Positions 1 through 64,000 of a stretch of 64,000 nt of DNA are shown here, piece after piece. Every line of letters starts with the position of its first letter. Positions within the stretch are counted from its first letter, which is position 1. The position numbers were made by a program, and so were the translations under genes. Source of the DNA: Bacillota bacterium (lineage in GTDB: Bacteria > Bacillota > Clostridia > Peptostreptococcales > Anaerovoracaceae); NCBI GenBank assembly GCA_022793795.1, contig JAAWDM010000046.1:1-64000 (forward strand), in the 5' to 3' direction. The notes under the pieces are model-generated. The model was not told the DNA's origin. It made no database searches and was given only the letters and a program-made list of their open reading frames with translations.

Positions 1-13
1 AGGAGAGCACTGT

Positions 14-202
14 TATATCCATTTAACTACGGAGACATATGAATTTCATGAATATGTCGACATACAATCAAGATAACAGTGCATAGAATCGAAGCACTGT
101 ATTATGCGAGTGTGCGAGCATCACGGTTCTCACCATTGTTCAAAATCTTTGATTTTGTTTACAATGTGAGGTTTGTATATCCATTTAACTACGGAGACAT
201 AT
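14..202. repeat. 27-bp direct repeat pair
   Basis: The same 27 bases (beginning TATATCCATTTAACTACGG) occur at 14-40 and 176-202, 162 bp apart. A 10-bp inverted repeat, GCACTGTTAT (8-17) and ATAACAGTGC (73-82), overlaps the first copy. No coding potential is evident in 1-380. It may be the 3' flank of a gene to the left of the window or part of a dispersed repeat. The repeat is read directly; its role is unknown. Confidence 0.7.
129..170. other. long imperfect hairpin
   Basis: CTCAC-c-ATTGT-t-CAAAATC, a TTT loop, then GATTTTG-ttt-ACAAT-GTGAG gives about 17 paired bases with small bulges. It lies between the two 27-bp repeats. There is no U-run directly after it, so it is not a standard intrinsic terminator. 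Confidence 0.5.
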
Positions 203-385
203 TTTTTATCTTTTATGCTCAGACTATATGATACCACCTTTTTATGAGAAATGCCAGTTTTTTATCCGGTTTTTGAAAAGACTTTTTTAAAAGAAGTTCG
301 TAGAGGGATATGATTTAGACAAATTTTTAGTGGTTTTCACGGAAGGGTGTAACGAAATTTATACATGAATTTTGTATACTTTTGG

Positions 386-414
386 TTGAGTTTTTTGGAA
401 AACTGTAGTAAAAT
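386..414 (+). promoter_or_regulatory. sigma-A type promoter of the CoA-transferase gene
   Basis: TTGAGT at 386-391 and TAAAAT at 409-414 are separated by 17 bp, about 125 bp ahead of the CoA-transferase start. Each hexamer is a near match to consensus. Predicted from sequence only. Confidence 0.5.
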
Positions 415-538
415 ATCAATAGATTTTGTTAAAATAGTATCAATCCGGCGAAATGTTTGAGAGATGCTCAGGCCATTTTAACAAGGGGTTGGTAAAAGAT
501 GAAGGATAAAAAGATAAAAGGTAAAAGGTGAAGAAATT

Positions 539-1894
539 ATGTACAAAGTATCGAATTTAGTGGAGCAGTATAAGAAAAAACTGATTACTGCCGACGATGC
601 GGCTGCCATGGTCAAGGATGGAGATAGACTCCATTTTGGCTTGGGATGCGGCTCCATTGTAGACATCGATAAGGCTATTGCCAAGAGAGCGAAGGATTTA
701 AAAAACGTTGAGGTCATTAGTACGGTAACCATTAGAGAAAAGCCCTTTGAGACCTACTTGGCCACAGACAGCAACGACCAGGTACGTTTTGCATCGGCCC
801 ACTTTAACACGTTTGACCGGAATATGTCCAGAGACGGAAGATGTTGGTATATCCCAATGATGTTTTGCGAGTTACCGTTCCTCTGGGTCAACAACGACTG
901 CGGCTTTGATATCGCCATGTTTCAGGTGGCGCCTATGGATGAGCATGGAAACTTTAACCTGGGACCGCAGGTGGCAGACATGTGGGGCGTTATCAAATCA
1001 GCGAAAAAAGTGATTGTAGAGGTCAATGAAAACATGCCCATTGCCCACGGTCACCAGACACAGCTCAACCTTTACGGCATCGACTATGTGGTAGAAGGCA
1101 GCAATACGCCGTTGGCAGAACTGAAGTCCAAAGCGCCTACTGAAATTGATAAGAAGATTGCCAGCCATATCGTGCCGAAGATCAGAAGTCACAGTACATT
1201 GCAGCTGGGAATCGGCAGTCTGCCGCTATGCATCGGTTCCATGCTAGCAGAGTCGGATCAGAGAAATATCAATGCCCATACAGAAATGTTTACCGATGCG
1301 TATGTGGATTTGTTTGACGCAGGAAAACTTACTGGCAACAAGCCTATCGATAAGGGCAAGGCGGTTTATACCTTTGCAGGGGGTACCAAGCGGCTTTATG
1401 ACTTTATCGACGGCAACCCTATCTGCTGCAACGCGCCGGTGGATTACGTCAATAATATTGCGACGGTGGCCCAGATTGATAATTTCGTTTCAGTCAATAG
1501 CTGCATCCAGGTAGATCTCTACGGACAGGTTTGCTCTGAGTCAGCGGGACATCAGCAAATCAGCGGAACAGGCGGCCAGCTGGATTTCGTGTTAGGCGCC
1601 TATCAGTCCAATGGAGGACAGAGTTTTCTCTGTACGCCGTCAACCCGCAAGACGCCCGATGGCAGGGTAGAATCCCTGATTTCACCGGTGCTGCCGCCAG
1701 GAGCCATCGTTACCACGCCGAGAATGGCTACCAACTACATCGTTACTGAGTACGGTGCAGCCAACTTGAAAGGGAAGACAACCTGGGAGCGGGCAGAACT
1801 TTTGATTAACATCGCTCACCCAGACTTCCGCGATGAACTGATTAAGGATGCAGAACGGATGGGTATCTGGAAAAATACCAGCAAACTTTTATAG
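539..1894 (+). CDS. acetyl-CoA hydrolase/transferase family CoA-transferase (butyryl/4-hydroxybutyrate type)
   Basis: This 451-residue protein has the length and two-domain layout of the Cat1/4-hydroxybutyrate CoA-transferase family, which moves CoA from an acyl-CoA to acetate or another carboxylate in the cytoplasm. An HTEMFTDAY segment near residue 245 carries the glutamate expected to form the glutamyl-CoA intermediate, and GIGSLP (about 222) and [16 protein letters not shown] (about 337) are typical CoA-pocket segments. The ATG at 539 is preceded by AAAAGGTGAAG. It stands alone between its own promoter and a terminator. In an amino-acid fermenter a role in butyrate formation is likely, but the acyl substrate cannot be read from sequence. 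Confidence 0.85.
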
Positions 1895-1908
1895 AATATA
1901 GAGTAAAG

Positions 1909-1938
1909 AGGCGCCGCAATCGCAACGGCGTCCTTTTG
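1909..1938 (+). terminator. intrinsic terminator after CoA-transferase
   Basis: GGCGCCG and CGGCGTC pair around a nine-base loop and are followed by CTTTT, about 15 bp after the CoA-transferase stop. Confidence 0.7.
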
Positions 1939-2280
1939 TATTGTGGAAAAGGCATGATGGGAGAGATTTCGATATTTTTACTTATTAACAGAAAAACATC
2001 GAAGCCTATATTTATTTCTGCATATGATTGCTTTAATACGAATATTTATGCTATCATTTTGTGTATTTTTAGCTATCGAGTTTGGCTAGCAATTAAAATA
2101 TAGGCTCCCAGTTTCGTTTTTGATCCGGAATCTTGGTGGTGGACATGTTTTTTGTAAAAAAAGAAGGCAGGAATTCGATAAAAAATTTATATATAAAGAA
2201 ACATCGAATTCCTTCACAGATTCTTCACATAAGGCGGCAAAAGGCCGTGAATAAAAGATGCATACATGTCTGAACCTACC
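1934..2280. repeat. dispersed ~345-bp repeat element, copy 1
   Basis: This gene-free stretch resembles 17327-17668 at both ends. The left arm (about 1934-2070) shares TTTTGTATTG, TTCGATATTTTT, ATCGAAGCC and CTGCATAT blocks. The right arm (about 2170-2280) shares ATTCGATAAAAAATT and TTCTTCACATAAG with AAAAGGCC. The middles differ. The right arm contains the inverted repeat GGAATTCGAT (2170-2179) and ATCGAATTCC (2203-2212). Both copies abut the 3' end of a leftward gene. It could be a MITE-like element or a duplicated gene-end region. Confidence 0.55.
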
Positions 2281-2327
2281 CTCGATTGACAAAGGCAGGT
2301 CAAGTCCATCAAGCCCAACAAGCTCAT

Positions 2328-2834
2328 TTACTGCCGCTTTAGTAGTCTTCTTTTGAACGCAGAAAATCTGGCCATTAAACCGCTGGTATAGAGTATGCCG
2401 CATATCATGATACCAAAGGCGCCGCCCAGAGACATATCTCCCACTGCCATCCATGTAGGTGTATTGATGAGGTCTGTGGCGTCCAGCACCAGATAGATGA
2501 TGAAACAGATAGTGCCTAAGATGAACATACCGCACATTCTTTTGGCTAGTCTTTGCTTTTCATGGTTGCTGTAATCTGCAACTTTTAATACGGTTTCTTC
2601 CATTTCTTTATTCATAGTCTCGCTTTTCCTTTCTCCGTCTAAAATTTCCTTGATTTCTACGCCGAAGTAATCGGCCAGTTCAATTAAAAGATCCAGATCC
2701 GGCATATTGAAGCCGGTTTCCCAACGGGAAACGGTTCGATTGGATACGCCTAGAGTCTGGGCAAGGGTTTCTTGGGTGATACCTTTCTCTTTTCGGAGAT
2801 TTTTCATAAAGGCGCCAATTTTCTTTTGATCCAT
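2328..2834 (-). CDS. Xre-family transcriptional regulator with membrane anchor
   Basis: The protein has 168 residues. The N-terminus (about 5-60) is a Cro/CI-type helix-turn-helix with ETLAQTLGVSNRTVSRWE, where recognition of DNA is expected. The C-terminal half has two hydrophobic segments (about 98-118 and 132-150) that look membrane-spanning, so it is probably a DNA-binding protein tethered to the membrane. I chose the ATG at 2834 because GGAG lies just upstream; a longer frame to 2894 has no ribosome site. It is monocistronic. Its target and signal are unknown. Confidence 0.75.
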   Translation of the reverse strand: MDQKKIGAFMKNLRKEKGITQETLAQTLGVSNRTVSRWETGFNMPDLDLLIELADYFGVEIKEILDGERKSETMNKEMEETVLKVADYSNHEKQRLAKRMCGMFILGTICFIIYLVLDATDLINTPTWMAVGDMSLGGAFGIMICGILYTSGLMARFSAFKRRLLKRQ

Positions 2835-2987
2835 GGATGTTTCTCCTTTCGTTCTTACGTGAAAAGTATAGCACAGGGCTCTAAGGCGCGCCACGACACA
2901 AAGTGAGAAATGGCGTTAAATGAATGGACGGACATGAAACGTCCAGTTGGGCTAAGGATGATTGGACCAGCTTGGGTGATTTTCATT

Positions 2988-3016
2988 TTGACAACATAAA
3001 GTGTAACGGCTATAAT
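2988..3016 (+). promoter_or_regulatory. consensus sigma-A promoter of the sigma-54 activator gene
   Basis: TTGACA at 2988-2993 and TATAAT at 3011-3016 are separated by exactly 17 bp. Both hexamers match consensus perfectly, so the activator at 3051 should be transcribed strongly by the housekeeping holoenzyme. Confidence 0.85.
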
Positions 3017-3050
3017 GCAGATATAGAAGAGTAAGACGGAGGTATGGAAA

Positions 3051-4460
3051 ATGGATTTAAATTTTGCGGGGGGGGGTACTGTATTAAGAGAAAATATTTC
3101 TCAAATTGTATCTCTATCCAATCTTATTGATGGAATTACGATTACGGATTCTGAAGGGATCTTTGTATACTACACCAATTTCAGACCTGATGTCAACGAT
3201 TTGCGGGAGCAGGATGTGTTGGGAAGACATATTTTAGAGGTCTATCCAGAGTTAAAGGAGGAGAACAGCAGCATTATCCATGCTTTGAAAACTGGAGAGG
3301 TGATTTCCAACCAGTATCAGGAACTGGCAGCCTATGGAAAAAAGATTATCAAAGGTTACAATACTACTATCCCCATCATAGAGGGAAATCGCATCGTAGG
3401 AGTAGTGGAATTTTCCAGATATATCAACTGGCCCTATGAGAGACAGAATATCACCATTACCAGTGAAAAAATTAAGGAAGAAAATCGGCTCTATACAGTG
3501 GACGACATTATTACCAATTCCAGAACCATGGCCCTTTTAAAAGAGGATATTAAAAAGAGCGCCAAAACCGATTCCACAGTGCTGATTTATGGGGAGACGG
3601 GAACTGGAAAAGAGCTGGTGGCCCAATCCATTCATACCAGCAGCAGTCGTGCAAAGAAAAAGTTCATATCACAGAATTGTGCGGCCATTCCGTCTAATTT
3701 GCTAGAAGGTATTTTGTTTGGAACCGCCAAGGGAAGCTATACCGACGCCGTCGACAGACCGGGATTGTTTGAAGTGGCCCAAGGGGGAACTATTTTTTTA
3801 GATGAAATCAATTCCATGGATATGACCATGCAGACCAAGATTTTAAAGGCCATCGAAGAAAAGCGAACCACCAGAATCGGAACTTTTGATGCCAGAGCCT
3901 TTGATGTAAAGATTGTGGCTGCTGTCAATGAGGACCCTTTGGTCTGCGTTAGAGAGGGCAGACTGCGGGAGGATTTGTTTTATCGATTGGGGGTAGTGCA
4001 GCTTGATATTCCGCCCCTTCGAAAACGGAGCAACGACTTGTTTTATCTGGTAGAGCATTTCATTCACCGTTTTAATGCATTGATGAATCGCCAAGTAATC
4101 GGTATTACTGGCGATGTGGAAGAACTGTTCCTGTCCTATCGGTGGCCTGGTAATGTGCGGGAACTTAGAAACTGTATAGAAGGCGCTTTTAACATGGTGA
4201 CCTCCAGAATGATTGAGATGAAAGATATTCCTGCCTATTTACAGCGGAGAAATAAGGGATGGATGGGCAATGACGGCAGAAACGAAGATTTGAGCCTGGC
4301 CCAGTTAGACGGAAATCTAATGGAACTTGTAGAAAAGTATGAGAAAAGCCTGATTCTGCAGGCCATGGAAGTCAGCGCCAACTTGACGGAAATGGCCAAA
4401 AGATTAGGGGTCTCGAAACAGACCTTAAACTACAAATTGCAAAAATATAAAATAAAATAA
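3051..4460 (+). CDS. sigma-54-dependent PAS-AAA-Fis activator (RocR-like)
   Basis: This 469-residue enhancer-binding protein would open sigma-54 promoters. A PAS-like sensor covers about 20-125. The AAA+ domain follows, with Walker A GETGTGKE (about 181-188) and Walker B GGTIFLDE. A Fis-type helix-turn-helix ends the protein (MAKRLGVSKQTLNYKL). The loop that contacts sigma-54, usually GAFTGA, reads GSYTDA here; the key threonine is kept. GGAGGT lies seven bases before the ATG. Codons 6-9 contain a run of nine G (3068-3076), a possible slippage site. It sits directly ahead of a -24/-12 promoter and the pentein/ABC operon, which it probably controls. Confidence 0.85.
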   Translation: MDLNFAGGGTVLRENISQIVSLSNLIDGITITDSEGIFVYYTNFRPDVNDLREQDVLGRHILEVYPELKEENSSIIHALKTGEVISNQYQELAAYGKKIIKGYNTTIPIIEGNRIVGVVEFSRYINWPYERQNITITSEKIKEENRLYTVDDIITNSRTMALLKEDIKKSAKTDSTVLIYGETGTGKELVAQSIHTSSSRAKKKFISQNCAAIPSNLLEGILFGTAKGSYTDAVDRPGLFEVAQGGTIFLDEINSMDMTMQTKILKAIEEKRTTRIGTFDARAFDVKIVAAVNEDPLVCVREGRLREDLFYRLGVVQLDIPPLRKRSNDLFYLVEHFIHRFNALMNRQVIGITGDVEELFLSYRWPGNVRELRNCIEGAFNMVTSRMIEMKDIPAYLQRRNKGWMGNDGRNEDLSLAQLDGNLMELVEKYEKSLILQAMEVSANLTEMAKRLGVSKQTLNYKLQKYKIK

Positions 4461-4476
4461 ATAAAAATACCAACAA

Positions 4477-4526
4477 ACAAGAGCGATAAATCCTCAGGGG
4501 GATAGACCGCTCTTGTTTCATTTTTT
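4477..4526 (+). terminator. intrinsic terminator after sigma-54 activator
   Basis: ACAAGAGCG (4477-4485) pairs with CGCTCTTGT (4508-4516), followed by TTCATTTTTT. It separates the activator transcript from the downstream operon. Confidence 0.75.
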
Positions 4527-4541
4527 GACAGAAAAAGGAAA

Positions 4542-4558
4542 GGTAAATATTTTTTACC
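4542..4558. promoter_or_regulatory. candidate activator-binding palindrome
   Basis: GGTAAATATTTTTTACC is a dyad of GGTAAA and TTTACC lying about 90 bp upstream of the -24/-12 promoter. Position and symmetry fit an upstream activating sequence for the adjacent Fis-type activator. There is no second copy to support it. Confidence 0.4.
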
Positions 4559-4644
4559 AGTGAAAATTTTTTTAAAATCAACCAAAATTTTTTTTACTTC
4601 CAAAAATCAAGTCCAAAAAACCTGGTGATTTCAACGGTTTTGCC

Positions 4645-4660
4645 TTGGCACGATAGTTGC
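4645..4660 (+). promoter_or_regulatory. sigma-54 (-24/-12) promoter of the pentein/ABC operon
   Basis: TTGGCAC-GATAG-TTGC matches the sigma-54 consensus TGGCAC-N5-TTGC exactly, 54 bp before the pentein start codon and downstream of a sigma-54 activator gene. Confidence 0.9.
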
Positions 4661-4714
4661 GGTATGTAATTTACAAAAGACAGAACTGTCGGATTATAAA
4701 GGAGGAAGATTGAT

Positions 4715-5668
4715 ATGAATTACGAGAAAGAGTTACTTCAAGACATTGATGCGCTGGATGGAGAACGTTGGTTTCCAAAGGAAAGTTCATTTGAGGACGA
4801 TATGCCTCTTTACTGGGGGGATTGGGGTGTTTACTCCGAATGTCTGGATTTAAAGGATTGCCTCATGAGAAGACCAGGCAAGGAAGTAGAAGATTTTGAC
4901 TGGCAGGCAGTTAGATTTTTCGCGCCTATCGATCCTGAAAAGTTCAGAGCCCAGCACGATAATCTGGCCCAGATTTACAGAGACAACGGCGTAAGAGTTC
5001 ATTATGTGGAAGAGCAGAGAGAAGACAGACCTAACGCAATCTTTTGCAGAGATCTTTGCTTCATGACGCCAGAGGGAGCTATTGTGACGCGGCCAGGTAT
5101 GGCGGCTAGAAGGGGCGAGGAACGTTATGTGGCGCAGCAGCTTGCAAAACTGGGAGTTCCTATCATCCATACCATCAACGGTGACGCCAGATTTGAAGGC
5201 GCTAACGCTATGTGGGTTGACAGACACACCTGCATCATCTCCACGGGAGGAAGAACCAACAGACAGGGCGCGGAGCAGGTTGAACATGAACTTAGAAGAA
5301 TGGGTGTAGACAATATCATTTGGATGCAGATTCCATACGGCCATGCCCATATCGACGGACTGCTCAACTTTGCCAGTGAAGATACAGCCATGATCTTTGC
5401 AGCACAGGTTCCATTTGACGTATGTTATGCCCTGCAGAAAAAAGGCATTAGACTTCTGGAATGTCCGTCCAGAACAGAAGCTAAGTTGACTGCTGCCATT
5501 AACTATGTAGCCATTAAGCCAGGTCTGGTGGTACAGTGCGAAGGAAACCCTAGATCCAGGGAGGTTCTGGAAAAAGCAGGAATCAGGGTAATTCCTATCG
5601 ATTTCTCTGAAGTACTGAAGGGATATGGCGCAATGCACTGCTGTACCGCATTCCTGAAAAGAGGCTAA
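4715..5668 (+). CDS. pentein-fold guanidino-group hydrolase (arginine deiminase/amidinotransferase superfamily)
   Basis: The 317-residue protein belongs to the superfamily of arginine deiminase, dimethylargininase and amidinotransferases, which attack guanidinium carbon through a cysteine. Visible family segments are FCRDLCF (about 110), FEGANAMW (about 164), GHAHIDG with the probable catalytic His212, and GAMHCC near the C-terminus with Cys309 or Cys310 as nucleophile. It is cytoplasmic (no signal peptide). GGAGG precedes the ATG. It is the first gene of a sigma-54 operon with an ABC importer, two NodB-fold hydrolases and a racemase, so its substrate is probably an imported guanidino compound. 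It is not a canonical arginine deiminase by length (usually about 400 residues). Confidence 0.8.
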   Translation: MNYEKELLQDIDALDGERWFPKESSFEDDMPLYWGDWGVYSECLDLKDCLMRRPGKEVEDFDWQAVRFFAPIDPEKFRAQHDNLAQIYRDNGVRVHYVEEQREDRPNAIFCRDLCFMTPEGAIVTRPGMAARRGEERYVAQQLAKLGVPIIHTINGDARFEGANAMWVDRHTCIISTGGRTNRQGAEQVEHELRRMGVDNIIWMQIPYGHAHIDGLLNFASEDTAMIFAAQVPFDVCYALQKKGIRLLECPSRTEAKLTAAINYVAIKPGLVVQCEGNPRSREVLEKAGIRVIPIDFSEVLKGYGAMHCCTAFLKRG

Positions 5669-5706
5669 TACATGCTTTACTCAAAAGCAGCGAAAGGAAG
5701 AATATT

Positions 5707-7314
5707 ATGAAAATAAAGAAGTTGTTTACACTTTTGCTCATCATGACCATGGCCTTTACCTTCTGCACAGGCTGCAGTAGCGATGATACGCCGGATACAA
5801 AGACCGGTGATGATCAGACATTATACCTGAGATTGACGTCGCCCCTTCAGAGTACGGACTGGCAGCAGACCAGTAACCTTGATGGAAATAAGATTACATA
5901 TATCCAGCTGTTTGAAGGGCTTTATGGAATGGACGAGGCCAGCGGTGGTTACTATAACCTTCTGGCCAAGGATATTCAGGTCAGTGACGACGGACTGATT
6001 TACACCGTAAACCTAGTGGATGCCACCTTCCAAAATGGAGATGTTATGACAGCCGACGATGTGGTTTTCAGCTATAATCTGGCCATGGAAAACTCCAAAT
6101 TCGGTTATGTAACATCCATGATCGACAAAATCGAAGCCAAAGACGACAAGACTGTGGTTCTCACCCTTAAATATCCGTATTCTGCTATCTCTCATACCTT
6201 CTTTACCATTAAGATTGTAAGCCAGAGAGAATATGAAGAGACCACAGCTTCTGGCGGCGCCTTCGGTACCGCGCCTCATACTGCGGGAACAGGCCCGTAC
6301 TATGTGACGGAATATGATGTTTCTGCAGGGGTTAAGCTGGCAGCTTACGAGAACTACTGGCAGGGAGCGCCGGCTATTAAGAATGTAGAATATCGAGTGA
6401 TTACCGACGATGCAGCAGCGGTGATTGCCTTTGAAAACGGTGAAATTGACTATCTGTGCGATGCACCTCTTTCCGAATGGGCAAATATCGAAGAGGCTGC
6501 CGGTGAAAGATGCAGCTTGGTAAAGGCCAATGATATTCAGTTCCTGGCTATCAACTATAGCTCCCCATCCAACAATGGAATTCTTGCAAACGAAAAGGTT
6601 CGTGAAGCCATATTCTATGCTATCAACAAGGATAATATCGTACAGGCGTCCACCAATGGACTGGGCAGCCCAGCCTATGAATACATGGTTCCAGAGTATG
6701 TGGCCACCTCTCCAAAGGCTTCCGACGGCAAGTTTGCTACCTATGATTATAACCAGGATGCTTGTCACCAGTGCCTCCTGGACGCAGGATTTTCAGAGGA
6801 AGAGATTGCAGCTGGAATCCCTGTGGGAACCATTCTGACCTATCCTTCCGATACGTCTCCTAAGGGAAAAGCTGCCGTGGTCATCCAGGATTGCCTTAAG
6901 CAGAACGGCATGATTGCGGAGGTGGAGATTAGAGAATCGGCTGCCTGCAGTAACGACCTATACGGTCAGAATTATGACCTGGCCATCTATTCGGATAGCG
7001 GAAACTATGACTATAACAACATTAGACAGATGCTCCACTCCGAGTCTGTAGGCATGTACCTTGTAAACTATAAAGATGACAAAGGTACCTTTGACTGGAA
7101 GTACATGGAGGACCTCATCGACCAGGGTGTAACGGCTACAGATGTAAAGGAAAGATACGACATCTATACTGAGCTGTGGAGTTATGCAATGGATACTAAG
7201 ACATTGTTGCCGCTATATCACAGCGCCGTCGGTATCGCATGGTCTGATCGAATTAAGGTAGAAAAGCTCAATCCGATGTATTATCATCTGACAGACATCA
7301 GCTGGGCAGAGTAA
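5707..7314 (+). CDS. family 5 ABC transporter substrate-binding lipoprotein
   Basis: The 535-residue protein starts with a lipoprotein signal peptide (basic residues, hydrophobic core, cysteine at about 23 in FCTGC) and continues as an SBP_bac_5 (OppA/DppA/NikA-like) extracytoplasmic binding protein. The sensor segment ENGEIDYLCDAPLSEW (about 240) and the C-terminal LPLYH segment are typical. An AAGGAAG site precedes the ATG. It is followed by two permeases and two ATPases, a complete importer. This family binds peptides, opines, nickel and other small solutes, so the ligand is not fixed; the neighbouring pentein suggests a guanidino-bearing one. Confidence 0.9.
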   Translation: MKIKKLFTLLLIMTMAFTFCTGCSSDDTPDTKTGDDQTLYLRLTSPLQSTDWQQTSNLDGNKITYIQLFEGLYGMDEASGGYYNLLAKDIQVSDDGLIYTVNLVDATFQNGDVMTADDVVFSYNLAMENSKFGYVTSMIDKIEAKDDKTVVLTLKYPYSAISHTFFTIKIVSQREYEETTASGGAFGTAPHTAGTGPYYVTEYDVSAGVKLAAYENYWQGAPAIKNVEYRVITDDAAAVIAFENGEIDYLCDAPLSEWANIEEAAGERCSLVKANDIQFLAINYSSPSNNGILANEKVREAIFYAINKDNIVQASTNGLGSPAYEYMVPEYVATSPKASDGKFATYDYNQDACHQCLLDAGFSEEEIAAGIPVGTILTYPSDTSPKGKAAVVIQDCLKQNGMIAEVEIRESAACSNDLYGQNYDLAIYSDSGNYDYNNIRQMLHSESVGMYLVNYKDDKGTFDWKYMEDLIDQGVTATDVKERYDIYTELWSYAMDTKTLLPLYHSAVGIAWSDRIKVEKLNPMYYHLTDISWAE

Positions 7315-7394
7315 CAATTTGATTCTTTCGTATGGGATATGGGGCTGCGTGAGACAGCCCCATACCTCTATTACATACAATAGGGGAGGCAAAT

Positions 7395-8336
7395 ATGTAC
7401 AAATATGTAATAAAGAGAATACTATTTTTAATCCCAACGATCATTGGAGTAACTTTGATTATTTATTTCGTTATGAATCTGACTCCCGGTGATCCGGGAA
7501 GAGCTATCCTAGGCTCCGGTGTGTCCCAGGAAGACGTGGATGCATATAACCATGCCATCGGATACGATCTTCCATTTTTCCAGAAGTTTTTAAATTATTT
7601 AGGCAATATGTTCTTTCACGGGGATTTTGGTATTTCATATGTAACAAAACAATCGGTTTTCAATGAAATCTGGCCCCGGTATATTACCACCATTGAATTG
7701 GCATTTATCGGAATGTTCGTATCTACAGTGATCGGAATTCCGCTTGGTATATATGCGGCTGTGAAACAGTATTCTGCCACAGATACGGTAGCGTCTCTGG
7801 TATCCTTTCTGCTGGCAGCAGTGCCCACCTTTGTACTTGGACTGGTTTTATTGTTTTTCTTTGCATTAAAATTAAACTGGTTGCCTTCCTACGGTATTCC
7901 GGACTGGACTGGCTACATTATGCCGACCCTGGCCATATCCATTCCCATAGCGGCTCAGAATTTCCGATTTACCAAATCCTCCATGCTGGACGCCATTCAT
8001 CAGGATTATGTGCGAACTGCCAGGGCCAAGGGGGCGTCGGAGAGAATCGTCGTATGGAAACATGTATTGAAAAATGCATTACTTCCGGTTATTACGCAAA
8101 TCGGACTGAATCTGGGCGTACTGCTCTGTGGCGCAGTGGTGGCTGAGCAGCTATTTTCTGTCCAGGGTATCGGTAGTTTAATTGTTGCCAGAATTACCCT
8201 AAAGGATGAGCCGGTCATCATTGCAGGCACGATTTTAATCTCCATCTGTTTTACGGTTGTCATGCTACTGGTAGACCTGATATATGCATTTATCGACCCT
8301 AGAATCAGAGCAAAATACACCAAGAAGAGGGGGTAA
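7395..8336 (+). CDS. ABC transporter permease, DppB/OppB type
   Basis: The 313-residue integral membrane protein has an N-terminal transmembrane helix, an extracytoplasmic segment and a BPD_transp_1 core. The cytoplasmic coupling loop carries the EAA-like sequence RTARAKGASERIVVWKH (about 212). GGGGAGG lies just upstream of the ATG. Its stop overlaps the region of the next permease start. It forms the heterodimeric channel with the following gene. Confidence 0.9.
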   Translation: MYKYVIKRILFLIPTIIGVTLIIYFVMNLTPGDPGRAILGSGVSQEDVDAYNHAIGYDLPFFQKFLNYLGNMFFHGDFGISYVTKQSVFNEIWPRYITTIELAFIGMFVSTVIGIPLGIYAAVKQYSATDTVASLVSFLLAAVPTFVLGLVLLFFFALKLNWLPSYGIPDWTGYIMPTLAISIPIAAQNFRFTKSSMLDAIHQDYVRTARAKGASERIVVWKHVLKNALLPVITQIGLNLGVLLCGAVVAEQLFSVQGIGSLIVARITLKDEPVIIAGTILISICFTVVMLLVDLIYAFIDPRIRAKYTKKRG

Positions 8337-8341
8337 TGTTC

Positions 8342-9235
8342 ATGATATTTCAGAAAAAAGAGGCGAATATAGACGCCAGTCTCTATCAGGGACAGAGTAA
8401 AGTAAAGGAAATATGGAGAAGACTCAGAAAGAGCAAAGGCGCTATGATTGGCCTTATTATGTTAGTGGTTATGGCTGTAGCCCTTTTGGGTGCGCCCCTG
8501 TTCGTATCCTATGATTCCGCCATCAATCAGGATTTTTCACTGATGCTGGCCAAACCGTGTAAGGAACATTTCTTTGGTAATGATGGCTATGGCCGCGATA
8601 TATTTGCCAGAATCATCTATGGAGGCAGAACCTCCATTGGCATTGCGCTTCTGGCCACAGTGGCTTCCTGCATCGTAGGAAGTATGCTGGGCGCCATCGC
8701 AGGATTTTTTGGAGGGGCAGTGGATAACGTGATTATGCGGTCTCTGGATATCTTTATGTCGGTGCCGGATATTCTGTTTACCATGGCGGTTGTGTATGCC
8801 CTAGGCGCGTCCTTCACCAATCTGATTGTGGCTCTGACCTTGGCCTATTTTACCAACTATGTAAGGCTTGTCCGATCAGAGGTGCTCACTTTGTCAGAAC
8901 AGGATTATGTGGAAGCGTCAAAGGCAGGGGGAGCCGGAGGCCTTCGGATTATTTTGTCCCACATCATTCCCAATGCTGTCGGCGTTATCATTGTAAATAC
9001 CACCTTGAATGTGGCTAAAATTATTCTTTATGAATCCACCTTGAGTTTTCTGGGACTGGGGATGCCGTCTCCTACGCCGGAGTGGGGACAGATGTTGTCA
9101 GAGTCTCGGGAGTTTATGAGAAACGCACCCCATCTGATGATATTTCCGGCTCTTGCAATCGTCATTACTGCATGTTCCATCAACCTTGTAGGCGATGGGC
9201 TGCGGGATGCATTGGATCCGCATCTCAAATCTTGA
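8342..9235 (+). CDS. ABC transporter permease, DppC/OppC type
   Basis: The protein has about 297 residues with an N-terminal OppC_N segment and a BPD_transp_1 core. EASKAGGAGGLRIILSHIIP is the coupling-loop motif. I place the start at the ATG at 8342, eight bases after AGAGGGGG; an ATG at 8336 overlaps the previous stop but sits too close to that ribosome site. It pairs with the upstream DppB-like permease. Confidence 0.88.
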   Translation: MIFQKKEANIDASLYQGQSKVKEIWRRLRKSKGAMIGLIMLVVMAVALLGAPLFVSYDSAINQDFSLMLAKPCKEHFFGNDGYGRDIFARIIYGGRTSIGIALLATVASCIVGSMLGAIAGFFGGAVDNVIMRSLDIFMSVPDILFTMAVVYALGASFTNLIVALTLAYFTNYVRLVRSEVLTLSEQDYVEASKAGGAGGLRIILSHIIPNAVGVIIVNTTLNVAKIILYESTLSFLGLGMPSPTPEWGQMLSESREFMRNAPHLMIFPALAIVITACSINLVGDGLRDALDPHLKS

Positions 9236-9259
9236 TAAATGTAGAGAAGAGGAAAAGCG

Positions 9260-10288
9260 ATGGAAACATTAAAGAATACAAACCCTATCCTTGAAATAGA
9301 GGATTTATCAGTGGTTTATGAAACCGATTTGGAAACAGTCAGGGCGGTAAACGGAATCAGCATGAAAATAGAGAAGGGGAAAACCCTGGGTCTTGTGGGA
9401 GAAACGGGAGCAGGGAAGACTACCACAGCTCTGAGCATTTTGAGACTTCTGCCGGAAAACACGGGAAAGATTCTTGGCGGAGAGATTCGATTTGATGGAA
9501 AAAACCTCCTTGAGCTGCCGGAAGAAAAGCTGAGAGAGATTCGGGGAAACGCTATTTCCATGGTGTTTCAAGACCCTATGTCCGCTTTGAATCCGGTCTA
9601 CACGGTGGGCGACCAGATTGGAGAAGCTATCAAGTTTCATAATTCCCATTTGACGAAAGAGGAGATAGAGGAACGGGTGGAGGAAATGCTGAAACTGGTA
9701 GGTATCGTGCCTTCCAGAAAAGTAGAATACCCCCATCAGTTTTCCGGCGGCATGAAGCAGAGAGTGGTCATCGCCATGGCCCTTTGCTGTGAACCGGATT
9801 TACTCGTGGCTGATGAACCGACTACAGCCCTGGATGTGACCATTCAGGCGCAGGTGCTGGCCATGGTTTCTGATTTAAGAGACCGACTTGGAACCTCCAT
9901 GCTGATGATTACCCATGATTTAGGAATTGTGGCGAAAACCTGCGATAACGTCTGCATTATGTATGCCGGCAAGATTATCGAGGCAGGCACTGTGGAGGAC
10001 ATCTTTACAGGAGACCGCCACCATCCGTATACAGAGGGATTGTTTGGCTCCATACCCAATCTAAAGGTAAAATCCAGCCGCTTAAAGCCTATCGCGGGCC
10101 TTATGCCCGACCCTACCGATTTGCCCAAAGGCTGTGAATTTGCTCCTAGATGTGAAAAGTGCATGGAAATCTGCAAGGAAAACAAACCGGAAATATACAC
10201 GGAAGGCGCCCACCAATTTTACTGTCATCTCTTTGGAAAACAGGGAAAAGAGCAGGCTATGACGGAAGGAGGCGGAAGGGATGAATAA
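9260..10288 (+). CDS. ABC transporter ATP-binding protein, DppD/OppD type
   Basis: The 342-residue ATPase has Walker A GETGAGKTT (about 52), signature FSGGMKQR (about 162) and Walker B LLVADEPTTALD. A C-terminal oligo_HPY extension has cysteines spaced as in C-x5-C-x2-C-x3-C (from about 294), a feature of this subfamily sometimes associated with an iron-sulfur cluster. It ends eight bases inside the next ATPase gene, which suggests translational coupling. Confidence 0.9.
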   Translation: METLKNTNPILEIEDLSVVYETDLETVRAVNGISMKIEKGKTLGLVGETGAGKTTTALSILRLLPENTGKILGGEIRFDGKNLLELPEEKLREIRGNAISMVFQDPMSALNPVYTVGDQIGEAIKFHNSHLTKEEIEERVEEMLKLVGIVPSRKVEYPHQFSGGMKQRVVIAMALCCEPDLLVADEPTTALDVTIQAQVLAMVSDLRDRLGTSMLMITHDLGIVAKTCDNVCIMYAGKIIEAGTVEDIFTGDRHHPYTEGLFGSIPNLKVKSSRLKPIAGLMPDPTDLPKGCEFAPRCEKCMEICKENKPEIYTEGAHQFYCHLFGKQGKEQAMTEGGGRDE

Positions 10289-11252
10289 AGAAGAAAGAAT
10301 TCCGCTGCTGGAAACCAGAGATTTAAAAAAGTATTTTAAAACCGGTGCAGGGATGCTTCATGCGGTGGACTCCATCAATATAAAACTTTATGAGGGAGAG
10401 ACCATCGGCGTTGTAGGAGAGTCGGGCTGTGGCAAGTCGACCCTGGGAAGAACCATATTGAAGCTCATCGAGCCCACTTCAGGGGACATTATTTTTAACG
10501 GTCAAAACATCAGTAAGCTTGGAACCAGGGCCATGCGCCAGCTTAGAACGGAGATGCAGATTATCTTTCAGGATCCTTATTCCAGCCTTGACCCGAGAAA
10601 GTCGGTCATCGAGATTATTTCTGAATACATGATGATACATAGGATTTATCGGACGCGCCGGGAAGCCTACAATCGGGCGGCGGAATTGATGGAATTAGTG
10701 GGGTTGGCCAGAAGATATGCAGACGTATATCCTCATGAGTTGGACGGAGGCAGGAGACAGCGTATCGGCGTTGCCAGAGCCCTTTCCTTAAATCCAAAAT
10801 TTATTGTCTGCGACGAGCCGGTTTCCGCCTTGGATGTATCCATACAGGCGCAGATTCTCAATCTGCTCATGGATTTGCAGGAGGAACTGAACTTGGCCTA
10901 TATGTTTGTCACCCATGATTTGTCCGTTGTAAAACATATATCCGATAACATTATGGTTATGTATCTGGGAACCTGCGTAGAGTTCGCTTCGTCGGACGCA
11001 CTGTTTGAAAAGCCGCTACATCCGTATACCCAGGCCCTTCTGGCGGCCATACCGGAGCCGACGCTGGAAAGCCGCAATCATCCTTTTAAGTTGATTAAAG
11101 GCGAGGTTTCCAGCCCCATCGACCCGAAACCGGGATGCAGATTTGCAAGAAGATGCGAACACTGTATGGCCCGTTGTACGGAAGAAACGCCGGAGTACAT
11201 AGAAACCCTACCAGGACATTTTGTCGCATGCCATATGGTAAATGGAAAATGA
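10281..11252 (+). CDS. ABC transporter ATP-binding protein, DppF/OppF type
   Basis: The 323-residue ATPase has Walker A GESGCGKST (about 47) and Walker B FIVCDEPVSALD. The signature motif reads LDGGRRQR instead of LSGGQ; a subset of OppF-like ATPases has this form, so it may be the weaker of the two ATP sites. The C-terminal oligo_HPY region has a four-cysteine cluster like its partner. The start overlaps the previous gene by eight bases. Confidence 0.88.
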   Translation: MNKEERIPLLETRDLKKYFKTGAGMLHAVDSINIKLYEGETIGVVGESGCGKSTLGRTILKLIEPTSGDIIFNGQNISKLGTRAMRQLRTEMQIIFQDPYSSLDPRKSVIEIISEYMMIHRIYRTRREAYNRAAELMELVGLARRYADVYPHELDGGRRQRIGVARALSLNPKFIVCDEPVSALDVSIQAQILNLLMDLQEELNLAYMFVTHDLSVVKHISDNIMVMYLGTCVEFASSDALFEKPLHPYTQALLAAIPEPTLESRNHPFKLIKGEVSSPIDPKPGCRFARRCEHCMARCTEETPEYIETLPGHFVACHMVNGK

Positions 11253-11286
11253 CATGGCCCTCCATGTCGGAAAGGAAGTGAAACAG

Positions 11287-12141
11287 ATGATTTGGAAAAA
11301 CGGAGCAAAGGCAGCTTTTGCCTTGGGATTTGATATGGATGGGGCTACCATCTGGAGAAATAAAGCCATTAAACTGCCAAAGGGAGAAACCTTCATCAAA
11401 GGGCCGTCCATCGGCGCATATGGCACGGAAGTAGGCGCTCTGCGGCTTTTGGAGATTTTGGACGAATACGATATTAAGGCGACTTGGTTCATTCCGGCTG
11501 AAAATGTGGAAAAGTACCCAGAGCTGGTTTGTAAATTTTTAGATAAAGGTCATGAAATCGCCCACCACGACTACGACCACAAAGGGGAGTATGGAAATAC
11601 GCCAGAGGAACAGATTGCATTTATCGAAAAGTGTCAAGATGTATTTTTGAAGTATACAGGAGTAAAGGCTAAGGGCTATCGGGATACCGGCGCTATTCTG
11701 TTCCCTGAAACAGAGGAATGGATGTATGGAGAAGGGGGATTTGACTACATCAGCGGTGGTAGGCCAGGAGAAAAGTGTGAGTTTGTTACCATAAATGGAA
11801 AGGAAACAGAGGGGGTTAACGTACCTTGTCGTGACTGTATGATGGACGACTACATGCAGACCGTTATGAATTCTTATCCACAGGTGTTAATCGGTATGCC
11901 GAGAATTGCCCCATACCGAAACCCTTATGAAAACTGGATAAACGAGTTAGAAGGCATGATACGATATGGAAACGCAGGCTCTCCAGCTTTCCATCCGCAG
12001 ATTTCCGGTACTCCGGGGAGAGCGGTCATGTTTGAAAAGTTATGTAGGTTTTTGGTAGAACATAAGGAAATCTGGACAACCACCTGCCTGGATATAGCCC
12101 AGTATTTTAAGGAGAAGGAAAGGGGTGAAAACCATGCTTAA
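11287..12141 (+). CDS. NodB-fold hydrolase (polysaccharide deacetylase/PuuE-like), first of two
   Basis: The 284-residue protein has the NodB fold shared by polysaccharide deacetylases, PuuE allantoinase and cyclic imide hydrolase, enzymes that cleave amide bonds including cyclic ones. FDMDG (about 14) is the first catalytic segment and GHEIAHHDYDH (about 91) supplies histidines. It has no signal peptide, so a cytoplasmic small-molecule amide is more likely than cell wall as substrate. I chose the ATG at 11287, preceded by GGAAG; an upstream in-frame ATG at 11242 lies inside the ATPase gene. It overlaps the next gene by eight bases. Confidence 0.8.
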   Translation: MIWKNGAKAAFALGFDMDGATIWRNKAIKLPKGETFIKGPSIGAYGTEVGALRLLEILDEYDIKATWFIPAENVEKYPELVCKFLDKGHEIAHHDYDHKGEYGNTPEEQIAFIEKCQDVFLKYTGVKAKGYRDTGAILFPETEEWMYGEGGFDYISGGRPGEKCEFVTINGKETEGVNVPCRDCMMDDYMQTVMNSYPQVLIGMPRIAPYRNPYENWINELEGMIRYGNAGSPAFHPQISGTPGRAVMFEKLCRFLVEHKEIWTTTCLDIAQYFKEKERGENHA

Positions 12142-12970
12142 GGATAGAATCACCTGGCCAAAGGGGAAAAAATGCGCTGCCATGATTACCGTAAACTTGG
12201 AGGCTCAATATTTTGTAAAACTCTATTATCCCGACCAGGATATCAATATGAAAGAGGGAGAGGTTGCAGCCCGGGGAAGGGAGTGTATGGAAGACGGCTT
12301 ACCTCGGCTTTTGGACGTATTGGATGAATACGGCGTGAGGGCCACCTTCTTTATTCTAGGAGCCATGGCTGACGAATATCCGGAAAAGGTCAAAGAGATT
12401 GGAGACAGAGGTCACGAGATAGGCTGTTATGGCTACTACCATGAGAATCTGGCCACCATGACTTTGGAGGAACAGAGAAAGACCTTGGAAGCAGCCAAGA
12501 AGCGACTGGAAGAGGCGACGGGAAAGGCAGTAACGGCTTTCCGTATGCCGGCTGGAGAAATGACAGAGGAAACCTTGGGACTGGTCAAGGAACTGGGCTT
12601 TACCTATTCCAGCTCCCTTTCCGACAACGATATCCCATATATCAGACAAAGCTGCGGCCTCATGGAACTACCGATTCACTGGGAACTCTACGACCTTCCG
12701 TATTTTGCCTATACCTTTGAACCCATGATTCCTCAAGGACAGGCTAGAACTGCCAATGCCAACGACGTGGTCGAAAATTGGATGACAGAGCTTGCAGGCG
12801 CACAGAAGTTCGGCGCTCTGTTTAACCTTCAGTTGGATCCACAGGCCACAGGGGAGCAGGGCAAAATATTCATGCTGCGCCGCTTGCTGGATGCTATCAA
12901 GGCGGATGGTTCGGTGTGGCTATCCTGCGGCGATGAGATTGCATCCTACTGTGAAAAAATGGAGAGGTGA
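12134..12970 (+). CDS. NodB-fold hydrolase (polysaccharide deacetylase/PuuE-like), second of two
   Basis: The 278-residue paralogue of the preceding gene has NLEAQ where the first catalytic segment usually has aspartates, and GHEIGCYGYYHEN where a His-x-x-x-His metal pair usually lies; the first His position is tyrosine. This suggests altered or metal-free chemistry, as I recall reported for PuuE allantoinase. The ATG at 12134 follows AGGGGTG and overlaps the previous stop. It is cytoplasmic by lack of a signal peptide. It might act with its partner as a hetero-oligomer or on a successive amide. Confidence 0.75.
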   Translation: MLKDRITWPKGKKCAAMITVNLEAQYFVKLYYPDQDINMKEGEVAARGRECMEDGLPRLLDVLDEYGVRATFFILGAMADEYPEKVKEIGDRGHEIGCYGYYHENLATMTLEEQRKTLEAAKKRLEEATGKAVTAFRMPAGEMTEETLGLVKELGFTYSSSLSDNDIPYIRQSCGLMELPIHWELYDLPYFAYTFEPMIPQGQARTANANDVVENWMTELAGAQKFGALFNLQLDPQATGEQGKIFMLRRLLDAIKADGSVWLSCGDEIASYCEKMER

Positions 12971-12973
12971 ACC

Positions 12974-13693
12974 ATGCGAATCAAAGTAATTATGACTGAC
13001 AAGGCCACCAGCAGGCAGACCATGGATGAGCGGGAAATCATGCTTCAACAGGCGGTTTCCAGCGATGTGGCCATTTCGGTGGATTGTATCAAAGTTGGGC
13101 CGGACGAGCTGGATAACAACACAGACGAAGCCTTTTGCGTGGAGGAAATGGTAAGGGAAAGCATCAAAGCTCAGGCAGAAGGATATGACGCCATTGTCAT
13201 CTATTGTTTTAGTGATGCGGCTATCGATGCCATACGGGAAAATGTGGAGATACCGGTCATCGGCCCGAGAAGAGCATCTTTGGCTCTGGCCGATACCATG
13301 TGCGACAGGTTTATGGTCATTACTACCAGTACCGAGTGTGTGCGGGATACATATAGAAGATTAAAGGCCCATGCAATCGCAAGGGAAAAACTGACTTCGG
13401 TTCGCCCTTTAAATATTGACATCGGCAATGTGCGGAAGGACCCTCAGGCTACCATCGACAGCATTGTGGCTGTCTGCAAAAAAGCGGTGGAGGAGGAGTA
13501 CATCGACGGCGTAATCTTTGGCTGTCTCAGCTTTGCATCTTACGGGCCTGAGGTGGAAAAACAGGCGCCGGTAAAGGTACTGGATCCGGCTTTCATCGCC
13601 TGCGCTTATGCAGAGATGTGCGTCCGACTGGGAATGAACCATTCTAGGCTGGCTTGGCCGAAATTTACCAACATAAGTAATCTTACATTGTAG
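12974..13693 (+). CDS. Asp/Glu/hydantoin racemase family protein
   Basis: The 239-residue protein has the two-cysteine racemase pattern: VIYCFSD (about 77) and GVIFGCLSF (about 184) supply the two cysteines for two-base proton transfer. The size and the first motif fit hydantoin/allantoin racemases better than aspartate or glutamate racemases. It is the last gene of the sigma-54 operon, four bases after the second NodB-fold hydrolase. A cofactor-independent racemase beside cyclic-amide hydrolases recalls hydantoin and ureide pathways, which is inference. Confidence 0.78.
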   Translation: MRIKVIMTDKATSRQTMDEREIMLQQAVSSDVAISVDCIKVGPDELDNNTDEAFCVEEMVRESIKAQAEGYDAIVIYCFSDAAIDAIRENVEIPVIGPRRASLALADTMCDRFMVITTSTECVRDTYRRLKAHAIAREKLTSVRPLNIDIGNVRKDPQATIDSIVAVCKKAVEEEYIDGVIFGCLSFASYGPEVEKQAPVKVLDPAFIACAYAEMCVRLGMNHSRLAWPKFTNISNLTL

Positions 13694-13757
13694 ATATCGA
13701 GCAAATTCATTTATTACCTCTTGATACTCTCGGTGATAAACCGAAAGTGTCCTCTCA

Positions 13758-13796
13758 ATAAAATCCAGGCCAAAATGTGACCTGGATTTTATCATA
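13758..13796. terminator. bidirectional terminator
   Basis: ATAAAATCCAGG (13758-13769) pairs perfectly with CCTGGATTTTAT (13781-13792). A and T flanks allow termination from both sides, serving the racemase and the converging PepSY gene. Confidence 0.85.
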
Positions 13797-13873
13797 GTTA
13801 TGAAAGTAGAGAGGTTTTAGTCATCCCAGTGATGATGATGGTTCTTGTTGCAATGGTCATCGCAATCATCGTC

Positions 13874-14872
13874 CTAGTCGTCATCCCAGTCGTCGTCGTC
13901 CATCTGATCACATTCCCAGTCGAGAATGTCGCCGGTGGTGGCGTCGATGTTGTACTCGTATTCCATGCCGTTTGCGATGAATTCGATTTCATATTCATAG
14001 ACGCCGTCGTCTCTGTCCAGCTTCGCCTTGGTGAAAGTAGCTGCAGAGCTGCTAACGCCAGCGTTTTTCAATGCAATGGATTTCGCCTTATCCACACCGA
14101 TATAGTTGGAGGAAGGCTGGTTGCTACCAGAGTTGGAGCCAGTGCTTCCGGAATTCTGGGAGCCAGAGGAGGTGGAACCAGTGCTTCCGGAATTCTGGGA
14201 GCCAGAGGAGGTGGAACCAGAAGGCTTCTGGGTCGTACCGGTTGTATTGCCCTGATTTGTGGTAATATTTTTTACTTCTTTGCTAAACTTGATGACTTCG
14301 CCAGTTGCAACATGAATTTCATAGTCATATTCTGTAATCTTGCTGGAAGTCTTTTTGAAAAATTCCAGTTCATAGATGGCCATACCATCATCAAAGTCTT
14401 TTTTTGTTTTGGAGAACTCCACATCGCCGGCCTTTACTTCTGCATGAGCCAAAGCGATGGACTTGGCTTTTTCCAGCCCAATGTCGCCGTTTTCCGGTAG
14501 ATCCAGCAGCTTGCCGTCAGGCGTTTTGATTTCCGATTCCAAAATGGAGCCGTCGGCAGCTTTGACAGTATACTCATATTCATAGTTTCCGGCAGTGAAC
14601 TCTATTTCATATACGTCGACGCCGTCTTCCTTGTCAAAATTGCTTCGCAGGTCTGTCACCTGATTCTGCTGATAGCCGGCATCCGCCAAGGCTACAGCCA
14701 CACTTTTTTCCAGACCGATACCCCGATTGTTGGTATTGCCAGAGGCGCCTACTCCCATAGTGGAAAGCGCAATGGCAGCGATGATGGCGATCACTGCGAT
14801 CACAGAGACCACTCCGATTATCAGTTTCTTTTGAGAAATCATAATCACTTTATCATTGTTATTGTTGTCCAT
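13874..14872 (-). CDS. membrane-anchored triple PepSY protein with acidic tail; possible extension past an amber codon
   Basis: The 332-residue protein has one transmembrane helix (about 17-39) and three PepSY-like domains (about 50-120, 130-200, 255-320) outside the cell. A Ser/Gly linker at about 215-255 is encoded by two perfect 39-bp repeats (14141-14179 and 14180-14218). It ends in MDDDDWDDD and a TAG stop. After the TAG the same frame continues for 18 codons (13820-13873), reading DDDCDDHCNKNHHHHWDD, to TAA at 13817. The tail is chemically continuous with the end of the protein, so the TAG may be a recent nonsense change or a readthrough site. GGGGA precedes the ATG. PepSY domains often inhibit proteases; the target is unknown. 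Confidence 0.8.
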   Translation of the reverse strand: MDNNNNDKVIMISQKKLIIGVVSVIAVIAIIAAIALSTMGVGASGNTNNRGIGLEKSVAVALADAGYQQNQVTDLRSNFDKEDGVDVYEIEFTAGNYEYEYTVKAADGSILESEIKTPDGKLLDLPENGDIGLEKAKSIALAHAEVKAGDVEFSKTKKDFDDGMAIYELEFFKKTSSKITEYDYEIHVATGEVIKFSKEVKNITTNQGNTTGTTQKPSGSTSSGSQNSGSTGSTSSGSQNSGSTGSNSGSNQPSSNYIGVDKAKSIALKNAGVSSSAATFTKAKLDRDDGVYEYEIEFIANGMEYEYNIDATTGDILDWECDQMDDDDWDDD

Positions 14873-15050
14873 ATAAGAATCCCCTTTCTTATTGTTTCAG
14901 ATTGCATACCTTGGCGACCGAATATGTTAAAGTGTCGTTCACCGAAGTTATGGTCTTATTGTACCCTGTCAATATTAAAAGAAGATTAAAAGAAAAAAGA
15001 TTTTAAAATTTTTTTCTTTTATGTAAGGAAGCGTTCCTTGAATCATGACC

Positions 15051-15079
15051 TTGAAAAGCCTGAGACGTCATGGTATAAT
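15051..15079 (+). promoter_or_regulatory. sigma-A promoter with shared TCATGAC/GTCATGG element
   Basis: TTGAAA at 15051-15056 and TATAAT at 15074-15079 lie 17 bp apart. The flanks, GAATCATGACC before -35 and GTCATGG just before -10, match the repeated promoters at 46723-46751 and 46831-46859 on the other strand. It sets the transcription start inside the longest possible reading frame and so moves the methyltransferase start downstream. Confidence 0.8.
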
Positions 15080-15119
15080 AGGAAAAATTTTATCTAAAAG
15101 AATGGGGATGAAAACTGCC

Positions 15120-15938
15120 ATGAAAGATGAAGTGCATGACTTTTATAATGGCTGCGCGGAAGTTGGACGGTTGGAACGGCGGCTGGGAAAAATAGAGTTT
15201 TATCGAACCACAGAGATTTTGCGTCAATATATAAAAGAAACTTCTGTCATTTACGATGTTGGCGGAGGCATTGGCATGTATGCCAAATGGCTTGCGGAGC
15301 AGGGCCATGATGTACATCTGTTGGAGTTGGCTGAAAATCAAGTGGAATATGCAAAGAAGAATATGATGGAGAAGGCCACATTTCAGGCAGAAACAGCGGA
15401 TGCCAGAAAGCTGCCGAGGACGGATAACAGCGCGGATGTAGTTCTATTGATGGGGCCTCTGTATCACCTGCAGGAACGGGAAGAGCGGATGGTTGCGCTG
15501 GCAGAGGCTTATCGCGTGCTGAAGCCAGGCGGTCTTTTGATTGCAGCAGGGATTTCCAAATACAGTTCGGCCACATGGGCCCTGTCCACGTACACTGACA
15601 CCAACACTCTCTTTGAAGAGGATGGGTATTTCAATATGCTTAGGGAAGAAATCGAGACGGGATGCCACAATCGCCCCAAAGGGTATGAGTGGGTAGTGGC
15701 CAAAGCATATTTTCATACGGCAGAAGCCATGGAACAGGAAATCAGAGAGGGCGGATTCCAAGTGGAAAACAGTCATGCGGTAGAAGGATGCATTTGGTTT
15801 ACTCCGAATTTGATGGAAAACTGGGAAAATCCGCAGGCTCGGGAAAAGCTGCTAAAAATTCTTCATATGACAGAACTTGATAAAGAGCTTATGGGTATGA
15901 GCCCTCACTTTTTGACCGTTGCAAAAAAAATATCCTAA
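15120..15938 (+). CDS. SAM-dependent class I methyltransferase
   Basis: The 272-residue protein has the Rossmann methyltransferase motif I YDVGGGIGMYAKWLAEQGH, an acidic motif II (HLLELAE) and the VLKPGGLL segment (motif VI region). It is a Methyltransf_11/25-type enzyme of unknown substrate. A consensus promoter at 15051-15079 lies inside the longest frame (which opens at 15045), so I take the ATG at 15120, preceded by GGGGAT; ATGs at 15102 and 15108 are alternatives. It is a single-gene unit. Confidence 0.75.
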   Translation: MKDEVHDFYNGCAEVGRLERRLGKIEFYRTTEILRQYIKETSVIYDVGGGIGMYAKWLAEQGHDVHLLELAENQVEYAKKNMMEKATFQAETADARKLPRTDNSADVVLLMGPLYHLQEREERMVALAEAYRVLKPGGLLIAAGISKYSSATWALSTYTDTNTLFEEDGYFNMLREEIETGCHNRPKGYEWVVAKAYFHTAEAMEQEIREGGFQVENSHAVEGCIWFTPNLMENWENPQAREKLLKILHMTELDKELMGMSPHFLTVAKKIS

Positions 15939-16045
15939 ACGAGTTTCTCGCATTTCTTTCTCAAAAAGAGGCTTTTATGAGAATTTTGAGTAGAAACTTC
16001 GCCAAAACCAATTTTATTTAACAGGTTTATGAGAAATGTACAAGA

Positions 16046-16092
16046 AGAGGCTGTCGCCCCAACAATTATTTTCTGTTGGAGCGATAGCCTCT
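16046..16092. terminator. long hairpin, terminator of the anti-sigma gene
   Basis: AGAGGCTGTCGCCCCAACA pairs with the stretch at 16073-16092, giving about 18 pairs with two mismatches and an eight-base loop. It lies just past the stop of the leftward gene at 16099 and beyond the rightward methyltransferase. Confidence 0.7.
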
Positions 16093-16098
16093 GATATA

Positions 16099-16713
16099 TT
16101 ATTGGCCGGCAAGGGCATTATCGACCACAAATTGAATATTTTCAACCTGGGCTGCCATTTGCTGATAGGCATCTGCCTGCTCCGGATCGTCCAAATTCCA
16201 TTGCACATCGCTGGCATGACATAGCACATAGGTGTTATCCTTCGTAGAGAACAGGTAACTGTATGGAACGAAATCCAATCCATTCTCCACAAATTGGTCT
16301 GGGGTCATGGCCCCCTCATAGCAGACGATATAAAAGAGGACACCGCCACCAAAGGGCTCACCCTCCTCACCGATGGATTCCCTTGTTTGAGTATGATAGA
16401 AGATATAATTTTGGCCATCTTTTTCTATAGAATACTGGTCTTTCCAGCTATCAGGCAAAATCAAAGTCAAATCGATCTCCTCTAAAGTTACGGTTTCCTG
16501 TTCCACAGGGACTTCTACCACCGTTTCGTGGGAGAAAGCAAAGGCGCCTGCCGTAAAGCTGCAGGTCATAAGCACAAAGGTTGCCGCCGCTGCAATCAAA
16601 CGCCGAATCCCCTTTCGGCGATGTTCCTGTTTGTAATTGGGAACTTTTGCGGCCTTCTCCACGAGTCTGTCGTCTATATTTCCGATATGGTCGGAAAGCT
16701 GTCTTTTATTCAT
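16099..16713 (-). CDS. putative anti-sigma factor, single-pass membrane protein
   Basis: The 204-residue protein has a charged cytoplasmic N-terminus (about 1-35), one transmembrane helix (about 38-60) and an extracytoplasmic domain with no family I recognise. Its ATG overlaps the stop of an ECF sigma factor gene by four bases (ATGA), the usual layout of a sigma/anti-sigma pair. The sensing function is inferred from position and topology only. Confidence 0.65.
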   Translation of the reverse strand: MNKRQLSDHIGNIDDRLVEKAAKVPNYKQEHRRKGIRRLIAAAATFVLMTCSFTAGAFAFSHETVVEVPVEQETVTLEEIDLTLILPDSWKDQYSIEKDGQNYIFYHTQTRESIGEEGEPFGGGVLFYIVCYEGAMTPDQFVENGLDFVPYSYLFSTKDNTYVLCHASDVQWNLDDPEQADAYQQMAAQVENIQFVVDNALAGQ

Positions 16714-17267
16714 ATTTCAATACCCTCTTTTTCTAAATATTTTCTCAATTTACAACGCATTTCATATAGCATGGATTTTACTTTGCTCTGGCTAAATCCC
16801 GTATGTCGGCAGATGGTTTGGATGGAATCAAAATACCAGTATCGCCGAATAAAAATATTTCGTTTTTCCTCCTCCTGCTGCTGGAGAAACTGACTGATGG
16901 CATGTTCTATATGCTTTTTTTCCATTTCAGATTCCACGGTGTCTGTCCCCGATATACAGTCGCCTAATTCTTCCAAAGATGTGACAGCAGACGGATTCCG
17001 CTTGGCAGCGGAAATATAGTCATATTTTTTTAGAGCCAGATTTCTTGTAATCCTGCTTAGGAATACGGAAAACCTGTTTGGATGCTGACTTGGGATGGAG
17101 TTCCAAAGGGCCAGATAGGTATCGTTAATACACTCTTCACAATCCTCATGATTGGAAAGAATGTTGTTTGCGATATGGTTGCAGAGTTTGCCGTATTTTG
17201 AAGCTGTCTCTGCAATGGCCTGTTCGTCCCGCTCCCAGTAAAGACTTACGATTTTTTCATCATCCAC
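16710..17267 (-). CDS. ECF-type RNA polymerase sigma factor
   Basis: The protein has about 185 residues with a sigma region 2 segment (EECINDTYLALWNSIP, FLSRITRNLALKKYD) and a region 4 helix-turn-helix (SIQTICRHTGFSQSKVKSML). I chose the GTG at 17267 because GGAGGTGG lies six bases upstream; a longer frame to 17309 lacks a site. It is translationally coupled to the putative anti-sigma factor downstream. Confidence 0.85.
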   Translation of the reverse strand: MDDEKIVSLYWERDEQAIAETASKYGKLCNHIANNILSNHEDCEECINDTYLALWNSIPSQHPNRFSVFLSRITRNLALKKYDYISAAKRNPSAVTSLEELGDCISGTDTVESEMEKKHIEHAISQFLQQQEEEKRNIFIRRYWYFDSIQTICRHTGFSQSKVKSMLYEMRCKLRKYLEKEGIEI

Positions 17268-17326
17268 ATATATCCACCTCCATGTGATGTTCTGGAAAGC
17301 TGCTTTCACTATATTAAGTACGGTTT

Positions 17327-17668
17327 TTTTTGTATTGGTTGTAACGGCAGCAGAAAATTCGATATTTTTGTTGAACTTTAAAAAATTATCGAAGCCGATT
17401 TTGGATGCTGCATATTATTACTTTAAAATAAATAGTTATACTGTATTTTCTGGCCTTATTTGGTTGATAAAGTAAAAGCCGGCTTTCTCTCGCCGGCTTT
17501 GAGATTGGATTCTAATGAGAGGGCTTCTTTATAAAGGGGAAAATTCCCCTTATCCTCCCAGAAATTCGATAAAAAATTATATATAAAATTTTTTATCGAA
17601 TTTCTTCACCAGTTCTTCACATAAGACGATAAAAGGCCATGAATATAATGTGCATATTTTGAAATCCC
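17327..17668. repeat. dispersed ~345-bp repeat element, copy 2, with strong palindromes
   Basis: This gene-free stretch is the second copy of the element at 1934-2280. It holds a hairpin AAAAGCCGGC/GCCGGCTTT (17474-17500), the palindrome AAGGGGAAAATTCCCCTT (17534-17551) and a 19-bp inverted repeat with arms at 17560-17578 and 17587-17605 around an eight-base loop. The last two may end transcription of the histidine kinase gene. A small reading frame at 17284-17475 has no ribosome site and looks chance. Confidence 0.6.
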
Positions 17669-19171
17669 TTATCGTAAAGGCAAAGTAACTGTAAATATAG
17701 AGCCCTGGCCCGGCGCGCTGTCCACGGCCGCGGAGCCGCCGTGGACAGCGGCGATGGCCTTCACCATGGACAGTCCAAGGCCAGCGCCAGCTGCCTCGCC
17801 GCCCTGACTGTTGCTGGCGGCGGAGGCAGTGCGCGCCGGGTCGGCCTGATAGAAACGATTCCATATATAAGGTAGATGTTCTGAGGCAATGCCGATACCG
17901 TCGTCACTGACTGTAAGACAGACCGCAGAATCATAAGTTGGCAGATTTGAACTATCGGTAACTGGAAAAGAAGACTGGTTAGCCGGTTGGCAGGCTAGGG
18001 TGACAGTAATGTGGCCGTCGGATTTGCCGTATTGATAAGCGTTGCTGATTAAGTTGGTCAGAAGCCTGATGAAGAGAGCCTGATCCACAGAACTGATGAT
18101 ATCCGGCTCTATGTCTGTAGCCAGTTGGATATTAGCGTTATTTTCTTCAACACTGTGAAGAGCAATCTGTTCCTCACAGATTTTTGCAGTTAGCTGACTA
18201 ATATTGACTTTCGACAGGTGAAGAGATTCATGACCTTGTTCCATGCGGGCGAAAAATAGGAGTTGGGAGACCAGTTCTTTCATTTTAAACCCTTGCTCTT
18301 CAATGACCTGAAGAGCCTCCTGATAGTCCTCTTTTGTTTCTGCCAGTTCCAGAGAGTATTCGCACTGGGCCAGGATGACGGAAATTGGAGTGCGGAGCTC
18401 ATGGGAAGCGTCGGCAGTAAACTGCTTTTCTCGTTGAAAAGCCTCTTCTAATCGATCCAGCATGTTGTTAAAAGTATGAGCCAGTTGATGAACCTCGTCA
18501 TCATGACCATGATCCGCAGCAAGAATAATGCGCTGGGATAGATCATCTCCGCCGTTGATGTTTTCTGCCGTGGAAATCAGAGTATCCATTGGAGCAAGAG
18601 AACGGCGGGTCAGCAAATAACCGCCTGCCACAGATAAGATTGCCAGGGCGGGAAGCAGCAGACAGACCAGGCCCATAGTGGTATATAGGAGGGAAGCGCC
18701 TTCCCTTTGGGAAGCCACGCCGCGAAGCCATAGACCCTCTAAGCCGTCTCCATGAAGAGGGCGTTCATAGATATAGTAGGAAATATTTTTATACTTAAAA
18801 GAGGTTGCCTTGAGAAAGGTGAAGGATTGACTGGCACGTAGGCGAACTGGACACTCGCCATAGAGAAGATTGTTGTTTTCGTCAATCAGAGCGGTATAGA
18901 TACCGTTTATGTAATTGCAAAAATCATCGTCGATTTCCAAAAAACCGTCTTCATAGACAAGGTATTGATCGCCCATTTCGATTTCTCGGCCTTCCAGGGA
19001 ATTATAAAACTCAATTTCCTGTGCATTGGCATCCACTTGTTTTGTTAACTGGGCCTGTATGTCAGTATTGAAAACCGACTGACCGATGGTAAAGGTGAGG
19101 GACACCATGATGACCTCGATGACCAAAAGAGAGATAGAAAACCATAGCGCGATTTTTTTCTTAATGGTCAT
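17669..19171 (-). CDS. two-component sensor histidine kinase
   Basis: The 500-residue kinase has two transmembrane segments (about 8-30 and 165-188) around an extracytoplasmic sensor, a HAMP linker (about 190-245), a HisKA domain with the phospho-acceptor in FTADASHELRTP (about 250) and a HATPase_c domain with LISNAYQYGK (N box), VSDDGIGI (G1) and GAGLGLSMVKAI (G2). It overlaps the response regulator by four bases, so the two are coupled. The signal is unknown; upstream thioredoxin hints at envelope or redox stress. Confidence 0.9.
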   Translation of the reverse strand: MTIKKKIALWFSISLLVIEVIMVSLTFTIGQSVFNTDIQAQLTKQVDANAQEIEFYNSLEGREIEMGDQYLVYEDGFLEIDDDFCNYINGIYTALIDENNNLLYGECPVRLRASQSFTFLKATSFKYKNISYYIYERPLHGDGLEGLWLRGVASQREGASLLYTTMGLVCLLLPALAILSVAGGYLLTRRSLAPMDTLISTAENINGGDDLSQRIILAADHGHDDEVHQLAHTFNNMLDRLEEAFQREKQFTADASHELRTPISVILAQCEYSLELAETKEDYQEALQVIEEQGFKMKELVSQLLFFARMEQGHESLHLSKVNISQLTAKICEEQIALHSVEENNANIQLATDIEPDIISSVDQALFIRLLTNLISNAYQYGKSDGHITVTLACQPANQSSFPVTDSSNLPTYDSAVCLTVSDDGIGIASEHLPYIWNRFYQADPARTASAASNSQGGEAAGAGLGLSMVKAIAAVHGGSAAVDSAPGQGSIFTVTLPLR

Positions 19172-19851
19172 ATGTTTAAGTCCTCCTCCCGCAGTACATA
19201 GCCCACACCGCGAACGGTATGTATCAGCTTTTTATCAAATGGTTCGTCCACCTTTTTTCGGAGATAACGAATATAGACGTCCACCGCGTTGGTGCCGCCT
19301 TCATAGTCGAAATTCCACAGATTGTTTTCAATTTTTTCCCGAGAAAGGACAACCCCTTGGTTACGCATCAGATATTCCAAAAGGGAAAATTCCTTGGCTG
19401 ACAGTGAAATGGGCACGCCGCCCCGGCTGACCTTCCGACTGGCTGTATCCAGCTGAAGGTCAGAAAGCTGATAAACCGCGCTGGCCGTTTGGGTATTTTT
19501 TCGAGTCAGGACACGGATACGGGCCATCAGCTCTGCAAAGGAAAAGGGCTTGACCAGATAGTCGCTGGCGCCTAAATCCAGACCTGTGACCTTGTCCTCT
19601 ACTGCGTCTCTGGCAGTTAGGAAGAGGACAGGGGTTAGATCTCCATGACCGCGCATATGGCGAAGGAGCGCAAGGCCATCCATGCGCGGCATCATGATAT
19701 CCAGAATGACTCCGTCAAAGGAGGCCGCAGCTAGATAGTCTTTTGCTTCTTCACCATCAAAGCAACTGTCCACCGAATAGCCTTCCGCTATTAGTTTTTT
19801 GGAAATCAGCTTATTTAAATTTTTTTCATCTTCCGCTACCAGCAGACGCAT
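19168..19851 (-). CDS. OmpR-family response regulator
   Basis: The 227-residue regulator has a receiver domain with the phospho-acceptor in VILDIMMPRMDG (Asp51) and the conserved Lys in YLVKPFSF, then a winged-helix DNA-binding domain (about 130-222) ending in RGVGYVLR. It lies between thioredoxin and its cognate kinase in one leftward operon. Confidence 0.92.
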   Translation of the reverse strand: MRLLVAEDEKNLNKLISKKLIAEGYSVDSCFDGEEAKDYLAAASFDGVILDIMMPRMDGLALLRHMRGHGDLTPVLFLTARDAVEDKVTGLDLGASDYLVKPFSFAELMARIRVLTRKNTQTASAVYQLSDLQLDTASRKVSRGGVPISLSAKEFSLLEYLMRNQGVVLSREKIENNLWNFDYEGGTNAVDVYIRYLRKKVDEPFDKKLIHTVRGVGYVLREEDLNI

Positions 19852-19864
19852 TTTTTACCTCACC

Positions 19865-20170
19865 TTATTTTAAAAGTTCCAAGAGTTCGTCTTTTTTTCT
19901 GTATCCAATGGCAGTGGTAGCCACTTCTCCATTTTTGAACAGAATTAAAGTCGGAAGGCTCATAACGCTATAGCGAATGGCGATTTCCGTCTCTTCATCA
20001 GTGTTGAGTTTGCAGATTTTCAGATCTGGCCTTTCGGCTGCCACTGCCTCCAATTCCGGTGTCAGCATGGTACAGTAACCGCACCAGGTGGCCCAGAAAT
20101 CTACCAACACCGGCTGGTCTGCCTTTAGTACCTCAGCCTCAAAATTTTCTTTCGTAACTTTCGTAAACAT
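19865..20170 (-). CDS. thioredoxin with CGYC active site
   Basis: The 101-residue thioredoxin has WCGYC at Cys30/Cys33 instead of the usual WCGPC, and the cis-proline segment MSLPTLILF. Replacing proline by tyrosine between the cysteines normally shifts redox potential. The ATG at 20170 follows GGAGG; the longer frame to 20230 has no support. It lies 13 bp before the response regulator gene and may share its transcript. Confidence 0.88.
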   Translation of the reverse strand: MFTKVTKENFEAEVLKADQPVLVDFWATWCGYCTMLTPELEAVAAERPDLKICKLNTDEETEIAIRYSVMSLPTLILFKNGEVATTAIGYRKKDELLELLK

Positions 20171-20286
20171 CTCATATACCTCCGTAATACCTGGATGATA
20201 CCTTCGGCTCCAAAACCGTGTGTTTGTCAACCGAGAGTAATTTAATTTTATTATACCCGAAACCAGCAGAAAAAAACAGTGCCTCC

Positions 20287-20321
20287 TGCATAAACTTCAC
20301 AGAGCGTTCATTGATTCGCTA
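20287..20321. repeat. 35-bp repeat, left copy
   Basis: TGCATAAACTTCACAGAGCG and the following 15 bases recur at 22138-22172 with two mismatches. The two copies bracket the AT-rich protease/small lipoprotein segment in the same orientation. Confidence 0.7.
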
Positions 20322-20385
20322 AATATAGACTTAAACTCTCAGAGTTGTGCGGCAGGAAACAATAACACATTTTAAACACATTTTG

Positions 20386-20413
20386 TTGACAAAAATAGTA
20401 AACATAGTATCAT
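20386..20413 (+). promoter_or_regulatory. sigma-A promoter of the papain-like protease gene
   Basis: TTGACA at 20386-20391 and TATCAT at 20408-20413 are separated by 16 bp, about 40 bp ahead of the start codon. Confidence 0.55.
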
Positions 20414-20452
20414 TAAAAAAACGAAAAAAACGAAGAAAGTGAGGATTTATAA

Positions 20453-21540
20453 ATGAAAAAGAAAAAATGTATAATTATTATTGTTATGATTGTATTAGTT
20501 TTGCAATGCAGCGTATCTTACGCTGGAATGGATGAATCTTTAAAGGTGACATTTGAAGAAGTATATAACAAGACTAATGAAATGTTTCAATTTGTAAATC
20601 AGCACAGAGAGGAGTTCGATTTACCTATAGAAGGACAGTTATATTTAGCAGATGCAATAGAATCATATCAAATTGTAGATGGAAAAATATTGGATAATGG
20701 GGCAAGCTATTTTCCAGTCGTAGACTCAACAGATAAGGTTTATGGATTGATATTGGCAATAAAGAATGAAAAGAAGGATGATGTCTATATAAACTTCACT
20801 AATGAATTTTGTGAAGAAATAAATGGCTTTAAAAAGAGTAATGTCGGTATTTGTATGATTGTTGATGAATTAGAAAATGTTTATATTGGAGATGGACAAA
20901 AAATTGATAAAGTACAAGAAACAGATATTGTATTAACAGATAATGACTTGATTGAATCTGTAATAAAAAAATTAAAAAAAGTCAAGTGGTTGGAAAGAAA
21001 ATTCTGGAGGATCCAGATGAGGTGGCAATAACGGGTATTGCTGCGGATACAAATAAATTACTTAATGTTAGAAAAGTTCATCAAGATGTTGGTAGTTCAT
21101 ATTGCTGGGTTTGTACAGCGGTATCTCTTGGACAATATAAAAAGCCTTCCATTATTTTAGATGAAAAGCAGATTGCAATAAAATATGTTGGAAATTTAAC
21201 AACAGGGGGAGACACTGGAAAAATTGGTATGATTTTGAGTATGGAATATAACTACATTGCATCTAGAACAAATGGGGATCCAACCTTTAGTACAATAAAG
21301 AGTAATATTAACAATAATAACCCTATGATAACCAGAGTGGGGTATACAGGAGGATGGAGTGGAGGCCATTCAATTCTTATAAATGGATATTCTGATTCCT
21401 CTTCTAATTATGTTAATGCAATGGATCCATTAACCGGAACGTATAGAGTTTTAGATACAACATCAACAAGCAACACGGGACATCTAGTATATATAAGCCC
21501 AAGCGGAAAGTCTGCAACTGCAACTGAGTGGTTAATCTAA
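20453..21540 (+). pseudogene. secreted papain-like cysteine protease, split by a frameshift in an A run
   Basis: Two frames make one protein. The first (20453-21031) has a signal peptide and a propeptide-like region. The second takes over by a -1 shift near 20974-20980 and runs to 21540. It contains QDVGSSYCWVC (oxyanion Gln and catalytic Cys) and GGHSILINGYS (catalytic His), the C39/C70-like papain pattern. The junction is TTA-AAA-AAA-GTC, where the zero frame ends and seven A allow slippage; one more A would restore one frame of about 362 residues. Codon use is more AT-rich than the neighbours, suggesting transfer. It may be a pseudogene, a programmed -1 shift, or a sequence error. Confidence 0.65.
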
Positions 21541-21570
21541 TCCATATAAATAAAATTTGCTAATACCCTT

Positions 21571-21594
21571 GCCCTCATAGCGAGGGCTTTTTTT
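21571..21594 (+). terminator. intrinsic terminator after protease
   Basis: GCCCTC-atagc-GAGGGC is followed by seven T. Confidence 0.9.
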
Positions 21595-21615
21595 CATATG
21601 AAAGGAGGCAATTTT

Positions 21616-22104
21616 ATGAAAAAAATAGCAATAAGTATCTTACTCATCATTGTCCTTCTTTGCATTGGCATAGCCTTTTTACATGATGAAAAGCAGGAAG
21701 AGCCTATTTTGCCATTTGATTGGACGGAAGTCGATAAAGTCGAAGTGGTGAGTGGGTGGAGTAGTGAACCACATACTTATGTCTTTTCTGATTCAGAGGA
21801 AATAAAGGAAATCGTTGGGGAGTTTCAGCGCAGTAGGTTACTGGGAAGAAGGCTGCTTAAAAAAGAAGGCGGAGCAAAAGGCGGTGGTTTTTATACATTC
21901 TATTTAAAAAACAAGACGAGGACAGAAATTTCAGTGGTAACTGAAAAAGTGGACTGGCAGAGACCGGAAGAACATATTTTTTTCTTAGCAAGGAAAACTG
22001 ATGGCAAAGAGGATTATCCATACAATCAGGATTACCTATTTCAAGGCCCAGTTGGGAATTGGTATCAGCGTTTTCTGCCTAGTTCCTTAATGTCATATCA
22101 TTAG
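21616..22104 (+). CDS. small membrane-anchored or secreted protein, family not recognised
   Basis: The 162-residue protein has an N-terminal hydrophobic helix (about 3-22) and a soluble remainder with mixed charge and many aromatic residues; no motif I recognise. The ATG at 21616 follows AAAGGAGGC. It sits between the terminator of the protease and the right copy of the 35-bp repeat, so it probably belongs to the same acquired segment. Confidence 0.6.
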   Translation: MKKIAISILLIIVLLCIGIAFLHDEKQEEPILPFDWTEVDKVEVVSGWSSEPHTYVFSDSEEIKEIVGEFQRSRLLGRRLLKKEGGAKGGGFYTFYLKNKTRTEISVVTEKVDWQRPEEHIFFLARKTDGKEDYPYNQDYLFQGPVGNWYQRFLPSSLMSYH

Positions 22105-22137
22105 AAGGCAGCAATGAAGCAAAAAAATAGACAGCAG

Positions 22138-22172
22138 TGCATAAACTTCACAGAGCGTTCATTGCTTCACTA
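22138..22172. repeat. 35-bp repeat, right copy
   Basis: This is the direct-repeat partner of 20287-20321, 1.85 kb apart. Its GCGTTCATTG core also appears in the repeated promoter units at 46703-46945. Confidence 0.7.
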
Positions 22173-22251
22173 CTATAAGTGTGATAAAATAAAAAATTAT
22201 TGCAAGGATTATGAAGCAGAGATTATGAAACAATAGAAAGGGATAGCCAGC

Positions 22252-25200
22252 ATGTCTAAATTCAGCGTAAAAAAACCCATCACCGTCTTTGTCGTCGTAG
22301 TAGTAATGATTGCACTTGGTATCGTTTCTACCTTAAATATGACGCCGGATTTACTGCCCAGCATGGATCTTCCTTATGTGGTGGTGATGACCACCTATCC
22401 AGGAGCCACGCCTGAGGAGGTAGAAGAGACGGTAACCAAGCCATTGGAACAGAGCCTTTCTACACTGGAAAATCTGGAGCGGGTTCAATCCATCTCCAAT
22501 GCCAATTATTCCATGATTATGTTGGAGTTTGAGACGGATGCGGACATGGATACGGCGGTAGTGAATACCCTCCAAAGCGTGGACCTGGTAGAAGGCAGCT
22601 GGGAGGATACCATCGGGTCTCCATATATCATGAAGCTAAATCCCAATATGATGCCAATCGCAGTGGCTGCGGTAGATATGGAAGGGGGAGATACAGAAGA
22701 ACTTTCCACCTTTGTAGAAGAGACGCTGATGAGTCAACTGGAAGGAACCACTGGCGTGGCCAGTATCAATACCGGTGGTCTTATAGAATCCAAGATTAAC
22801 GTTGTCATCAATGAAGATAAAATAGAAAAGCTAAACAAGAAGCTCCTAGACAGCGCCAGCCCGGACTTGGCTGACGCCAAAGCACAACTCAGTCAGGGAA
22901 TGGCCCAGCTTAGAAAGGCAGAGGCTAAACTGGCAGAAAGCAGGGCGGAGTTGGATGCCACCAAGGAGGATACATATGACCAGTTGGCAGAGGCCAGCGC
23001 CAATTTAGATGCAGCAGTGGCCCAGGCCAGCGCACTATCCACACAGATTAAAACCCTGGAAGGGCAGAAAATGGCCCTTGAAGCACAGATACAGCAGGGA
23101 GCATATGGTCCGGAATTAGGCATCAGCCTGGAGGATTTACAAGGACAGTTAGCAGAGGTGACGGGCCAGCTTGCTATGTTGCAGATGGACAGTGAGGCTG
23201 CAGATAAACAGGTAAACGAGTTGAAAGAAGCCTATAAGCAGGCGGAGAGGGGCTCCTATACAGCCATGGACTCCTTTACTGAGGGATATAATAAGCTAGA
23301 TGCGGCACAGAGCCAAATTGCATCCCAAAGAGCCCAGCTCAACGATGCTCAGGCCCAACTGGATGAAGCGGGAAATCAGGCTTTAAATGCCGCCGGCCTT
23401 AGCGAGATGATCGATATGGATATGGTATCTGGCGTTTTGCAGGGGCAGAATTTTTCTATGCCGGCAGGTTACGTCCAAGATGATACGGGAAGATATCTGG
23501 TCAGCGTCGGTGACAAATTAAATGAAATGGATGACGTGGAGAATCTGTTTCTCTTTGACATAGAAGGATTGGGAAAAGTATATCTGAAAGATGTAGCGGA
23601 TATTTTTATTTCTGATAACAGCGATGCGGTCTATGCCAGCATTGATGGAAACCCGGGGGTTCTTTTGTCCTTCTTCAAACAATCTAATTATGCCACGGCC
23701 ACGGTTTCCGACAACTTACAGGAAAAGTTTGATGAGATTTCAGTTGAATATGAGGACATCACCTTTACTACGCTGATGGATCAGGGGGATTATATCTATC
23801 TGATTATCGGTTCTATTCTAAGTTCCTTGGGATGGGGAGCCCTCTTTGCAGTGGTCATTCTGTTCCTGTTCCTTAGGGATTTAAAGCCGACTATTATCAC
23901 CTTGCTCAGTATTCCAATCAGTATTGTGGTGGCGTTGGTACTTATGTATTTTTCTGGGGTAACACTCAATATGATTTCTCTGTCTGGCCTGGCCGTTGCG
24001 GTAGGTATGCTGGTGGATAACGGTATTGTGGTGATTGAAAATATCTTCCGTCTCCGCCGCCTGGGAGTTTCTCCGGCCAAGGCTGCTGTGGCCGGTGCAA
24101 AACAGGTGGCTGCGGCTATTACAGCATCTACGCTGACCACGGTTTGCGTATTTGCACCGATTATCTTTGTAGAGGGTATCACTCGTCAACTGTTTACTGA
24201 TATGGCGTTGACCATTACATATGCCTTGCTGGCCAGCTTAATTATCGCATTAACTTTGGTTCCAGCCATGGCGTCGGTGATGCTGCGAAAGGAACCGAAA
24301 CCAGAAGGTAGGGGGTTTCAGGCATTTCAAAGAGGGTATCGAAAAGCTGCTGCCTGGTCTCTTCGCCATAGATTTATCGTTTTAGGTTTGGCAGTGGTTC
24401 TCCTCGTATTTAGTGTGGTGGCATCTGTGGAAAAGGGATTTATCTTCATGCCGGATATGGCCACACCGCAGCTTTCTGGAAATCTACTGATGGAGGATGA
24501 AGAGGCAGATGTGGAGGACACCCGCCAGGTGACTGATAAAGCGCTCAAGCTGATTCAGCAGGTAGACGGCGTGGCCACAGCAGGAGCCATGCTAGGTAGT
24601 AGCGGTCCTATGGGAGCAGTGTCTGGAGAGGTGGATGCCACTTCAGTAAGCCTTTATGTGATTATGGATGAAAACACGGACCGATCCGGCGGAGAAATCG
24701 GAGAGGAGATTGAAAAGGTCTGTGAGAATCTTCCTGCAACAGTAGAGATTATGACTGCCTCCTCCATGTCTTCCTATACCTCAGCCCTAGGCGGAGACGG
24801 CGTGGGCATTGAAGTATACAGCACGGATAACGATGTTTTGCAAAGAGAGGCGAAAAAGATTGGCGAGTTGCTGGAGACGGTAGAGGGTATCGACACGGTG
24901 GACAATGGTCTTACGGAGGCAGAGCCAGAGATTCATTTTGCCATTGACAAGCAGAAGGCCATGAAAAAGGGTTTGACAGTAGCGCAGGTATATATGCAGG
25001 TTTCCCAGGCTTTGACCACAGAGAACACGGCTACTTCCATCAGGATGGAAAATGAGGAGTACGACGTGGTAGTGGTGGGCAAGGATACGACTGACCTGAC
25101 ACCGAAATATATCAAGAACTTGAAATTGACCGGAACGAAGGATGGAGAAGAGGTTACGGTAAAGTTGAAGGATATTGCTCGGATACAGGAGACGGAAAGC

Positions 25201-25920
25201 CTGCCATCCATTTCCAGATTGGATCAAAAGACCTATCTGACTGTAAACGGCCTGGTAAAGGAAGGCTATAACGTGACCTTGGTTACCGAAGCGGCCAAAG
25301 AAAAGCTGAAGGAATACACTCCACCAGAGGGTGTGACCTTTAAGTTTAATGGTGAAAACGAGATGATTATGGACGCCATGGGTGATTTGCTTTTGATGAT
25401 GGCTTTAGGCGTTCTACTGGTTTATTTGATTATGGTGGCTCAATTCCAGTCCTTCCGTTCGCCGTTTATCGTCATGTTCACCATTCCGCTGGCCTTTACC
25501 GGAGGACTTTTGATTTTGCTCATCTTTGGTAAGGAAATCAGCATCATCGCCATGATTGGTCTCATCATGCTGGTAGGTATCATTGTAAACAATGGTATCG
25601 TATTGGTAGACTATATCAACCAGCTTCGGGCCAAGGGCATGAAGAAGCGAGATGCCATTTTGGAGGCTGGGGCGACTCGTATGCGGCCAGTTCTCATGAC
25701 CAGCCTTACCACAATCTTAGGCCTTATCGTCATGGCAGTGGGAAAGACGGCGGGAACCGATATGATGCAGCCAATCGCGTTGGTCTGCATTGGCGGTCTG
25801 GTTTATGCCACAGCTCTAACCCTGTTTATCGTACCGATCATGTACGATTTGTTTAACGGCGAAAAGTATAAGATGGTGAAAGAAGAGGATGTGGATATTC
25901 GCGATTTAGTGGTAGAATAA
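22252..25920 (+). CDS. RND-family efflux transporter with extracellular coiled-coil insertion
   Basis: The 1222-residue transporter is an AcrB/SwrC-like proton-driven exporter. Two sets of transmembrane helices (one near the N-terminus and about 505-660; about 700 and 1040-1200) flank two large extracellular loops. LAVAVGMLVDNGIVVIENI carries the charged helix-4 residues of the proton relay. About residues 200-390 of the first loop form an alanine/glutamine-rich heptad region (repeats such as AQLRKAEAKLAESRAEL) absent from Gram-negative AcrB; it may stand in for an adaptor protein. The gene is alone with its own terminator. Substrates are unknown. Confidence 0.9.
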   Translation: MSKFSVKKPITVFVVVVVMIALGIVSTLNMTPDLLPSMDLPYVVVMTTYPGATPEEVEETVTKPLEQSLSTLENLERVQSISNANYSMIMLEFETDADMDTAVVNTLQSVDLVEGSWEDTIGSPYIMKLNPNMMPIAVAAVDMEGGDTEELSTFVEETLMSQLEGTTGVASINTGGLIESKINVVINEDKIEKLNKKLLDSASPDLADAKAQLSQGMAQLRKAEAKLAESRAELDATKEDTYDQLAEASANLDAAVAQASALSTQIKTLEGQKMALEAQIQQGAYGPELGISLEDLQGQLAEVTGQLAMLQMDSEAADKQVNELKEAYKQAERGSYTAMDSFTEGYNKLDAAQSQIASQRAQLNDAQAQLDEAGNQALNAAGLSEMIDMDMVSGVLQGQNFSMPAGYVQDDTGRYLVSVGDKLNEMDDVENLFLFDIEGLGKVYLKDVADIFISDNSDAVYASIDGNPGVLLSFFKQSNYATATVSDNLQEKFDEISVEYEDITFTTLMDQGDYIYLIIGSILSSLGWGALFAVVILFLFLRDLKPTIITLLSIPISIVVALVLMYFSGVTLNMISLSGLAVAVGMLVDNGIVVIENIFRLRRLGVSPAKAAVAGAKQVAAAITASTLTTVCVFAPIIFVEGITRQLFTDMALTITYALLASLIIALTLVPAMASVMLRKEPKPEGRGFQAFQRGYRKAAAWSLRHRFIVLGLAVVLLVFSVVASVEKGFIFMPDMATPQLSGNLLMEDEEADVEDTRQVTDKALKLIQQVDGVATAGAMLGSSGPMGAVSGEVDATSVSLYVIMDENTDRSGGEIGEEIEKVCENLPATVEIMTASSMSSYTSALGGDGVGIEVYSTDNDVLQREAKKIGELLETVEGIDTVDNGLTEAEPEIHFAIDKQKAMKKGLTVAQVYMQVSQALTTENTATSIRMENEEYDVVVVGKDTTDLTPKYIKNLKLTGTKDGEEVTVKLKDIARIQETESLPSISRLDQKTYLTVNGLVKEGYNVTLVTEAAKEKLKEYTPPEGVTFKFNGENEMIMDAMGDLLLMMALGVLLVYLIMVAQFQSFRSPFIVMFTIPLAFTGGLLILLIFGKEISIIAMIGLIMLVGIIVNNGIVLVDYINQLRAKGMKKRDAILEAGATRMRPVLMTSLTTILGLIVMAVGKTAGTDMMQPIALVCIGGLVYATALTLFIVPIMYDLFNGEKYKMVKEEDVDIRDLVVE

Positions 25921-25956
25921 TGCTTGAAAGAGTAGTAAAATAGATAAGAGATAAAG

Positions 25957-25984
25957 GGGGCGGCTTGTTTAGCCGCCTCTGTTT
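25957..25984 (+). terminator. intrinsic terminator after RND gene
   Basis: GGCGGCT-tgttt-AGCCGCC followed by TCTGTTT. Confidence 0.75.
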
Positions 25985-26006
25985 ATGGAATAGGAGTGTG
26001 AAGATA

Positions 26007-27395
26007 TTGGATGTTACGGAACGAATGGGAACTGGTTCAGATGAGAATCAGGGAGCCCTCAATCAGATTACATTTTCCAATCGACAGCTTTTGGTGTTAA
26101 TCATGCCGCTCATCATTGAGCAGTTCCTTGGCGTGGCCGTAGGTATGGCGGATTCTATCATGGTAGCCAGCGTGGGAGAGGCTGCAGTATCTGCTGTTTC
26201 ATTGGTAGATTCGGTCAACGTACTGCTTTTCTTTGCTTTCAATGCATTAGCAACCGGCGGCGCTGTGGTCTGCGGTCAGTACATCGGCAGAAAGGATGTG
26301 GAGAAGGGAAACGAAGCTGCTGAACAACTCTTGGTGTTTGTCACACTTTTGGCAGCGGGCATTATGGCGATTTTATATGGAGTGAAATATTTCATCCTTC
26401 ATGGTCTTTTCGGGCAGATTGAAGCTGACGTTATGGCCTATGCCAATACCTATTTTCTCATCGTAGAAGCATCCATTCCTTTTATGGCTCTGTATAGCGC
26501 TGGCGCGGCCCTGTTTCGGGTCATGGGTAACTCCTCCATGTCCATGAAAATTTCTATTGTCATGAATATCGTAAATGTCTGCGGAAACGCAATTTTAATC
26601 TTTGGTTTTCATTGTGGCGTAGAGGGGGTTGCCATTCCTACCATCGTATCGAGAATTTTAGGAGCGGTGGCGGTTATCATGCTATTGAGAAATGAAAAAT
26701 ATCTCCTTCATATTAGAAAGCCTTTCCGCTATCGGTATAATAAAAAGATGGTTTTAAATATTTTAAGAATTGGTGTGCCCAGTGGTATTGAGAGCAGTCT
26801 ATTTAACCTGGGAAAGATTATGCTTCTCAGCGTGGTCTCCCTCTTTGGTACGGCTTCCATTGCAGCCAATGCAGTCAGCAATAACATCGCTACCCTTCAA
26901 ACTTTGCCAGCGGCAGCCATTGGAGTAGGTTTGATTACGGTGGTCAGCCAGTGCAGCGGCGCACGGGATTTTGGCCATGCCCGTTACTATACGAAAAAAT
27001 TGATTTTGTGGGCCTATGGTCTGATGGCAATATGGAATGGCTTTTTATTCATCATCCAGCCGTTTTTCGTGGATCTTTACAATGTCTCTGATGAGGCGGC
27101 CCACATGGCCATGATCATTTTGTGGCTTCATGGGGGCTTAGGAATCCTCCTATGGCCAGCAGCATTTACACTGCCACAGGCCCTGAAAGGGGCGGGGGAT
27201 ACCACCTTCGTCATGATGATTGCTGTGGGCTCCATGTGGGTATTCCGTATTGTGACCGGCGTCTACATGGCAAAATATCTGGGCTTTGGGGTTCTTGGCA
27301 CCTGGTATGCCATGTTCATCGATTGGGTGTGCAGAGCTGCCCTTTATTTGCTTCGCTACCGAGGGAAAAGGTGGGAGGAAAAATACATCAAGTGA
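26007..27395 (+). CDS. MATE-family multidrug/solute exporter
   Basis: The protein has about 463 residues and twelve predicted helices of the NorM/DinF-type MATE fold, with the paired-repeat segments starting LIMPLIIEQFLGVAVGMADS and IGVPSGIESSLFNLGK. I favour the TTG at 26007, ten bases after AGGAG; an ATG at 26025 is possible and the frame open from 25965 starts in the preceding terminator. Its last eight bases overlap the end of the convergent sigma-54 activator gene with no terminator between them. Confidence 0.85.
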   Translation: MDVTERMGTGSDENQGALNQITFSNRQLLVLIMPLIIEQFLGVAVGMADSIMVASVGEAAVSAVSLVDSVNVLLFFAFNALATGGAVVCGQYIGRKDVEKGNEAAEQLLVFVTLLAAGIMAILYGVKYFILHGLFGQIEADVMAYANTYFLIVEASIPFMALYSAGAALFRVMGNSSMSMKISIVMNIVNVCGNAILIFGFHCGVEGVAIPTIVSRILGAVAVIMLLRNEKYLLHIRKPFRYRYNKKMVLNILRIGVPSGIESSLFNLGKIMLLSVVSLFGTASIAANAVSNNIATLQTLPAAAIGVGLITVVSQCSGARDFGHARYYTKKLILWAYGLMAIWNGFLFIIQPFFVDLYNVSDEAAHMAMIILWLHGGLGILLWPAAFTLPQALKGAGDTTFVMMIAVGSMWVFRIVTGVYMAKYLGFGVLGTWYAMFIDWVCRAALYLLRYRGKRWEEKYIK

Positions 27396-29031
27396 AAAAG
27401 TCCTTATATCGTGCTAGCATGTTATAGAAGGTCTTTCTTGTTACGCCTAAGAGTTTAGCGGCTTCTGTTTTATTGCCGCCAGCCATAAGGAGGGCTTCTT
27501 TCATAAGGTCTGCTTGACAGCGGCTTACTGCAAGCCTTTTTTCCTCTAGTCTGTTCTCAGGCGTTTTAGCAAAGGTCAGGTTTTGTCTATTAAAGTTGCT
27601 GGATTTTAAAGAGGACAGCAGGATTTCCCTGGTGATGACAGAGGAAGGAGACAGTACATAGATTCGGCTGATAACATTCCGAAGCTCCCTCACATTTCCT
27701 GGCCAATCATAGGCTACCATCAGCTTTCTGGTGTCATCGTCCAGGGTTTTTGTTCCCATTTTATTGATGTGGGTAGCCTGGCGGAGAAAAAAATCGCTGC
27801 ATGGCAGAATGTCTTCCGGGCGGCTTCTAAGGGGAGGAATGTTTAGACTGAGCACCATCAGCCGATAGTAGAGGTCCTCTCGAAAGAGCCCTTCTTCAAT
27901 CATCTTCTCTAGTGAGCGATTGGTGGCGGCAATGATTCGAACGTCTATAGAAATGTTTTTAGCGCCGCCGATTCTGGTGATTTGATGGGTCTCCAGGGTG
28001 CGAAGCAGTTTGGTCTGGGCATGGAGAGGCAGTTCGGCTACTTCGTCTAAAAAGAGAGTTCCGCCGTTAGCGAGTTCAAATTTTCCCACTTGACCATTTT
28101 TAGAGGCGCCTGTAAAGGCGCCGCTTTCATATCCGAATAGTTCACTGTCAATCAATTCTGGAGAGATGCTGGCGCAGTTAATCGCTACGAAGGGTTTGTT
28201 TCTTCTTTCGCTGTAGTTATGAATAGACTGCGCAAACAGCTCTTTACCAACACCGCTTTCTCCATAGATTAAGACATTATAGGAACTGGAAGCAAAGGTC
28301 ATGGCCTGTTTTTTTGCTTCTACCATTGTCTTACTGCTTCCGATAATATCTTCAAATGTGTAGTCTGCCACCAGCCCTAAGGCATTTCGTACCTGTTTAA
28401 TTTGATTATTCCGTGACCTGGAGATTTCTACAGCGCCGCTTACCTTGCCCTGATTGTCAAACAGGGGGTACATGTCGTTAGAGGCCAGCATATAGTCGTT
28501 GGGAACGCTCTCTGATACCACCTCCACTTCCCAGTCTATCACTGGCTTTCCATAGCGAAGTACATCCTTTATTTTCATATAACCTTGAGGACGCTTAATG
28601 GAAGTAAATTTGGTACCGATTTCCAAAAGTATGTCATCAATAGGCTTTCCATATGCAGCCTCTCGGTCTTGAAGATGCATATAGTTACAAAAATCCGAAT
28701 TTCCATAAATCAGACAAGAATCTTTATCATAGAGGCAGATGGAGTTTGGAAGTGAATCCAGACCTTGGAATATAAAATCCCTGACCTCCTCGTTATGATA
28801 AAAGATGGAAAGCAGCATAGAAAGGCTTTGCTGAAGCGCCTTTACTTCCTCATCGCTATAGCGATTGGAGGAGGAAAGAATGGTAAAATCCCTCTGTTCT
28901 TCTTGACTTGGAGCGCACAAAACCAGGTCTTTCTCTTCAAGACCTTTTTCCTTTATTAAGAATGTAAAAAGCTTTTTTGCAATCGCTTCTTTACTATCAA
29001 ATATCAAATTACTCTTATCAGATTCTTTCAT
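27388..29031 (-). CDS. sigma-54-dependent PAS-AAA-Fis activator of the hydroxyproline module
   Basis: The 547-residue enhancer-binding protein has a PAS domain (about 100-215, with LYDKDSCLIYGN), an AAA+ domain with Walker A GESGVGKE (about 265), a canonical GAFTGA sigma-54 loop, Walker B GGTLFLDE and a C-terminal Fis helix-turn-helix (EAAKLLGVTRKTFYNML). It lies 15 bp after the epimerase gene on the same strand, so the sigma-54 promoter at 30118-30133 may transcribe it too, giving positive autoregulation. Four -24/-12 promoters around it are the probable targets. Confidence 0.88.
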   Translation of the reverse strand: MKESDKSNLIFDSKEAIAKKLFTFLIKEKGLEEKDLVLCAPSQEEQRDFTILSSSNRYSDEEVKALQQSLSMLLSIFYHNEEVRDFIFQGLDSLPNSICLYDKDSCLIYGNSDFCNYMHLQDREAAYGKPIDDILLEIGTKFTSIKRPQGYMKIKDVLRYGKPVIDWEVEVVSESVPNDYMLASNDMYPLFDNQGKVSGAVEISRSRNNQIKQVRNALGLVADYTFEDIIGSSKTMVEAKKQAMTFASSSYNVLIYGESGVGKELFAQSIHNYSERRNKPFVAINCASISPELIDSELFGYESGAFTGASKNGQVGKFELANGGTLFLDEVAELPLHAQTKLLRTLETHQITRIGGAKNISIDVRIIAATNRSLEKMIEEGLFREDLYYRLMVLSLNIPPLRSRPEDILPCSDFFLRQATHINKMGTKTLDDDTRKLMVAYDWPGNVRELRNVISRIYVLSPSSVITREILLSSLKSSNFNRQNLTFAKTPENRLEEKRLAVSRCQADLMKEALLMAGGNKTEAAKLLGVTRKTFYNMLARYKDFFT

Positions 29032-29046
29032 AATGATTACCTATGG

Positions 29047-30054
29047 CTAAGCAAGCAAAAATCCTTCTGGAAATTGGTCTTTTGGATCCAGAATCCATGT
29101 AGAAAAGCCCATGATGCAGGCATTTCCTGTTACCTTTGGAACCACAGCGGGAAAACCAGAAACTGTGGTTTCTTCAACGATTTCACATTTGAAACAGGAA
29201 CCGATGATGCTCTCATGGACAAAACTTTCGCCCACATTCAACTTTCCTTTTTGGTGTAGTACGGCGGATTTAGCAGAAGTTCCCGTGCCGCATGGGGAGC
29301 GGTCCACTGTCTTTGGCAGAGCGACTACACAGTTTTGAACGTCAGCGCCCGGCGTCTTTGGCTCTCCATAAAATTCCACATGGGTAACTTCTGTGACAAA
29401 TTGCAAATCAGGATGGCGAAAGTCTACCTGAGCGTTGATGTCTCTTGCAATGGACTGTGCCGCGTCGATTAACCTACTGCTGTTTTCTGGTTCGATGGGA
29501 ATGTCAATAGATTTAGCTGGAAGAATGGCATACAGATTGCCTCCCCAGGAAACATCCATGGTAAGGGGACCGAAATCCTTTGTATTGACCGTAAGATTTT
29601 CTTTAAGAACAAAGGCAGGGGCATTGATGAAGGATACTTCCTGGACAATGCCATTTTCCACCTTAGCCTCGATGGTGATAACGCCGGCGGCCGTATCCAG
29701 CTTAAAGACGGTAAGAGGTTCCGTAACCTTTACCATACCGGTTTCAATCAGAGCCACAGAAACACCTATGGTATCGTGACCGCACATTGGAAGCCAACCG
29801 CTGGTCTCAAAATACAGAACACCCACATCAGTGCCTGGCGTACATGGTTCTGTAATCAGCGTGCAGGACATGTAATCGTTTCCCCTCGGCTCATAGGAAA
29901 GGAGAGTACGGAACCAGTCCTCGTGTTCCTTCATGTAAATAAATTTTTCTGCCATGGTACTTCCAGGAATATGCGGAAAGCCGCTGACCACATTGCGGGT
30001 AGGTTGCCCCAGTGTATGGGTCTCAATAGTTCTGAATACTTTTTTAGCGTTCAT
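29047..30054 (-). CDS. proline racemase family protein, probable hydroxyproline 2-epimerase
   Basis: The 335-residue enzyme inverts the alpha carbon of proline or 4-hydroxyproline without cofactor. Both catalytic cysteines are present, Cys91 in MCGHDTIG and Cys255 in DRSPCGTGTSAK, so it is a racemase/epimerase, not the Thr-containing hydroxyproline dehydratase of this family. The ATG at 30054 follows AAGGAGG; an upstream ATG at 30075 lacks a site. Linked to OrtAB and glycyl radical enzymes, it would be expected to convert cis-4-hydroxy-L-proline to trans-4-hydroxy-D-proline, as in the reported HplG pathway. Proline racemase activity is the alternative. Confidence 0.85.
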   Translation of the reverse strand: MNAKKVFRTIETHTLGQPTRNVVSGFPHIPGSTMAEKFIYMKEHEDWFRTLLSYEPRGNDYMSCTLITEPCTPGTDVGVLYFETSGWLPMCGHDTIGVSVALIETGMVKVTEPLTVFKLDTAAGVITIEAKVENGIVQEVSFINAPAFVLKENLTVNTKDFGPLTMDVSWGGNLYAILPAKSIDIPIEPENSSRLIDAAQSIARDINAQVDFRHPDLQFVTEVTHVEFYGEPKTPGADVQNCVVALPKTVDRSPCGTGTSAKSAVLHQKGKLNVGESFVHESIIGSCFKCEIVEETTVSGFPAVVPKVTGNACIMGFSTWILDPKDQFPEGFLLA

Positions 30055-30069
30055 GAAATCCTCCTTGCC

Positions 30070-30084
30070 GTACACAATGTGTAC
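30070..30084. promoter_or_regulatory. palindrome, candidate activator site
   Basis: GTACACAATGTGTAC is a perfect 7+1+7 dyad lying in the epimerase leader, 34 bp downstream of the leftward -24/-12 promoter and about 76 bp upstream of the rightward one. TACACA half-sites recur in the 39104-39180 inverted repeat. Confidence 0.5.
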
Positions 30085-30117
30085 TTTATTTTACTATTTC
30101 AGATAATAAGTAGTCAA

Positions 30118-30133
30118 GCAATTATTATGCCAA
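30118..30133 (-). promoter_or_regulatory. sigma-54 promoter, leftward, for epimerase and activator
   Basis: On the minus strand the sequence is TTGGCAT-AATAA-TTGC, one base from the TGGCAC-N5-TTGC consensus. It faces the epimerase gene and is divergent from the promoter at 30160-30175. Confidence 0.8.
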
Positions 30134-30159
30134 GAAGCGGTAGATGTCATGTATAGAAT

Positions 30160-30175
30160 TTGGCATAAACCTTGC
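30160..30175 (+). promoter_or_regulatory. sigma-54 promoter of ortAB
   Basis: TTGGCAT-AAACC-TTGC, 51 bp before the ortA start codon. A dyad TTACTA-N6-TAGTAA (30176-30193) follows at once. Confidence 0.85.
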
Positions 30176-30226
30176 TTACTAACATGCTAGTAAAGTACAG
30201 TATGAATCAGAAAAAGGAGATTTAAA

Positions 30227-30529
30227 ATGGCGAAAAAGGGAGATTGGGTTCGTATTCACAATATTGTATTAAAGGCGGACGAAAGAACGGCAAAAATTCC
30301 TAAGGACACACAAAAGTGTGATTTAGAAATGTGGGTAAAAGGCGTGTTGATAGAGGATACGGCAGAGGTTGGCGATATGGTAAGTGTCGAGACCGCAGTA
30401 GGCCGTGTGCAAAAAGGCGTGCTTTTGGAGGAAGCGCCATACTACGCCCACAGCTATGGAACTTTTGTTCCAGAGATTATTGAAATCGATAAACAGCTTA
30501 GAAATATTATGTTTGGAGGTGAAAAGTAA
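30227..30529 (+). CDS. ortA: 2-amino-4-ketopentanoate thiolase, alpha subunit
   Basis: The 100-residue protein has the size and composition of OrtA, the small subunit of 2-amino-4-oxopentanoate thiolase, which with OrtB and CoA cleaves 2-amino-4-ketopentanoate to acetyl-CoA and alanine. GDWVRIHNIVLKADERTAKI at the N-terminus is characteristic. A strong AAAGGAG precedes the ATG, and its stop overlaps the ortB start (TAATG). The enzyme was described in clostridial ornithine fermentation; here it sits in the hydroxyproline module. Confidence 0.88.
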   Translation: MAKKGDWVRIHNIVLKADERTAKIPKDTQKCDLEMWVKGVLIEDTAEVGDMVSVETAVGRVQKGVLLEEAPYYAHSYGTFVPEIIEIDKQLRNIMFGGEK

Positions 30530-31947
30530 TGACGCTGGCAAAAGACTACAATTCGGTCATGGGAAGATCAGAACAGATCATGAAGCAAGCGCTGGGGCTG
30601 GATTACAGCCAGTTCGAAAGCGGGTCCATTGCTTTTGACTATGAGGGACTGATGAAAGCGGCCGCTTATAGCCTGGAGGAAATCATAAAGATGCAGAAGG
30701 AAGTAGGCATTGGAAATACACCAATGCTGGAACTTAGAAATATAACAAAGCTGGCACGAAAGTATGCAAAACCGGGTTATGGAGCAAGGATATTGATGAA
30801 AGATGAAGCAGCCAATCCATCTGGATCTTTTAAAGACAGAAGGGCTTCTATCGCCGTCGCCCATGCCAAAAAACTGGGATACGAGGGGGTCATTGCAGCT
30901 ACTTCAGGAAACTATGGAGCAGCAGTTGCATCCCAAGCTGCCATGAGGGGCCTAAAGTCCATCATCGTGCAGGAATGTTATGACTCCAGAGGAGTTGGAC
31001 AGCCGGAGATTATTGAAAAAGCTAGAAAGTGCGAGGCTATGGGAGCAGAGGTCATTCAGCTTACCGTAGGGCCAGAACTCTTCTATGAGCATCTTTCGGT
31101 CATGGAGGATACAGGATATTTTAATGCTTCTCTTTATTCGCCTTTCGGTATGGCAGGTGTAGAAACCCTTGGATATGAAATCGCAAATGATGTGAGAGAA
31201 ATATGTGGAAAAGACCCAGCTGTAGTGGTCTGTACATATGCTGGTGGCGGTATGGTCACAGGCGTTTTCAGAGGGCTGGAAAAGGCGGGATGTAGGGATA
31301 CCAAAGTTATCGGCGCTTCCATTGACCTGACAGGCTTACATATGGCCTCTGACACTCAGTTTAATATGAAATCCTGCACCACAGGTCATACCGGATTTGG
31401 AATTCCCCATACTATGAATCCTGACAGCGGAGACATTCCCAGAAGCGCTGGACGGCCCCTTCGGTACATGGACCGCTATGTGACTACCACCCAGGGGGAT
31501 GTTATGTATGTGACAGAAATGTTGGCCATTCTTGAGGGGATTGAAAGAGGGCCGGCAGGAAATACAGCGCTGGCCTGTGCTTTTTCTCTGGCCCAGGAAT
31601 TGCCAGAGGATGAAGTTATCGTGGTAAGCGAGACTGAATATACGGGCGCAGGAAAACATATTCAACCCCAGCTTTCCTTTGCAAGGGAAAACGGTATTGA
31701 AATCAGATTTGGGGACCCGGCTATAGAGGATGTTCCAGGAAAGAATATCATTTTGCCAGAAAATCCAGGCAAGTTCAGCTGTAAGGATGTGGATCTTGAT
31801 CATCTTAGAAGAGGATTGATTAAGCGGCAGGCTGCTCGCCTCCAAGAAGATTCACCGACCCAGGAAGATCTGGAGTTTTTAGCGGCTGATACCAGAACCG
31901 ATGTAGAATATGTAAAAAGGGTTTTGGAAGAAGTTGGGCTAATGTAA
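30529..31947 (+). CDS. ortB: 2-amino-4-ketopentanoate thiolase, beta subunit (PLP)
   Basis: The 472-residue fold-type II PLP enzyme resembles threonine synthase. The PLP lysine lies in ANPSGSFKDRRA (about residue 104), and TSGNYGAAVASQ binds the cofactor phosphate. It forms the AKP thiolase with OrtA. GGAGGTG precedes the overlapping ATG. No other ortAB copy lies near the ornithine genes at 50-58 kb, so this copy probably serves both pathways. A terminator follows. Confidence 0.9.
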   Translation: MTLAKDYNSVMGRSEQIMKQALGLDYSQFESGSIAFDYEGLMKAAAYSLEEIIKMQKEVGIGNTPMLELRNITKLARKYAKPGYGARILMKDEAANPSGSFKDRRASIAVAHAKKLGYEGVIAATSGNYGAAVASQAAMRGLKSIIVQECYDSRGVGQPEIIEKARKCEAMGAEVIQLTVGPELFYEHLSVMEDTGYFNASLYSPFGMAGVETLGYEIANDVREICGKDPAVVVCTYAGGGMVTGVFRGLEKAGCRDTKVIGASIDLTGLHMASDTQFNMKSCTTGHTGFGIPHTMNPDSGDIPRSAGRPLRYMDRYVTTTQGDVMYVTEMLAILEGIERGPAGNTALACAFSLAQELPEDEVIVVSETEYTGAGKHIQPQLSFARENGIEIRFGDPAIEDVPGKNIILPENPGKFSCKDVDLDHLRRGLIKRQAARLQEDSPTQEDLEFLAADTRTDVEYVKRVLEEVGLM

Positions 31948-31964
31948 GAAGGTTGGAATAAAAG

Positions 31965-31998
31965 AAGGAACCAATTTTTAAGATATTGGTTCCTTTTT
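31965..31998 (+). terminator. intrinsic terminator after ortB
   Basis: AAGGAACCAAT pairs with ATTGGTTCCTT, followed by TTTCTTT. It makes ortAB a separate unit from the transporter genes. Confidence 0.9.
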
Positions 31999-32248
31999 CT
32001 TTGGGGGTTTTTAGGTAGTGTACCTACATTTTGTGTAAACAAAATCACATATTATTGGGTTCTTATGTGAAAAAAAATATACGATTTTGTGATAGATATG
32101 GTTTTTAGGGCCTTAAACCCTTTAATAGTGTAAAAAAATATATACAATATTGAGCCTAACGGATTTCCAGATATAGGATGCGGGGGTAAATTAAGATTCC
32201 ACTAGGGAGCTATAAAAGGGTTTTTGGGGCGATTTGGCTTTAATTTGC

Positions 32249-32266
32249 TTGGCATATAAATTGCTT
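32249..32266 (+). promoter_or_regulatory. sigma-54 promoter of the transporter operon
   Basis: TTGGCAT-ATAAA-TTGC followed by T-rich DNA, 83 bp before the small subunit gene. The upstream gap (31999-32248) has no gene; it holds dyads ATTTTGT-gtaa-ACAAAAT (32028-32045) and TCACAT/ATGTGA nearby, which are possible activator sites. Confidence 0.8.
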
Positions 32267-32348
32267 TTTTTATTTTTGCTTTTTCTGTTTATAAGAGCAT
32301 GTGTGAAAGTAAATCACAAAACGAAACTGGGAAAGGAGGAGAATTTTT

Positions 32349-32504
32349 ATGTCAACTTGGATGTTTATGATGGGTATTCAAATGATAATATTCGTCATCT
32401 GCGCTGTGTGGGTTATCACCTGGATGAGAAAGGATCATGATGAGTACGATGAAGCGTTAAAGCAGATTGAGGAAAAACACCTAAAAGAAAGGATGAACAG
32501 TTAG
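32349..32504 (+). CDS. small single-pass membrane protein, symporter accessory subunit
   Basis: This 51-residue protein begins MSTWMFMMG, has one transmembrane helix (about 5-26) and a charged cytoplasmic tail. AAAGGAGGAG precedes the ATG. Small one-helix proteins encoded just ahead of solute:sodium symporters are a known accessory class, and the position 24 bp before the SSS gene fits. It is too short for usual gene-calling cut-offs. Confidence 0.75.
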   Translation: MSTWMFMMGIQMIIFVICAVWVITWMRKDHDEYDEALKQIEEKHLKERMNS

Positions 32505-32528
32505 CCAAATGATAAGGGAGGTGAGAAA

Positions 32529-34048
32529 GTGAGCACTACTATTGGCATGGTATTTTTTTCTGTATTTTTATTATTTTTGATTGGCGTTTCCGTTTTTTCT
32601 GCCAAGAAAAATAAGGAGGGAACGTCCAGTGCGGATAAGGAATATTTCCTTGGGGGGGTACGACACCTTTAATTGTATTAGCCGTATCTTACTGCGCATC
32701 TGCTGTTAGTGCAGGCTCCTTCATGGGCGACCCAGGAATGATGTCTACTGTAGGATGGCCCTATTACTGGCTTGCGGTATTCGCAGTTCCAGGATTAACC
32801 ATACCAGGAATATTCGTGATACGTAAGATGAGATTGCAGTCAGAACGTTATGGAAGTATGACGATAACGGAGTATATAGGACATCGCTTTAACTGTCCGG
32901 GACTGAAGCTGTACCTTTCGTTTGTAATCGTGCTTTGCTACCTGTTCATGCTGGTTTCCCAGTTCAAAGCAGCAGCAATCTTATTGGAGAAGTTTACGGG
33001 ACTGCATTTCTCGGTAGGACTTATCATTATGTGTGTGGTATGCCTGCTTTATGTAAATATGGGCGGACTCAGATCCGTTGCATGGACTGATTTTGTTCAA
33101 GGCATCGTTATGTGCATCATGTGCGTAGTACTTCTGGCCGTAGGTCTCAATGTGATAGGAGGTTTTACTGGACTGAACGACGCTATTGAAGCTAATTTTC
33201 CTGATATGAATAAGGTTCTCCAGCCAACTGGTGATAACTATGATATTCCGGGCATGTATGGATTGATAGGATGTCTCCTCTTTGGTTTTGCTATTTATTT
33301 CGCACAGCCACATATTGCAGCCCGTTTTATGGCGCTGCCTGATGTAAACAGAAAGAGTATAGGAAAGTTCCTTCTCATATCGCTGGTATGTGGATGGCTC
33401 TTTAATTTGATGTTTATCCTTGGCCCCATCGGAAGGATACTTTATCCTGAGGCCGATGCCGACTACATGACGGTAACTTTTGTAACCCATCAATTTTCGT
33501 CTGTAGTTGCCTGTGCCTTAATGCTGGGATTCTTTGCAGCAGTACTTTCAACGGCCACCTCCATTCTGCTTGTAGTAGGACAGAGTGTTGGGCGAGATAT
33601 CTATGGTCAGATTTGTCATAAGACAGCTACCCCTGAAAAACAGATTAGAGTGACGAGAATCGCTACCACCTGTTGTATGATTCTCGTAGTATTATTCAAT
33701 ATGTTCAACCCGCCTGCATTCTTGCAGTTGTTCATTTACCTTGGAATGTCTGGTATTGGCAGCGCATGTGTAATGCCGTTTGTCGGCGGAGCCCTTTGGA
33801 GGAAGGCCTCGAAGGAAGGTGCAATCGCCAGCGCTATCGCAGGGCCTGTTGGATATATCGTACATGCGAATATTTTGGGCCAGAGCTGGTCTTGGGCAAT
33901 GGGCGCTTGTGTTATTTGGGCAATCATCGCATTTTTCGCAGTGACCTTTATTAGAAATGCAGTGAAGGGACCGTATCCAGTGCTTGAGGAACTTTGGAAT
34001 CCATTGGGAGAGAAGGTGGATTTTGAGGTTCTTAATAAGAAGAAATAA
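32529..34048 (+). pseudogene. solute:sodium symporter (SSS), reading frame interrupted at a G7 tract
   Basis: The frame starts at GTG 32529 after GGGAGGTG and encodes the first helix up to EYFLGG, then reaches a stop. The remainder, in the +1 position, is open from before 32723 to 34048 with thirteen-helix SSS features. The break is at seven G (32652-32658). With eight G the frame reads LGGGTTPLIVLAVSY and gives one intact protein of about 506 residues. It may therefore be a phase-variable gene, a slippage site or a sequencing error. It lies in a sigma-54 operon with hydroxyproline genes, so proline or hydroxyproline is the likely cargo. Confidence 0.75.
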
Positions 34049-34180
34049 AAGATGTAAGGAGGTGTTGCTATATGAAAGAGGGCAGGTGATAGATGAGTAG
34101 AGGATACGTTAACATTTAATATACCTTCGCCACACATATGGGCTTATACCAGGCGAGGGTGATTTGAAAGGATTTTAGTA

Positions 34181-35698
34181 ATGGAAACAAAACAGAAAAA
34201 AGGACAAGGTTTTAGCAGCCGTATGGGGCTGATGCTTACCTTAATTGGTGCAGCCATCGGTGCAGGAAACTTCTGGAGATTCCCAAGGGTTGCAACTCTC
34301 AATGGTGGAGGCGCGTTTTTAATTGCTTATGTAGTAATCTTCTTCTGCTTCGCAATTCCTATCATGTGGTCAGAACATGCAATGGGAAGGTCTACAAGAC
34401 ACGGACTTCCAGGTGCTTTCAAGGATTTTGTTGGTAAAAAGTGTACGTGGATGGGCATATTCATGACTGTTATTGTTATTTTAATCATGTCAACCTTTAC
34501 CACTGTCTGCGCTTGGGTTTTGAGATACCTAGTATATGCAGTTACAAACAGTTTTGCCGGTACAGATACGACAGCGTTATTTGCAGAAACGGCAGAGAAA
34601 GATCCTATCACAGTGGTTCTGTTCTTCGTGATTCTCATGTTCTGCTGCTTTGTAGTGTCCAAAGGGATCAGCGGCGGAATTGAAAAGAGCATGAAGTTTA
34701 TGATTCCAATCTTAGGAATCTGCGTTATTATCATTGCTGTCAAATCCGTTATGTTACCTGGAGCGACAGAAGGTTTACAATACTTATTCCATATCGACAC
34801 TGCCTATTTGCTAAAAGCAAATACTTGGCTGGAGGCTTTGGCCCAGACGGCCTGGTCCATGGGCCCTGGATTTGGATTGATCCTTTCCTATGCTGTTTAT
34901 ACACAGTCAAAATCCGATATCACGCTTACTACAGTTACACAAGGCTTGTCGGATACGGCAATCGCAATCGTAGCGTCTACGGCTATCTGCTGTTCTTTGT
35001 TTGCAACTTTAGGTACAGATGCTGCTTATGAAGTGATGGCGTCTGGAAGTAATGGACTTTGTTTCATCGCTCTTCCAAATCTGTTTGCTACCATGAATGG
35101 CGGGTATATTCTTGGCGTTTGTTTCTTTGTCGCTTTGTTTATGGCAGTATTGACCTCTAATTTTGGGCATATTGCTGTAGTTTCCCTGGCAATACAGGAG
35201 CTGGGTATTTCTAAGAAAAAAGCCGTATGGTATACAGGAATTGTTACCTGTATTGTTGGTATTCCTGCCACATGGAGCATGGACATTATGGGCAGAGCAG
35301 ACTGGATTTCCGGAACTTTACTGGTATTCGGTGCATTGTTCGTTTGCTATGCGGTATGGAAATTTGGCGCTAAAAAGTTCAGAGAGAGATTCCTCAATAC
35401 TCCTTATGACGAATTTCCAATTGGTAGATGGTTCGAACTGACCATTACAGTTATCGCACCGCTTTTAACAGTTGTAGTATTGGTAGGCTGGATTTATCAG
35501 TCCTTTATTGCAGATCCAAGCGGCGCATTCAATCCGCTTGGAAATGGTACGGTTGGCGCATTGGTGGTTCAGGGTGGTTTGATTATATTGGTTACCATTC
35601 TGTTTAATGATAAGGTTGCTGATCGAATTAAGCATAAATACTTTAACGGCGAAACCTTCCCAGAAATTCCGCCTGAACACTATGATGATGCACAGTAA
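34181..35698 (+). CDS. neurotransmitter:sodium symporter (NSS) family amino acid transporter
   Basis: The 505-residue transporter has the LeuT-fold N-terminus with GAAIGAGNFWRFP (sodium and substrate site, helix 1) and about twelve helices. Bacterial NSS proteins import amino acids with sodium. The gene is followed after 11 bp by a one-helix small subunit, as in MetP/MetS. In the 130-bp gap before it, GGAGG-led mini frames of five to eight codons (34072, 34093) and a CGCC/GGCG hairpin are visible, with no clear function. Confidence 0.9.
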   Translation: METKQKKGQGFSSRMGLMLTLIGAAIGAGNFWRFPRVATLNGGGAFLIAYVVIFFCFAIPIMWSEHAMGRSTRHGLPGAFKDFVGKKCTWMGIFMTVIVILIMSTFTTVCAWVLRYLVYAVTNSFAGTDTTALFAETAEKDPITVVLFFVILMFCCFVVSKGISGGIEKSMKFMIPILGICVIIIAVKSVMLPGATEGLQYLFHIDTAYLLKANTWLEALAQTAWSMGPGFGLILSYAVYTQSKSDITLTTVTQGLSDTAIAIVASTAICCSLFATLGTDAAYEVMASGSNGLCFIALPNLFATMNGGYILGVCFFVALFMAVLTSNFGHIAVVSLAIQELGISKKKAVWYTGIVTCIVGIPATWSMDIMGRADWISGTLLVFGALFVCYAVWKFGAKKFRERFLNTPYDEFPIGRWFELTITVIAPLLTVVVLVGWIYQSFIADPSGAFNPLGNGTVGALVVQGGLIILVTILFNDKVADRIKHKYFNGETFPEIPPEHYDDAQ

Positions 35699-35709
35699 GG
35701 AGGCAGATT

Positions 35710-35826
35710 ATGACGATTGATGCGATTATTATGGCCATTTTAAGTTATGGTTTCTTTGTTGGAGGCTTTATTTTCGGTATGATTAAAATCTTACAGTCAG
35801 ATAGAAAAAATAAGGAAACTGCTTAG
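35710..35826 (+). CDS. MetS-like small subunit of the NSS transporter
   Basis: The 38-residue protein begins MTIDAIIMAILSYG, has a single transmembrane helix (about 5-27) and a basic tail. AAGGAGG lies just before the ATG. The size and position directly after an NSS gene match the MetS-type small subunit needed by some NSS transporters. Confidence 0.8.
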   Translation: MTIDAIIMAILSYGFFVGGFIFGMIKILQSDRKNKETA

Positions 35827-35847
35827 GTGTAATTGTTCTTAAAAATG

Positions 35848-35879
35848 TTTCGGCTGCTCCGGTTTAGCAGCAGCCGAAA
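35848..35879 (+). terminator. hairpin between transporter and GRE genes
   Basis: TTTCGGCTGCT pairs with AGCAGCCGAAA, 11 bp. The U-run after it is weak (TGGATTTTAT), so it may only partly stop transcription into the glycyl radical enzyme gene, or stabilise the upstream mRNA. Confidence 0.6.
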
Positions 35880-35926
35880 TGGATTTTATCTTGTGGGATT
35901 ATTAGTTTTGGAATGGAGGATGAGAG

Positions 35927-38290
35927 ATGGTATCGGATAGAATTTCCAGGTTAGTTGATAAGGCTCGGGATACGACCCCTACTGTATGTTTAGATCGAGC
36001 AAGATTGGTAACAGAATTTTGCAAAAAACCGTCCATAGAGCCTTTCTTGCTCAGAAGAGCAAAGATGTTTCAGTATGTGTTAGAAAACAAGAAAATTTTT
36101 ATAGATGAGGACTGGCTAATGGCTGGTCACACCACGTCCCGTTTGAGAGCCGTCAACATATTTCCTGAAATGTCAGGATGGCTCAGAGAGGAATGGGATA
36201 TTTTGGATAAGCGGAAGTTTGATAATTTTCAGTTTGCTTCTCCGGAAGAAAAAAAGGAACTGGCAGAAATTTTAGAGGAATGGGAAGGCCAGACTTTTGA
36301 AGATTTAACAGCAGCCCAATATAATGAACAGGAACTGGAGGCCTTAGAGGTGGGTGTAATGACCAAGGGCGTCTCCAAGCAGTCTACCATGTGTATGAAC
36401 GCCGATTATCCTGAAATCGTAAAGGTTGGGTATCGTCATTATATCCACCAGTGTAAGAAAAGGCTGGAAGATCTGGAAACAGAAGAGATGACCCTAGAAA
36501 AGATGAATCGGAAATATACCTGGCAGGCCATGATCATCGCCATGGAGGCAGTTATCAATTTTGCACATAGATATGCTGATCTAGCTGAAGAGATGGCTGC
36601 CCAATGTAAGGATGAAAAGAGAAAAGCAGAGCTTTTGACCATGGCTGCTGATTGTAGAGTGGTTCCTGAAAATCCACCGCAGACATTTCAACAGGTTTTA
36701 CAGCTTGTGCTTTTTACCCAATGCGCTTTTATGATTGAAAACAATGGATATCATCATCCAATCGGCAGACTAGATCAGTATCTGTATCCGTTCTACGAAA
36801 AGGCGCTGGCTGATGGACAGTCTAAAGAGTTTCTAACAGATCTGCTCCATGAATTTAAGCTACGATTTGAAGAAATGTGGTATCTGCGAAGTGCAGGCGA
36901 AGCAGAGGCGTATCCAGGCTGTGCGTTATATATCCATATTGTTTTAGGCGGTGTGAAAGCAGATGGGACAGATGCTTGTAATGATTTGACACGGCTGATT
37001 CTGCGGGGAATGGAAGATTTACAGACAAAAGAACCGTGCGTTTCCTTCCGCTATCACGAAAGTGTGGATGAAGAGACCTTCCGCCTTGCAGTGAAGGTTG
37101 CCTTAAACGGTGATAGCCATCCAGCATTCTTTAACGATGGAGCCAATGTCATTAGCCTGCAAGAGCTGGGGTTCAGCTTGGAAGAGGCCAGGGATTACAG
37201 CCTTGTGGGCTGTACAGAGGCCATTGTGGCAGGAAAATCGGATTATCAGTCCAATACAGGCTTCTTTAATACGCTTAAGGTCTTTGAACTTGCTTTAAAC
37301 GATGGCAGAGATCCGGTTACAGGCAGGCAGATCGGGCCTCATACAGGTCAGGGTAGAGAATTTACCTCTATGGAACAGATCAAAGAAGCCTATCTGATTC
37401 AGCAGGAATATTTTGTGAAGATGTTTGTTAGAATGTTCGACAAGGTGGTATCCTGTCATGCATATGCATGTCCCACTATTACTGGTTCCTGTTTTGTAGA
37501 AGGTTGCATTGAAAATGGGACGATCATGCAGCAGGCAGGATGTCCGCATCGCTGGGGCGCCTTCGGTGTGACGGGACTGGCAAACCTTGTAGATTCTCTT
37601 GCAGCCATTGAGGAGTGTGTATTTAATAAGAAATACTTGACCATGGACCAGCTGATGGATCTACTTGAAACTAATTTTGAGGGTAGAGAAGAAATGCGGC
37701 AGATGCTCATAAATAGAGCTCCAAAGTATGGAAACGATATTGAGCAGGTTGATAAATACACAGAATTTGTGGCAGCATCTATTAACCGTGAGGCTAAGAA
37801 GTATCGTGACGCTCGTGGAGGAGAATTTGATATCGTATTTGCAACCCAGTCCTATAATATGGTTCTTGGCAAAATCATCGGGGCTACGCCAGACGGGCGG
37901 AAGGCCTTTACGCCAGTGGCAGATAATGCGTCTCCGATGATCGGTATGGATGTCAATGGGCCAACAGCTGTAGTAAAGTCTGTGAATTCTGGAAAGAGAT
38001 GCAATGCTCAGGGAGGCTATTTATTGAACCAGAGATTTGACCCTCATATCATCAAGGGAGAGAAGGGAATCGATATTTTGGAGACGGTTCTTCGAGCTCA
38101 CTTTGGATACGAAGGGGAGCATATGCAAATCAATGTGGTAGACAATGAAACCCTAAGGGACGCACAGGTTCATCCAGAGAATTACCGTAATTTGTTGGTA
38201 CGTGTTGCTGGCTATTCAGCATTTTTCGTGGATTTGGAAAAGAGTATCCAGGAAAATATCATTGAAAGAACAATTCAAAAAAACATATAG
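35927..38290 (+). CDS. glycyl radical enzyme 1, HypD/HplG-type eliminase
   Basis: The 787-residue protein has the length of hydroxyproline glycyl radical enzymes. The active-site loop is VGCTEA (Cys429, with Glu431 placed as the general base of eliminases). The radical glycine is Gly762 in VRVAGYSAFF. It lacks the CC pair of pyruvate formate-lyase. With OrtAB and a proline-racemase-family epimerase in the same module, it or its paralogue is a good candidate for trans-4-hydroxy-D-proline C-N lyase (HplG), making 2-amino-4-ketopentanoate. GGAGGATGAGAG precedes the ATG. Confidence 0.88.
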   Translation: MVSDRISRLVDKARDTTPTVCLDRARLVTEFCKKPSIEPFLLRRAKMFQYVLENKKIFIDEDWLMAGHTTSRLRAVNIFPEMSGWLREEWDILDKRKFDNFQFASPEEKKELAEILEEWEGQTFEDLTAAQYNEQELEALEVGVMTKGVSKQSTMCMNADYPEIVKVGYRHYIHQCKKRLEDLETEEMTLEKMNRKYTWQAMIIAMEAVINFAHRYADLAEEMAAQCKDEKRKAELLTMAADCRVVPENPPQTFQQVLQLVLFTQCAFMIENNGYHHPIGRLDQYLYPFYEKALADGQSKEFLTDLLHEFKLRFEEMWYLRSAGEAEAYPGCALYIHIVLGGVKADGTDACNDLTRLILRGMEDLQTKEPCVSFRYHESVDEETFRLAVKVALNGDSHPAFFNDGANVISLQELGFSLEEARDYSLVGCTEAIVAGKSDYQSNTGFFNTLKVFELALNDGRDPVTGRQIGPHTGQGREFTSMEQIKEAYLIQQEYFVKMFVRMFDKVVSCHAYACPTITGSCFVEGCIENGTIMQQAGCPHRWGAFGVTGLANLVDSLAAIEECVFNKKYLTMDQLMDLLETNFEGREEMRQMLINRAPKYGNDIEQVDKYTEFVAASINREAKKYRDARGGEFDIVFATQSYNMVLGKIIGATPDGRKAFTPVADNASPMIGMDVNGPTAVVKSVNSGKRCNAQGGYLLNQRFDPHIIKGEKGIDILETVLRAHFGYEGEHMQINVVDNETLRDAQVHPENYRNLLVRVAGYSAFFVDLEKSIQENIIERTIQKNI

Positions 38291-38320
38291 GGCAGTCAAG
38301 TAGCGTAAGGAGGAATGGGG

Positions 38321-39061
38321 ATGTTATTAGAAAATAAAAAGGTCTTAATTACAGGAGCTGGCCGCGGCATCGGTCGCCAGACTGCTATAGATATGGCTAA
38401 GGCAGGCGCGATCATACTGGGAGTAGGCCGCACGCAAGCGCCTCTTGATGAAATGGCTAGCAAGGTAAAGGAACTAGGGGGCAGGGTGTATACCGCCACA
38501 ATGGATGTCGCTGATTATGAGGATTCGAAACGGGTCATCAATGGTCTGGCAGATGAAGCGGGCGGCATTGATATACTAGTCAACTGTGCAGCGATTTTTG
38601 AGGAGGCATTTTTTATAGATATGACGCCGCAGCAATGGCAGCGGACGGTTTCCATTGACTTAGACGGTGTGTATCATGTTACCCACGTGACCCTGCCATA
38701 TTTGATAAAGGCCAGAGGAGCGGTGGTAAATGTGGTTTCTCAGGATGCGTTTTATGGTTGTCCAGGATATAGCCACTATGCAGCCTGCAAGGCGGCAGTG
38801 GTCGGTCTAACCCGAACTCTTGCAAAAGAGCTGGGACCTGACGGTGTTCGTCTCAACTGCGTTGCGCCAGGTATTACGGAGACAGAGATGACTAAGGATA
38901 GAATTGCCACAGGGAAAGAAGGCTATCTAGAGAAATTGCCGGTAGGGCATATCGGTCAGCCAGAGGAGATTGCCAGCGCCATCGTGTACCTGGCGTCCCC
39001 AAAGGCAAGCTATATTACAGGCCAGGTTATTCACGCCAATGGAGGCATGTATCTGGGATAG
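38321..39061 (+). CDS. short-chain dehydrogenase/reductase (SDR)
   Basis: The 246-residue classical SDR has the cofactor motif TGAGRGIG (about 11-18), NCAA in place of NNAG, and catalytic YSHYAACK (about 150). The ATG at 38321 follows AAGGAGG at proper distance; the ATG at 38315 is too close. It lies between two glycyl radical enzyme genes. Mammalian BDH2, also an SDR, reduces 4-oxo-L-proline to cis-4-hydroxy-L-proline, so a role in forming or removing the substrate epimer is plausible but unproven. Confidence 0.85.
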   Translation: MLLENKKVLITGAGRGIGRQTAIDMAKAGAIILGVGRTQAPLDEMASKVKELGGRVYTATMDVADYEDSKRVINGLADEAGGIDILVNCAAIFEEAFFIDMTPQQWQRTVSIDLDGVYHVTHVTLPYLIKARGAVVNVVSQDAFYGCPGYSHYAACKAAVVGLTRTLAKELGPDGVRLNCVAPGITETEMTKDRIATGKEGYLEKLPVGHIGQPEEIASAIVYLASPKASYITGQVIHANGGMYLG

Positions 39062-39103
39062 TGTGTAATTCTTTATATCATGCACCGCTATCAGTGTTTA
39101 TAA

Positions 39104-39180
39104 AAATACACATGGTTTAACGGAAATGACAGATATATGACATATTCTGCAAAACAAAGAGAGTTATGCCATGTGTATTT
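39104..39180. repeat. inverted repeat ahead of the activase promoter
   Basis: AAATACACATGG (39104-39115) and CCATGTGTATTT (39169-39180) are perfect inverse copies 53 bp apart, ending 48 bp upstream of the -24/-12 promoter. Position and shared TACACA core with the palindrome at 30070-30084 make them candidate activator half-sites. The rest of the 243-bp gap has no gene. Confidence 0.55.
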
Positions 39181-39227
39181 CTGCTAAAAGAGAAGGGATT
39201 TACGGGTTTTTCACCAAGACATAATGA

Positions 39228-39243
39228 TTGGCATAAAATTTGC
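39228..39243 (+). promoter_or_regulatory. sigma-54 promoter of activase and GRE 2
   Basis: TTGGCAT-AAAAT-TTGC, 62 bp before the activase start codon. Confidence 0.85.
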
Positions 39244-39304
39244 GAAATAATTATTGATATAGTAGTAAAACAAGTCAGAATTAAACGATATAGGAGGAAC
39301 ATGG

Positions 39305-40234
39305 ATGATATTCAATATCCAAAAATGTTCGATTCATGACGGGGAAGGCCTTCGGACGCTGGTATTCTTTAAAGGATGTCCTTTAAGATGTCCATGGTGT
39401 GCTAACCCAGAATCCCAGTCCTATGGGTGTGATATTACAGAGTATCCGTCGAAATGTGTGGGATGTGGCTTATGTATGGATAACTGTCCACAAAAGGCCA
39501 TCAGCAGAGCAGATGGACACATTGATAGGAACCTTTGTATAGCCGGATGTACGGCATGTACAGATATATGCTATGCAGAAGCCAAGAGAAGTGTGGGAAA
39601 AGATTACACCATAGAGGAGCTGTTTCATGAAATTAAAAAGGATAAGGTATTTTATGATATAAAAGGCGGCGGCGTAACCTTTTCTGGAGGGGAACCACTG
39701 ACTTACGGAAACTATCTGGAGCAGATCGCTAAAAAATGTAAAGAAAACAGAATCAATGTTTGCATTGAAAGCTGCGGGTACAGCGATTTCCAGTCCTTTG
39801 AAGGGGCTCTGGCCTATATTGATGCCATGTTCATAGACGTAAAACTGATAGACTCTAAGAGACATAAAGAAATTACCGGATTTGGAAATGAGCTGATTTT
39901 AACCAATATTAAAAGAATTTCCGAATATGGAATTCCCATTACCATCAGAACACCGGTTGTACCTGGATATACCGACTCACCAGAAAACATTGTAGGAATT
40001 GCTCAGTTTGTTAAGAGTCTACCAACGGTTAGAGAGTATGAACTTTTGGTATATCACAATTTGGGTGAATCCAAGTATAACGCCATGGGAAAACCTTATG
40101 CTTTGAAGGGGATCAAACCGCCATCAGATGAACAGATGCTCGGGCTGACGAAACTTGCCAATAACATTTTAAATCCACACGGAAAACAGTGTTTTTATAT
40201 GAAGGATAACAAAAAGGAGGGAATTACATGTTAA
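39305..40234 (+). CDS. glycyl radical enzyme activating enzyme (radical SAM)
   Basis: The 309-residue protein installs the glycyl radical. The radical SAM cluster is CPLRCPWC (Cys-x3-Cys-x2-Cys, about 29-36). Two further cysteine groups, CVGCGLCMDNC and CTACTDIC, bind accessory [4Fe-4S] clusters as in most non-PFL activases. GGEP (in FSGGEPL) is the SAM-binding motif. GGAGG precedes the ATG. It overlaps GRE 2 by seven bases and is the only activase in the window, so it may serve both GRE 1 and GRE 2. Confidence 0.93.
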   Translation: MIFNIQKCSIHDGEGLRTLVFFKGCPLRCPWCANPESQSYGCDITEYPSKCVGCGLCMDNCPQKAISRADGHIDRNLCIAGCTACTDICYAEAKRSVGKDYTIEELFHEIKKDKVFYDIKGGGVTFSGGEPLTYGNYLEQIAKKCKENRINVCIESCGYSDFQSFEGALAYIDAMFIDVKLIDSKRHKEITGFGNELILTNIKRISEYGIPITIRTPVVPGYTDSPENIVGIAQFVKSLPTVREYELLVYHNLGESKYNAMGKPYALKGIKPPSDEQMLGLTKLANNILNPHGKQCFYMKDNKKEGITC

Positions 40235-42585
40235 CACCTAGAATTATAAGATTGAATGATAAGGTCAGGAATACAGAACCGACCATTGACCTGGATAGAG
40301 CGAAACTGATCACAGAGTTTTACAGTCAGCCGTCCATGGACAATTATATTTTGCGGAGGGCAAAGGCATTTCAATACTTTCTCGAGAATAAGAAAATATT
40401 TATTGATGAGGATTCACAGATTGCTGGTCATGCGGGCGACCGGATTCAGGCGGTTCCATTGCATCCGGATGTGACCAAATGGCTGTATGATGATTTCGAT
40501 ACGCTGGATAAAAGAGTGTCCGACCATATTTCCTTTAGAAGTGAAGAGGAGAGAGAGGAACTCCGGGAGCTGGTGGGAAGATGGCAAGGGAATACCTTTG
40601 GGGATTTTGCTGCCGATTTGGAAGAGGACGATGTAAAGGATATGATTGATGCTTTGGTATTTACCCATGGCGTTTCCAATCAGTCCACCATGAACCATAC
40701 GCCGGACTATGACAGCTTAATAAAGTATGGATATCGCCACTATATCGATGAATGTAAGGAAAAACTGGCAAACCATGTATGCAATGATGTGTATGACATG
40801 GAGCAGAGAATCACATGGCAGGCTATGATTATCGTCATGGAAGCCATCATAACCTTTGCCCATCGTTATGCAGATTTGGCTGAAATGCAGGCAGCGGAGT
40901 GCAAGGATGAAAAGCGAAAAGCAGAACTTCTGGCTATGGCTCAGTGCTGTAGAACCGTTCCGGAATATGCTCCAAAGACTTTCCTGCAGGGCGTGCAGCT
41001 GGTATGGTTTACCCACCTGGCCATCGTGTTAGAGGCGGTTGGTGGCGACCATTGCTTAGGCCGCTTCGATCAGTACATGTATCCTTTCTTTGAAAAGGAG
41101 ACGGCAGAGGGAAAAGATGAAATCTATTTCCAGGAGTTGATTCATGAGTTTAAGCTGAAAATTGCTGAGCTGTGGAACATTCGTCAATACAAGGAATCTA
41201 TTGCTGTACCGGGCTGTCCTCTGTGGATGCATGTTATGCTGGGCGGTGTAAAGGAGAACGGTAAGGATGCATGTAATGAATTGACCAATGTGTTTCTCCG
41301 CTGCCTGTTGGATTTACAGACTGATGAGCCTTGTATCTCCTTCCGATTCCATCCAAATGTCAATGAAGAGACTTTCCGTCTTGCTATTAGAGCAGCCAGG
41401 GATACTGGCGGACATCCAGCCTTCTATAACGATACCGCTGCCATCACCTATTTGCTTAGCTTAGGTTTTACCCTAAAGGAAGCAAGAAACTGGGGCATTT
41501 GCGGATGTATTGAGCCGATTGTCTGCGGCATTACCGACTTCCAGACCAATTCGGGCAACTTCAATGTCAATAAGATTCTGGAAATCACTCTTCATAACGG
41601 CTATGACCCTGTGTCAAAAAAGCAGCTGGGTATTAAAACCGGAGATGTGAAGGATTTTACCTGCATTGAGGATATTATGAAAGCCTTTGAAGCACAGCTT
41701 GATTTCTTCATGGAAAAGTTTATTAAGATGGCCAATACCACCCTGGCAGGTCATGCGTTCACTCTGCCAACCATCACAGCTTCCTGCTTCTCTGTGGGTT
41801 GTATTGAAAAGGGTAAGATGCTGCAGCAGAAGGGTTCGGATCACCATTATACTACCGTGTCCATCGCCAGCATGGCAAACCTGATTGATTCCTTCGCAGC
41901 CATGGAAGAATGTGTATTCAATAAAAAGTATCTGAATATGGAAGATCTGCTTCATCTAATGGATACTAATTTTGAGGGCAACGAGAATATGCGCCAGCTT
42001 CTCATCAACAAAGCGCCTAAGTTTGGAAATAATATCGAGCAGGCTGACAAGTATGGTGAATGGTTTGTAGATACCATCGACCGTTCTATGAAGCGGTTTA
42101 AGGATGCTCATGGCGGCCAGTGGACCAGCCTCCACGCTACGGTTGTATATAATGTGGCCATGGGTAAGACAGTAGGCGCTATGCCGGATGGCAGATTGGC
42201 CTTCTCGCCTTTGGCAGACAATGCATCCCCTATGATCGGCATGGATGTCAATGGGCCGACTGCTGTGGTTAACTCCCTTGCAGCCTGTGATGAAATGATT
42301 CCTCAAAGCGGCATGTTGCTTAACCAAAGATTCGACCCTACTATTGCAGCTGGTGAAAAGGGCATCGACATCATTGAAAGCGTATTTCGTGCCCACTTCG
42401 CTCAGGGAGGCTATCACGTCCAGATCAATGTGCTGGATGATGAAACCCTTTTGGCAGCTCAAAAGGAGCCGGATAAGTATAAAAATATTATCGTTCGTGT
42501 AGCAGGTTATTCAGCCTATTTCGTGGAACTGGGCAAGGAAATTCAGGATAATATCATTCAGAGAACCATTCAAAAGGGATTGTAA
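40228..42585 (+). CDS. glycyl radical enzyme 2, HypD/HplG-type eliminase
   Basis: The 785-residue paralogue of GRE 1 is colinear with it throughout (both begin with RIIRLNDKVR or a close variant and end with ERTIQK or QRTIQK). The active-site loop is CGCIEP (Cys427, Glu429) and the radical glycine is Gly760 in VRVAGYSAYF. It is translationally coupled to the activase. Substrate-pocket differences between the paralogues suggest different hydroxyproline isomers or another cyclic amine; which one opens trans-4-hydroxy-D-proline cannot be told here. A terminator follows. Confidence 0.88.
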   Translation: MLTPRIIRLNDKVRNTEPTIDLDRAKLITEFYSQPSMDNYILRRAKAFQYFLENKKIFIDEDSQIAGHAGDRIQAVPLHPDVTKWLYDDFDTLDKRVSDHISFRSEEEREELRELVGRWQGNTFGDFAADLEEDDVKDMIDALVFTHGVSNQSTMNHTPDYDSLIKYGYRHYIDECKEKLANHVCNDVYDMEQRITWQAMIIVMEAIITFAHRYADLAEMQAAECKDEKRKAELLAMAQCCRTVPEYAPKTFLQGVQLVWFTHLAIVLEAVGGDHCLGRFDQYMYPFFEKETAEGKDEIYFQELIHEFKLKIAELWNIRQYKESIAVPGCPLWMHVMLGGVKENGKDACNELTNVFLRCLLDLQTDEPCISFRFHPNVNEETFRLAIRAARDTGGHPAFYNDTAAITYLLSLGFTLKEARNWGICGCIEPIVCGITDFQTNSGNFNVNKILEITLHNGYDPVSKKQLGIKTGDVKDFTCIEDIMKAFEAQLDFFMEKFIKMANTTLAGHAFTLPTITASCFSVGCIEKGKMLQQKGSDHHYTTVSIASMANLIDSFAAMEECVFNKKYLNMEDLLHLMDTNFEGNENMRQLLINKAPKFGNNIEQADKYGEWFVDTIDRSMKRFKDAHGGQWTSLHATVVYNVAMGKTVGAMPDGRLAFSPLADNASPMIGMDVNGPTAVVNSLAACDEMIPQSGMLLNQRFDPTIAAGEKGIDIIESVFRAHFAQGGYHVQINVLDDETLLAAQKEPDKYKNIIVRVAGYSAYFVELGKEIQDNIIQRTIQKGL

Positions 42586-42605
42586 TAGGAGAAAGACTAT
42601 AGAAA

Positions 42606-42638
42606 ACACAGCCAGTTAAGCGCTGGCTGTGTCTTTTT
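42606..42638. terminator. terminator shared by GRE 2 and RNase HI
   Basis: CACAGCCAG pairs with CTGGCTGTG, followed by TCTTTTTCT. The hairpin overlaps the last codons and stop of the convergent RNase HI gene. Confidence 0.8.
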
Positions 42639-43188
42639 CTGTATTTTCCCTCGCTTCCGTAATGCCCAGATTTGCCAATTCATCCACCAGGTTGTTCATC
42701 TTCGTCACATACTGGAAGTCCTCAAAACTGAAGGCAGCTCCGTTCCATTGGACAAATTTTTCATAGAGAGCATTGAAGTTGGTGGATTTGCTGTTAAGAT
42801 TTACATGACCTTTGACCCGAAAGAAGGTTACGTTATGCTGGCGTACCAGAGCTAGAAGCTCCTTCCAAAGCTCTTGATTTTCTACGGATTTGCGGGCTGC
42901 ATTTCTCCATTTGTTTTGCTCCCAGGATTCGTACCAACGCTCACGAAAACAGTTGGCCACATAGGCGCTGTCAGTGAATACTTCAATAGTTTGGCCTGGC
43001 TGCTTCAGGGCGCGGAAAGCCTGGATGACAGCAGTAAGCTCCATTCGATTGTTGGTGGTGTTGGCCTCTCCACCGTAAAGTTCTTTTCTATGTTCACCAA
43101 ATTCTAAGACTGCGCCCCAGCCGCCGAAATTAATATCGTTTTGGTTACCGGCACAGCCGCCGTCTGTATAGATTCTCAGAATAGACAT
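42616..43188 (-). CDS. rnhA: ribonuclease HI
   Basis: The 190-residue enzyme cuts the RNA strand of RNA-DNA hybrids. The acidic metal-binding residues are visible in IYTDGG (Asp9), NRMELTA (about Glu50), VFTDSAYV (about Asp73) and NNLVDELAN (about Asp173). An insertion at about 130-165 makes it longer than E. coli RNase HI. It is a single gene convergent with the GRE operon. Confidence 0.92.
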   Translation of the reverse strand: MSILRIYTDGGCAGNQNDINFGGWGAVLEFGEHRKELYGGEANTTNNRMELTAVIQAFRALKQPGQTIEVFTDSAYVANCFRERWYESWEQNKWRNAARKSVENQELWKELLALVRQHNVTFFRVKGHVNLNSKSTNFNALYEKFVQWNGAAFSFEDFQYVTKMNNLVDELANLGITEARENTEKDTASA

Positions 43189-43350
43189 GAAATACTCCTT
43201 TCGATTTTTGTGCTGTCTGCTTCTGCATCTTGCATATGTATATTATGGACTAATTTCTACTTTTTTACAACGAAAAATTGTTTTCAATTTTCTGTGCCAA
43301 ATGGGACAAGCCGTGGTATACTTAAAGGTAGCACCACTTGGGATCCTGAA

Positions 43351-43608
43351 ATGTTGTACAGAACCGAATATTTTTTAATTTTGTACAACATTTTAGCACC
43401 TTTTCCCTTTGCAAAGTCCGTTAATTAGGGTGGTTGTTGGCTGTTTGGGTTCATTTCGCAATTTTAGCCAACAAAAAGGTTAAAAAATGTTGGCTATTGT
43501 TTCTTTTTGTTTTCAAAAAGCCAACATTGAGGTCACTTTGAACGGATTTTATGGAGAAAATGGCAGATTTGTTGGTTAATTTTATGATTTTTTGCCCAAA
43601 AGCCAACA
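43351..43608. repeat. four inverted-repeat elements with fixed 31-bp half-site spacing
   Basis: In the 465-bp gap between rnhA and walJ there are four dyads. The half-sites start at 43352/43383, 43435/43466, 43488/43519 and 43570/43601, each exactly 31 bp apart. Three use TGTTGGCT (or TGTTGGTT) with AGCCAACA; the first uses TGTTGTAC with GTACAACA. Outer bases co-vary (T-A in the second, A-T in the third). This suggests either a protein binding half-sites three helical turns apart or repeated RNA hairpins. No gene or promoter is clear here. Confidence 0.75.
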
Positions 43609-43654
43609 ACTAGATGATTCCCACATGGATATGTAAAAAATGGGAGGCATTGGT

Positions 43655-44473
43655 TTGACCTTAGGATTTTGTTCATTTGCCAGCAGCAGTTCAGGAAACA
43701 GTTATTTGATAAAAAGTGAAACTACCAGCCTTTTGGTGGATGTGGGAATCAGCGCCGCTCAGATTATGAGCCGTTTGGCGGGCCTGGAAATGGAGGCCCA
43801 GGATATCGACGGAGTGCTTTTGACCCATGAACATATGGACCATGTAAAGAGCGTTTCTGCCTTTCACAAAAAAGCGCCCAAAGCCCATTTCGTAACATCA
43901 GAGGGAACCTTCTGCGCCTTGGAGGAGCGAGTACAGAAGGCGGTGGCAGCCAATTTAACTGTCATAGAAGGGAAGGGGCAGTTTTTTATTGGAGATATTT
44001 TGGTCACTCATTTCAGTCTTTCTCACGATGCGGCGGAGCCTATGGCCTATGCCTTTGAAAAGGATGGAAAGAAGGTTGCGGTTGTCACGGACACAGGGGT
44101 GATCACTGAGGAAATCTTTGAGGCTGTGGCTAATGCAGATATTCTGGCCCTTGAGGCAAACCATGAAGAAAATATTTTACTCTATGGCAGATATCCCTAT
44201 CAGGTGAAGCGGCGGATTCTCAGCGATAGAGGCCATCTGTCCAACGAGGCTGCGGGGAACTGTCTGACGCGAATATTGAAACGGCTGCGGGATGGAGGCA
44301 GTGAAAAGGTTCCCAGGGTCTATCTGGCCCATTTGAGCAAGGAGAATAATACGCCTCAGCAGGCCTTTCTCACAGTACGAAATGTATTGGAGGAGCAGGA
44401 TTTTTACATAGGAAAAGATATAACCCTGGAGGTTATTACAGCCGATGACCCCATGGGACTTGCAGTGATTTAG
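43655..44473 (+). CDS. walJ: MBL-fold hydrolase, WalJ/YycJ family
   Basis: The 272-residue metallo-beta-lactamase-fold protein has FCSFASSSSGNSYLI at the start and the metal motif LLTHEHMDH (about 60), typical of YycJ/WalJ, a putative exonuclease linked to the WalRK cell-wall system in Firmicutes. I chose the TTG at 43655, seven bases after GGGAGG; the ATG at 43640 is inside the ribosome-site region. No walRK lies here. It is followed 16 bp later by rlmH, a neighbourhood common in Firmicutes. Confidence 0.85.
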   Translation: MTLGFCSFASSSSGNSYLIKSETTSLLVDVGISAAQIMSRLAGLEMEAQDIDGVLLTHEHMDHVKSVSAFHKKAPKAHFVTSEGTFCALEERVQKAVAANLTVIEGKGQFFIGDILVTHFSLSHDAAEPMAYAFEKDGKKVAVVTDTGVITEEIFEAVANADILALEANHEENILLYGRYPYQVKRRILSDRGHLSNEAAGNCLTRILKRLRDGGSEKVPRVYLAHLSKENNTPQQAFLTVRNVLEEQDFYIGKDITLEVITADDPMGLAVI

Positions 44474-44489
44474 GAGCAGAGAAAAGAAT

Positions 44490-44969
44490 ATGCGAATTAG
44501 AGTGATCTGTATTGGAAAATTAAAGGAACGGTATTGGAGCGAAGCCATTACTGAATACAGTAAGCGGCTCTCTCGTTTCGTCAATCTGGAAATCGTAGAG
44601 CTGAAGGAAGCGCGGCTGCCAGATAAGGCCTCGGCAGCAGATGAGGAGAAGGTGAAAGAGGAAGAGGGAAAATCCATTCTGGCTAAAATAGAGGATGGAA
44701 CCTATGTGATTACCCTGGAAATCCAGGGAAAGCAGTTCAGTTCTGAAGAATTGGCCCATAAAGTGGAACAACTGGGATTAGAAGGCCACAGTGATATCGT
44801 CTTCGTTATCGGCGGCAGTTTAGGACTTTCCCAGCAGGTCAGCAAACGGGCGGATTTTAAGCTGTCCTTTTCAAAGATGACTTTCCCTCACCAGATGATG
44901 CGGGTGGTGCTTTTAGAACAGGTTTACAGGAGCTTTAAAATTATTCGCCATGAAACCTATCACAAATAA
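44490..44969 (+). CDS. rlmH: 23S rRNA pseudouridine(1915) N3-methyltransferase
   Basis: The 159-residue SPOUT methyltransferase modifies helix 69 of 23S rRNA. IGKLKERYW at the N-terminus, FVIGGSLGLS in the knotted SAM-binding region and the C-terminal MTFPHQMMRVVLLEQVYRSF are diagnostic. It is followed by a strong terminator. Confidence 0.96.
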   Translation: MRIRVICIGKLKERYWSEAITEYSKRLSRFVNLEIVELKEARLPDKASAADEEKVKEEEGKSILAKIEDGTYVITLEIQGKQFSSEELAHKVEQLGLEGHSDIVFVIGGSLGLSQQVSKRADFKLSFSKMTFPHQMMRVVLLEQVYRSFKIIRHETYHK

Positions 44970-44981
44970 ATCTGTAAAAGA

Positions 44982-45026
44982 AAAAGGTGCAGAGAATTTC
45001 AGCTTTGGAAACTCTGCACCTTTTTG
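44982..45026. terminator. bidirectional terminator between rlmH and arsR-like gene
   Basis: AAAAAGGTGCAGAG (44982-44995) pairs with CTCTGCACCTTTTT (45013-45026). Confidence 0.92.
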
Positions 45027-45048
45027 ACTTCTTTCACGTCAGCCAGCT

Positions 45049-45381
45049 TTAGGTGACTGCAAACTTTCTGGTAGCGTTAAGGTAGCGGGAAAGCATACCC
45101 AGGTTGGCATAATAAAAGGTATATTTGCCCTGAGGCTTGATCTCCACAAGTCCTGATTCCACTAATTTTTTCATATGTTGTGAGATAGTGGCTTGGGCGT
45201 AGTCAAAGCTGGCCACCAGGTCACGGTTGCAGACGTCGATCATGGCCTTGTTGGACTGCATGATGAAGCGGAATAACTCGACTCTAGCTGGATGTGCAAG
45301 TGCGTCTGATACGTTGGCAATCAGGAGAATTTCCTCTGCCAACATATCCTCTGTTCTATCTGTTTCTTTTCTCAGTCTCAT
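45049..45381 (-). CDS. ArsR-family winged-helix regulator
   Basis: The 110-residue protein has an ArsR-type winged helix with LAHPARVELFRFI and the recognition helix segment YAQATISQHMKKLVESGLV. A single CNRDLV cysteine is present rather than the CxC metal site of SmtB/ArsR, so metal sensing is uncertain. It starts directly after the stop of the DUF1015 gene on the same strand and may control the repeated promoters upstream of that gene. Confidence 0.85.
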   Translation of the reverse strand: MRLRKETDRTEDMLAEEILLIANVSDALAHPARVELFRFIMQSNKAMIDVCNRDLVASFDYAQATISQHMKKLVESGLVEIKPQGKYTFYYANLGMLSRYLNATRKFAVT

Positions 45382-45382
45382 G

Positions 45383-46666
45383 CTATTTAATCTTTCTTCC
45401 TTCTAAATAGTATCGTTTTTCTCGGCTATGTCCCATGGAGAAGGTCTTTCGCGGCAGAGCGCCGTCCGCAATGACGCCGCGGAAAAGTTGACCTTTTTCC
45501 ATGGCAGGAAGGAGAAATCCTATGGCGTTTTCTTGTTTAGACAGGTGGATTAGCGCCTCATCGTCATGGATATAATCGATTTCTCCCACATGGGCAGGCA
45601 GCCACTGATCCAGCCAGCTTTGCAAAATTCCGATGGCCAGTTCCCCTTTATTTTTGTCTAGATAAATGGTTCCCTGGCTGTCCTGGGTATACCATTTTAC
45701 TGGGAATCCCAATGTTTCTGCAGCTATGCCATCCTTGGTCACACCGCCTTTTTCTTCGATAGCAGCGTGGGCTTTTAATTCATTGAGCAAAACATCCACA
45801 TCGCATCCGGTGATAATTCGGTGAATCGGTTCGAAGACCTGGGCCTCATCATGAATATTGTTCAGCTCTACTAGAGCATAGCGGGCTGGATGATTGGATA
45901 GGTCGACGCCAGGATTTGCAGCCTTTAGCTCTTCATAGCAGGTTTTGGCCGTAGCCAAGGAGTGGTTGCCATCGCCAGCAGCAAGAATCATAGGCGTACC
46001 GGAAAGTTCGACATACTTTTCAGGCACTGAAGCCGAATATTTTGCAAAGGCAGTGTCAAATCTATGGCAGGCCTCCTCATTGACCAGCCATCCAGTGATA
46101 TGGCCGCCGCCCTCCATCATATCAAAGTCATAGAGTTCTTCGAAGCTATCTTTTTCAGCGGAAACCGGTTCTATAAGAACCTTATCGCAGTCATCGCAAA
46201 GCATGATGACATGTGGGAATTCCAACAGGGCATCCCGACGAACCCGAACCCGAGGAGGGATTCGCTCTAGCACGGTTTTTTCTGTGGCACGAATCGGGGA
46301 GGTGGAGCCTACATGAAAATCATAGGCTTCCAAATCTACCATACCGATGAGCCCCTTCCGTTTGGCGCCGTTTTCTAAGGTGCGCTCTATATAAATGTAA
46401 GCATTTTTTAGTTGGCGAAACAGATTCTCTTCTAAATACTGCTTCATGGTCTCATTGATATGAAGGGTTTTCACCTGTTCCTCGTCGGTTCCCAGCTGAG
46501 CTTCTGGGAGAATCAGATTGTAAGTAGAAGGACTATCCGCTGTAAAGTCCTCCACTCGCTTCCAGTAAGCGGGGTCAGAAGTAAACTGGTCACAGGCGAT
46601 AACCGCCCATTTTTCCATATGTTTTACCTGTGGAAGCAGGATATCAGCAGGTTTAAAAATGTTCAT
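45383..46666 (-). CDS. DUF1015 family protein
   Basis: The 427-residue protein belongs to the DUF1015 family (start FKPADILLPQ, internal GDGNHSLATAKTCYEEL and VELNNIHDEAQVFEPIHR). Biochemical function is not established to my knowledge. AAAGGAGAT precedes the start. It is transcribed leftward from two tandem sigma-A promoters within 108-bp repeats and is followed without a gap by an ArsR-type gene. Confidence 0.8.
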   Translation of the reverse strand: MNIFKPADILLPQVKHMEKWAVIACDQFTSDPAYWKRVEDFTADSPSTYNLILPEAQLGTDEEQVKTLHINETMKQYLEENLFRQLKNAYIYIERTLENGAKRKGLIGMVDLEAYDFHVGSTSPIRATEKTVLERIPPRVRVRRDALLEFPHVIMLCDDCDKVLIEPVSAEKDSFEELYDFDMMEGGGHITGWLVNEEACHRFDTAFAKYSASVPEKYVELSGTPMILAAGDGNHSLATAKTCYEELKAANPGVDLSNHPARYALVELNNIHDEAQVFEPIHRIITGCDVDVLLNELKAHAAIEEKGGVTKDGIAAETLGFPVKWYTQDSQGTIYLDKNKGELAIGILQSWLDQWLPAHVGEIDYIHDDEALIHLSKQENAIGFLLPAMEKGQLFRGVIADGALPRKTFSMGHSREKRYYLEGRKIK

Positions 46667-46702
46667 ACACGTTAATCTCCTTTTAGATAGGATGCATATT
46701 AA

Positions 46703-46945
46703 GGGCGCATCCCAATGGGTTCATTATACCATGACGGCACAGGTTTTCCAAGGTCATGATTCAATGAACGCTACCATACGGCAACGCCGGCGCCCATACT
46801 CTATATTATAGGGCGCATCCCAATGGGTTCATTATACCATGACGCACCAAGCCTTTCAAGGTCATGATTCAATGAACGCTTCCCTTCGGCAACGCCGGCG
46901 CTCACTCTGGCGTGGCAAGGGTCGCATCTCATGAGGGTTCATTTC
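46703..46945 (-). promoter_or_regulatory. tandem 108-bp repeats, each carrying a sigma-A promoter
   Basis: Units begin at 46703, 46811 and 46919 (period 108), the third being partial. Read on the minus strand, units 1 and 2 have -35/-10 pairs TTGGAA (46746-46751) with TATAAT (46723-46728) and TTGAAA (46854-46859) with TATAAT (46831-46836), each with 17-bp spacing. ATCATGACC before -35 and GTCATGG before -10 flank both, as at the methyltransferase promoter (15051-15079). The repeats give the DUF1015 gene at least two promoters with a common operator-like dyad. Confidence 0.8.
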
Positions 46946-46984
46946 GCCTGTGTAAAACTTTGTAATTCCTTCAATATAATACAC

Positions 46985-47190
46985 GTTTCACCCTTTTAGC
47001 CCATACAGGCAGGGCTGTTTTCCGCCATAAACATGTATTTTAAAAGTTAAAACGTAATTCTCTACAACATGTTGCCTTGCATAAATCGCAGCCACCCCAT
47101 CAAACGGGTGTTTTTTCGTCTCGTTCACTTTGCGGCCTTGGCGGGACTCATCGTCCTATAAAAGTACCAGCTGGAGAATCCAGCTGGCAG
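46985..47190 (-). ncRNA. candidate structured RNA in a gene-free gap
   Basis: The 46946-47343 gap holds four hairpins: CCAGCTGG-N5-CCAGCTGG (47167-47187), GGAC-N5-GTCC (47144-47156), CACCC/GGGTG (47093-47110) and AGCCC/GGGCT near 47000. A plus-strand frame at 47077-47325 has no ribosome site and is not protein-like. I suspect a conserved ncRNA read leftward, possibly of the Firmicutes raiA-motif class, but that class assignment is from memory and weak. Confidence 0.3.
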
Positions 47191-47343
47191 AGAAACTTTA
47201 TTAACCTAAATCACTCTTTCCGTAAAGATGATTCTCGGTTATGGTTTGTCATTTATCTTGTACTCAAAGAGGCATCGGATAGCTACCGGCTCGTCCGCAA
47301 TTCCGGTTTCTATACGATGGAATAGATGAGTTTTTATATGGGT

Positions 47344-47577
47344 TTAAATCCGTTCTTGTTTTCTCCGCAACCCAATGGCAGTCCGTTTTGTCAGGTTGTA
47401 AGCCAACAGGAAGAAGTCCTCTGTAGGCAATGCCATCAAGGATTCTGCATCTTTTACAATCAAGTCGCTTACGATTTTCAGACAATCTTCCGTTAGCGCT
47501 TCATCTTCCAAAATGGAATAAGCCAGCCGGTATAGTTTTCTTTTGAGATAGGTGTTTGATAAATTAGTCATAGTCAT
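47344..47577 (-). CDS. small helical protein, family not recognised
   Basis: This 77-residue protein is mostly charged helix (YLKRKLYRLAYSILEDEAL). Its ATG overlaps the stop of the HTH gene upstream by four bases (ATGA), so the pair is translationally coupled and its function is probably tied to that regulator. No motif is recognised. Confidence 0.55.
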   Translation of the reverse strand: MTMTNLSNTYLKRKLYRLAYSILEDEALTEDCLKIVSDLIVKDAESLMALPTEDFFLLAYNLTKRTAIGLRRKQERI

Positions 47578-47908
47578 TTCAGTGTATCAGGTCCATAACC
47601 TGTAGTGGTGTTTAATACGGATAAGGCTTCTTTTAAATGGCTTTCGATGGTGGCCATTTGATTAACGCTTAGGATATCGTTTTGGCTGTCCTTTGGTGAT
47701 GCACCTAGAACTAGAGTGTCCAATGAAATCCCAAGGGCAGTACAAATTTTGACAATGTTCTTTAATTTTGCAGAACATAATCCTCGTTCGACTTTCGATA
47801 TATGATTGGTGGACAGACCGGTTGTTCAGCAAGCTGCTCTTGCGACATATTTTTAGCAGTTCTGACCTTTTTAATGCGTGTACCGATTTTGGCATCAAAA
47901 TCATTCAT
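47574..47908 (-). pseudogene. Xre-family HTH regulator with a one-base frameshift
   Basis: The frame opens at ATG 47908 after AAAGGAG and reads to NMSQEQLAEQ, then shifts near 47817-47827. With one added base (an A in the GAACAACC stretch) it continues as TGLSTNHISKVERG, completing the helix-turn-helix, and runs to a stop at 47574, about 111 residues in total. It may be a decayed gene or a sequence error. It is coupled to the small gene downstream. Confidence 0.7.
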
Positions 47909-48047
47909 ATGAAATTCTCCTTTATATGTATTTTAGTAAAATAGAAGGGGAAATACCACGGACGAGGAGATTAGTAGAACTAATCCTATAGAATTGATTA
48001 TTCTTAAGAACAGGTCCTAAAAACAAAGATATCCCCCTGAAATAGAT

Positions 48048-48090
48048 AGATGCAAAAAAATTTGCATCTGACAAAAGTAAATGATATAAT
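48048..48090 (+). promoter_or_regulatory. sigma-A promoter overlapped by activator palindrome
   Basis: TTGCAT (48062-48067) and TATAAT (48085-48090) are separated by 17 bp. The dyad AGATGCAAA-N4-TTTGCATCT (48048-48069) covers the -35 element and resembles the TGCAAAATATTTTGCA pair after the gene, implying autorepression by the activator. Confidence 0.7.
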
Positions 48091-48163
48091 CAGGATATAT
48101 TTACATAAAAATAAGGATTTGCATATGGTGCGAATTCACACCATACCTTGGGAGGTGTCACCG

Positions 48164-49618
48164 TTGAAGGCGGAATACTACGAAAAAATCATATATGAAC
48201 TGATTAACCTGGTAGACGAAGGTATTTATATCGTGGATAAGGATGGTCTAGGCGCTTTTTATAATCACACCATGGCTGATTTGGAAAAGGTCAATGTGGA
48301 GGATGTACTAGGCAAGAAGTTTCATGAGGCATTCCCCGACTTTAACCTGGAGGATTCCACCATGTTTAAAGCCCTGAAAAAGCGGGAATCCACTGTGCGT
48401 CAGCAGCAGACTTATAAGAATCTATATGGAAAGGAAATTACCACCATTAACAGCACCATTCCTGTTATCGTAGGTGGCGAGACGGTAGCTGCCATTGAAG
48501 TGGCCAAGGATATTACAGATATTCGCCAAATGTCCGATAAGTTGATGGAACTTCGGGAAGGAGTGGCTAGAAGAAATCGGCGAAAAAGCGATGAACCACC
48601 ATCAGGCGAGGATGATAATGGTAATAGCAAGACGGCAACAGAGGGCCCGAAGGGGATTCGCCGCTATTCCTTTGAGGATATATGGGGGGAAAGTCCAGAG
48701 ATAAAAGAAGTAGTGGAGCGAGCGAAGCGGGCAGCAGCCATTGATGCATCGGTGTTTATCTATGGAGAGACGGGTACCGGTAAGGAGTTGTTCGCCCAAA
48801 GTATTCACTATGGCGGAATCAGGAAAGACAAGCCGTTTTTAGCCCAGAACTGTGCGGCCATACCAGAGCCCCTTCTGGAGGGTATGCTCTTTGGCACGGC
48901 GAAGGGAGGATTTACCGGAGCTGTGGACAGAGCGGGACTTTTTGAACAGGCGAGCGGAGGCACCCTTCTTTTAGATGAAATCAGCGCCATGCCCTATGAT
49001 TTGCAAAGTAAACTGCTCCGTGTATTGCAAGAAAACTATATCCGCAGAGTAGGCGGCGCCAAGGATATTCCAGTGGATGTGCGTATCATTGCCACCGTCA
49101 ACGAAGCGCCAGAGGATTTGATGGTGCAAGGAAAGCTGCGAAAGGACCTCTATTATCGACTCAACGTGGTCAATATTTCCATTCCACCCCTTCGGGAACG
49201 GCAGGACGATATTTTGGTATTGGCAGAGCGTTTTTTGGAAAAGCATAATCAAAGGTTTCATAAAGAGATTTGGATGATTACCGATGGGGCTGGAAAAAAG
49301 CTGCGCTCCCACGATTACCCGGGGAATGTGAGAGAACTGGAAAACATCATCGAGCAGGCTGTTTCCATGGCTGACCATGACCATGTATTGACGGAGAAGC
49401 TGCTTTCTATGCCAGGCAGCAGTAAGAAAAGTCGCGGAGTGGTAAGCAAATATGTGGTCAATGAGCCCCTTCATGAGTATATGGAAACCATTGAAGGGCA
49501 GATCATTAAGGAAGCTATCATTAATGCCGGCGGAAATATCAGTAAGGCTGCTGAAGCCTTGCAAATGAAACGTCAGACCCTACAACATAAGTTGAAAAAG
49601 TATAAGATTATGGGATAG
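48164..49618 (+). CDS. sigma-54-dependent PAS-AAA-Fis activator of the ornithine operon
   Basis: The protein has about 484 residues: a PAS domain (about 10-120, with VDEGIYIVDKDG), a basic/acidic linker, an AAA+ domain with Walker A GETGTGKE and a GGFTGA sigma-54 loop, Walker B GGTLLLDE, and a Fis-type helix-turn-helix (KAAEALQMKRQTLQHKL). The promoter at 48062-48090 lies inside the longest frame, and GGGAGGTG precedes the TTG at 48164, so I start there; ATG 48125 is the alternative. It sits directly upstream of the -24/-12 promoter of ord and likely responds to ornithine or a related metabolite. Confidence 0.87.
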   Translation: MKAEYYEKIIYELINLVDEGIYIVDKDGLGAFYNHTMADLEKVNVEDVLGKKFHEAFPDFNLEDSTMFKALKKRESTVRQQQTYKNLYGKEITTINSTIPVIVGGETVAAIEVAKDITDIRQMSDKLMELREGVARRNRRKSDEPPSGEDDNGNSKTATEGPKGIRRYSFEDIWGESPEIKEVVERAKRAAAIDASVFIYGETGTGKELFAQSIHYGGIRKDKPFLAQNCAAIPEPLLEGMLFGTAKGGFTGAVDRAGLFEQASGGTLLLDEISAMPYDLQSKLLRVLQENYIRRVGGAKDIPVDVRIIATVNEAPEDLMVQGKLRKDLYYRLNVVNISIPPLRERQDDILVLAERFLEKHNQRFHKEIWMITDGAGKKLRSHDYPGNVRELENIIEQAVSMADHDHVLTEKLLSMPGSSKKSRGVVSKYVVNEPLHEYMETIEGQIIKEAIINAGGNISKAAEALQMKRQTLQHKLKKYKIMG

Positions 49619-49619
49619 A

Positions 49620-49658
49620 TGCAAAATATTTTGCATATTTAGTGCAAAATATTTTGCA
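49620..49658. promoter_or_regulatory. paired activator-binding palindromes
   Basis: TGCAAAATATTTTGCA occurs twice, at 49620-49635 and 49643-49658, 23 bp start to start (about two helical turns). The pair lies about 190 bp upstream of the -24/-12 promoter, the usual distance for enhancer sites of sigma-54 activators. A related dyad overlaps the activator's own promoter. Confidence 0.75.
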
Positions 49659-49846
49659 GTTTTTGGAACCTTTGGAACATCCAATGGAGAATCTTTCAAA
49701 TCTTCGAAGAAAGACCTGGGAAAGAAAAAAATATTTTTGTAAAATGGGACAAAAAAAGGAAGATGAGGCAGAAAGTTTTGGATAAAACTCATAAATTTTC
49801 CATAGAAGGACAAAATAATAAAGTATACAATATGGCAAATTAAAGA

Positions 49847-49863
49847 TGGCACGGACTTTGCTA
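49847..49863 (+). promoter_or_regulatory. sigma-54 promoter of the ornithine operon
   Basis: TGGCAC-GGACT-TTGC matches the consensus exactly, 93 bp before the ord start codon. A hairpin (CTCC-TCGCA around a short loop, 49891-49917) lies in the leader. Confidence 0.88.
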
Positions 49864-49955
49864 TATATAAATAGCAATACAGTCTTCAAACGCTCCTCGC
49901 AGGTGCGATGGGAGGAGAAACGTTAAAAATTATGGGAAAAAGGAGAATGAAAAGA

Positions 49956-51017
49956 ATGGAAAATGTAAAAGTAATTCTGTGGGGCCTGGGCGCCATGGGC
50001 GGCGGAATCGGTAAAATGCTGGCTAAGAAAAAGGGCGTTGACATCGTTGGCGCTATCGACATCGGCGGTAAGCTGGGCAAGAGCCTGTACGAGGTGGTTC
50101 CAGGCATCGAGAGAGGCGACAGAGCCGACGTTATCGTGGGAACTGCTGATGAAGTAATCAAGCCGGGCGCAGCTGACATCGTAGTTGTCTGCACAGATTC
50201 CTTTACTGCTAAGGTTTATGACAAGCTGGTTAAGGTTATGGAAAACGGCATGAACGTTATCACTTCTGCTGAAGAGATGGCTTACCCGCAGGCACAGGAG
50301 CCGGAACTGGCTAAAAAGCTGGACGAAATCGCTAAGAAGAACGGCGTAACCGTACTGGGAACTGGTATCAACCCTGGTTTAATCATGGATTTACTGGTTA
50401 TCCTGTGGACTGGCGCATGTGAGAGCGTAGACCACATCGTTTCCAGACGTGTAAACAGCTTATCTCCGTTTGGACCGGCTGTAATGGAAGAGCAGGGTAT
50501 TGGTATCACCGTGGATGAGTTCAATGCCAGAAAGGCTGACGGCACCATGGCTGGACACGTTGGTTTTGCTGAATCCGTAGGCATGATTACGGATGCTCTC
50601 GGCTGGAAACTGGATAAATTCGAGCAGGATATGGAACCGATCGTAACGGATGTTGATAGAAAATCTCCTTACGGATTCGCTCCTGCCGGCCACGTTGCAG
50701 GCGTAGCGATGAAGGGTTGGGGAACCGTTGACGGTGAAGTAAAGATCGAAATGGATCATCCTCAGCAGATCGAGCCAGAGCAGGTTGGCGTACACACTGG
50801 CGATTATGTAATCATCAAGGGAACTCCGGACGTAAACATGTCCAATACTCCGGAAATCGAAGGCGGTATCGGAACTATGGCTATGATCCTAAACACCATT
50901 CCGCATGTTATCAATGCAAGACCTGGTCTTAAGACTATGATCGACATTCCGGTTCCAAGAGCCATCATGGGCGACATGAGAGACATGATCTGCGAAGAAT
51001 GTAAGATCGTAAAATAG
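49956..51017 (+). CDS. ord: 2,4-diaminopentanoate dehydrogenase
   Basis: The 353-residue NAD(P)-dependent enzyme oxidatively deaminates 2,4-diaminopentanoate to 2-amino-4-ketopentanoate. GLGAMGGGIGKML near the N-terminus is the dinucleotide-binding motif; GTGINPGLIMDLLV (about 132) is typical of the family, related to dihydrodipicolinate reductase. I chose ATG 49956, ten bases after AAGGAG; earlier ATGs overlap the ribosome site. It is the first ornithine gene after the sigma-54 promoter. Codon use is notably optimised, as in oraS and oraE. Confidence 0.9.
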   Translation: MENVKVILWGLGAMGGGIGKMLAKKKGVDIVGAIDIGGKLGKSLYEVVPGIERGDRADVIVGTADEVIKPGAADIVVVCTDSFTAKVYDKLVKVMENGMNVITSAEEMAYPQAQEPELAKKLDEIAKKNGVTVLGTGINPGLIMDLLVILWTGACESVDHIVSRRVNSLSPFGPAVMEEQGIGITVDEFNARKADGTMAGHVGFAESVGMITDALGWKLDKFEQDMEPIVTDVDRKSPYGFAPAGHVAGVAMKGWGTVDGEVKIEMDHPQQIEPEQVGVHTGDYVIIKGTPDVNMSNTPEIEGGIGTMAMILNTIPHVINARPGLKTMIDIPVPRAIMGDMRDMICEECKIVK

Positions 51018-51030
51018 ATAGAAAGAAGAA

Positions 51031-51074
51031 AATGCCCCAGGCTGGCCTTTTAAGCAGGCGGGGTTTGGGGCATT
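51031..51074 (+). terminator. hairpin between ord and oraS
   Basis: AATGCCCCA pairs with TGGGGCATT around a G/C-rich interior. No clear U-run follows, so partial attenuation or mRNA processing is more likely than full termination. Confidence 0.6.
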
Positions 51075-51107
51075 ACCATATGTGAATTTGATAAGGGAGA
51101 ATTGAGA

Positions 51108-51470
51108 ATGAAAAGAGCTGATGATTTTGAACAGAGAAGACAGCATATCGCTGGTCTTTCTGATCAGGAACTTTACGACAGATTCTGGGAGTTGACTGCA
51201 CAGGTAGTCGATCCGCTGCTGGAACTGGGAAGAAAAAACACCACACCTTCCGTTGAGAGAGCTGTTCTGCTCCGTATGGGCGTTTCCTCTCTGGATACAC
51301 AGAAAATCGTGGAAGGCTGCATAGACAGAGGTCTGATGGGACATGGCGCTGGACATGTTGTCTACAAGATTTCCAAAGAAAAGGGCATCTCCATTAGAGA
51401 AGCCAGCGAAAAGCTGGCCCAGGGCGAATACTGGGACGATGCAGTAGCGCTGTTTAGGGGAGGTAAATAA
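51108..51470 (+). CDS. oraS: D-ornithine 4,5-aminomutase, small subunit
   Basis: The 120-residue protein matches the small subunit of the B12- and PLP-dependent aminomutase that converts D-ornithine to 2,4-diaminopentanoate. The ATG at 51108 follows AAGGGAG by eight bases. It ends one base before oraE, and its length and position are standard for the pair. Confidence 0.92.
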   Translation: MKRADDFEQRRQHIAGLSDQELYDRFWELTAQVVDPLLELGRKNTTPSVERAVLLRMGVSSLDTQKIVEGCIDRGLMGHGAGHVVYKISKEKGISIREASEKLAQGEYWDDAVALFRGGK

Positions 51471-51471
51471 G

Positions 51472-53688
51472 ATGGCAGATTTCGAATTGAAACCAAACGA
51501 AAAGTTAGACGTAAGAGAAATCCTGAAGGATTTAGACAAATATGAGCCGAGAAGAAGAGGTTGGACTTGGAGAAAGCCAGCGCCGAATCTGAAAATGGGG
51601 CCTTTTGAGTATCACGATGTAACCGAGCCTCTCCAGAACGGCGTAGGTCTGCCGCCAGCCAAATATTTTGAAAATATCGACCCACAGCCAATGCCGGTCA
51701 TCACTACTGAAATCGCTTCCGGTCGTTTTGAAGACGATATTCGCAGAATGAGAATGGCTGCATGGCATGGCGCTGACCATATCATGGTTATCAGACATAT
51801 GGGGCAGTCCCACATCGATGGTCTGATGGAAGGTACGCCGCAAGGTATCGGTGGTATTCCTGTAACCCGTAAGCAGGTAAGAGCCCAGAGAAAGGCTCTG
51901 GACATTATTGAGGATGAAGTTGGCCGTCCAATCAACTATCATTCCTATGTATCTGGTGTTGCAGGCCCTGATGTAGCCGTTATGTTCGCTGAAGAGGGTA
52001 TTAACGGCGCCCATCAAGACCCGCAGTACAACGTACTTTACAGAGACATCAACTGTGTTCGTTCCTTTGTAGACGCTTGCGAATCCAAGAAAATCTTAGC
52101 TTGGGCTGGCATCCTGCAGATCGATGGCGCACATAACGCCAACGCTACCGCTAGAGAGGCATGGAAGGTTATGCCAGAGTTAATCGTACAGCATGCCATT
52201 AACTCTCTGTTCTCTGAAAAGGTTGGCATTAAGCCGGAAAACATTGCCCTGTCCACAGTACCTCCGACAGCAACGCCGGCTCCTTGTATGTATTATGACC
52301 TGCCGTATGCAGTGGCTCTTCGCGACATCTGCGGCAGATATAAGATGAGAGCACAGCAGAATACCAAGTATATCTGCTCTTCCGTAAGAGAAGCTACCGT
52401 AACCCATGTGATGAACATGTTCATTTCCAAGTTGACCAGCGCTGACATCCAGTCCACCATCACACCAGACGAAGGTAGAAACGTTCCATGGCACATTTAC
52501 AACATGGAAGCAGTGGACAATGCAAAACAGGCCCTCATCGGTATGGACGGCTTGATGGAAATGGTTGAGCTGAAAAAGGACGGACCGCTCCGCGAGATGG
52601 CGCGTGACCTGAAGGAGAGAGCTTGCCTGTTCATGGAAGAAATCATTGAGGTCGGCGGTTATTTCCAGGCTGTACAGGAAGGCTTCTTTGTAGACTCTGC
52701 AAAATATCCTGAAAGAAACGGCGACGGTATTGCTCGTAAAATTGAAGGCGGCGTAGGCTATGGTTACATCTTTGAAAGAGAAGACGACTACATGGCTCCT
52801 GTAACCGCTCACTTCGGTTACAACAACGTAGAGCAGTACGGCGGAGACCCTGAGGATCCGGCTGCACTGATCGGCGGATGTACTTTCGAAGACAGAAGCA
52901 AGATCGTATTCATCGACGAGCTGGATGAAGAAGACTGCGTAGACCGCAGACTGGAAAAGGTTGAAAAATACCTGGACGGCGATGCAATTAAGCCTGAAAT
53001 GGAATGGTGCGGCGACGGCGTTGTACTGATGACCATGATGATTCCAGCCAATACTAGAACTGCAGAAGCTGCGGCCCTGGAAATCGGACGTAAACTGGGA
53101 CTTGAAAATCCTGAAGTAACTTCTAAGGAAGTGATGCAGGAGGCAGAAGGTACCAGAATTGAAATGAAGGGTAAGGTTACATTTGATGTAGATCCTTCTA
53201 CCTTAGAGATTCCGCCTGAACCGCACCACCTGGACGATGCGACCCTGTATAAGGAATTTGAGGAACATCCAATGGTAGTGGTATGCGGTACTGTTGGCGA
53301 GGATGAACACTCTGTAGGTCTTCGCGAAATCATCAACATCAAGCACGGCGGCATCGAGAAGTGGGGCATCAAGGTAAACTACCTGGGCACTTCTGTTCCA
53401 GTAGAAAAGCTGGTTGATGCAGCTATCGAGCTGAATGCCAACGCAATCCTGGCATCCACCATCATCTCTCACGACAATATTCACTATAAGAATATGAAGA
53501 GAATCAATGATTTGGCCATCGAAAAGGGCATCAGAGATAAGGTGATTATTGCTGCCGGCGGTACCCAGGTAATTCCTGACGACGCTGTTAAGACTGGCAT
53601 CGATGCTGGTTTCGGCAGAGATTCCCATGGTATCGACGTGGCTACCTTCCTGGCTGAAGAGGCTATGAGAAGAAGAGGCGAACTGTAA
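51472..53688 (+). CDS. oraE: D-ornithine 4,5-aminomutase, large subunit (B12 and PLP)
   Basis: The 738-residue catalytic subunit has an N-terminal TIM-barrel PLP domain and a C-terminal cobalamin-binding Rossmann domain. DEHSVG gives the DxHxxG motif with His613 as lower axial cobalt ligand; LASTIISHD and AAGGTQVIPDDA follow in the B12 domain. GGGAGG precedes the ATG. Codon usage is strongly biased, as for a highly expressed gene. A terminator follows. It depends on reactivation because radical B12 enzymes inactivate, a probable role for the GlmL-like protein downstream. Confidence 0.95.
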   Translation: MADFELKPNEKLDVREILKDLDKYEPRRRGWTWRKPAPNLKMGPFEYHDVTEPLQNGVGLPPAKYFENIDPQPMPVITTEIASGRFEDDIRRMRMAAWHGADHIMVIRHMGQSHIDGLMEGTPQGIGGIPVTRKQVRAQRKALDIIEDEVGRPINYHSYVSGVAGPDVAVMFAEEGINGAHQDPQYNVLYRDINCVRSFVDACESKKILAWAGILQIDGAHNANATAREAWKVMPELIVQHAINSLFSEKVGIKPENIALSTVPPTATPAPCMYYDLPYAVALRDICGRYKMRAQQNTKYICSSVREATVTHVMNMFISKLTSADIQSTITPDEGRNVPWHIYNMEAVDNAKQALIGMDGLMEMVELKKDGPLREMARDLKERACLFMEEIIEVGGYFQAVQEGFFVDSAKYPERNGDGIARKIEGGVGYGYIFEREDDYMAPVTAHFGYNNVEQYGGDPEDPAALIGGCTFEDRSKIVFIDELDEEDCVDRRLEKVEKYLDGDAIKPEMEWCGDGVVLMTMMIPANTRTAEAAALEIGRKLGLENPEVTSKEVMQEAEGTRIEMKGKVTFDVDPSTLEIPPEPHHLDDATLYKEFEEHPMVVVCGTVGEDEHSVGLREIINIKHGGIEKWGIKVNYLGTSVPVEKLVDAAIELNANAILASTIISHDNIHYKNMKRINDLAIEKGIRDKVIIAAGGTQVIPDDAVKTGIDAGFGRDSHGIDVATFLAEEAMRRRGEL

Positions 53689-53740
53689 AGGAAAACAGGT
53701 TTGGAGGCAGCGGCATGAGTTGCGTCCAAAATCCGAAAAT

Positions 53741-53776
53741 CAGAGGGGCGGGGCGTAAGCCCGGCCCCTTTTTTGT
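53741..53776 (+). terminator. intrinsic terminator after oraE
   Basis: GGGGCGGGGC-gtaa-GCCCGGCCCC followed by six T. Confidence 0.9.
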
Positions 53777-53959
53777 AAGAATAAAGAAAACGGGTGAAAG
53801 TTCACGGCACCATGAGATGTAGAATGTTGTAGAGAAATAGATTTTGCAATGAAAAATACACCTTTTTCACAGAAGATAATGTGAGAATGGAGGGAAGTGT
53901 GTATTTTTAATGAAAGTGTAAACCATTCTACACGGTAATTTTTGAAATAGCGTGTAGAG

Positions 53960-54650
53960 ATGGATACAAACGAAACATTTTTACAACATTTGGAGGTATG
54001 GATGGACTTTTGCTATGAGGAAATGAAGAGAATCGTGTATTCAATGAAAGAAATAGAGGAAAAATACACGGAAGAATTGGCTAGACTGAAGCAGGAGGCG
54101 ACAGGAAACCTGATTTGCTGTGAGAGCGCAGGGACGTTGAGATTCCTTCGAGCGGAGGGTAGTAGGAAAGAATATACCAGGAGAGGAATTACAAAAGATA
54201 TGGCTGCCATCAGAGCGCTATGTCGAAAGCGGTACCTGGAAGCTATCACTAAGCAGTTAGATTGTAATATAGAGACTTTGCAAAGGGCAATGAAAGGGTA
54301 TAAAGCCTTTGATTTTATTTCTTGGAAGGAAGAGTTGCCCAAAGCTTACCGCATACAGCCAGATGAGTTCTTTTTTTCAGGGTCAGAGACAGAAGAAGTT
54401 ATAGAGCGCTGGGTCAGAGAGTACGTACAAAGCGATTATAGGCCGGAGGGTCGTACTAATTTGACATCGCGAGGTCTTAGGGTTCGTTCCAAATGAGGCG
54501 AAGTACATGGAGAGACATAAATGGAAGCTGTCTATGTATGAAAAAGCAGGTATTGTACCATGGAAAAATTTAATCATAACATATAACGACAGTCAGGGAA
54601 ATATCAATATGAAAATTGTAGAAAGTGAAATCGTAAATAAACTGCTGTAG
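53960..54650 (+). pseudogene. degenerate gene, probable remnant of a nuclease-like protein
   Basis: The first frame (53960-54496) encodes 178 residues with an N-terminal coiled coil and ends at RGLRVRSK. In another frame, from about 54471 to a stop at 54648-54650, the sequence is protein-like (ERHKWKLSMYEKAGIVPWKN and on) and resembles the C-terminal end of proteins in which an RSKSE nuclease segment is followed by such a tail. The middle appears deleted and the frames no longer agree. The family assignment is from memory and tentative. TGTAGAAT/ATTCTACA half-sites lie upstream (53819 and 53924). Confidence 0.45.
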
Positions 54651-54692
54651 CCAGTTGGCGGCAGGTTGAGATAGAAAGGACAGGGAAAGAAG

Positions 54693-55139
54693 ATGAATAA
54701 AGATGAATGGGTGCAGGCCGTGAAAAAGACCATGGACGGCTATCTGAATCGGAACGACGGTTGCTTTGATTCAGAGATGCACGCCAAACTGGCGGGATAT
54801 GATTTTGCAGAGAATGGCGGGGAACAAAACATATCCATCGAGTTTGAGACTTTAAAGTGGCAGATCAATGAGCGAGGCGGTATTCACGGTGGCGCTATTG
54901 CAGGCATGTTTGATACGGCCTTTGGAGTGGTGGCTAATTTTATAGCTGGGGAAGGCGAGGCGGCCACTGCGGATATGAATATCTCCTTTCTACGGCCAGT
55001 GGAATACGGAGAGCACACCATAGTGAAGGTATATATTGTGAAGAAAGGCCGGACGATGATTCGGCTGCGGGCAGAAATGTTTTGCAAGGAAAGCGGCAAA
55101 CTGGTGGCCACAGGCGTGGGAAGCTGGATTCCGCTATAG
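54693..55139 (+). CDS. PaaI-type hotdog thioesterase
   Basis: The 148-residue hotdog-fold protein has the signature GGIHGGAIAGMFDTAFG (about 62-78), with HGG and the acidic residue expected for acyl-CoA thioester hydrolysis, and ISFLRPVEYGE on the next strand. The gene lies 50 bp before the GlmL-like gene within the ornithine region. The acyl-CoA is unknown; it might release CoA from an amino-acid fermentation intermediate. Confidence 0.82.
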   Translation: MNKDEWVQAVKKTMDGYLNRNDGCFDSEMHAKLAGYDFAENGGEQNISIEFETLKWQINERGGIHGGAIAGMFDTAFGVVANFIAGEGEAATADMNISFLRPVEYGEHTIVKVYIVKKGRTMIRLRAEMFCKESGKLVATGVGSWIPL

Positions 55140-55189
55140 AAGATGGTAGATAATCAGTATAGATAATAATAGAGGAGGCGAAGGCAGAA

Positions 55190-56890
55190 ATGAAAGTAGA
55201 TGTTTTGGTGGCAGAGATCGGTTCAACCACCACGGTTGTAAATGCATTTAAAGATTTAGAGACAGACCATCCGGTGTTTTGGGCTCAGGGACAGGCGCCT
55301 ACATCTGTGATGGATGGAGATGTGAGAATAGGTCTGCAAGGCGCTATCGATGATCTTTGTCGGAAGATGGAGATTGATAGCTTAGAATACGATGAGATGC
55401 TGGCCACCTCTTCGGCAGCAGGGGGCCTTAAGATGACGGTTCACGGGCTGGTTTACGATATGACGGCTAAAGCAGCTAAAGAAGCGGCCCTGGGTGCAGG
55501 CGGTATCATCCATTATATTACGGCGGGCAAACTGCGGAGAACCGACCTAGCTAAGATTAAGGAAATCAACCCAAACCTGATTCTCATTGCAGGCGGCGTG
55601 GATTATGGCGAACGGGATACAGCCCTAGACAATGCAGAAAAGATTCGGGCTTTGGGACTGAATACGCCGATTATCTATGCGGGAAACATTGAAAATCAGG
55701 GAGAAATGGAGTTGATCTTTGACGAGGAAAGCGGCCAAAGATTATATAATGTGGAAAACGTATACCCTAAGATCGACGAACTCAACGTGGAGCCATGCAG
55801 AAAGGTGATTCAGGACGCCTTTGAGGATCACATCACCAATGCACCGGGAATGGAACATGTACGGGAAATGGTAAACGGCCCGATTATTCCAACCCCAGGA
55901 GCAGTCATGGAATGTACCAAACTGCTTTACGACTGCATCGGTGATTTAATCGTGCTGGACGTGGGCGGAGCCACCACAGACCTCCATTCCGTGGCCAACG
56001 AGTCGGATAAGATAGCGCGGATTATGATTACGCCAGAACCTAAAGCCAAGCGAACGGTAGAGGGAGATTTGGGCGTCTATGTCAATCGGATGAAGGTCAT
56101 TGAGTCCATCGGTGAGGAAAACCTCCGCAAGGAGTGTGAAAAGATGGGTATCGACCTGGACGAAACCCTAGAAAGCTATGTGGCCATTCCAAAGACCGAG
56201 GCAGAGTTTAAACTGGTAGAGCGGCTGACCAAAGAGGCGGTGCTTAGAGCAGTGGAGCGCCATGCAGGTATCATTCGCTATATCTATGGGCCATCAGGTA
56301 GAAGCACAGTGGCCGAAGGCAAGGATTTGACCCAGGTAAAATATATTGTAGGTACCGGCGGCGCGTTGACCCGATTACCTCACAGGGTGGAGTTGATGGA
56401 GGAAATCGCAAAACATAATGAAACTGGTATGCTGCTATTCCCAACAGAACACGCGCAGGTTTTGGTGGATAACGATTATATTATGGCGTCCTTGGGAGTT
56501 CTTTCTAAACGGTACCGGAAAGCAGCCATTCGTCTTCTGGAAAATAGCTTGCAGTTTAAATTTCCTGAAAAAAAGGAAGAAGAGGGTGAAAAACAGGCTC
56601 GCATCATGGCGGAACTGACAGAAATGGAAGCGGCACAGAAGCAAAAGGAAGCAGAACAGGCAGAGCATATCCGCCAAATGGAGGCCATGGGCTACGACAT
56701 GGAAGCCTATAAAAATCCTGACGATATTGGCGGCGCCAGTCAGGAGGAAATCGAAGCTGTAAAACGGGAGACTTTGGCTGCGGATAGCCATATCATGCGG
56801 GCTTGCGGCGAGGTGGACGGTAGAGGGCCTAATTGCGACCGGAACTGTAAGCTGTGCTATCGGAAACACTGCAAGTTCAGACAGGAATAA
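55190..56890 (+). CDS. GlmL/MutL-like actin-fold ATPase, probable reactivase for OraSE
   Basis: The 566-residue protein belongs to the GlmL family found beside B12-dependent glutamate and ornithine mutases. EIGSTTTVVNAF (about 9) and LDVGGATTDLHS (about 256) are the phosphate motifs of an actin/Hsp70-like ATPase. About 455-525 is a charged coiled coil, and the C-terminus has a cysteine cluster, CGEVDGRGPNCDRNCKLC and more, that could bind metal or an iron-sulfur cluster. Its position between oraE and orr supports a chaperone role in B12 exchange, which is inference. Confidence 0.82.
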   Translation: MKVDVLVAEIGSTTTVVNAFKDLETDHPVFWAQGQAPTSVMDGDVRIGLQGAIDDLCRKMEIDSLEYDEMLATSSAAGGLKMTVHGLVYDMTAKAAKEAALGAGGIIHYITAGKLRRTDLAKIKEINPNLILIAGGVDYGERDTALDNAEKIRALGLNTPIIYAGNIENQGEMELIFDEESGQRLYNVENVYPKIDELNVEPCRKVIQDAFEDHITNAPGMEHVREMVNGPIIPTPGAVMECTKLLYDCIGDLIVLDVGGATTDLHSVANESDKIARIMITPEPKAKRTVEGDLGVYVNRMKVIESIGEENLRKECEKMGIDLDETLESYVAIPKTEAEFKLVERLTKEAVLRAVERHAGIIRYIYGPSGRSTVAEGKDLTQVKYIVGTGGALTRLPHRVELMEEIAKHNETGMLLFPTEHAQVLVDNDYIMASLGVLSKRYRKAAIRLLENSLQFKFPEKKEEEGEKQARIMAELTEMEAAQKQKEAEQAEHIRQMEAMGYDMEAYKNPDDIGGASQEEIEAVKRETLAADSHIMRACGEVDGRGPNCDRNCKLCYRKHCKFRQE

Positions 56891-56919
56891 ACGCAGACAG
56901 GAATAGAGGAGGAAAGACA

Positions 56920-58005
56920 ATGTACCCAAGATTAGTCGTTGATTTAAAAAAGCTGAAAGAAAATCTGGACGCAGTGGCAGCCATTACCAAGGAGCAGGGC
57001 CATTGTTCCCTTATGATTGTAACCAAAGGCCTTTGCGCTGACAAAGAGATGGCAAAGATGGTGGCAAACCACCCAGCTGTGGATTTTATGGCGGATTCTC
57101 GGGTGGCCAACATCAAAACCTATGCACAGGAAGCCAGGAAAAACGGAAAGATGACCACATTACTGCGAATTCCTATGCACGCAGAGGTGGAGGACGTGGT
57201 AAAATATGTGGATTTGAGCTTCAATTCGGAACTCTCCACCATCGGGCTACTCAACGAAGCAGCAGGAAGAGCTGGCGTAGTCCACCGCATCCTGCTCATG
57301 ATTGACCTGGGAGACCTGAGGGAAGGCATATTCTACAAAAATGAGGAATTGATTCTCCATACGGTTGAAGAGATTTTGGCTATGGATCATATCCAACTAT
57401 ACGGTATTGGCGTTAACTTGACCTGTTATGGAGCCATTATTCCGAAAAAGGATAATCTGTCTAATCTGGTGGCCATCGGCCGAAAGATTGAGGATAAGTT
57501 TGGAATCAAACTGTCCATGATTTCCGGCGGAAATTCCAGTTCTATCTATCTTATCGGCAAAGGCGAACTGCCGGAGGGTATCAATAACTTGCGCCTTGGA
57601 GAATCCTTCCTCCTTGGAAACGATACGGCCTATGGCGCTAAACTGCCGGGAACAGTCAGCGATACATTGACATTGGAAGCACAGATCGTAGAATTAAAGG
57701 AAAAACCATCCCTTCCTATTGGCGAAGTGGGTGTGGATGCCTTTGGACAGAAACCGTATTATGAAGATAGGGGCATCATCAAGAGAGCCATTATCGCCAT
57801 CGGCAAACAGGATACGGACATTGACAGCATGGAGCCTTTGGATGAAAAGATAGACATTCTGGGCGGCAGTTCAGACCACATTATCCTAGACGTGACCAAG
57901 TCGGAGGTGGATTACCAGGTAGGCGATGTGGTACGGTTTGTATTGGGTTATGGCGGTATGTTAAAGACAGCGACCAGTCCTTACGTGGAAAAGGTTTATA
58001 AATAA
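56920..58005 (+). CDS. orr: ornithine racemase (alanine racemase fold, PLP)
   Basis: The 361-residue protein has an alanine-racemase-type TIM barrel with the PLP lysine in MIVTKGLCAD (about 36), SGGNSSSIYL binding the cofactor phosphate, and a C-terminal beta domain. It would convert L-ornithine to D-ornithine for OraSE. The ATG at 56920 follows GAGGAGGAAAG; the longer frame from 56854 overlaps the GlmL-like gene. It is 29 bp after that gene. Confidence 0.9.
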   Translation: MYPRLVVDLKKLKENLDAVAAITKEQGHCSLMIVTKGLCADKEMAKMVANHPAVDFMADSRVANIKTYAQEARKNGKMTTLLRIPMHAEVEDVVKYVDLSFNSELSTIGLLNEAAGRAGVVHRILLMIDLGDLREGIFYKNEELILHTVEEILAMDHIQLYGIGVNLTCYGAIIPKKDNLSNLVAIGRKIEDKFGIKLSMISGGNSSSIYLIGKGELPEGINNLRLGESFLLGNDTAYGAKLPGTVSDTLTLEAQIVELKEKPSLPIGEVGVDAFGQKPYYEDRGIIKRAIIAIGKQDTDIDSMEPLDEKIDILGGSSDHIILDVTKSEVDYQVGDVVRFVLGYGGMLKTATSPYVEKVYK

Positions 58006-58041
58006 TGATAAAACTGAAAGAATGATTATAAAACAATCCAT

Positions 58042-58080
58042 ATGCAGCGAATGTATAAAATTTCGCTGCATTTGTTTGTA
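58042..58080 (+). terminator. intrinsic terminator after orr
   Basis: ATGCAGCGA pairs with TCGCTGCAT around twelve bases, followed by TTGTTTGTATTT. Confidence 0.75.
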
Positions 58081-58167
58081 TTTATAGAATTTTCAAAAAA
58101 TAATTGCATTTGACAACAAAAAAAGAGGAAAGGTCTTGGAAGTTGAAGAGAGTTTTTCTATTATTGC

Positions 58168-58195
58168 TTGCCTGTTTTTTTAGATATGATATAAT
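58168..58195 (+). promoter_or_regulatory. sigma-A promoter with extended -10
   Basis: TTGCCT (58168-58173), 16-bp spacer and TGATATAAT (58187-58195) form a promoter 74 bp before the permease start. Confidence 0.65.
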
Positions 58196-58268
58196 ATTAG
58201 TAAATATCTTCGGTGGTTATTTATACTGAAGATGGAGGCAATGTGCGTAATGTATAGGGAGAATTAGT

Positions 58269-59636
58269 ATGGAAAAGAGAGACAGTAAACTTCTGGCCAG
58301 ATTCCTCGTTCCATCCATTGTCGGCATCCTGATTTTCATGATTCCGATAAAGTATGGTGGAGAATGGACCATCGCAGTAAAGATTCTGGCTGACAAGATT
58401 GGAGGCGTTTTAGCAAGCGTTCTTCCGATTTTGTGCGTAATTATCATTACAATATCTGCAATTTTATCAGTTATAGCCCTGGCTAAGCCAAAATTCATCA
58501 CAGACAATGACATTCTAAACGACACCTTTTCGGTTTCCCCGATTTGGGTTATCGTAAGAGTTATTGGCTGTGTTTTTATTTGGCTTACATATTTGGGCGT
58601 TGCGGCTGGAGACGATGACACCGGTATCCTGCACATGATTACAGAAGGCGGAGCAGGTGGATTTGTTTTAGGCGATCTGCTGACAGTTTTGGTCATCATC
58701 TTCGCCATTGCAGGATTGCTGCTGCCGCTGCTTTTGGATTTTGGTCTTTTGGAATTCATCGGCGCAATTTTGACCAAGGTGATGCGTCCGCTGTTTAAGA
58801 TTCCTGGACGTGCTGCCGTTGACTGTATCACCTCCTGGATTGGAGACGGTACTCTGGGCGTTATGCTCACCTGCAACCAGTACGAGGGCGGTTACTACTC
58901 TGCAAGGGAAGCTTCGGTTATTGCAACCACCTTCTCCGCAGTATCCATCACCTTCAGTATCGTGGTATTGGCACAGGTTGACATGATGGAATATTTCGGC
59001 GTATATTACCTGATTATCTGTTTAGTCGGTATTATCTGTGCAATCATTTCACCGAGAATCCCGCCTTTGTCCATGAAGAAGGACGATTATGTGGTAGAGG
59101 GAAAGGCTATGCCGGAGACCATTCCGTCCCAGTATAAGTCCTCCTTTGATTATGGTATGAGCCTGGCTCTGGACAAAGCCGCTGAGTTTGGCGGAATCGG
59201 TCAGTTCTTAAAGAATGGCCTGAAAAATGCTGTGGGCATGTGGTTTGGCGTACTGCCTACCGTAATGGCTATCGGTACTTTGGCATTGCTTTTAGCCAAC
59301 AATACGTCGATATTTGAGATCTTAGGAAAGCCGTTTATGCCGCTCCTTGAACTGCTACAGGTTCCAGAAGCTGCAGAAGCGTCTAAGACTATGATCGTCG
59401 GATTTACAGACATGTTTACACCGTCCATCATCGCAGCAGAGGGTATTGCAGCGCCGATGACCAAGTTCATCGTTGCAGTTGTATCCGTAACACAGCTGAT
59501 TTACTTATCCGAAGTAGGCGGTCTGATCTTAGGCTCCAAACTTCCGGTAAAACTCTGGGAATTATTTGTAATCTTCCTGGAAAGAACTATCATCAGTTTA
59601 CTGATTGTTTGTCCGTTGGCTCACTTGATTTTCTAA
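58269..59636 (+). CDS. YjiH-like nucleoside-recognition (Gate) domain membrane permease
   Basis: The 455-residue protein has about ten hydrophobic segments and the Gate-domain pattern of the YjiH family, with WIGDGTLGVML (about 194) and GFTDMFTPSIIAAEG (about 377). The transported solute of this family is not settled. Position directly after orr suggests ornithine or a fermentation product, but it has its own promoter. It ends at a strong bidirectional terminator. Confidence 0.75.
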   Translation: MEKRDSKLLARFLVPSIVGILIFMIPIKYGGEWTIAVKILADKIGGVLASVLPILCVIIITISAILSVIALAKPKFITDNDILNDTFSVSPIWVIVRVIGCVFIWLTYLGVAAGDDDTGILHMITEGGAGGFVLGDLLTVLVIIFAIAGLLLPLLLDFGLLEFIGAILTKVMRPLFKIPGRAAVDCITSWIGDGTLGVMLTCNQYEGGYYSAREASVIATTFSAVSITFSIVVLAQVDMMEYFGVYYLIICLVGIICAIISPRIPPLSMKKDDYVVEGKAMPETIPSQYKSSFDYGMSLALDKAAEFGGIGQFLKNGLKNAVGMWFGVLPTVMAIGTLALLLANNTSIFEILGKPFMPLLELLQVPEAAEASKTMIVGFTDMFTPSIIAAEGIAAPMTKFIVAVVSVTQLIYLSEVGGLILGSKLPVKLWELFVIFLERTIISLLIVCPLAHLIF

Positions 59637-59726
59637 CTAGATAAAAAACGGATGGGAACCCTTAAAAGTGCGTTTGCATCGTGAGGGAGAAAAAGAGATA
59701 ACACTCATCACATTGCCTAAAAAATA

Positions 59727-59767
59727 GAAGCGGCCCGGTAGATTACATTCTACTAGGCCGCTTTTTT
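59727..59767. terminator. bidirectional terminator
   Basis: AAGCGGCCC and GGCCGCTT pair, with TAGTAGAAT/ATTCTACTA-like pairing inside, followed by TTTTTT. It separates converging genes. Confidence 0.88.
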
Positions 59768-59782
59768 CATAGGTCCTATCTT

Positions 59783-61648
59783 TTACAACTTTTCAAAATC
59801 AGCTGCTCCATGTTTGCACAGTGGGCAGATAAAGTCTTCTGGAAGATCCTCGCCTTCGTGAACATATCCGCAGATTTTGCAAACCCAACCAGTCTTTTCT
59901 TCTTCGATCTTTGGTTGTGGTTTCGGTTTGATATGGTCAAAGTAATATGCGTAAGTCACAGAAGGGTCCGGATTTAATACAGAGGCCTCTGTTACCTCTG
60001 CGATAAACAGGGTGTGGGTACCATAGTCATGAGCATCGATGACCTTGGCAGAGATAAAGCAGTTGACCCCTGCTGTCACATAGGTAAGGCCATTGACGCT
60101 GCGTTCATAATTACCTTGGAAGCCGGCAAATTTATCTGTATCCTTGCCGCTGGCAAAGCCGAATCGCTTAAAGGTATCGAAGGAAGCCTTTTCTGAAAGG
60201 ACAGAGATATTGAAGATACCGCTCTCCATAATCATATCGTGGGTATAATTGGCCTTGTTGACTGCAATATTGATGCGGTTTGGATTGCTGGTAAGCTGAG
60301 CAGCCGTATTGATGATACAGCCATTGTCTTTACCATCAGCCTTGGTGGTCAGCACGAAGAGGCCATAGGAAAATTTAAACATGGCGTCCGGTTCGATGGT
60401 AGCGACGGCAGTTTCTGCGTTGGTATTGGCTGTAGTCGGCTTTTCAAAACGTGGAAGAGTAGCAGCAATTTTTTCTACCAGTGCATCGATTTCAGCAGCT
60501 TGACTTTCCTTGAGGGAGGATTTTAACGTAATCCGGTTCTCCAAAATGGTCATGTCCTGGCAGCCTGAAAGGATATCATGCATCAGCTGACCGCTGGTCG
60601 GCGCCCAAGAGCCGTTTTCCACCAGGGCTACTGTTCTGCTCTGAAGGTTGTGAGCAGCCAGGTCATGGAGAAGTTCCTCCATGGAAACGAAGATACCCGC
60701 ATTGTATGTAGTCGATGCGAATACCAGATGGCTGAAACGAAATGCTGCCGCAATGATTTCTGATGCCGGCGTAACGGAAACGTCATACATAACGGTCTTG
60801 ATTCCCTTATCCCGTAGACGACTGGAAATGATTTCAGCAGTATTTTCCGTGTTTCCATAGACAGAGGCATAGGCAATCATAACGCCGTTTTCCTCTGGGG
60901 TATAGGTACTCCACTTTACATATTTATCAAAGAAGTCCTCTAGCTGGTTTCTCCATACGAATCCATGGAGCGGGCAGATCATTTTAATATCCAGGGCGTG
61001 GGCTTTCTTTAATAGAGCCTGCACCTGATTTCCATATTTTCCTACAATATTGCAGTAATAGCGGCGAGCCTCATCCATATAGTCGTGGTCAAAATCTACT
61101 TCATCGGCAAAGATAGCGCCGTTGAGAGCGCCGAAGGTACCGAAGGCGTCGGCAGAAAACAGGATTTTGCTGGTTTCGTCATAGGTGACCATGACCTCTG
61201 GCCAGTGAACCATAGGCGCCATGATGAAATGGAGTAAATGGTGGCCAGTGTTCATGGTAGTGCCTTCTTTTACCAGGAAAGCTCGATTGGTGATGTCTAC
61301 ATCAAAAAATTGATGAATCAGATCCGCAATCTTCTGGTTGCAGGCAATCCGTACGTCGGGATAACGGAGAAGAAGTTCCGCAAGAGTAGCCGAATGATCC
61401 GGTTCCATATGCTGAATGACAACGAAATCCAGGTGGCGGTCGCCTAAGGCAGATTTCAGGTTTTGAAAGAATTTGTCGCTGACTGCTTTATCAACGGTAT
61501 CGAACAGAACCGTAGTATCATCCAATAAGAGATAGGAGTTGTAGGACACCCCGTTAGGAACGGAATATACGCCTTCAAACATGGCAAGCCGCCTGTCGTT
61601 GGCGCCGACCCAAACCAGGTCATCCAAGATCTTTTTTGTACAGTACAT
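59783..61648 (-). CDS. flavodiiron protein fused to flavin reductase and rubredoxin
   Basis: The 621-residue fusion reduces oxygen or nitric oxide. The metallo-beta-lactamase diiron domain (about 1-250) has QHMEPDHSAT and later metal ligands in MVHWPE and CPLHGFVW. A flavodoxin domain follows (about 255-400, IAYASVYGNTENTAE), then a flavin reductase-like domain (about 425-575), then rubredoxin (about 585-620) with CKICGY and CPLC. Electron donor and acceptor modules in one chain could take electrons directly from NAD(P)H. AAGGAGG precedes the ATG. It would protect the radical enzymes in this anaerobe. Confidence 0.93.
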   Translation of the reverse strand: MYCTKKILDDLVWVGANDRRLAMFEGVYSVPNGVSYNSYLLLDDTTVLFDTVDKAVSDKFFQNLKSALGDRHLDFVVIQHMEPDHSATLAELLLRYPDVRIACNQKIADLIHQFFDVDITNRAFLVKEGTTMNTGHHLLHFIMAPMVHWPEVMVTYDETSKILFSADAFGTFGALNGAIFADEVDFDHDYMDEARRYYCNIVGKYGNQVQALLKKAHALDIKMICPLHGFVWRNQLEDFFDKYVKWSTYTPEENGVMIAYASVYGNTENTAEIISSRLRDKGIKTVMYDVSVTPASEIIAAAFRFSHLVFASTTYNAGIFVSMEELLHDLAAHNLQSRTVALVENGSWAPTSGQLMHDILSGCQDMTILENRITLKSSLKESQAAEIDALVEKIAATLPRFEKPTTANTNAETAVATIEPDAMFKFSYGLFVLTTKADGKDNGCIINTAAQLTSNPNRINIAVNKANYTHDMIMESGIFNISVLSEKASFDTFKRFGFASGKDTDKFAGFQGNYERSVNGLTYVTAGVNCFISAKVIDAHDYGTHTLFIAEVTEASVLNPDPSVTYAYYFDHIKPKPQPKIEEEKTGWVCKICGYVHEGEDLPEDFICPLCKHGAADFEKL

Positions 61649-61688
61649 ATAAGTCCTCCTTTTATCTATAAAATAGATTCCAACTCAT

Positions 61689-61720
61689 CCTCTGGCTGTG
61701 TGTGACTTTACAGCCAGAGG
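61689..61720. other. perfect 11-bp hairpin upstream of the flavodiiron gene
   Basis: CCTCTGGCTGT (61689-61699) and ACAGCCAGAGG (61710-61720) enclose ten bases, 40 bp before the leftward start. It may be a leader structure or a leftover terminator. Confidence 0.6.
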
Positions 61721-61800
61721 ACAGAACGTGCTATTACTATTTTACACCGTTTGTCCTGATTTTAACAGCAAGGATGAGACTTTTTTAGAAAAAGTCCATG

Positions 61801-61837
61801 AAAAAAGCCCCCGACCTTACCAAACCGAGGGCTTTTT
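61801..61837 (-). terminator. intrinsic terminator after GRE 3
   Basis: AAAAAAGCCC-CCG pairs with CGAGGGCTTTTT; read leftward it ends in a T run, about 70 bp after the GRE 3 stop. Confidence 0.8.
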
Positions 61838-61907
61838 GCCAGACTGCCGTCGCACACAACAACCTGGCAAATGGGTGTATTATAAAATTTTGTTATGGGT
61901 AAGCATG

Positions 61908-64000
61908 TTACATGGTGGTATATTCGGTTCTGGCGATGATTTCGTCCTGGGTGGTTTTCATCAGGGAGCGGAAATATGCGCTGAAGCCAGATACGCGAAC
62001 CACCAGGTTCCAGTGTTTTTCCGGATGTTCCTGTGCATCCCTCAAGGTTGCTCTATCGATAACATTGAACTGCATTTCCATACCGCCGTTATCAAAGAAA
62101 GTATTGATTAAAGCCCGGAAGGCAGCCTGGTGAGCCTTCTTCTCGAAGAAGGTCGGATTGAACTTCATATCCAGTACCATACCGTTGGTAGCAGCGGACA
62201 TATCTGTCTTTAGTACGGAATTGATAACGGCAGTCGGGCCGTTTACATCCTTGCCCTGTACCGGTGCAGAAGCGTTGGCAAAAGCAGTGGTGGAACGACG
62301 TCCATCAGGCAGGCCACCGGTGAGAAGTCCCATCTTAGCGTGATCCTCTACGGAGTAAAGTCCAAACTGGAATTTGCCGCCTCTCGGGTTTTTGGTACTG
62401 TCGATGAGCTTGGCACAGGCTGCGGTTAAATCGGCCATCATCCAGTCTACGGAATCGTCGTCGTTACCATAGGCAGGACAGTGTTTCACATCGGCCAACA
62501 TATCGTCATAACCTTCAAAATCTACGAAGGCTGCGTCTGCAATCTGTCTTAATGTATATTTTTTATCCTCGAATACCAGCTTGCGGATGACTGCCAAAGA
62601 GTCGATGGCATTGGCCTGACCACAGGCGCTGACGCCGGTATTATTGTATTTGGTGCCGCCGCCTGTAACGTCCTTGCCGCTTTGAATACAGCCTTCCATC
62701 AGGATGGACATATACGGGGTAGGAAAACGCTCTGGTACCATTGGGTCCAGACGGTTGATGCTTTCCATACCAAAGGCTGTGTGCTTGAGAAGTTCATCCT
62801 TATACCAGTTATAGAGCTCGTCAAAGGTTTGGATGGAATCTAAATCTTTGGAAGTATAAGGTTTGATAACGTCTTTAGATACAGAACATCTGCCGTCGTT
62901 AAGCATTAGTTCCAGAACTTTAGGCCAGTTGATACGCAATACTTCTGTCTTTGCGTACTCCTTGCCTGGACAGGTCATTTCCACACAACCAATCATAGCA
63001 TAATCATGGGCATCCTCATCAGAGTGTCCCATTTTCTTTTTGGCAGGGATACACATCTTGTCGTTGAAGAAGGCAGGGAAGCCTGTACCTGTACGGACAG
63101 TGGCAAGGGCTTCTTCCCAAAGTTCATCGGACATGGAATCGTCGTATCTCATGCAGAGAATCGGCTGGTCAAACATTAACAGGCGAGTGGCCTGCAAACA
63201 AATAAAAGTTAAATCGTTTTCCTGATATACGCCGTTAACATCCAGGCCGCCGATAGTCACATTCTGATAGGAATGAAGGTTGGCGCTGAACTTAATCCAA
63301 AGGGCCTGAATCAAATCGCTGGCTCCGGCATAATCCATAACGCCTGCAGCTTTATCCTTTTCATAGAACGGAAGGAGATACTGGTCGAGACGGGCAGGGG
63401 ATTCGGAAGCCGGTACGTTTTCCGCTAAAACCAACTCGTGAGCAAACCACAGGAGTTGAACTGCCTCAAAAAAGTTGGTAGCAGGGCCTTCTGCAATCTG
63501 ACTGCAGGCAGAAGCAATGCGCTCCATCTGGGCCTTCCATTTAGGATTGGCAGTTTCCTCTGCTCTTTGGCGAGCCAAGGCTTCATAACGATGAATGTAA
63601 TCGATGGCTGCCTGGCAGACGATACGCATAGCCCGGATAAACTGGGTCTGCTTTTCGTCAGCAGTTTTCAGCGCCTCGTCACATTCCTTGAGGATACCGC
63701 CATAGCCTTTGGTTAGAACTCTGACGTAACCTGGTACGATATGACCGCTTTCCCAGTGTTTAAACAACCAGTTGTTTACGGCTACTGCAAATCGGTTCAC
63801 TTCGTCATATTCTTTAGAACCCTCTGCATTACCATAGAATTCATTACATACAGTAGCCTCGTCGAAAGGGTCCACATAAATTGGCGGACGGTACTGAGGA
63901 TCGAAATCCTCCGGACAAGTAATGGGCAGCGTAGTGTTATATGTATATCTGTAAGCATTACCTGCAAGCAGATCATATTCGTTAATTAAGATTTTCTTTT
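61908..64000 (-). CDS. glycyl radical enzyme 3, N-terminus beyond the window
   Basis: The frame stays open through 64000, so the true start lies outside; about 696 of an expected 780-850 residues are visible. The active-site loop is IGCVEMTCPGKEY, with Cys and Glu as in eliminases and decarboxylases. The radical glycine lies in VRVSGFSAYF near the C-terminus. It is clearly different from GRE 1 and GRE 2 (GKEYAKTEVLRINW after the active site). No activase is visible beside it on this side. Substrate unknown; a terminator follows. Confidence 0.88.
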   Translation of the reverse strand, partial: KKILINEYDLLAGNAYRYTYNTTLPITCPEDFDPQYRPPIYVDPFDEATVCNEFYGNAEGSKEYDEVNRFAVAVNNWLFKHWESGHIVPGYVRVLTKGYGGILKECDEALKTADEKQTQFIRAMRIVCQAAIDYIHRYEALARQRAEETANPKWKAQMERIASACSQIAEGPATNFFEAVQLLWFAHELVLAENVPASESPARLDQYLLPFYEKDKAAGVMDYAGASDLIQALWIKFSANLHSYQNVTIGGLDVNGVYQENDLTFICLQATRLLMFDQPILCMRYDDSMSDELWEEALATVRTGTGFPAFFNDKMCIPAKKKMGHSDEDAHDYAMIGCVEMTCPGKEYAKTEVLRINWPKVLELMLNDGRCSVSKDVIKPYTSKDLDSIQTFDELYNWYKDELLKHTAFGMESINRLDPMVPERFPTPYMSILMEGCIQSGKDVTGGGTKYNNTGVSACGQANAIDSLAVIRKLVFEDKKYTLRQIADAAFVDFEGYDDMLADVKHCPAYGNDDDSVDWMMADLTAACAKLIDSTKNPRGGKFQFGLYSVEDHAKMGLLTGGLPDGRRSTTAFANASAPVQGKDVNGPTAVINSVLKTDMSAATNGMVLDMKFNPTFFEKKAHQAAFRALINTFFDNGGMEMQFNVIDRATLRDAQEHPEKHWNLVVRVSGFSAYFRSLMKTTQDEIIARTEYTTM

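Follow-up and report, generated by a model that had tools for sequence, protein, structure and literature searches.

An in-frame TAG in the acidic tail of a PepSY-domain protein gene from an Anaerovoracaceae bacterium looks like an ordinary nonsense mutation rather than stop-codon recoding

The PepSY gene and its in-frame TAG

The window analysed here is the whole 64,000-nucleotide stretch of contig JAAWDM010000046.1 (assembly GCA_022793795.1) from a Bacillota bacterium of the Anaerovoracaceae. On its minus strand lies a gene for a PepSY-domain protein, whose reading frame stays open for 18 codons past an amber codon. The features at and around the gene are as follows.

13760–13790, minus strand: inverted repeat AAAATCCAGG...CCTGGATTTT, a possible terminator beyond the putative former stop (by eye)
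13817–13819, minus strand: TAA, the putative former stop of the PepSY gene (translation, comparison with L003)
13820–13873, minus strand: 18 codons past the TAG, DDDCDDHCNKNHHHHWDD, a putative remnant of a D/H/W tail (translation, congener tails)
13874–13876, minus strand: in-frame TAG, with TGG (Trp) at the same site in the nearest congener (translation, comparison with L003)
13874–14872, minus strand: PepSY-domain protein gene, 332 codons, ATG to TAG (translation and Pfam)
13916–14101, minus strand: best-scoring PepSY domain, residues 258–319 (Pfam match)
16099–17309, minus strand: sigma-factor-like gene (Sigma70_r2, Pfam) and an overlapping next gene without a Pfam match
17669–19171, minus strand: histidine kinase gene (HAMP, HisKA, HATPase_c; Pfam)
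19168–19851, minus strand: response regulator gene (Response_reg, Trans_reg_C; Pfam)

In the Pfam profile search, PF03413 (PepSY) matched three stretches of the 332-residue product (E = 2.6e-24), and the score of 85.7 bits against a gathering cut-off of 24 placed the protein in this family. By eye, a membrane-spanning segment was recognized near the N-terminus (residues about 14–38), and a Gly/Ser/Thr linker between the PepSY domains and the acidic C-terminal tail. Purifying selection acts on the protein body: in the last PepSY domain (61 codons), pN was 0.125 and pS 0.795 against the nearest congener homologue (L003 of genome G004, 62% identity), and over roughly the same domain 0.154 and 0.733 against L004 (G003). 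A more distant PepSY protein with 29% identity (L002) is encoded in the same genome, and two paralogues within the genus (L009 and L010) both end with SIWD.

Translation of 13817–14872 on the minus strand returned exactly the frame, the TAG at 13874–13876, the 18-codon tail and the TAA that a preliminary description of this DNA had read there. The product up to the TAG ends with MDDDDWDDD, then come DDDCDDHCNKNHHHHWDD and the TAA. Between the stop and the next stop, the Asp plus His fraction reached 0.67 in the window, ranking at the top of 86 non-redundant ORF ends, i.e. the window's own and those of related loci, a set that includes a few non-PepSY ORFs caught by the motif or rows with masked X residues. 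The next highest fractions were 0.33 and 0.20, over 3 and 5 codons only, and the maximum among the other post-stop stretches of at least 10 codons was 0.19; no D/H-rich stretch past the stop was found in any other of the 86 ends, the window's own included in that count. A chance continuation past the TAG was therefore rejected, and the uniqueness of the stretch argues for a putative former coding tail, which is not by itself proof of present translation. As for the inverted repeat at 13760–13790, it was not listed by the terminator scanner, which allowed loops of 3–8 only.

Tails of the related PepSY proteins

A PepSY homologue was matched in all five genomes of the genus sample, the own genome included, and in 51 of the 197 genomes of the family sample at E 1e-10 or better (genus included); 38 loci were taken from named genomes, and the relatives' loci examined were L002–L010, L027–L051 and L072–L129. 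The gene of the nearest congener, L003, ends ...MEDDDWDDD-TGG-DDDWDDHDEDDDHDDHDED-TAA and that of the window ...MDDDDWDDD-TAG-DDDCDDHCNKNHHHHWDD-TAA, i.e. the Trp codon TGG stands opposite the window's TAG and is followed by WDDDWDDHDEDDDHDDHDED-TAA; the same end as in L003 is also present in JAQXSU010000078.1. The tail of L004 reads DDDWDDHDEDHDDDHDDEWDD-TAA, and L005 (G002) and L006 (G001) end with DDWDDDDRYDD-TAA, so all three, of the same genus, continue past the common DDW core with differing end points. Given the sense codon and D/H/W/E tail of L003 and the read-on in the congeners, the ancestor most likely had a coding tail, with a changeable length that has probably altered often.

The preliminary description had offered either stop-codon readthrough, amber recoding included, or a very recent nonsense mutation, and had proposed a search of relatives for a sense codon at the site. 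The TGG of the closest orthologue, followed by a full D/H/W tail, is such a codon and supports the nonsense-mutation option; the refuting case named there, orthologues that stop at this TAG and have no tail, was not found among the relatives examined. The TAG is not conserved at this position, the homologues of the examined relatives having a sense codon there or ending elsewhere.

In 75 non-redundant ORF ends (window excluded; no masked residue and a tail of 70 or fewer residues, a few being non-PepSY ORFs caught by the motif), tail lengths ranged from 6 to 58 residues with a median of 10. By the same motif the window's tail up to the TAG has 16 residues, and 55 of the 75 ends have 16 or fewer. 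From these 75 ends, 16 rich tails were selected by rule (first 8 residues after the domain motif skipped, at least 17 residues long, at least 60% D/E/H/W/Y); among them, a Trp at the spacing of the window's TAG (WDDDW) occurs only in L003 and L096, in a tail alignment that is ambiguous because of the repetitive sequence.

One stop inside the matched stretch was found in five relatives, being TAG in G185, TAA in G187 and G052, and TGA in G116 and G122, and none of the five has a D/H tail past it (D+H 0 to 0.18). In G185, the PepSY gene of L110 (G185:C2:115000-117300) ends RDD-TAG and then DW, and its relatives L125–L127 end EDWD, EDWD and EDWD; this is possibly a similar event on a much smaller scale, an end shift at a TAG. 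In L042 (G044), a related PepSY protein has a final uninterrupted run of 24 Asp and then TAG.

Composition and drift of the stretch past the TAG

Residues outside D/E/H/W/Y numbered 5 of 18 past the TAG (two Cys, two Asn and one Lys) versus 32 of 310 in the 16 rich tails (Fisher p 0.04), and Cys numbered 2 of 18 versus 0 of 310 (p 0.003); these p values are only indicative, because the rows are related sequences. The same applies to nine hand-chosen tails (p 0.0075), which the rule-based set of 16 superseded. Asn and Lys together account for 11 of the 310 residues. Cys is present in 4 of the 75 ends, all outside the 16 rich tails and one of them a non-PepSY ORF, and one also stands upstream of the TAG in the tail of the window's gene, within the residues that the composition rule skips. 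The shift is modest evidence that the tail may have been released from constraint.

GAY and CAY codons cannot reach a stop by one substitution, and a stop would be created by 5 of the 162 possible single substitutions in the 54-base remnant; since such codons seldom mutate to stops, an open frame here says little in favour of translation. A neutral simulation from the L003 tail, run with substitutions only and without insertions or deletions, left the frame open in 76% of the runs at 0.2 substitutions per site and in 59% at 0.5, and at 0.5 only 2.5% of the open runs kept five or fewer residues outside D/E/H/W/Y. Synonymous sites between the window and L003 are saturated (pS 0.81), which, together with the low simulated survival of the composition, suggests that the stop, if the stretch is drifting, would be younger than the split from L003. 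A remnant two-thirds Asp plus His, in frame despite saturated sites, implies either that the stop is recent or that the tail is still selected.

TAG usage, tRNAs and the pyrrolysine machinery

TAG ends 13 of the 48 window ORFs of 120 codons or more, the PepSY gene included, and although some of the 48 may be spurious, a general reassignment of TAG was rejected on this count. Of 27 tRNA matches in the assembly, 25 were read by ARAGORN, the other two lying at contig ends, and a CUA anticodon was found in none of the 25 readable tRNAs. The readable set lacks the Trp, Tyr, Asn, Gln and Ile tRNAs, so that a suppressor tRNA could sit in an assembly gap.

The C-terminal part of PylS (PylSc) was over the cut-off in none of the five genus genomes, the own included (best 29.8 bits versus 178), and weak matches occurred also in 13 of 14 control genomes and were taken for ordinary synthetases. 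The N-terminal part (PylSn) was absent in all five genus genomes, and the best PylD match in the own genome stayed below the cut-off, at 20.5 bits versus 150. As positive controls, Methanosarcina acetivorans matched in the PylSc, PylSn and PylD searches, and the PylSc model scored 275–301 bits in all four relatives picked as PylSn-positive. An anticodon-arm pattern of tRNA-Pyl, used without a positive control, matched in 0 of 5 genus genomes. The own assembly (G000) is about 95% complete in 58 contigs.

Origin of the TAG

The locus is best explained by a nonsense mutation, in the simplest case TGG to TAG, that hit a tail of naturally variable length, with a probability of about 0.8 in our estimate, i.e. 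the TAG looks like the outcome of ordinary mutation rather than of stop-codon recoding. The protein would be a membrane-anchored extracytoplasmic PepSY protein bearing an acidic D/H/W tail of species-dependent length, in which one codon, most simply that of a Trp (TGG), would have turned into TAG in this lineage. Translation would then stop at the TAG and leave MDDDDWDDD, and the 18 codons up to the old TAA would be an untranslated remnant, still readable because the event would be recent on the genus scale and because Asp and His codons seldom mutate to stops. The product thus probably ends at the TAG, and the shortening appears to be tolerated.

An error of sequencing or consensus, or one allele of a mixed population, the true gene having a full-length tail, is an unlikely source of the TAG. 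Such an origin would fit a TAG that is one base from the congener's codon, and also the nature of the data, the G000 assembly being split into 58 contigs and the named congeners being metagenome-assembled; against it, the rest of the frame looks normal, and the shifted composition past the TAG is a weak hint of a tail released from constraint some time ago.

Less likely still is that a near-cognate or suppressor tRNA reads through the TAG, whether as a programmed event or a tolerated one, and so produces short- and long-tailed forms. The 18 open codons, with a tail of the family's character, and the incomplete tRNA set (25 of 27 read) would accommodate it, but with such codons the frame would be expected to stay open in any case, no readable tRNA has the CUA anticodon, TAG is an ordinary stop in the window, and the remnant's composition differs, weakly, from that of the 16 rich tails. 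Moreover, a D/H tail follows the stop in no other of the ORF ends compared, and the related tail L085 ends on a TAG that is followed by unrelated codons. Across the 86 ORF ends, with one genome of the species, no conservation of the stop together with the downstream frame was found. The readthrough option of the preliminary description is thus disfavoured, and functional readthrough is quite unlikely. The specific version in which a leaky, selected TAG yields a minority His/Cys-rich long form, the proportion of a putative metal-binding tail being set by readthrough efficiency without pyrrolysine machinery, would be very improbable; real readthrough would make this gene of a gut-type bacterium an unusual example of tail-length control.

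Pyrrolysine at the TAG, the least supported of the earlier options, was rejected and has a negligible probability: such machinery exists nearby, 20 of the 148 family genomes sampled carrying PylSn, but PylSc, PylSn and PylD searches were negative as given above with working positive controls, the tRNA-Pyl pattern, itself without a control, matched in no genus genome, and the assembly is largely complete. Trimethylamine methyltransferase is, in the accessible part of the source (PMC7593587), a pyrrolysine gene with an in-frame TAG, and the window's gene resembles it, as far as that part describes it, in having an in-frame TAG followed by coding-like sequence; it differs in that no Pyl genes were found, the TAG is not conserved, and the product is not a methylamine methyltransferase. 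More generally, recoding can be mimicked by an acidic tail of low complexity, since past a nonsense mutation its frame is apt to remain open and to look coding.

Gene neighbourhood and possible function

Three genes, i.e. the sigma-factor-like gene, a further gene and a methyltransferase gene, separate the PepSY gene from the kinase in the window. By eye, the gene overlapping the sigma-factor-like gene is perhaps an anti-sigma factor. This pair at 16099–17309 stands between the two-component system and the PepSY gene, which is not so in L005, L027 and L028, where the PepSY gene is immediately preceded by a histidine kinase gene on the same strand, with gaps of 64–96 bases (gaps from ORF coordinates; kinase domains by Pfam for L005 and by eye for L027 and L028). 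In L003 the kinase gene ends about 930 bases upstream, and in L004 a different gene takes the upstream position. On the other side, a CoA-transferase-like gene was seen in four of five loci (L003, L004, L005 and L027), called by Pfam for L003 only and by eye for the other three.

UipA is reportedly a metal-binding PepSY protein. The window protein is like UipA and lanpepsy, as far as the accessible account of the latter goes, in its PepSY domains and many acidic residues, and differs in that its tail lies outside the PepSY domains. Lanpepsy is a PepSY protein reported, in the accessible part of a review (PMC11845868), to bind lanthanides. The accessible part of another report (PMC12714742) describes DbfQ of Vibrio cholerae, a PepSY protein encoded beside the two-component system DbfRS and reported to regulate it. 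To judge from that part, the likeness lies in an extracytoplasmic PepSY protein whose gene has a response regulator and a histidine kinase gene in the vicinity, the kinase gene adjoining in L005, L027 and L028; DbfQ is a small secreted protein of one domain, whereas the window protein combines an acidic tail and (by eye) an N-terminal membrane anchor with three PepSY stretches, and its gene is separated from the kinase gene by three others, making the DbfQ-like closeness to a two-component system borderline. Judged from the neighbouring genes and the published PepSY proteins, the protein may modulate the neighbouring kinase or buffer metal outside the membrane, the tail being possibly accessory.

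Repeats elsewhere in the window and genome

A partly palindromic interspersed repeat with the core TTGAATCATGACCTTGRAA, and TATAAT further on, was observed at these places in the window.

15023–15079, plus strand: copy of the interspersed repeat, core TTGAATCATGACCTTGRAA
46702–46796, minus strand: copy of the interspersed repeat, core TTGAATCATGACCTTGRAA
46810–46904, minus strand: copy of the interspersed repeat, core TTGAATCATGACCTTGRAA

With up to 2 mismatches allowed, the repeat had 23 matches in the own genome, among them four pairs spaced 108–110 bases, and 0 in the four congeners; no Rfam match was obtained in the window. It is perhaps a MITE-like element, of which 10 copies were aligned. 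At the start of the methyltransferase gene (15045) the repeat contains a promoter-like pair, TTGAAA-17-TATAAT, and two copies lie upstream of a DUF1015 gene (45383–46666).

Separately, the DNA past the stops of the ORF at 2328–2894 and of the kinase gene at 17669–19171 (2217–2327 and 17609–17668, both minus strand) matches ungapped at 37 of 45 bases, and an inverted pair of 42 bases with 74% identity was observed at 2147–2188 and 17586–17627; this is perhaps one short repeat.

Follow-up and report, generated by a model that had tools for sequence, protein, structure and literature searches.

The locus and its four dyads

The window analysed here is a stretch of 64,000 bp from a Bacillota bacterium of the family Anaerovoracaceae, and it contains, between two divergent genes, an element of 257 bp (43352..43608) built from inverted half-sites. 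The upstream gene on the minus strand is rnhA (42616..43188), encoding ribonuclease HI. The downstream gene on the plus strand is walJ (43640..44473), encoding a WalJ/YycJ-like metallo-beta-lactamase-fold hydrolase, a name based on gene neighbourhood and fold; translation probably starts in fact at a TTG near 43653. A probable walJ promoter (43294..43322, plus strand; GTGCCA-17-TATACT with an extended -10 TG) lies directly upstream of the element. Farther away, the region 35927-42585 of the window contains two PFL2/hydroxyproline dehydratase-type glycyl radical enzyme genes with activase and short-chain dehydrogenase genes between them; the second of these enzymes falls short of the curated cut-offs for the named substrate families.

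Direct reading of the sequence shows eight half-sites forming four dyads of the pattern TGTTGnnn-N23-nnnCAACA, at 43352-43390, 43435-43473, 43488-43526 and 43570-43608. The outer, terminal dyads are D1 (43352..43390; TGTTGTAC-N23-GTACAACA, half-sites at 43352 and 43383, no mismatch) and D4 (43570..43608; TGTTGGTT-N23-AGCCAACA, half-sites at 43570 and 43601, one mismatch), the symmetry of D4 being imperfect by one base, a T-G pair on one strand. The inner dyads D2 (43435..43473; half-sites at 43435 and 43466) and D3 (43488..43526; half-sites at 43488 and 43519) both read TGTTGGCT-N23-AGCCAACA. Linker 1 (43391..43434, 44 bp) contains TCCCTTTGCAAA (43404-43415), a segment between D1 and D2 that is common across the family described below. 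The central linker (43474..43487, 14 bp) is the centre of mirror symmetry of the element, and linker 3 (43527..43569), by the same reading, has 43 bp. The resulting steps, D1-83-D2-53-D3-82-D4, are mirror-symmetric.

Several of these properties had been remarked on in a first-pass annotation. The distance of 31 bp between the half-sites of each dyad was found on re-reading to be exact in 4/4. The dyads were also described as unevenly spaced, which is true of the steps 83, 53 and 82; the spacing is nevertheless not arbitrary, being restricted in this genome to 52-53, 82-84 and 93-94 bp. Finally, the proposed co-variation of core pairs is seen in dyads 1-3 of the window copy, but does not extend to many other copies, which have unlike cores within a dyad (GGCT/GTAC; GGCT/GTCT).

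Copies in the same genome

The genome to which the window belongs (2.48 Mb, 58 contigs) was analysed by pattern searches and through the stretches around the matches. The exact pattern TGTTG-N29-CAACA gave 49 matches and its reversed control none; the GGCT-core dyad TGTTGGCT-N23-AGCCAACA, with up to one mismatch allowed, gave 15, again with none for the control. A spacing control with 30 Ns instead of 29 returned two matches, both genuine members of the family that are one base longer. These counts demonstrate that the dyad signal is real and far above chance. The exact pattern occurs 0, 1, 0 and 2 times in four genomes of the same genus, and the GGCT-core dyad (at most one mismatch) yielded a single chance-like match among 79 relatives.

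Clusters of one to four dyads are present at more than 50 places in the genome. The segment ACTCCCTTTGCAAAA, located between the first and second dyads, occurs in 20 exact copies, and its presence in the clusters identifies them as copies of a single dispersed repeat family. All but one of the 53 loci checked are intergenic; the flanking genes are co-directional in 21 cases, convergent in 19, divergent in 10 and undetermined in 2, and the single flagged overlap is with an open reading frame starting within the gap. Elements start with TGTTG and finish with CAACA, D1 and D4 are inverted with respect to each other, and in the copy at C50:58924 units a-b and e-f are alike. Subfamilies can be told apart by their cores, namely GGCT/GTAC, GTAC/GTCA, GTAT/GTAG and GACA/GACT. 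Lengths other than that of a full GACT element occur, as at C56:27268 (257 bp) and C49:21381 (269 bp), and there are also shortened copies and solo 39-bp dyads, for example at C6:2130, C3:13694 and C47:55177.

The GACT subfamily, with steps of about 94, 53 and 93 bp, was examined by alignment. All 14 of the 14 aligned copies are 278-280 bp long, although their mean identity is 73% and the minimum 63%. Each pair differs on average by 74.8 substitutions versus 1.33 gap columns, indicating that length is held while the sequence drifts. Conservation is highest in the half-sites and in a pair of CCCTTTG/CAAAGGG segments. Neither the 257-bp window copy nor the 278-280-bp GACT subfamily contains a conserved open reading frame. 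The genome search for further copies that the first-pass annotation had suggested showed the 31-bp spacing to be held in additional copies. The window dyads make up a single full-length copy of a non-coding repeat that is dispersed and has been amplified in this lineage, MITE/BIME-like in kind.

Two other kinds of repeat were noticed in the same genome. One, GGCTGTCGCCnTAACGG...CCGTTAnGGCGACAGCC, is another dispersed palindrome, some 41 bp long, found for example at C8:5376-5416, C6:17289-17329, C42:26628-26668 and C4:9955-9995; it has the compensatory variants GGCTGGCGC and GGGAGACGCC, often adjoins dyad elements and looks like a repeated terminator-type hairpin. The other consists of tandem direct repeats with a period of 36 bp containing GCCTGTCGCTCCATCGG, at C16:9-169 and C36:62794-62918.

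Occurrence in related genomes

Pairs of adjacent dyads were sought across 85,000 species genomes with a pattern that left the core bases free. It matched 53 stretches, many of which belong to elements present in multiple copies in a small number of Clostridia genomes. The heaviest carrier is CALWNX (E40__bin253), with 22 stretches; further multi-copy carriers are JAETTD (S35), JALFXR, CAKMLH and CALZOZ, and JAFQBD has one stretch. Single matches in distant phyla are about as numerous as expected by chance. The WalJ proteins of CAKMLH, JAETTD, CALZOZ and JALFXR are 55-57% identical to that of the window, and those of CALWNX and JAFQBD 49% and 47%, compared with 66-69% within the same genus and about 42-48% elsewhere in the family. 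The carriers are therefore mostly moderately close relatives, whereas the same-genus genomes are without arrays. From genome to genome the core bases vary and the steps stay the same, with a GGCT-type half-site, extended to TGTTGGCTTTTTG, recurring in copies from the window's genome, CALWNX and JAETTD.

In the Lachnospiraceae genome CADBXF (RUG14385), two 53-bp tandem arrays have the same half-sites and the same 31/22 spacing with unlike interiors. Intergenic tandem arrays with a period of about 52 bp, GTTG...CAAC dyads and the same spacing were also seen in L125, L136 (Neobacillus), L132 (Trichococcus), L133 (Jeotgalibaca) and L147 (Cerasibacillus); the arrays of these four genera may represent convergence or chance at the level of the pattern. 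At six CALWNX loci (L111, L128, L131, L144, L148 and L151), homology to the element stops at ...CTACAGTCT, and in several copies this end adjoins an apparent intrinsic terminator hairpin of the neighbouring gene, which suggests a preferred landing place. The plasmid and phage collections searched contained no relatives of the element. Three viral-contig matches were rejected as chance pattern matches, being one common sequence that resembles coding DNA. No published description of the repeat was found in the open-access full-text literature searched.

Geometry and helical phase

The general layout is D1-(83 or 94)-D2-53-D3-(83 or 93)-D4, mirror-symmetric about a central linker of 13-14 bp. This linker length was observed in all double dyads but one in seven genomes, and in six genomes 91 of the 99 steps between dyads measure 52-53, 81-84 or 93-94 bp; CALWNX has an additional step of 63-66 bp that is off the helical grid. 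Linker 1, which has 44 bp in the window copy, is replaced in other copies by a 55-bp form, and the 11 bp between the two, both found in more than one genome, correspond to one helical turn. The four independent half-site spacings of 31, 21.5, 52 and 62.5 bp are close to 3, 2, 5 and 6 turns at 10.4 bp per turn, with a mean deviation of 0.024 turn (P of about 0.0003, random spacings equalling the fit in 0.03% of trials), a fit made to four spacing classes only and with a period chosen post hoc within 10.2-10.6. The whole number of turns (2, 3, 5 and 6), the one-turn difference between linkers and the divergent interiors of the dyads support a putative protein-bound DNA array.

Mirror symmetry is also visible in the bases. 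In the E40 set from CALWNX, mirror partners are identical for half-sites c with f in 18/18 cases and for d with e in 9/18. D2 and the reverse complement of D3 have 41% of interior positions in common, versus 26-29% in shuffles, which fits an old inverted duplication better than a maintained hairpin.

The walJ leader

No dyads were found upstream of walJ in the four same-genus genomes, in which the rnhA-walJ neighbourhood is also different. The GTGGTATA motif of the window promoter is present just upstream of walJ in two of these congeners (G002 and G003), where GTGGTATAATA precedes the walJ start by about 40-60 nt. In the window, GTGGTATACT (43313-43322) is followed by the element and this in turn by the start of walJ. 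We infer, as the simplest reading, that the window copy was inserted in the 5' leader of walJ between promoter and start codon. Such an insertion would cause the element to be transcribed together with walJ and would stretch a leader of about 40 nt to one of about 310 nt. Comparison with relatives, which the first-pass annotation had named as a check, went against conservation: the array is missing at walJ in the same-genus genomes, so that neither rnhA nor walJ has in it a conserved operator.

Search for a mobilising enzyme

No target-site duplication was detected in 28 elements, the mean flank match being 0.57 nt versus 0.49 nt in shuffles (p 0.31). Searches for Y1_Tnp and rve and a reading of the sequence between neighbouring dyad clusters of the window's genome revealed no autonomous copy and no transposase or recombinase gene with matching ends; on that reading no pair of clusters was recognised as bounding a gene-bearing element, and none of the open reading frames in between was recognised as a transposase. 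Y1_Tnp (PF01797) is absent from the carriers E40, S35 and RGIG1659 and present in the non-carriers G001 and G004; mobilisation of the REP/RAYT kind was rejected because the distribution of PF01797 does not track carriers. The rve domain likewise does not track carriers, and the TG/CA-ended rve transposases (IS3, IS21, Tn7-like) were rejected because rve has no match in the window's genome. The sole Y1 gene of that genome (C6:189-533) encodes an IS200-like TnpA and is not bounded by dyads; the solo dyad found 1.6 kb from it is separated from it by an unrelated kind of gene.

Possible mechanisms

What could hold the geometry of a repeat while its sequence drifts? The favoured interpretation, to which a probability of roughly 0.55 is assigned, is a MITE/BIME-like dispersed repeat whose half-sites would be bound by a putative multimeric protein, likeliest the transposase or recombinase that mobilises it. 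The half-sites would be contact points for this protein on one face of double-stranded DNA. The protein would read TGTTG and a few subfamily-specific bases and would require a fixed rotational phase. A transposase or recombinase acting in trans, assembling on the element and mobilising it, is the likeliest candidate, and a host architectural protein would be a close second. A more far-reaching proposal, offered tentatively and with the odds against it, is a putative new class of DNA-binding machinery, either a transposase-like multimer or an architectural one, that would read only the 5-bp TGTTG in eight inverted half-sites at set phase; spacing and not sequence would define its site, so that targets would drift nearly freely and cores would be lineage-specific.

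A rival reading, a REP/BIME-like hairpin element forming stem-loops in transcripts or in lagging-strand DNA, is suggested by the window leader, which folds better than its shuffles (z -5.6), by D1, a strong RNA hairpin on the plus strand (-12.6 kcal/mol, z -5.2), and by the small excess in stability of dyads in the window's genome over interior-shuffled controls (mean z -0.65). Stems of 14-18 bp are present in solo or outer dyads at C3:13694, C47:55177, C50:32272 and C56:45866 (10-18 bp with C48:19892 included), compared with pairing over only 5-8 bp around a 23-nt loop in most inner dyads. A number of outer and solo dyads fold into strong hairpins, and the outer dyads may have a hairpin role. 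As an account of the whole family, however, hairpins are improbable. Complementarity of the dyad interiors (positions 9-19) is no higher than chance in either the window's genome or the E40 set, and the covariance energy computed by RNAalifold for the GACT alignment is near zero. The two half-sites of E40 dyads are systematically unlike (GGCT with GTCT), core position 6 being complementary in 14% versus 48% expected, so pairing between the two halves is not the property being preserved. No known RNA family was recognised, no Rfam family matching at gathering score (best E 0.68, a chance miRNA match). Stem-loops also explain neither the helical spacing between dyads nor the 11-bp linker change. 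With generally non-complementary interiors and unlike E40 half-sites, the element reads as protein-bound double-stranded DNA rather than as RNA hairpins.

A different protein-bound reading, possible but on the whole doubtful, and only a little likelier than hairpins, is an architectural or regulatory array of the host, in which the half-sites would bind a nucleoid-associated or bridging protein and the repeat would spread or persist through its use in chromosome organisation or gene insulation, not through mobilisation by that protein. The steps and the helical fit speak for this reading too, as does the almost exclusively intergenic position of the copies, and the RUG14385 arrays, with different interiors at two places, resemble a cooperative array. 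Against it, the arrays are missing from the same-genus genomes, which would be odd for a core host system, cores vary among subfamilies of one genome, and the mixed gene context shows no regulon pattern. A dedicated multi-site operator of rnhA and/or walJ would fit the position of the element between the divergent genes, 32 bp from the annotated walJ open reading frame; it is very improbable, since the same element sits in more than 50 unrelated gene gaps and is lacking upstream of walJ in 4/4 same-genus genomes, and as a private operator of the two genes it is largely refuted. Least plausible of all is a CRISPR-like array or a set of integron attC-like recombination sites. The 37-nt GTTG...CAAC unit does resemble the inverted ends of many CRISPR repeats, but the linkers (13-14, about 44 or about 55 bp) are similar between copies and are not unique spacers of a regular 25-40 bp or so, which rules out a CRISPR array; moreover, the repeats vary by subfamily, match no attC core and are dispersed as single elements, not cassette arrays. 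The interpretation in the first-pass annotation is partly supported: the geometry favours a protein-bound DNA array, tandem RNA hairpins gain little as a general principle, and the operator, if meant as private to rnhA/walJ, does not stand.

Comparison with known repeat systems

MITE families without target-site duplication exist, although a duplication is expected of most MITEs. Like MITEs, the present repeat is short (257-280 bp, within 50-500 bp), non-coding, multi-copy and intergenic, with inverted ends and no transposase gene, and it has shortened and solo 39-bp derivatives; copies of QMITE1 span 39 to 400 bp (PMC10969869). Unlike MITEs, it has no target-site duplication and no autonomous partner was found for it in the searches above, it contains internal dyads besides its ends, all near the helical grid, and it keeps geometry across genomes, not sequence.

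With REP/BIME elements and their RAYT transposases (PMC2817692; PMC3733652) it shares extragenic palindromes of about 39 nt that are often clustered, regularly spaced and mirrored, with covarying cores. Set against the palindrome description of 20-40 nt and extragenic location, the dyads are 39 nt long, intergenic and exact in 49 cases, with a mostly unpaired 23-nt interior. The differences are that no constant GTAG/CGTC tag is present in the flanks of 28 elements, that most dyads are without long stems and combine a fixed 31-bp half-site distance with a free interior, and that the Y1 transposase is missing from the heaviest carrier. Membership of neither the MITE nor the BIME class is assigned, as tests for the duplication, the tag and the RAYT association were negative.

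Pneumococcal BOX and RUP are modular intergenic repeats present in tens of copies in a Firmicute. The present repeat resembles them in these general traits, but its conserved feature is the spacing and not a set of stem-loop modules.

Dispersed intergenic repeats are common and are usually recognised by sequence or by stem-loops. An array that looks like an operator is here in fact a dispersed element, situated in what appears to be a gene's leader. Identity within the genome is 63-73% and the sequence is essentially replaced between related genomes, while length, spacing and phase are fixed; such a family will be missed by repeat finders based on sequence similarity, and its fixed geometry makes the putative protein-DNA assembly directly testable.
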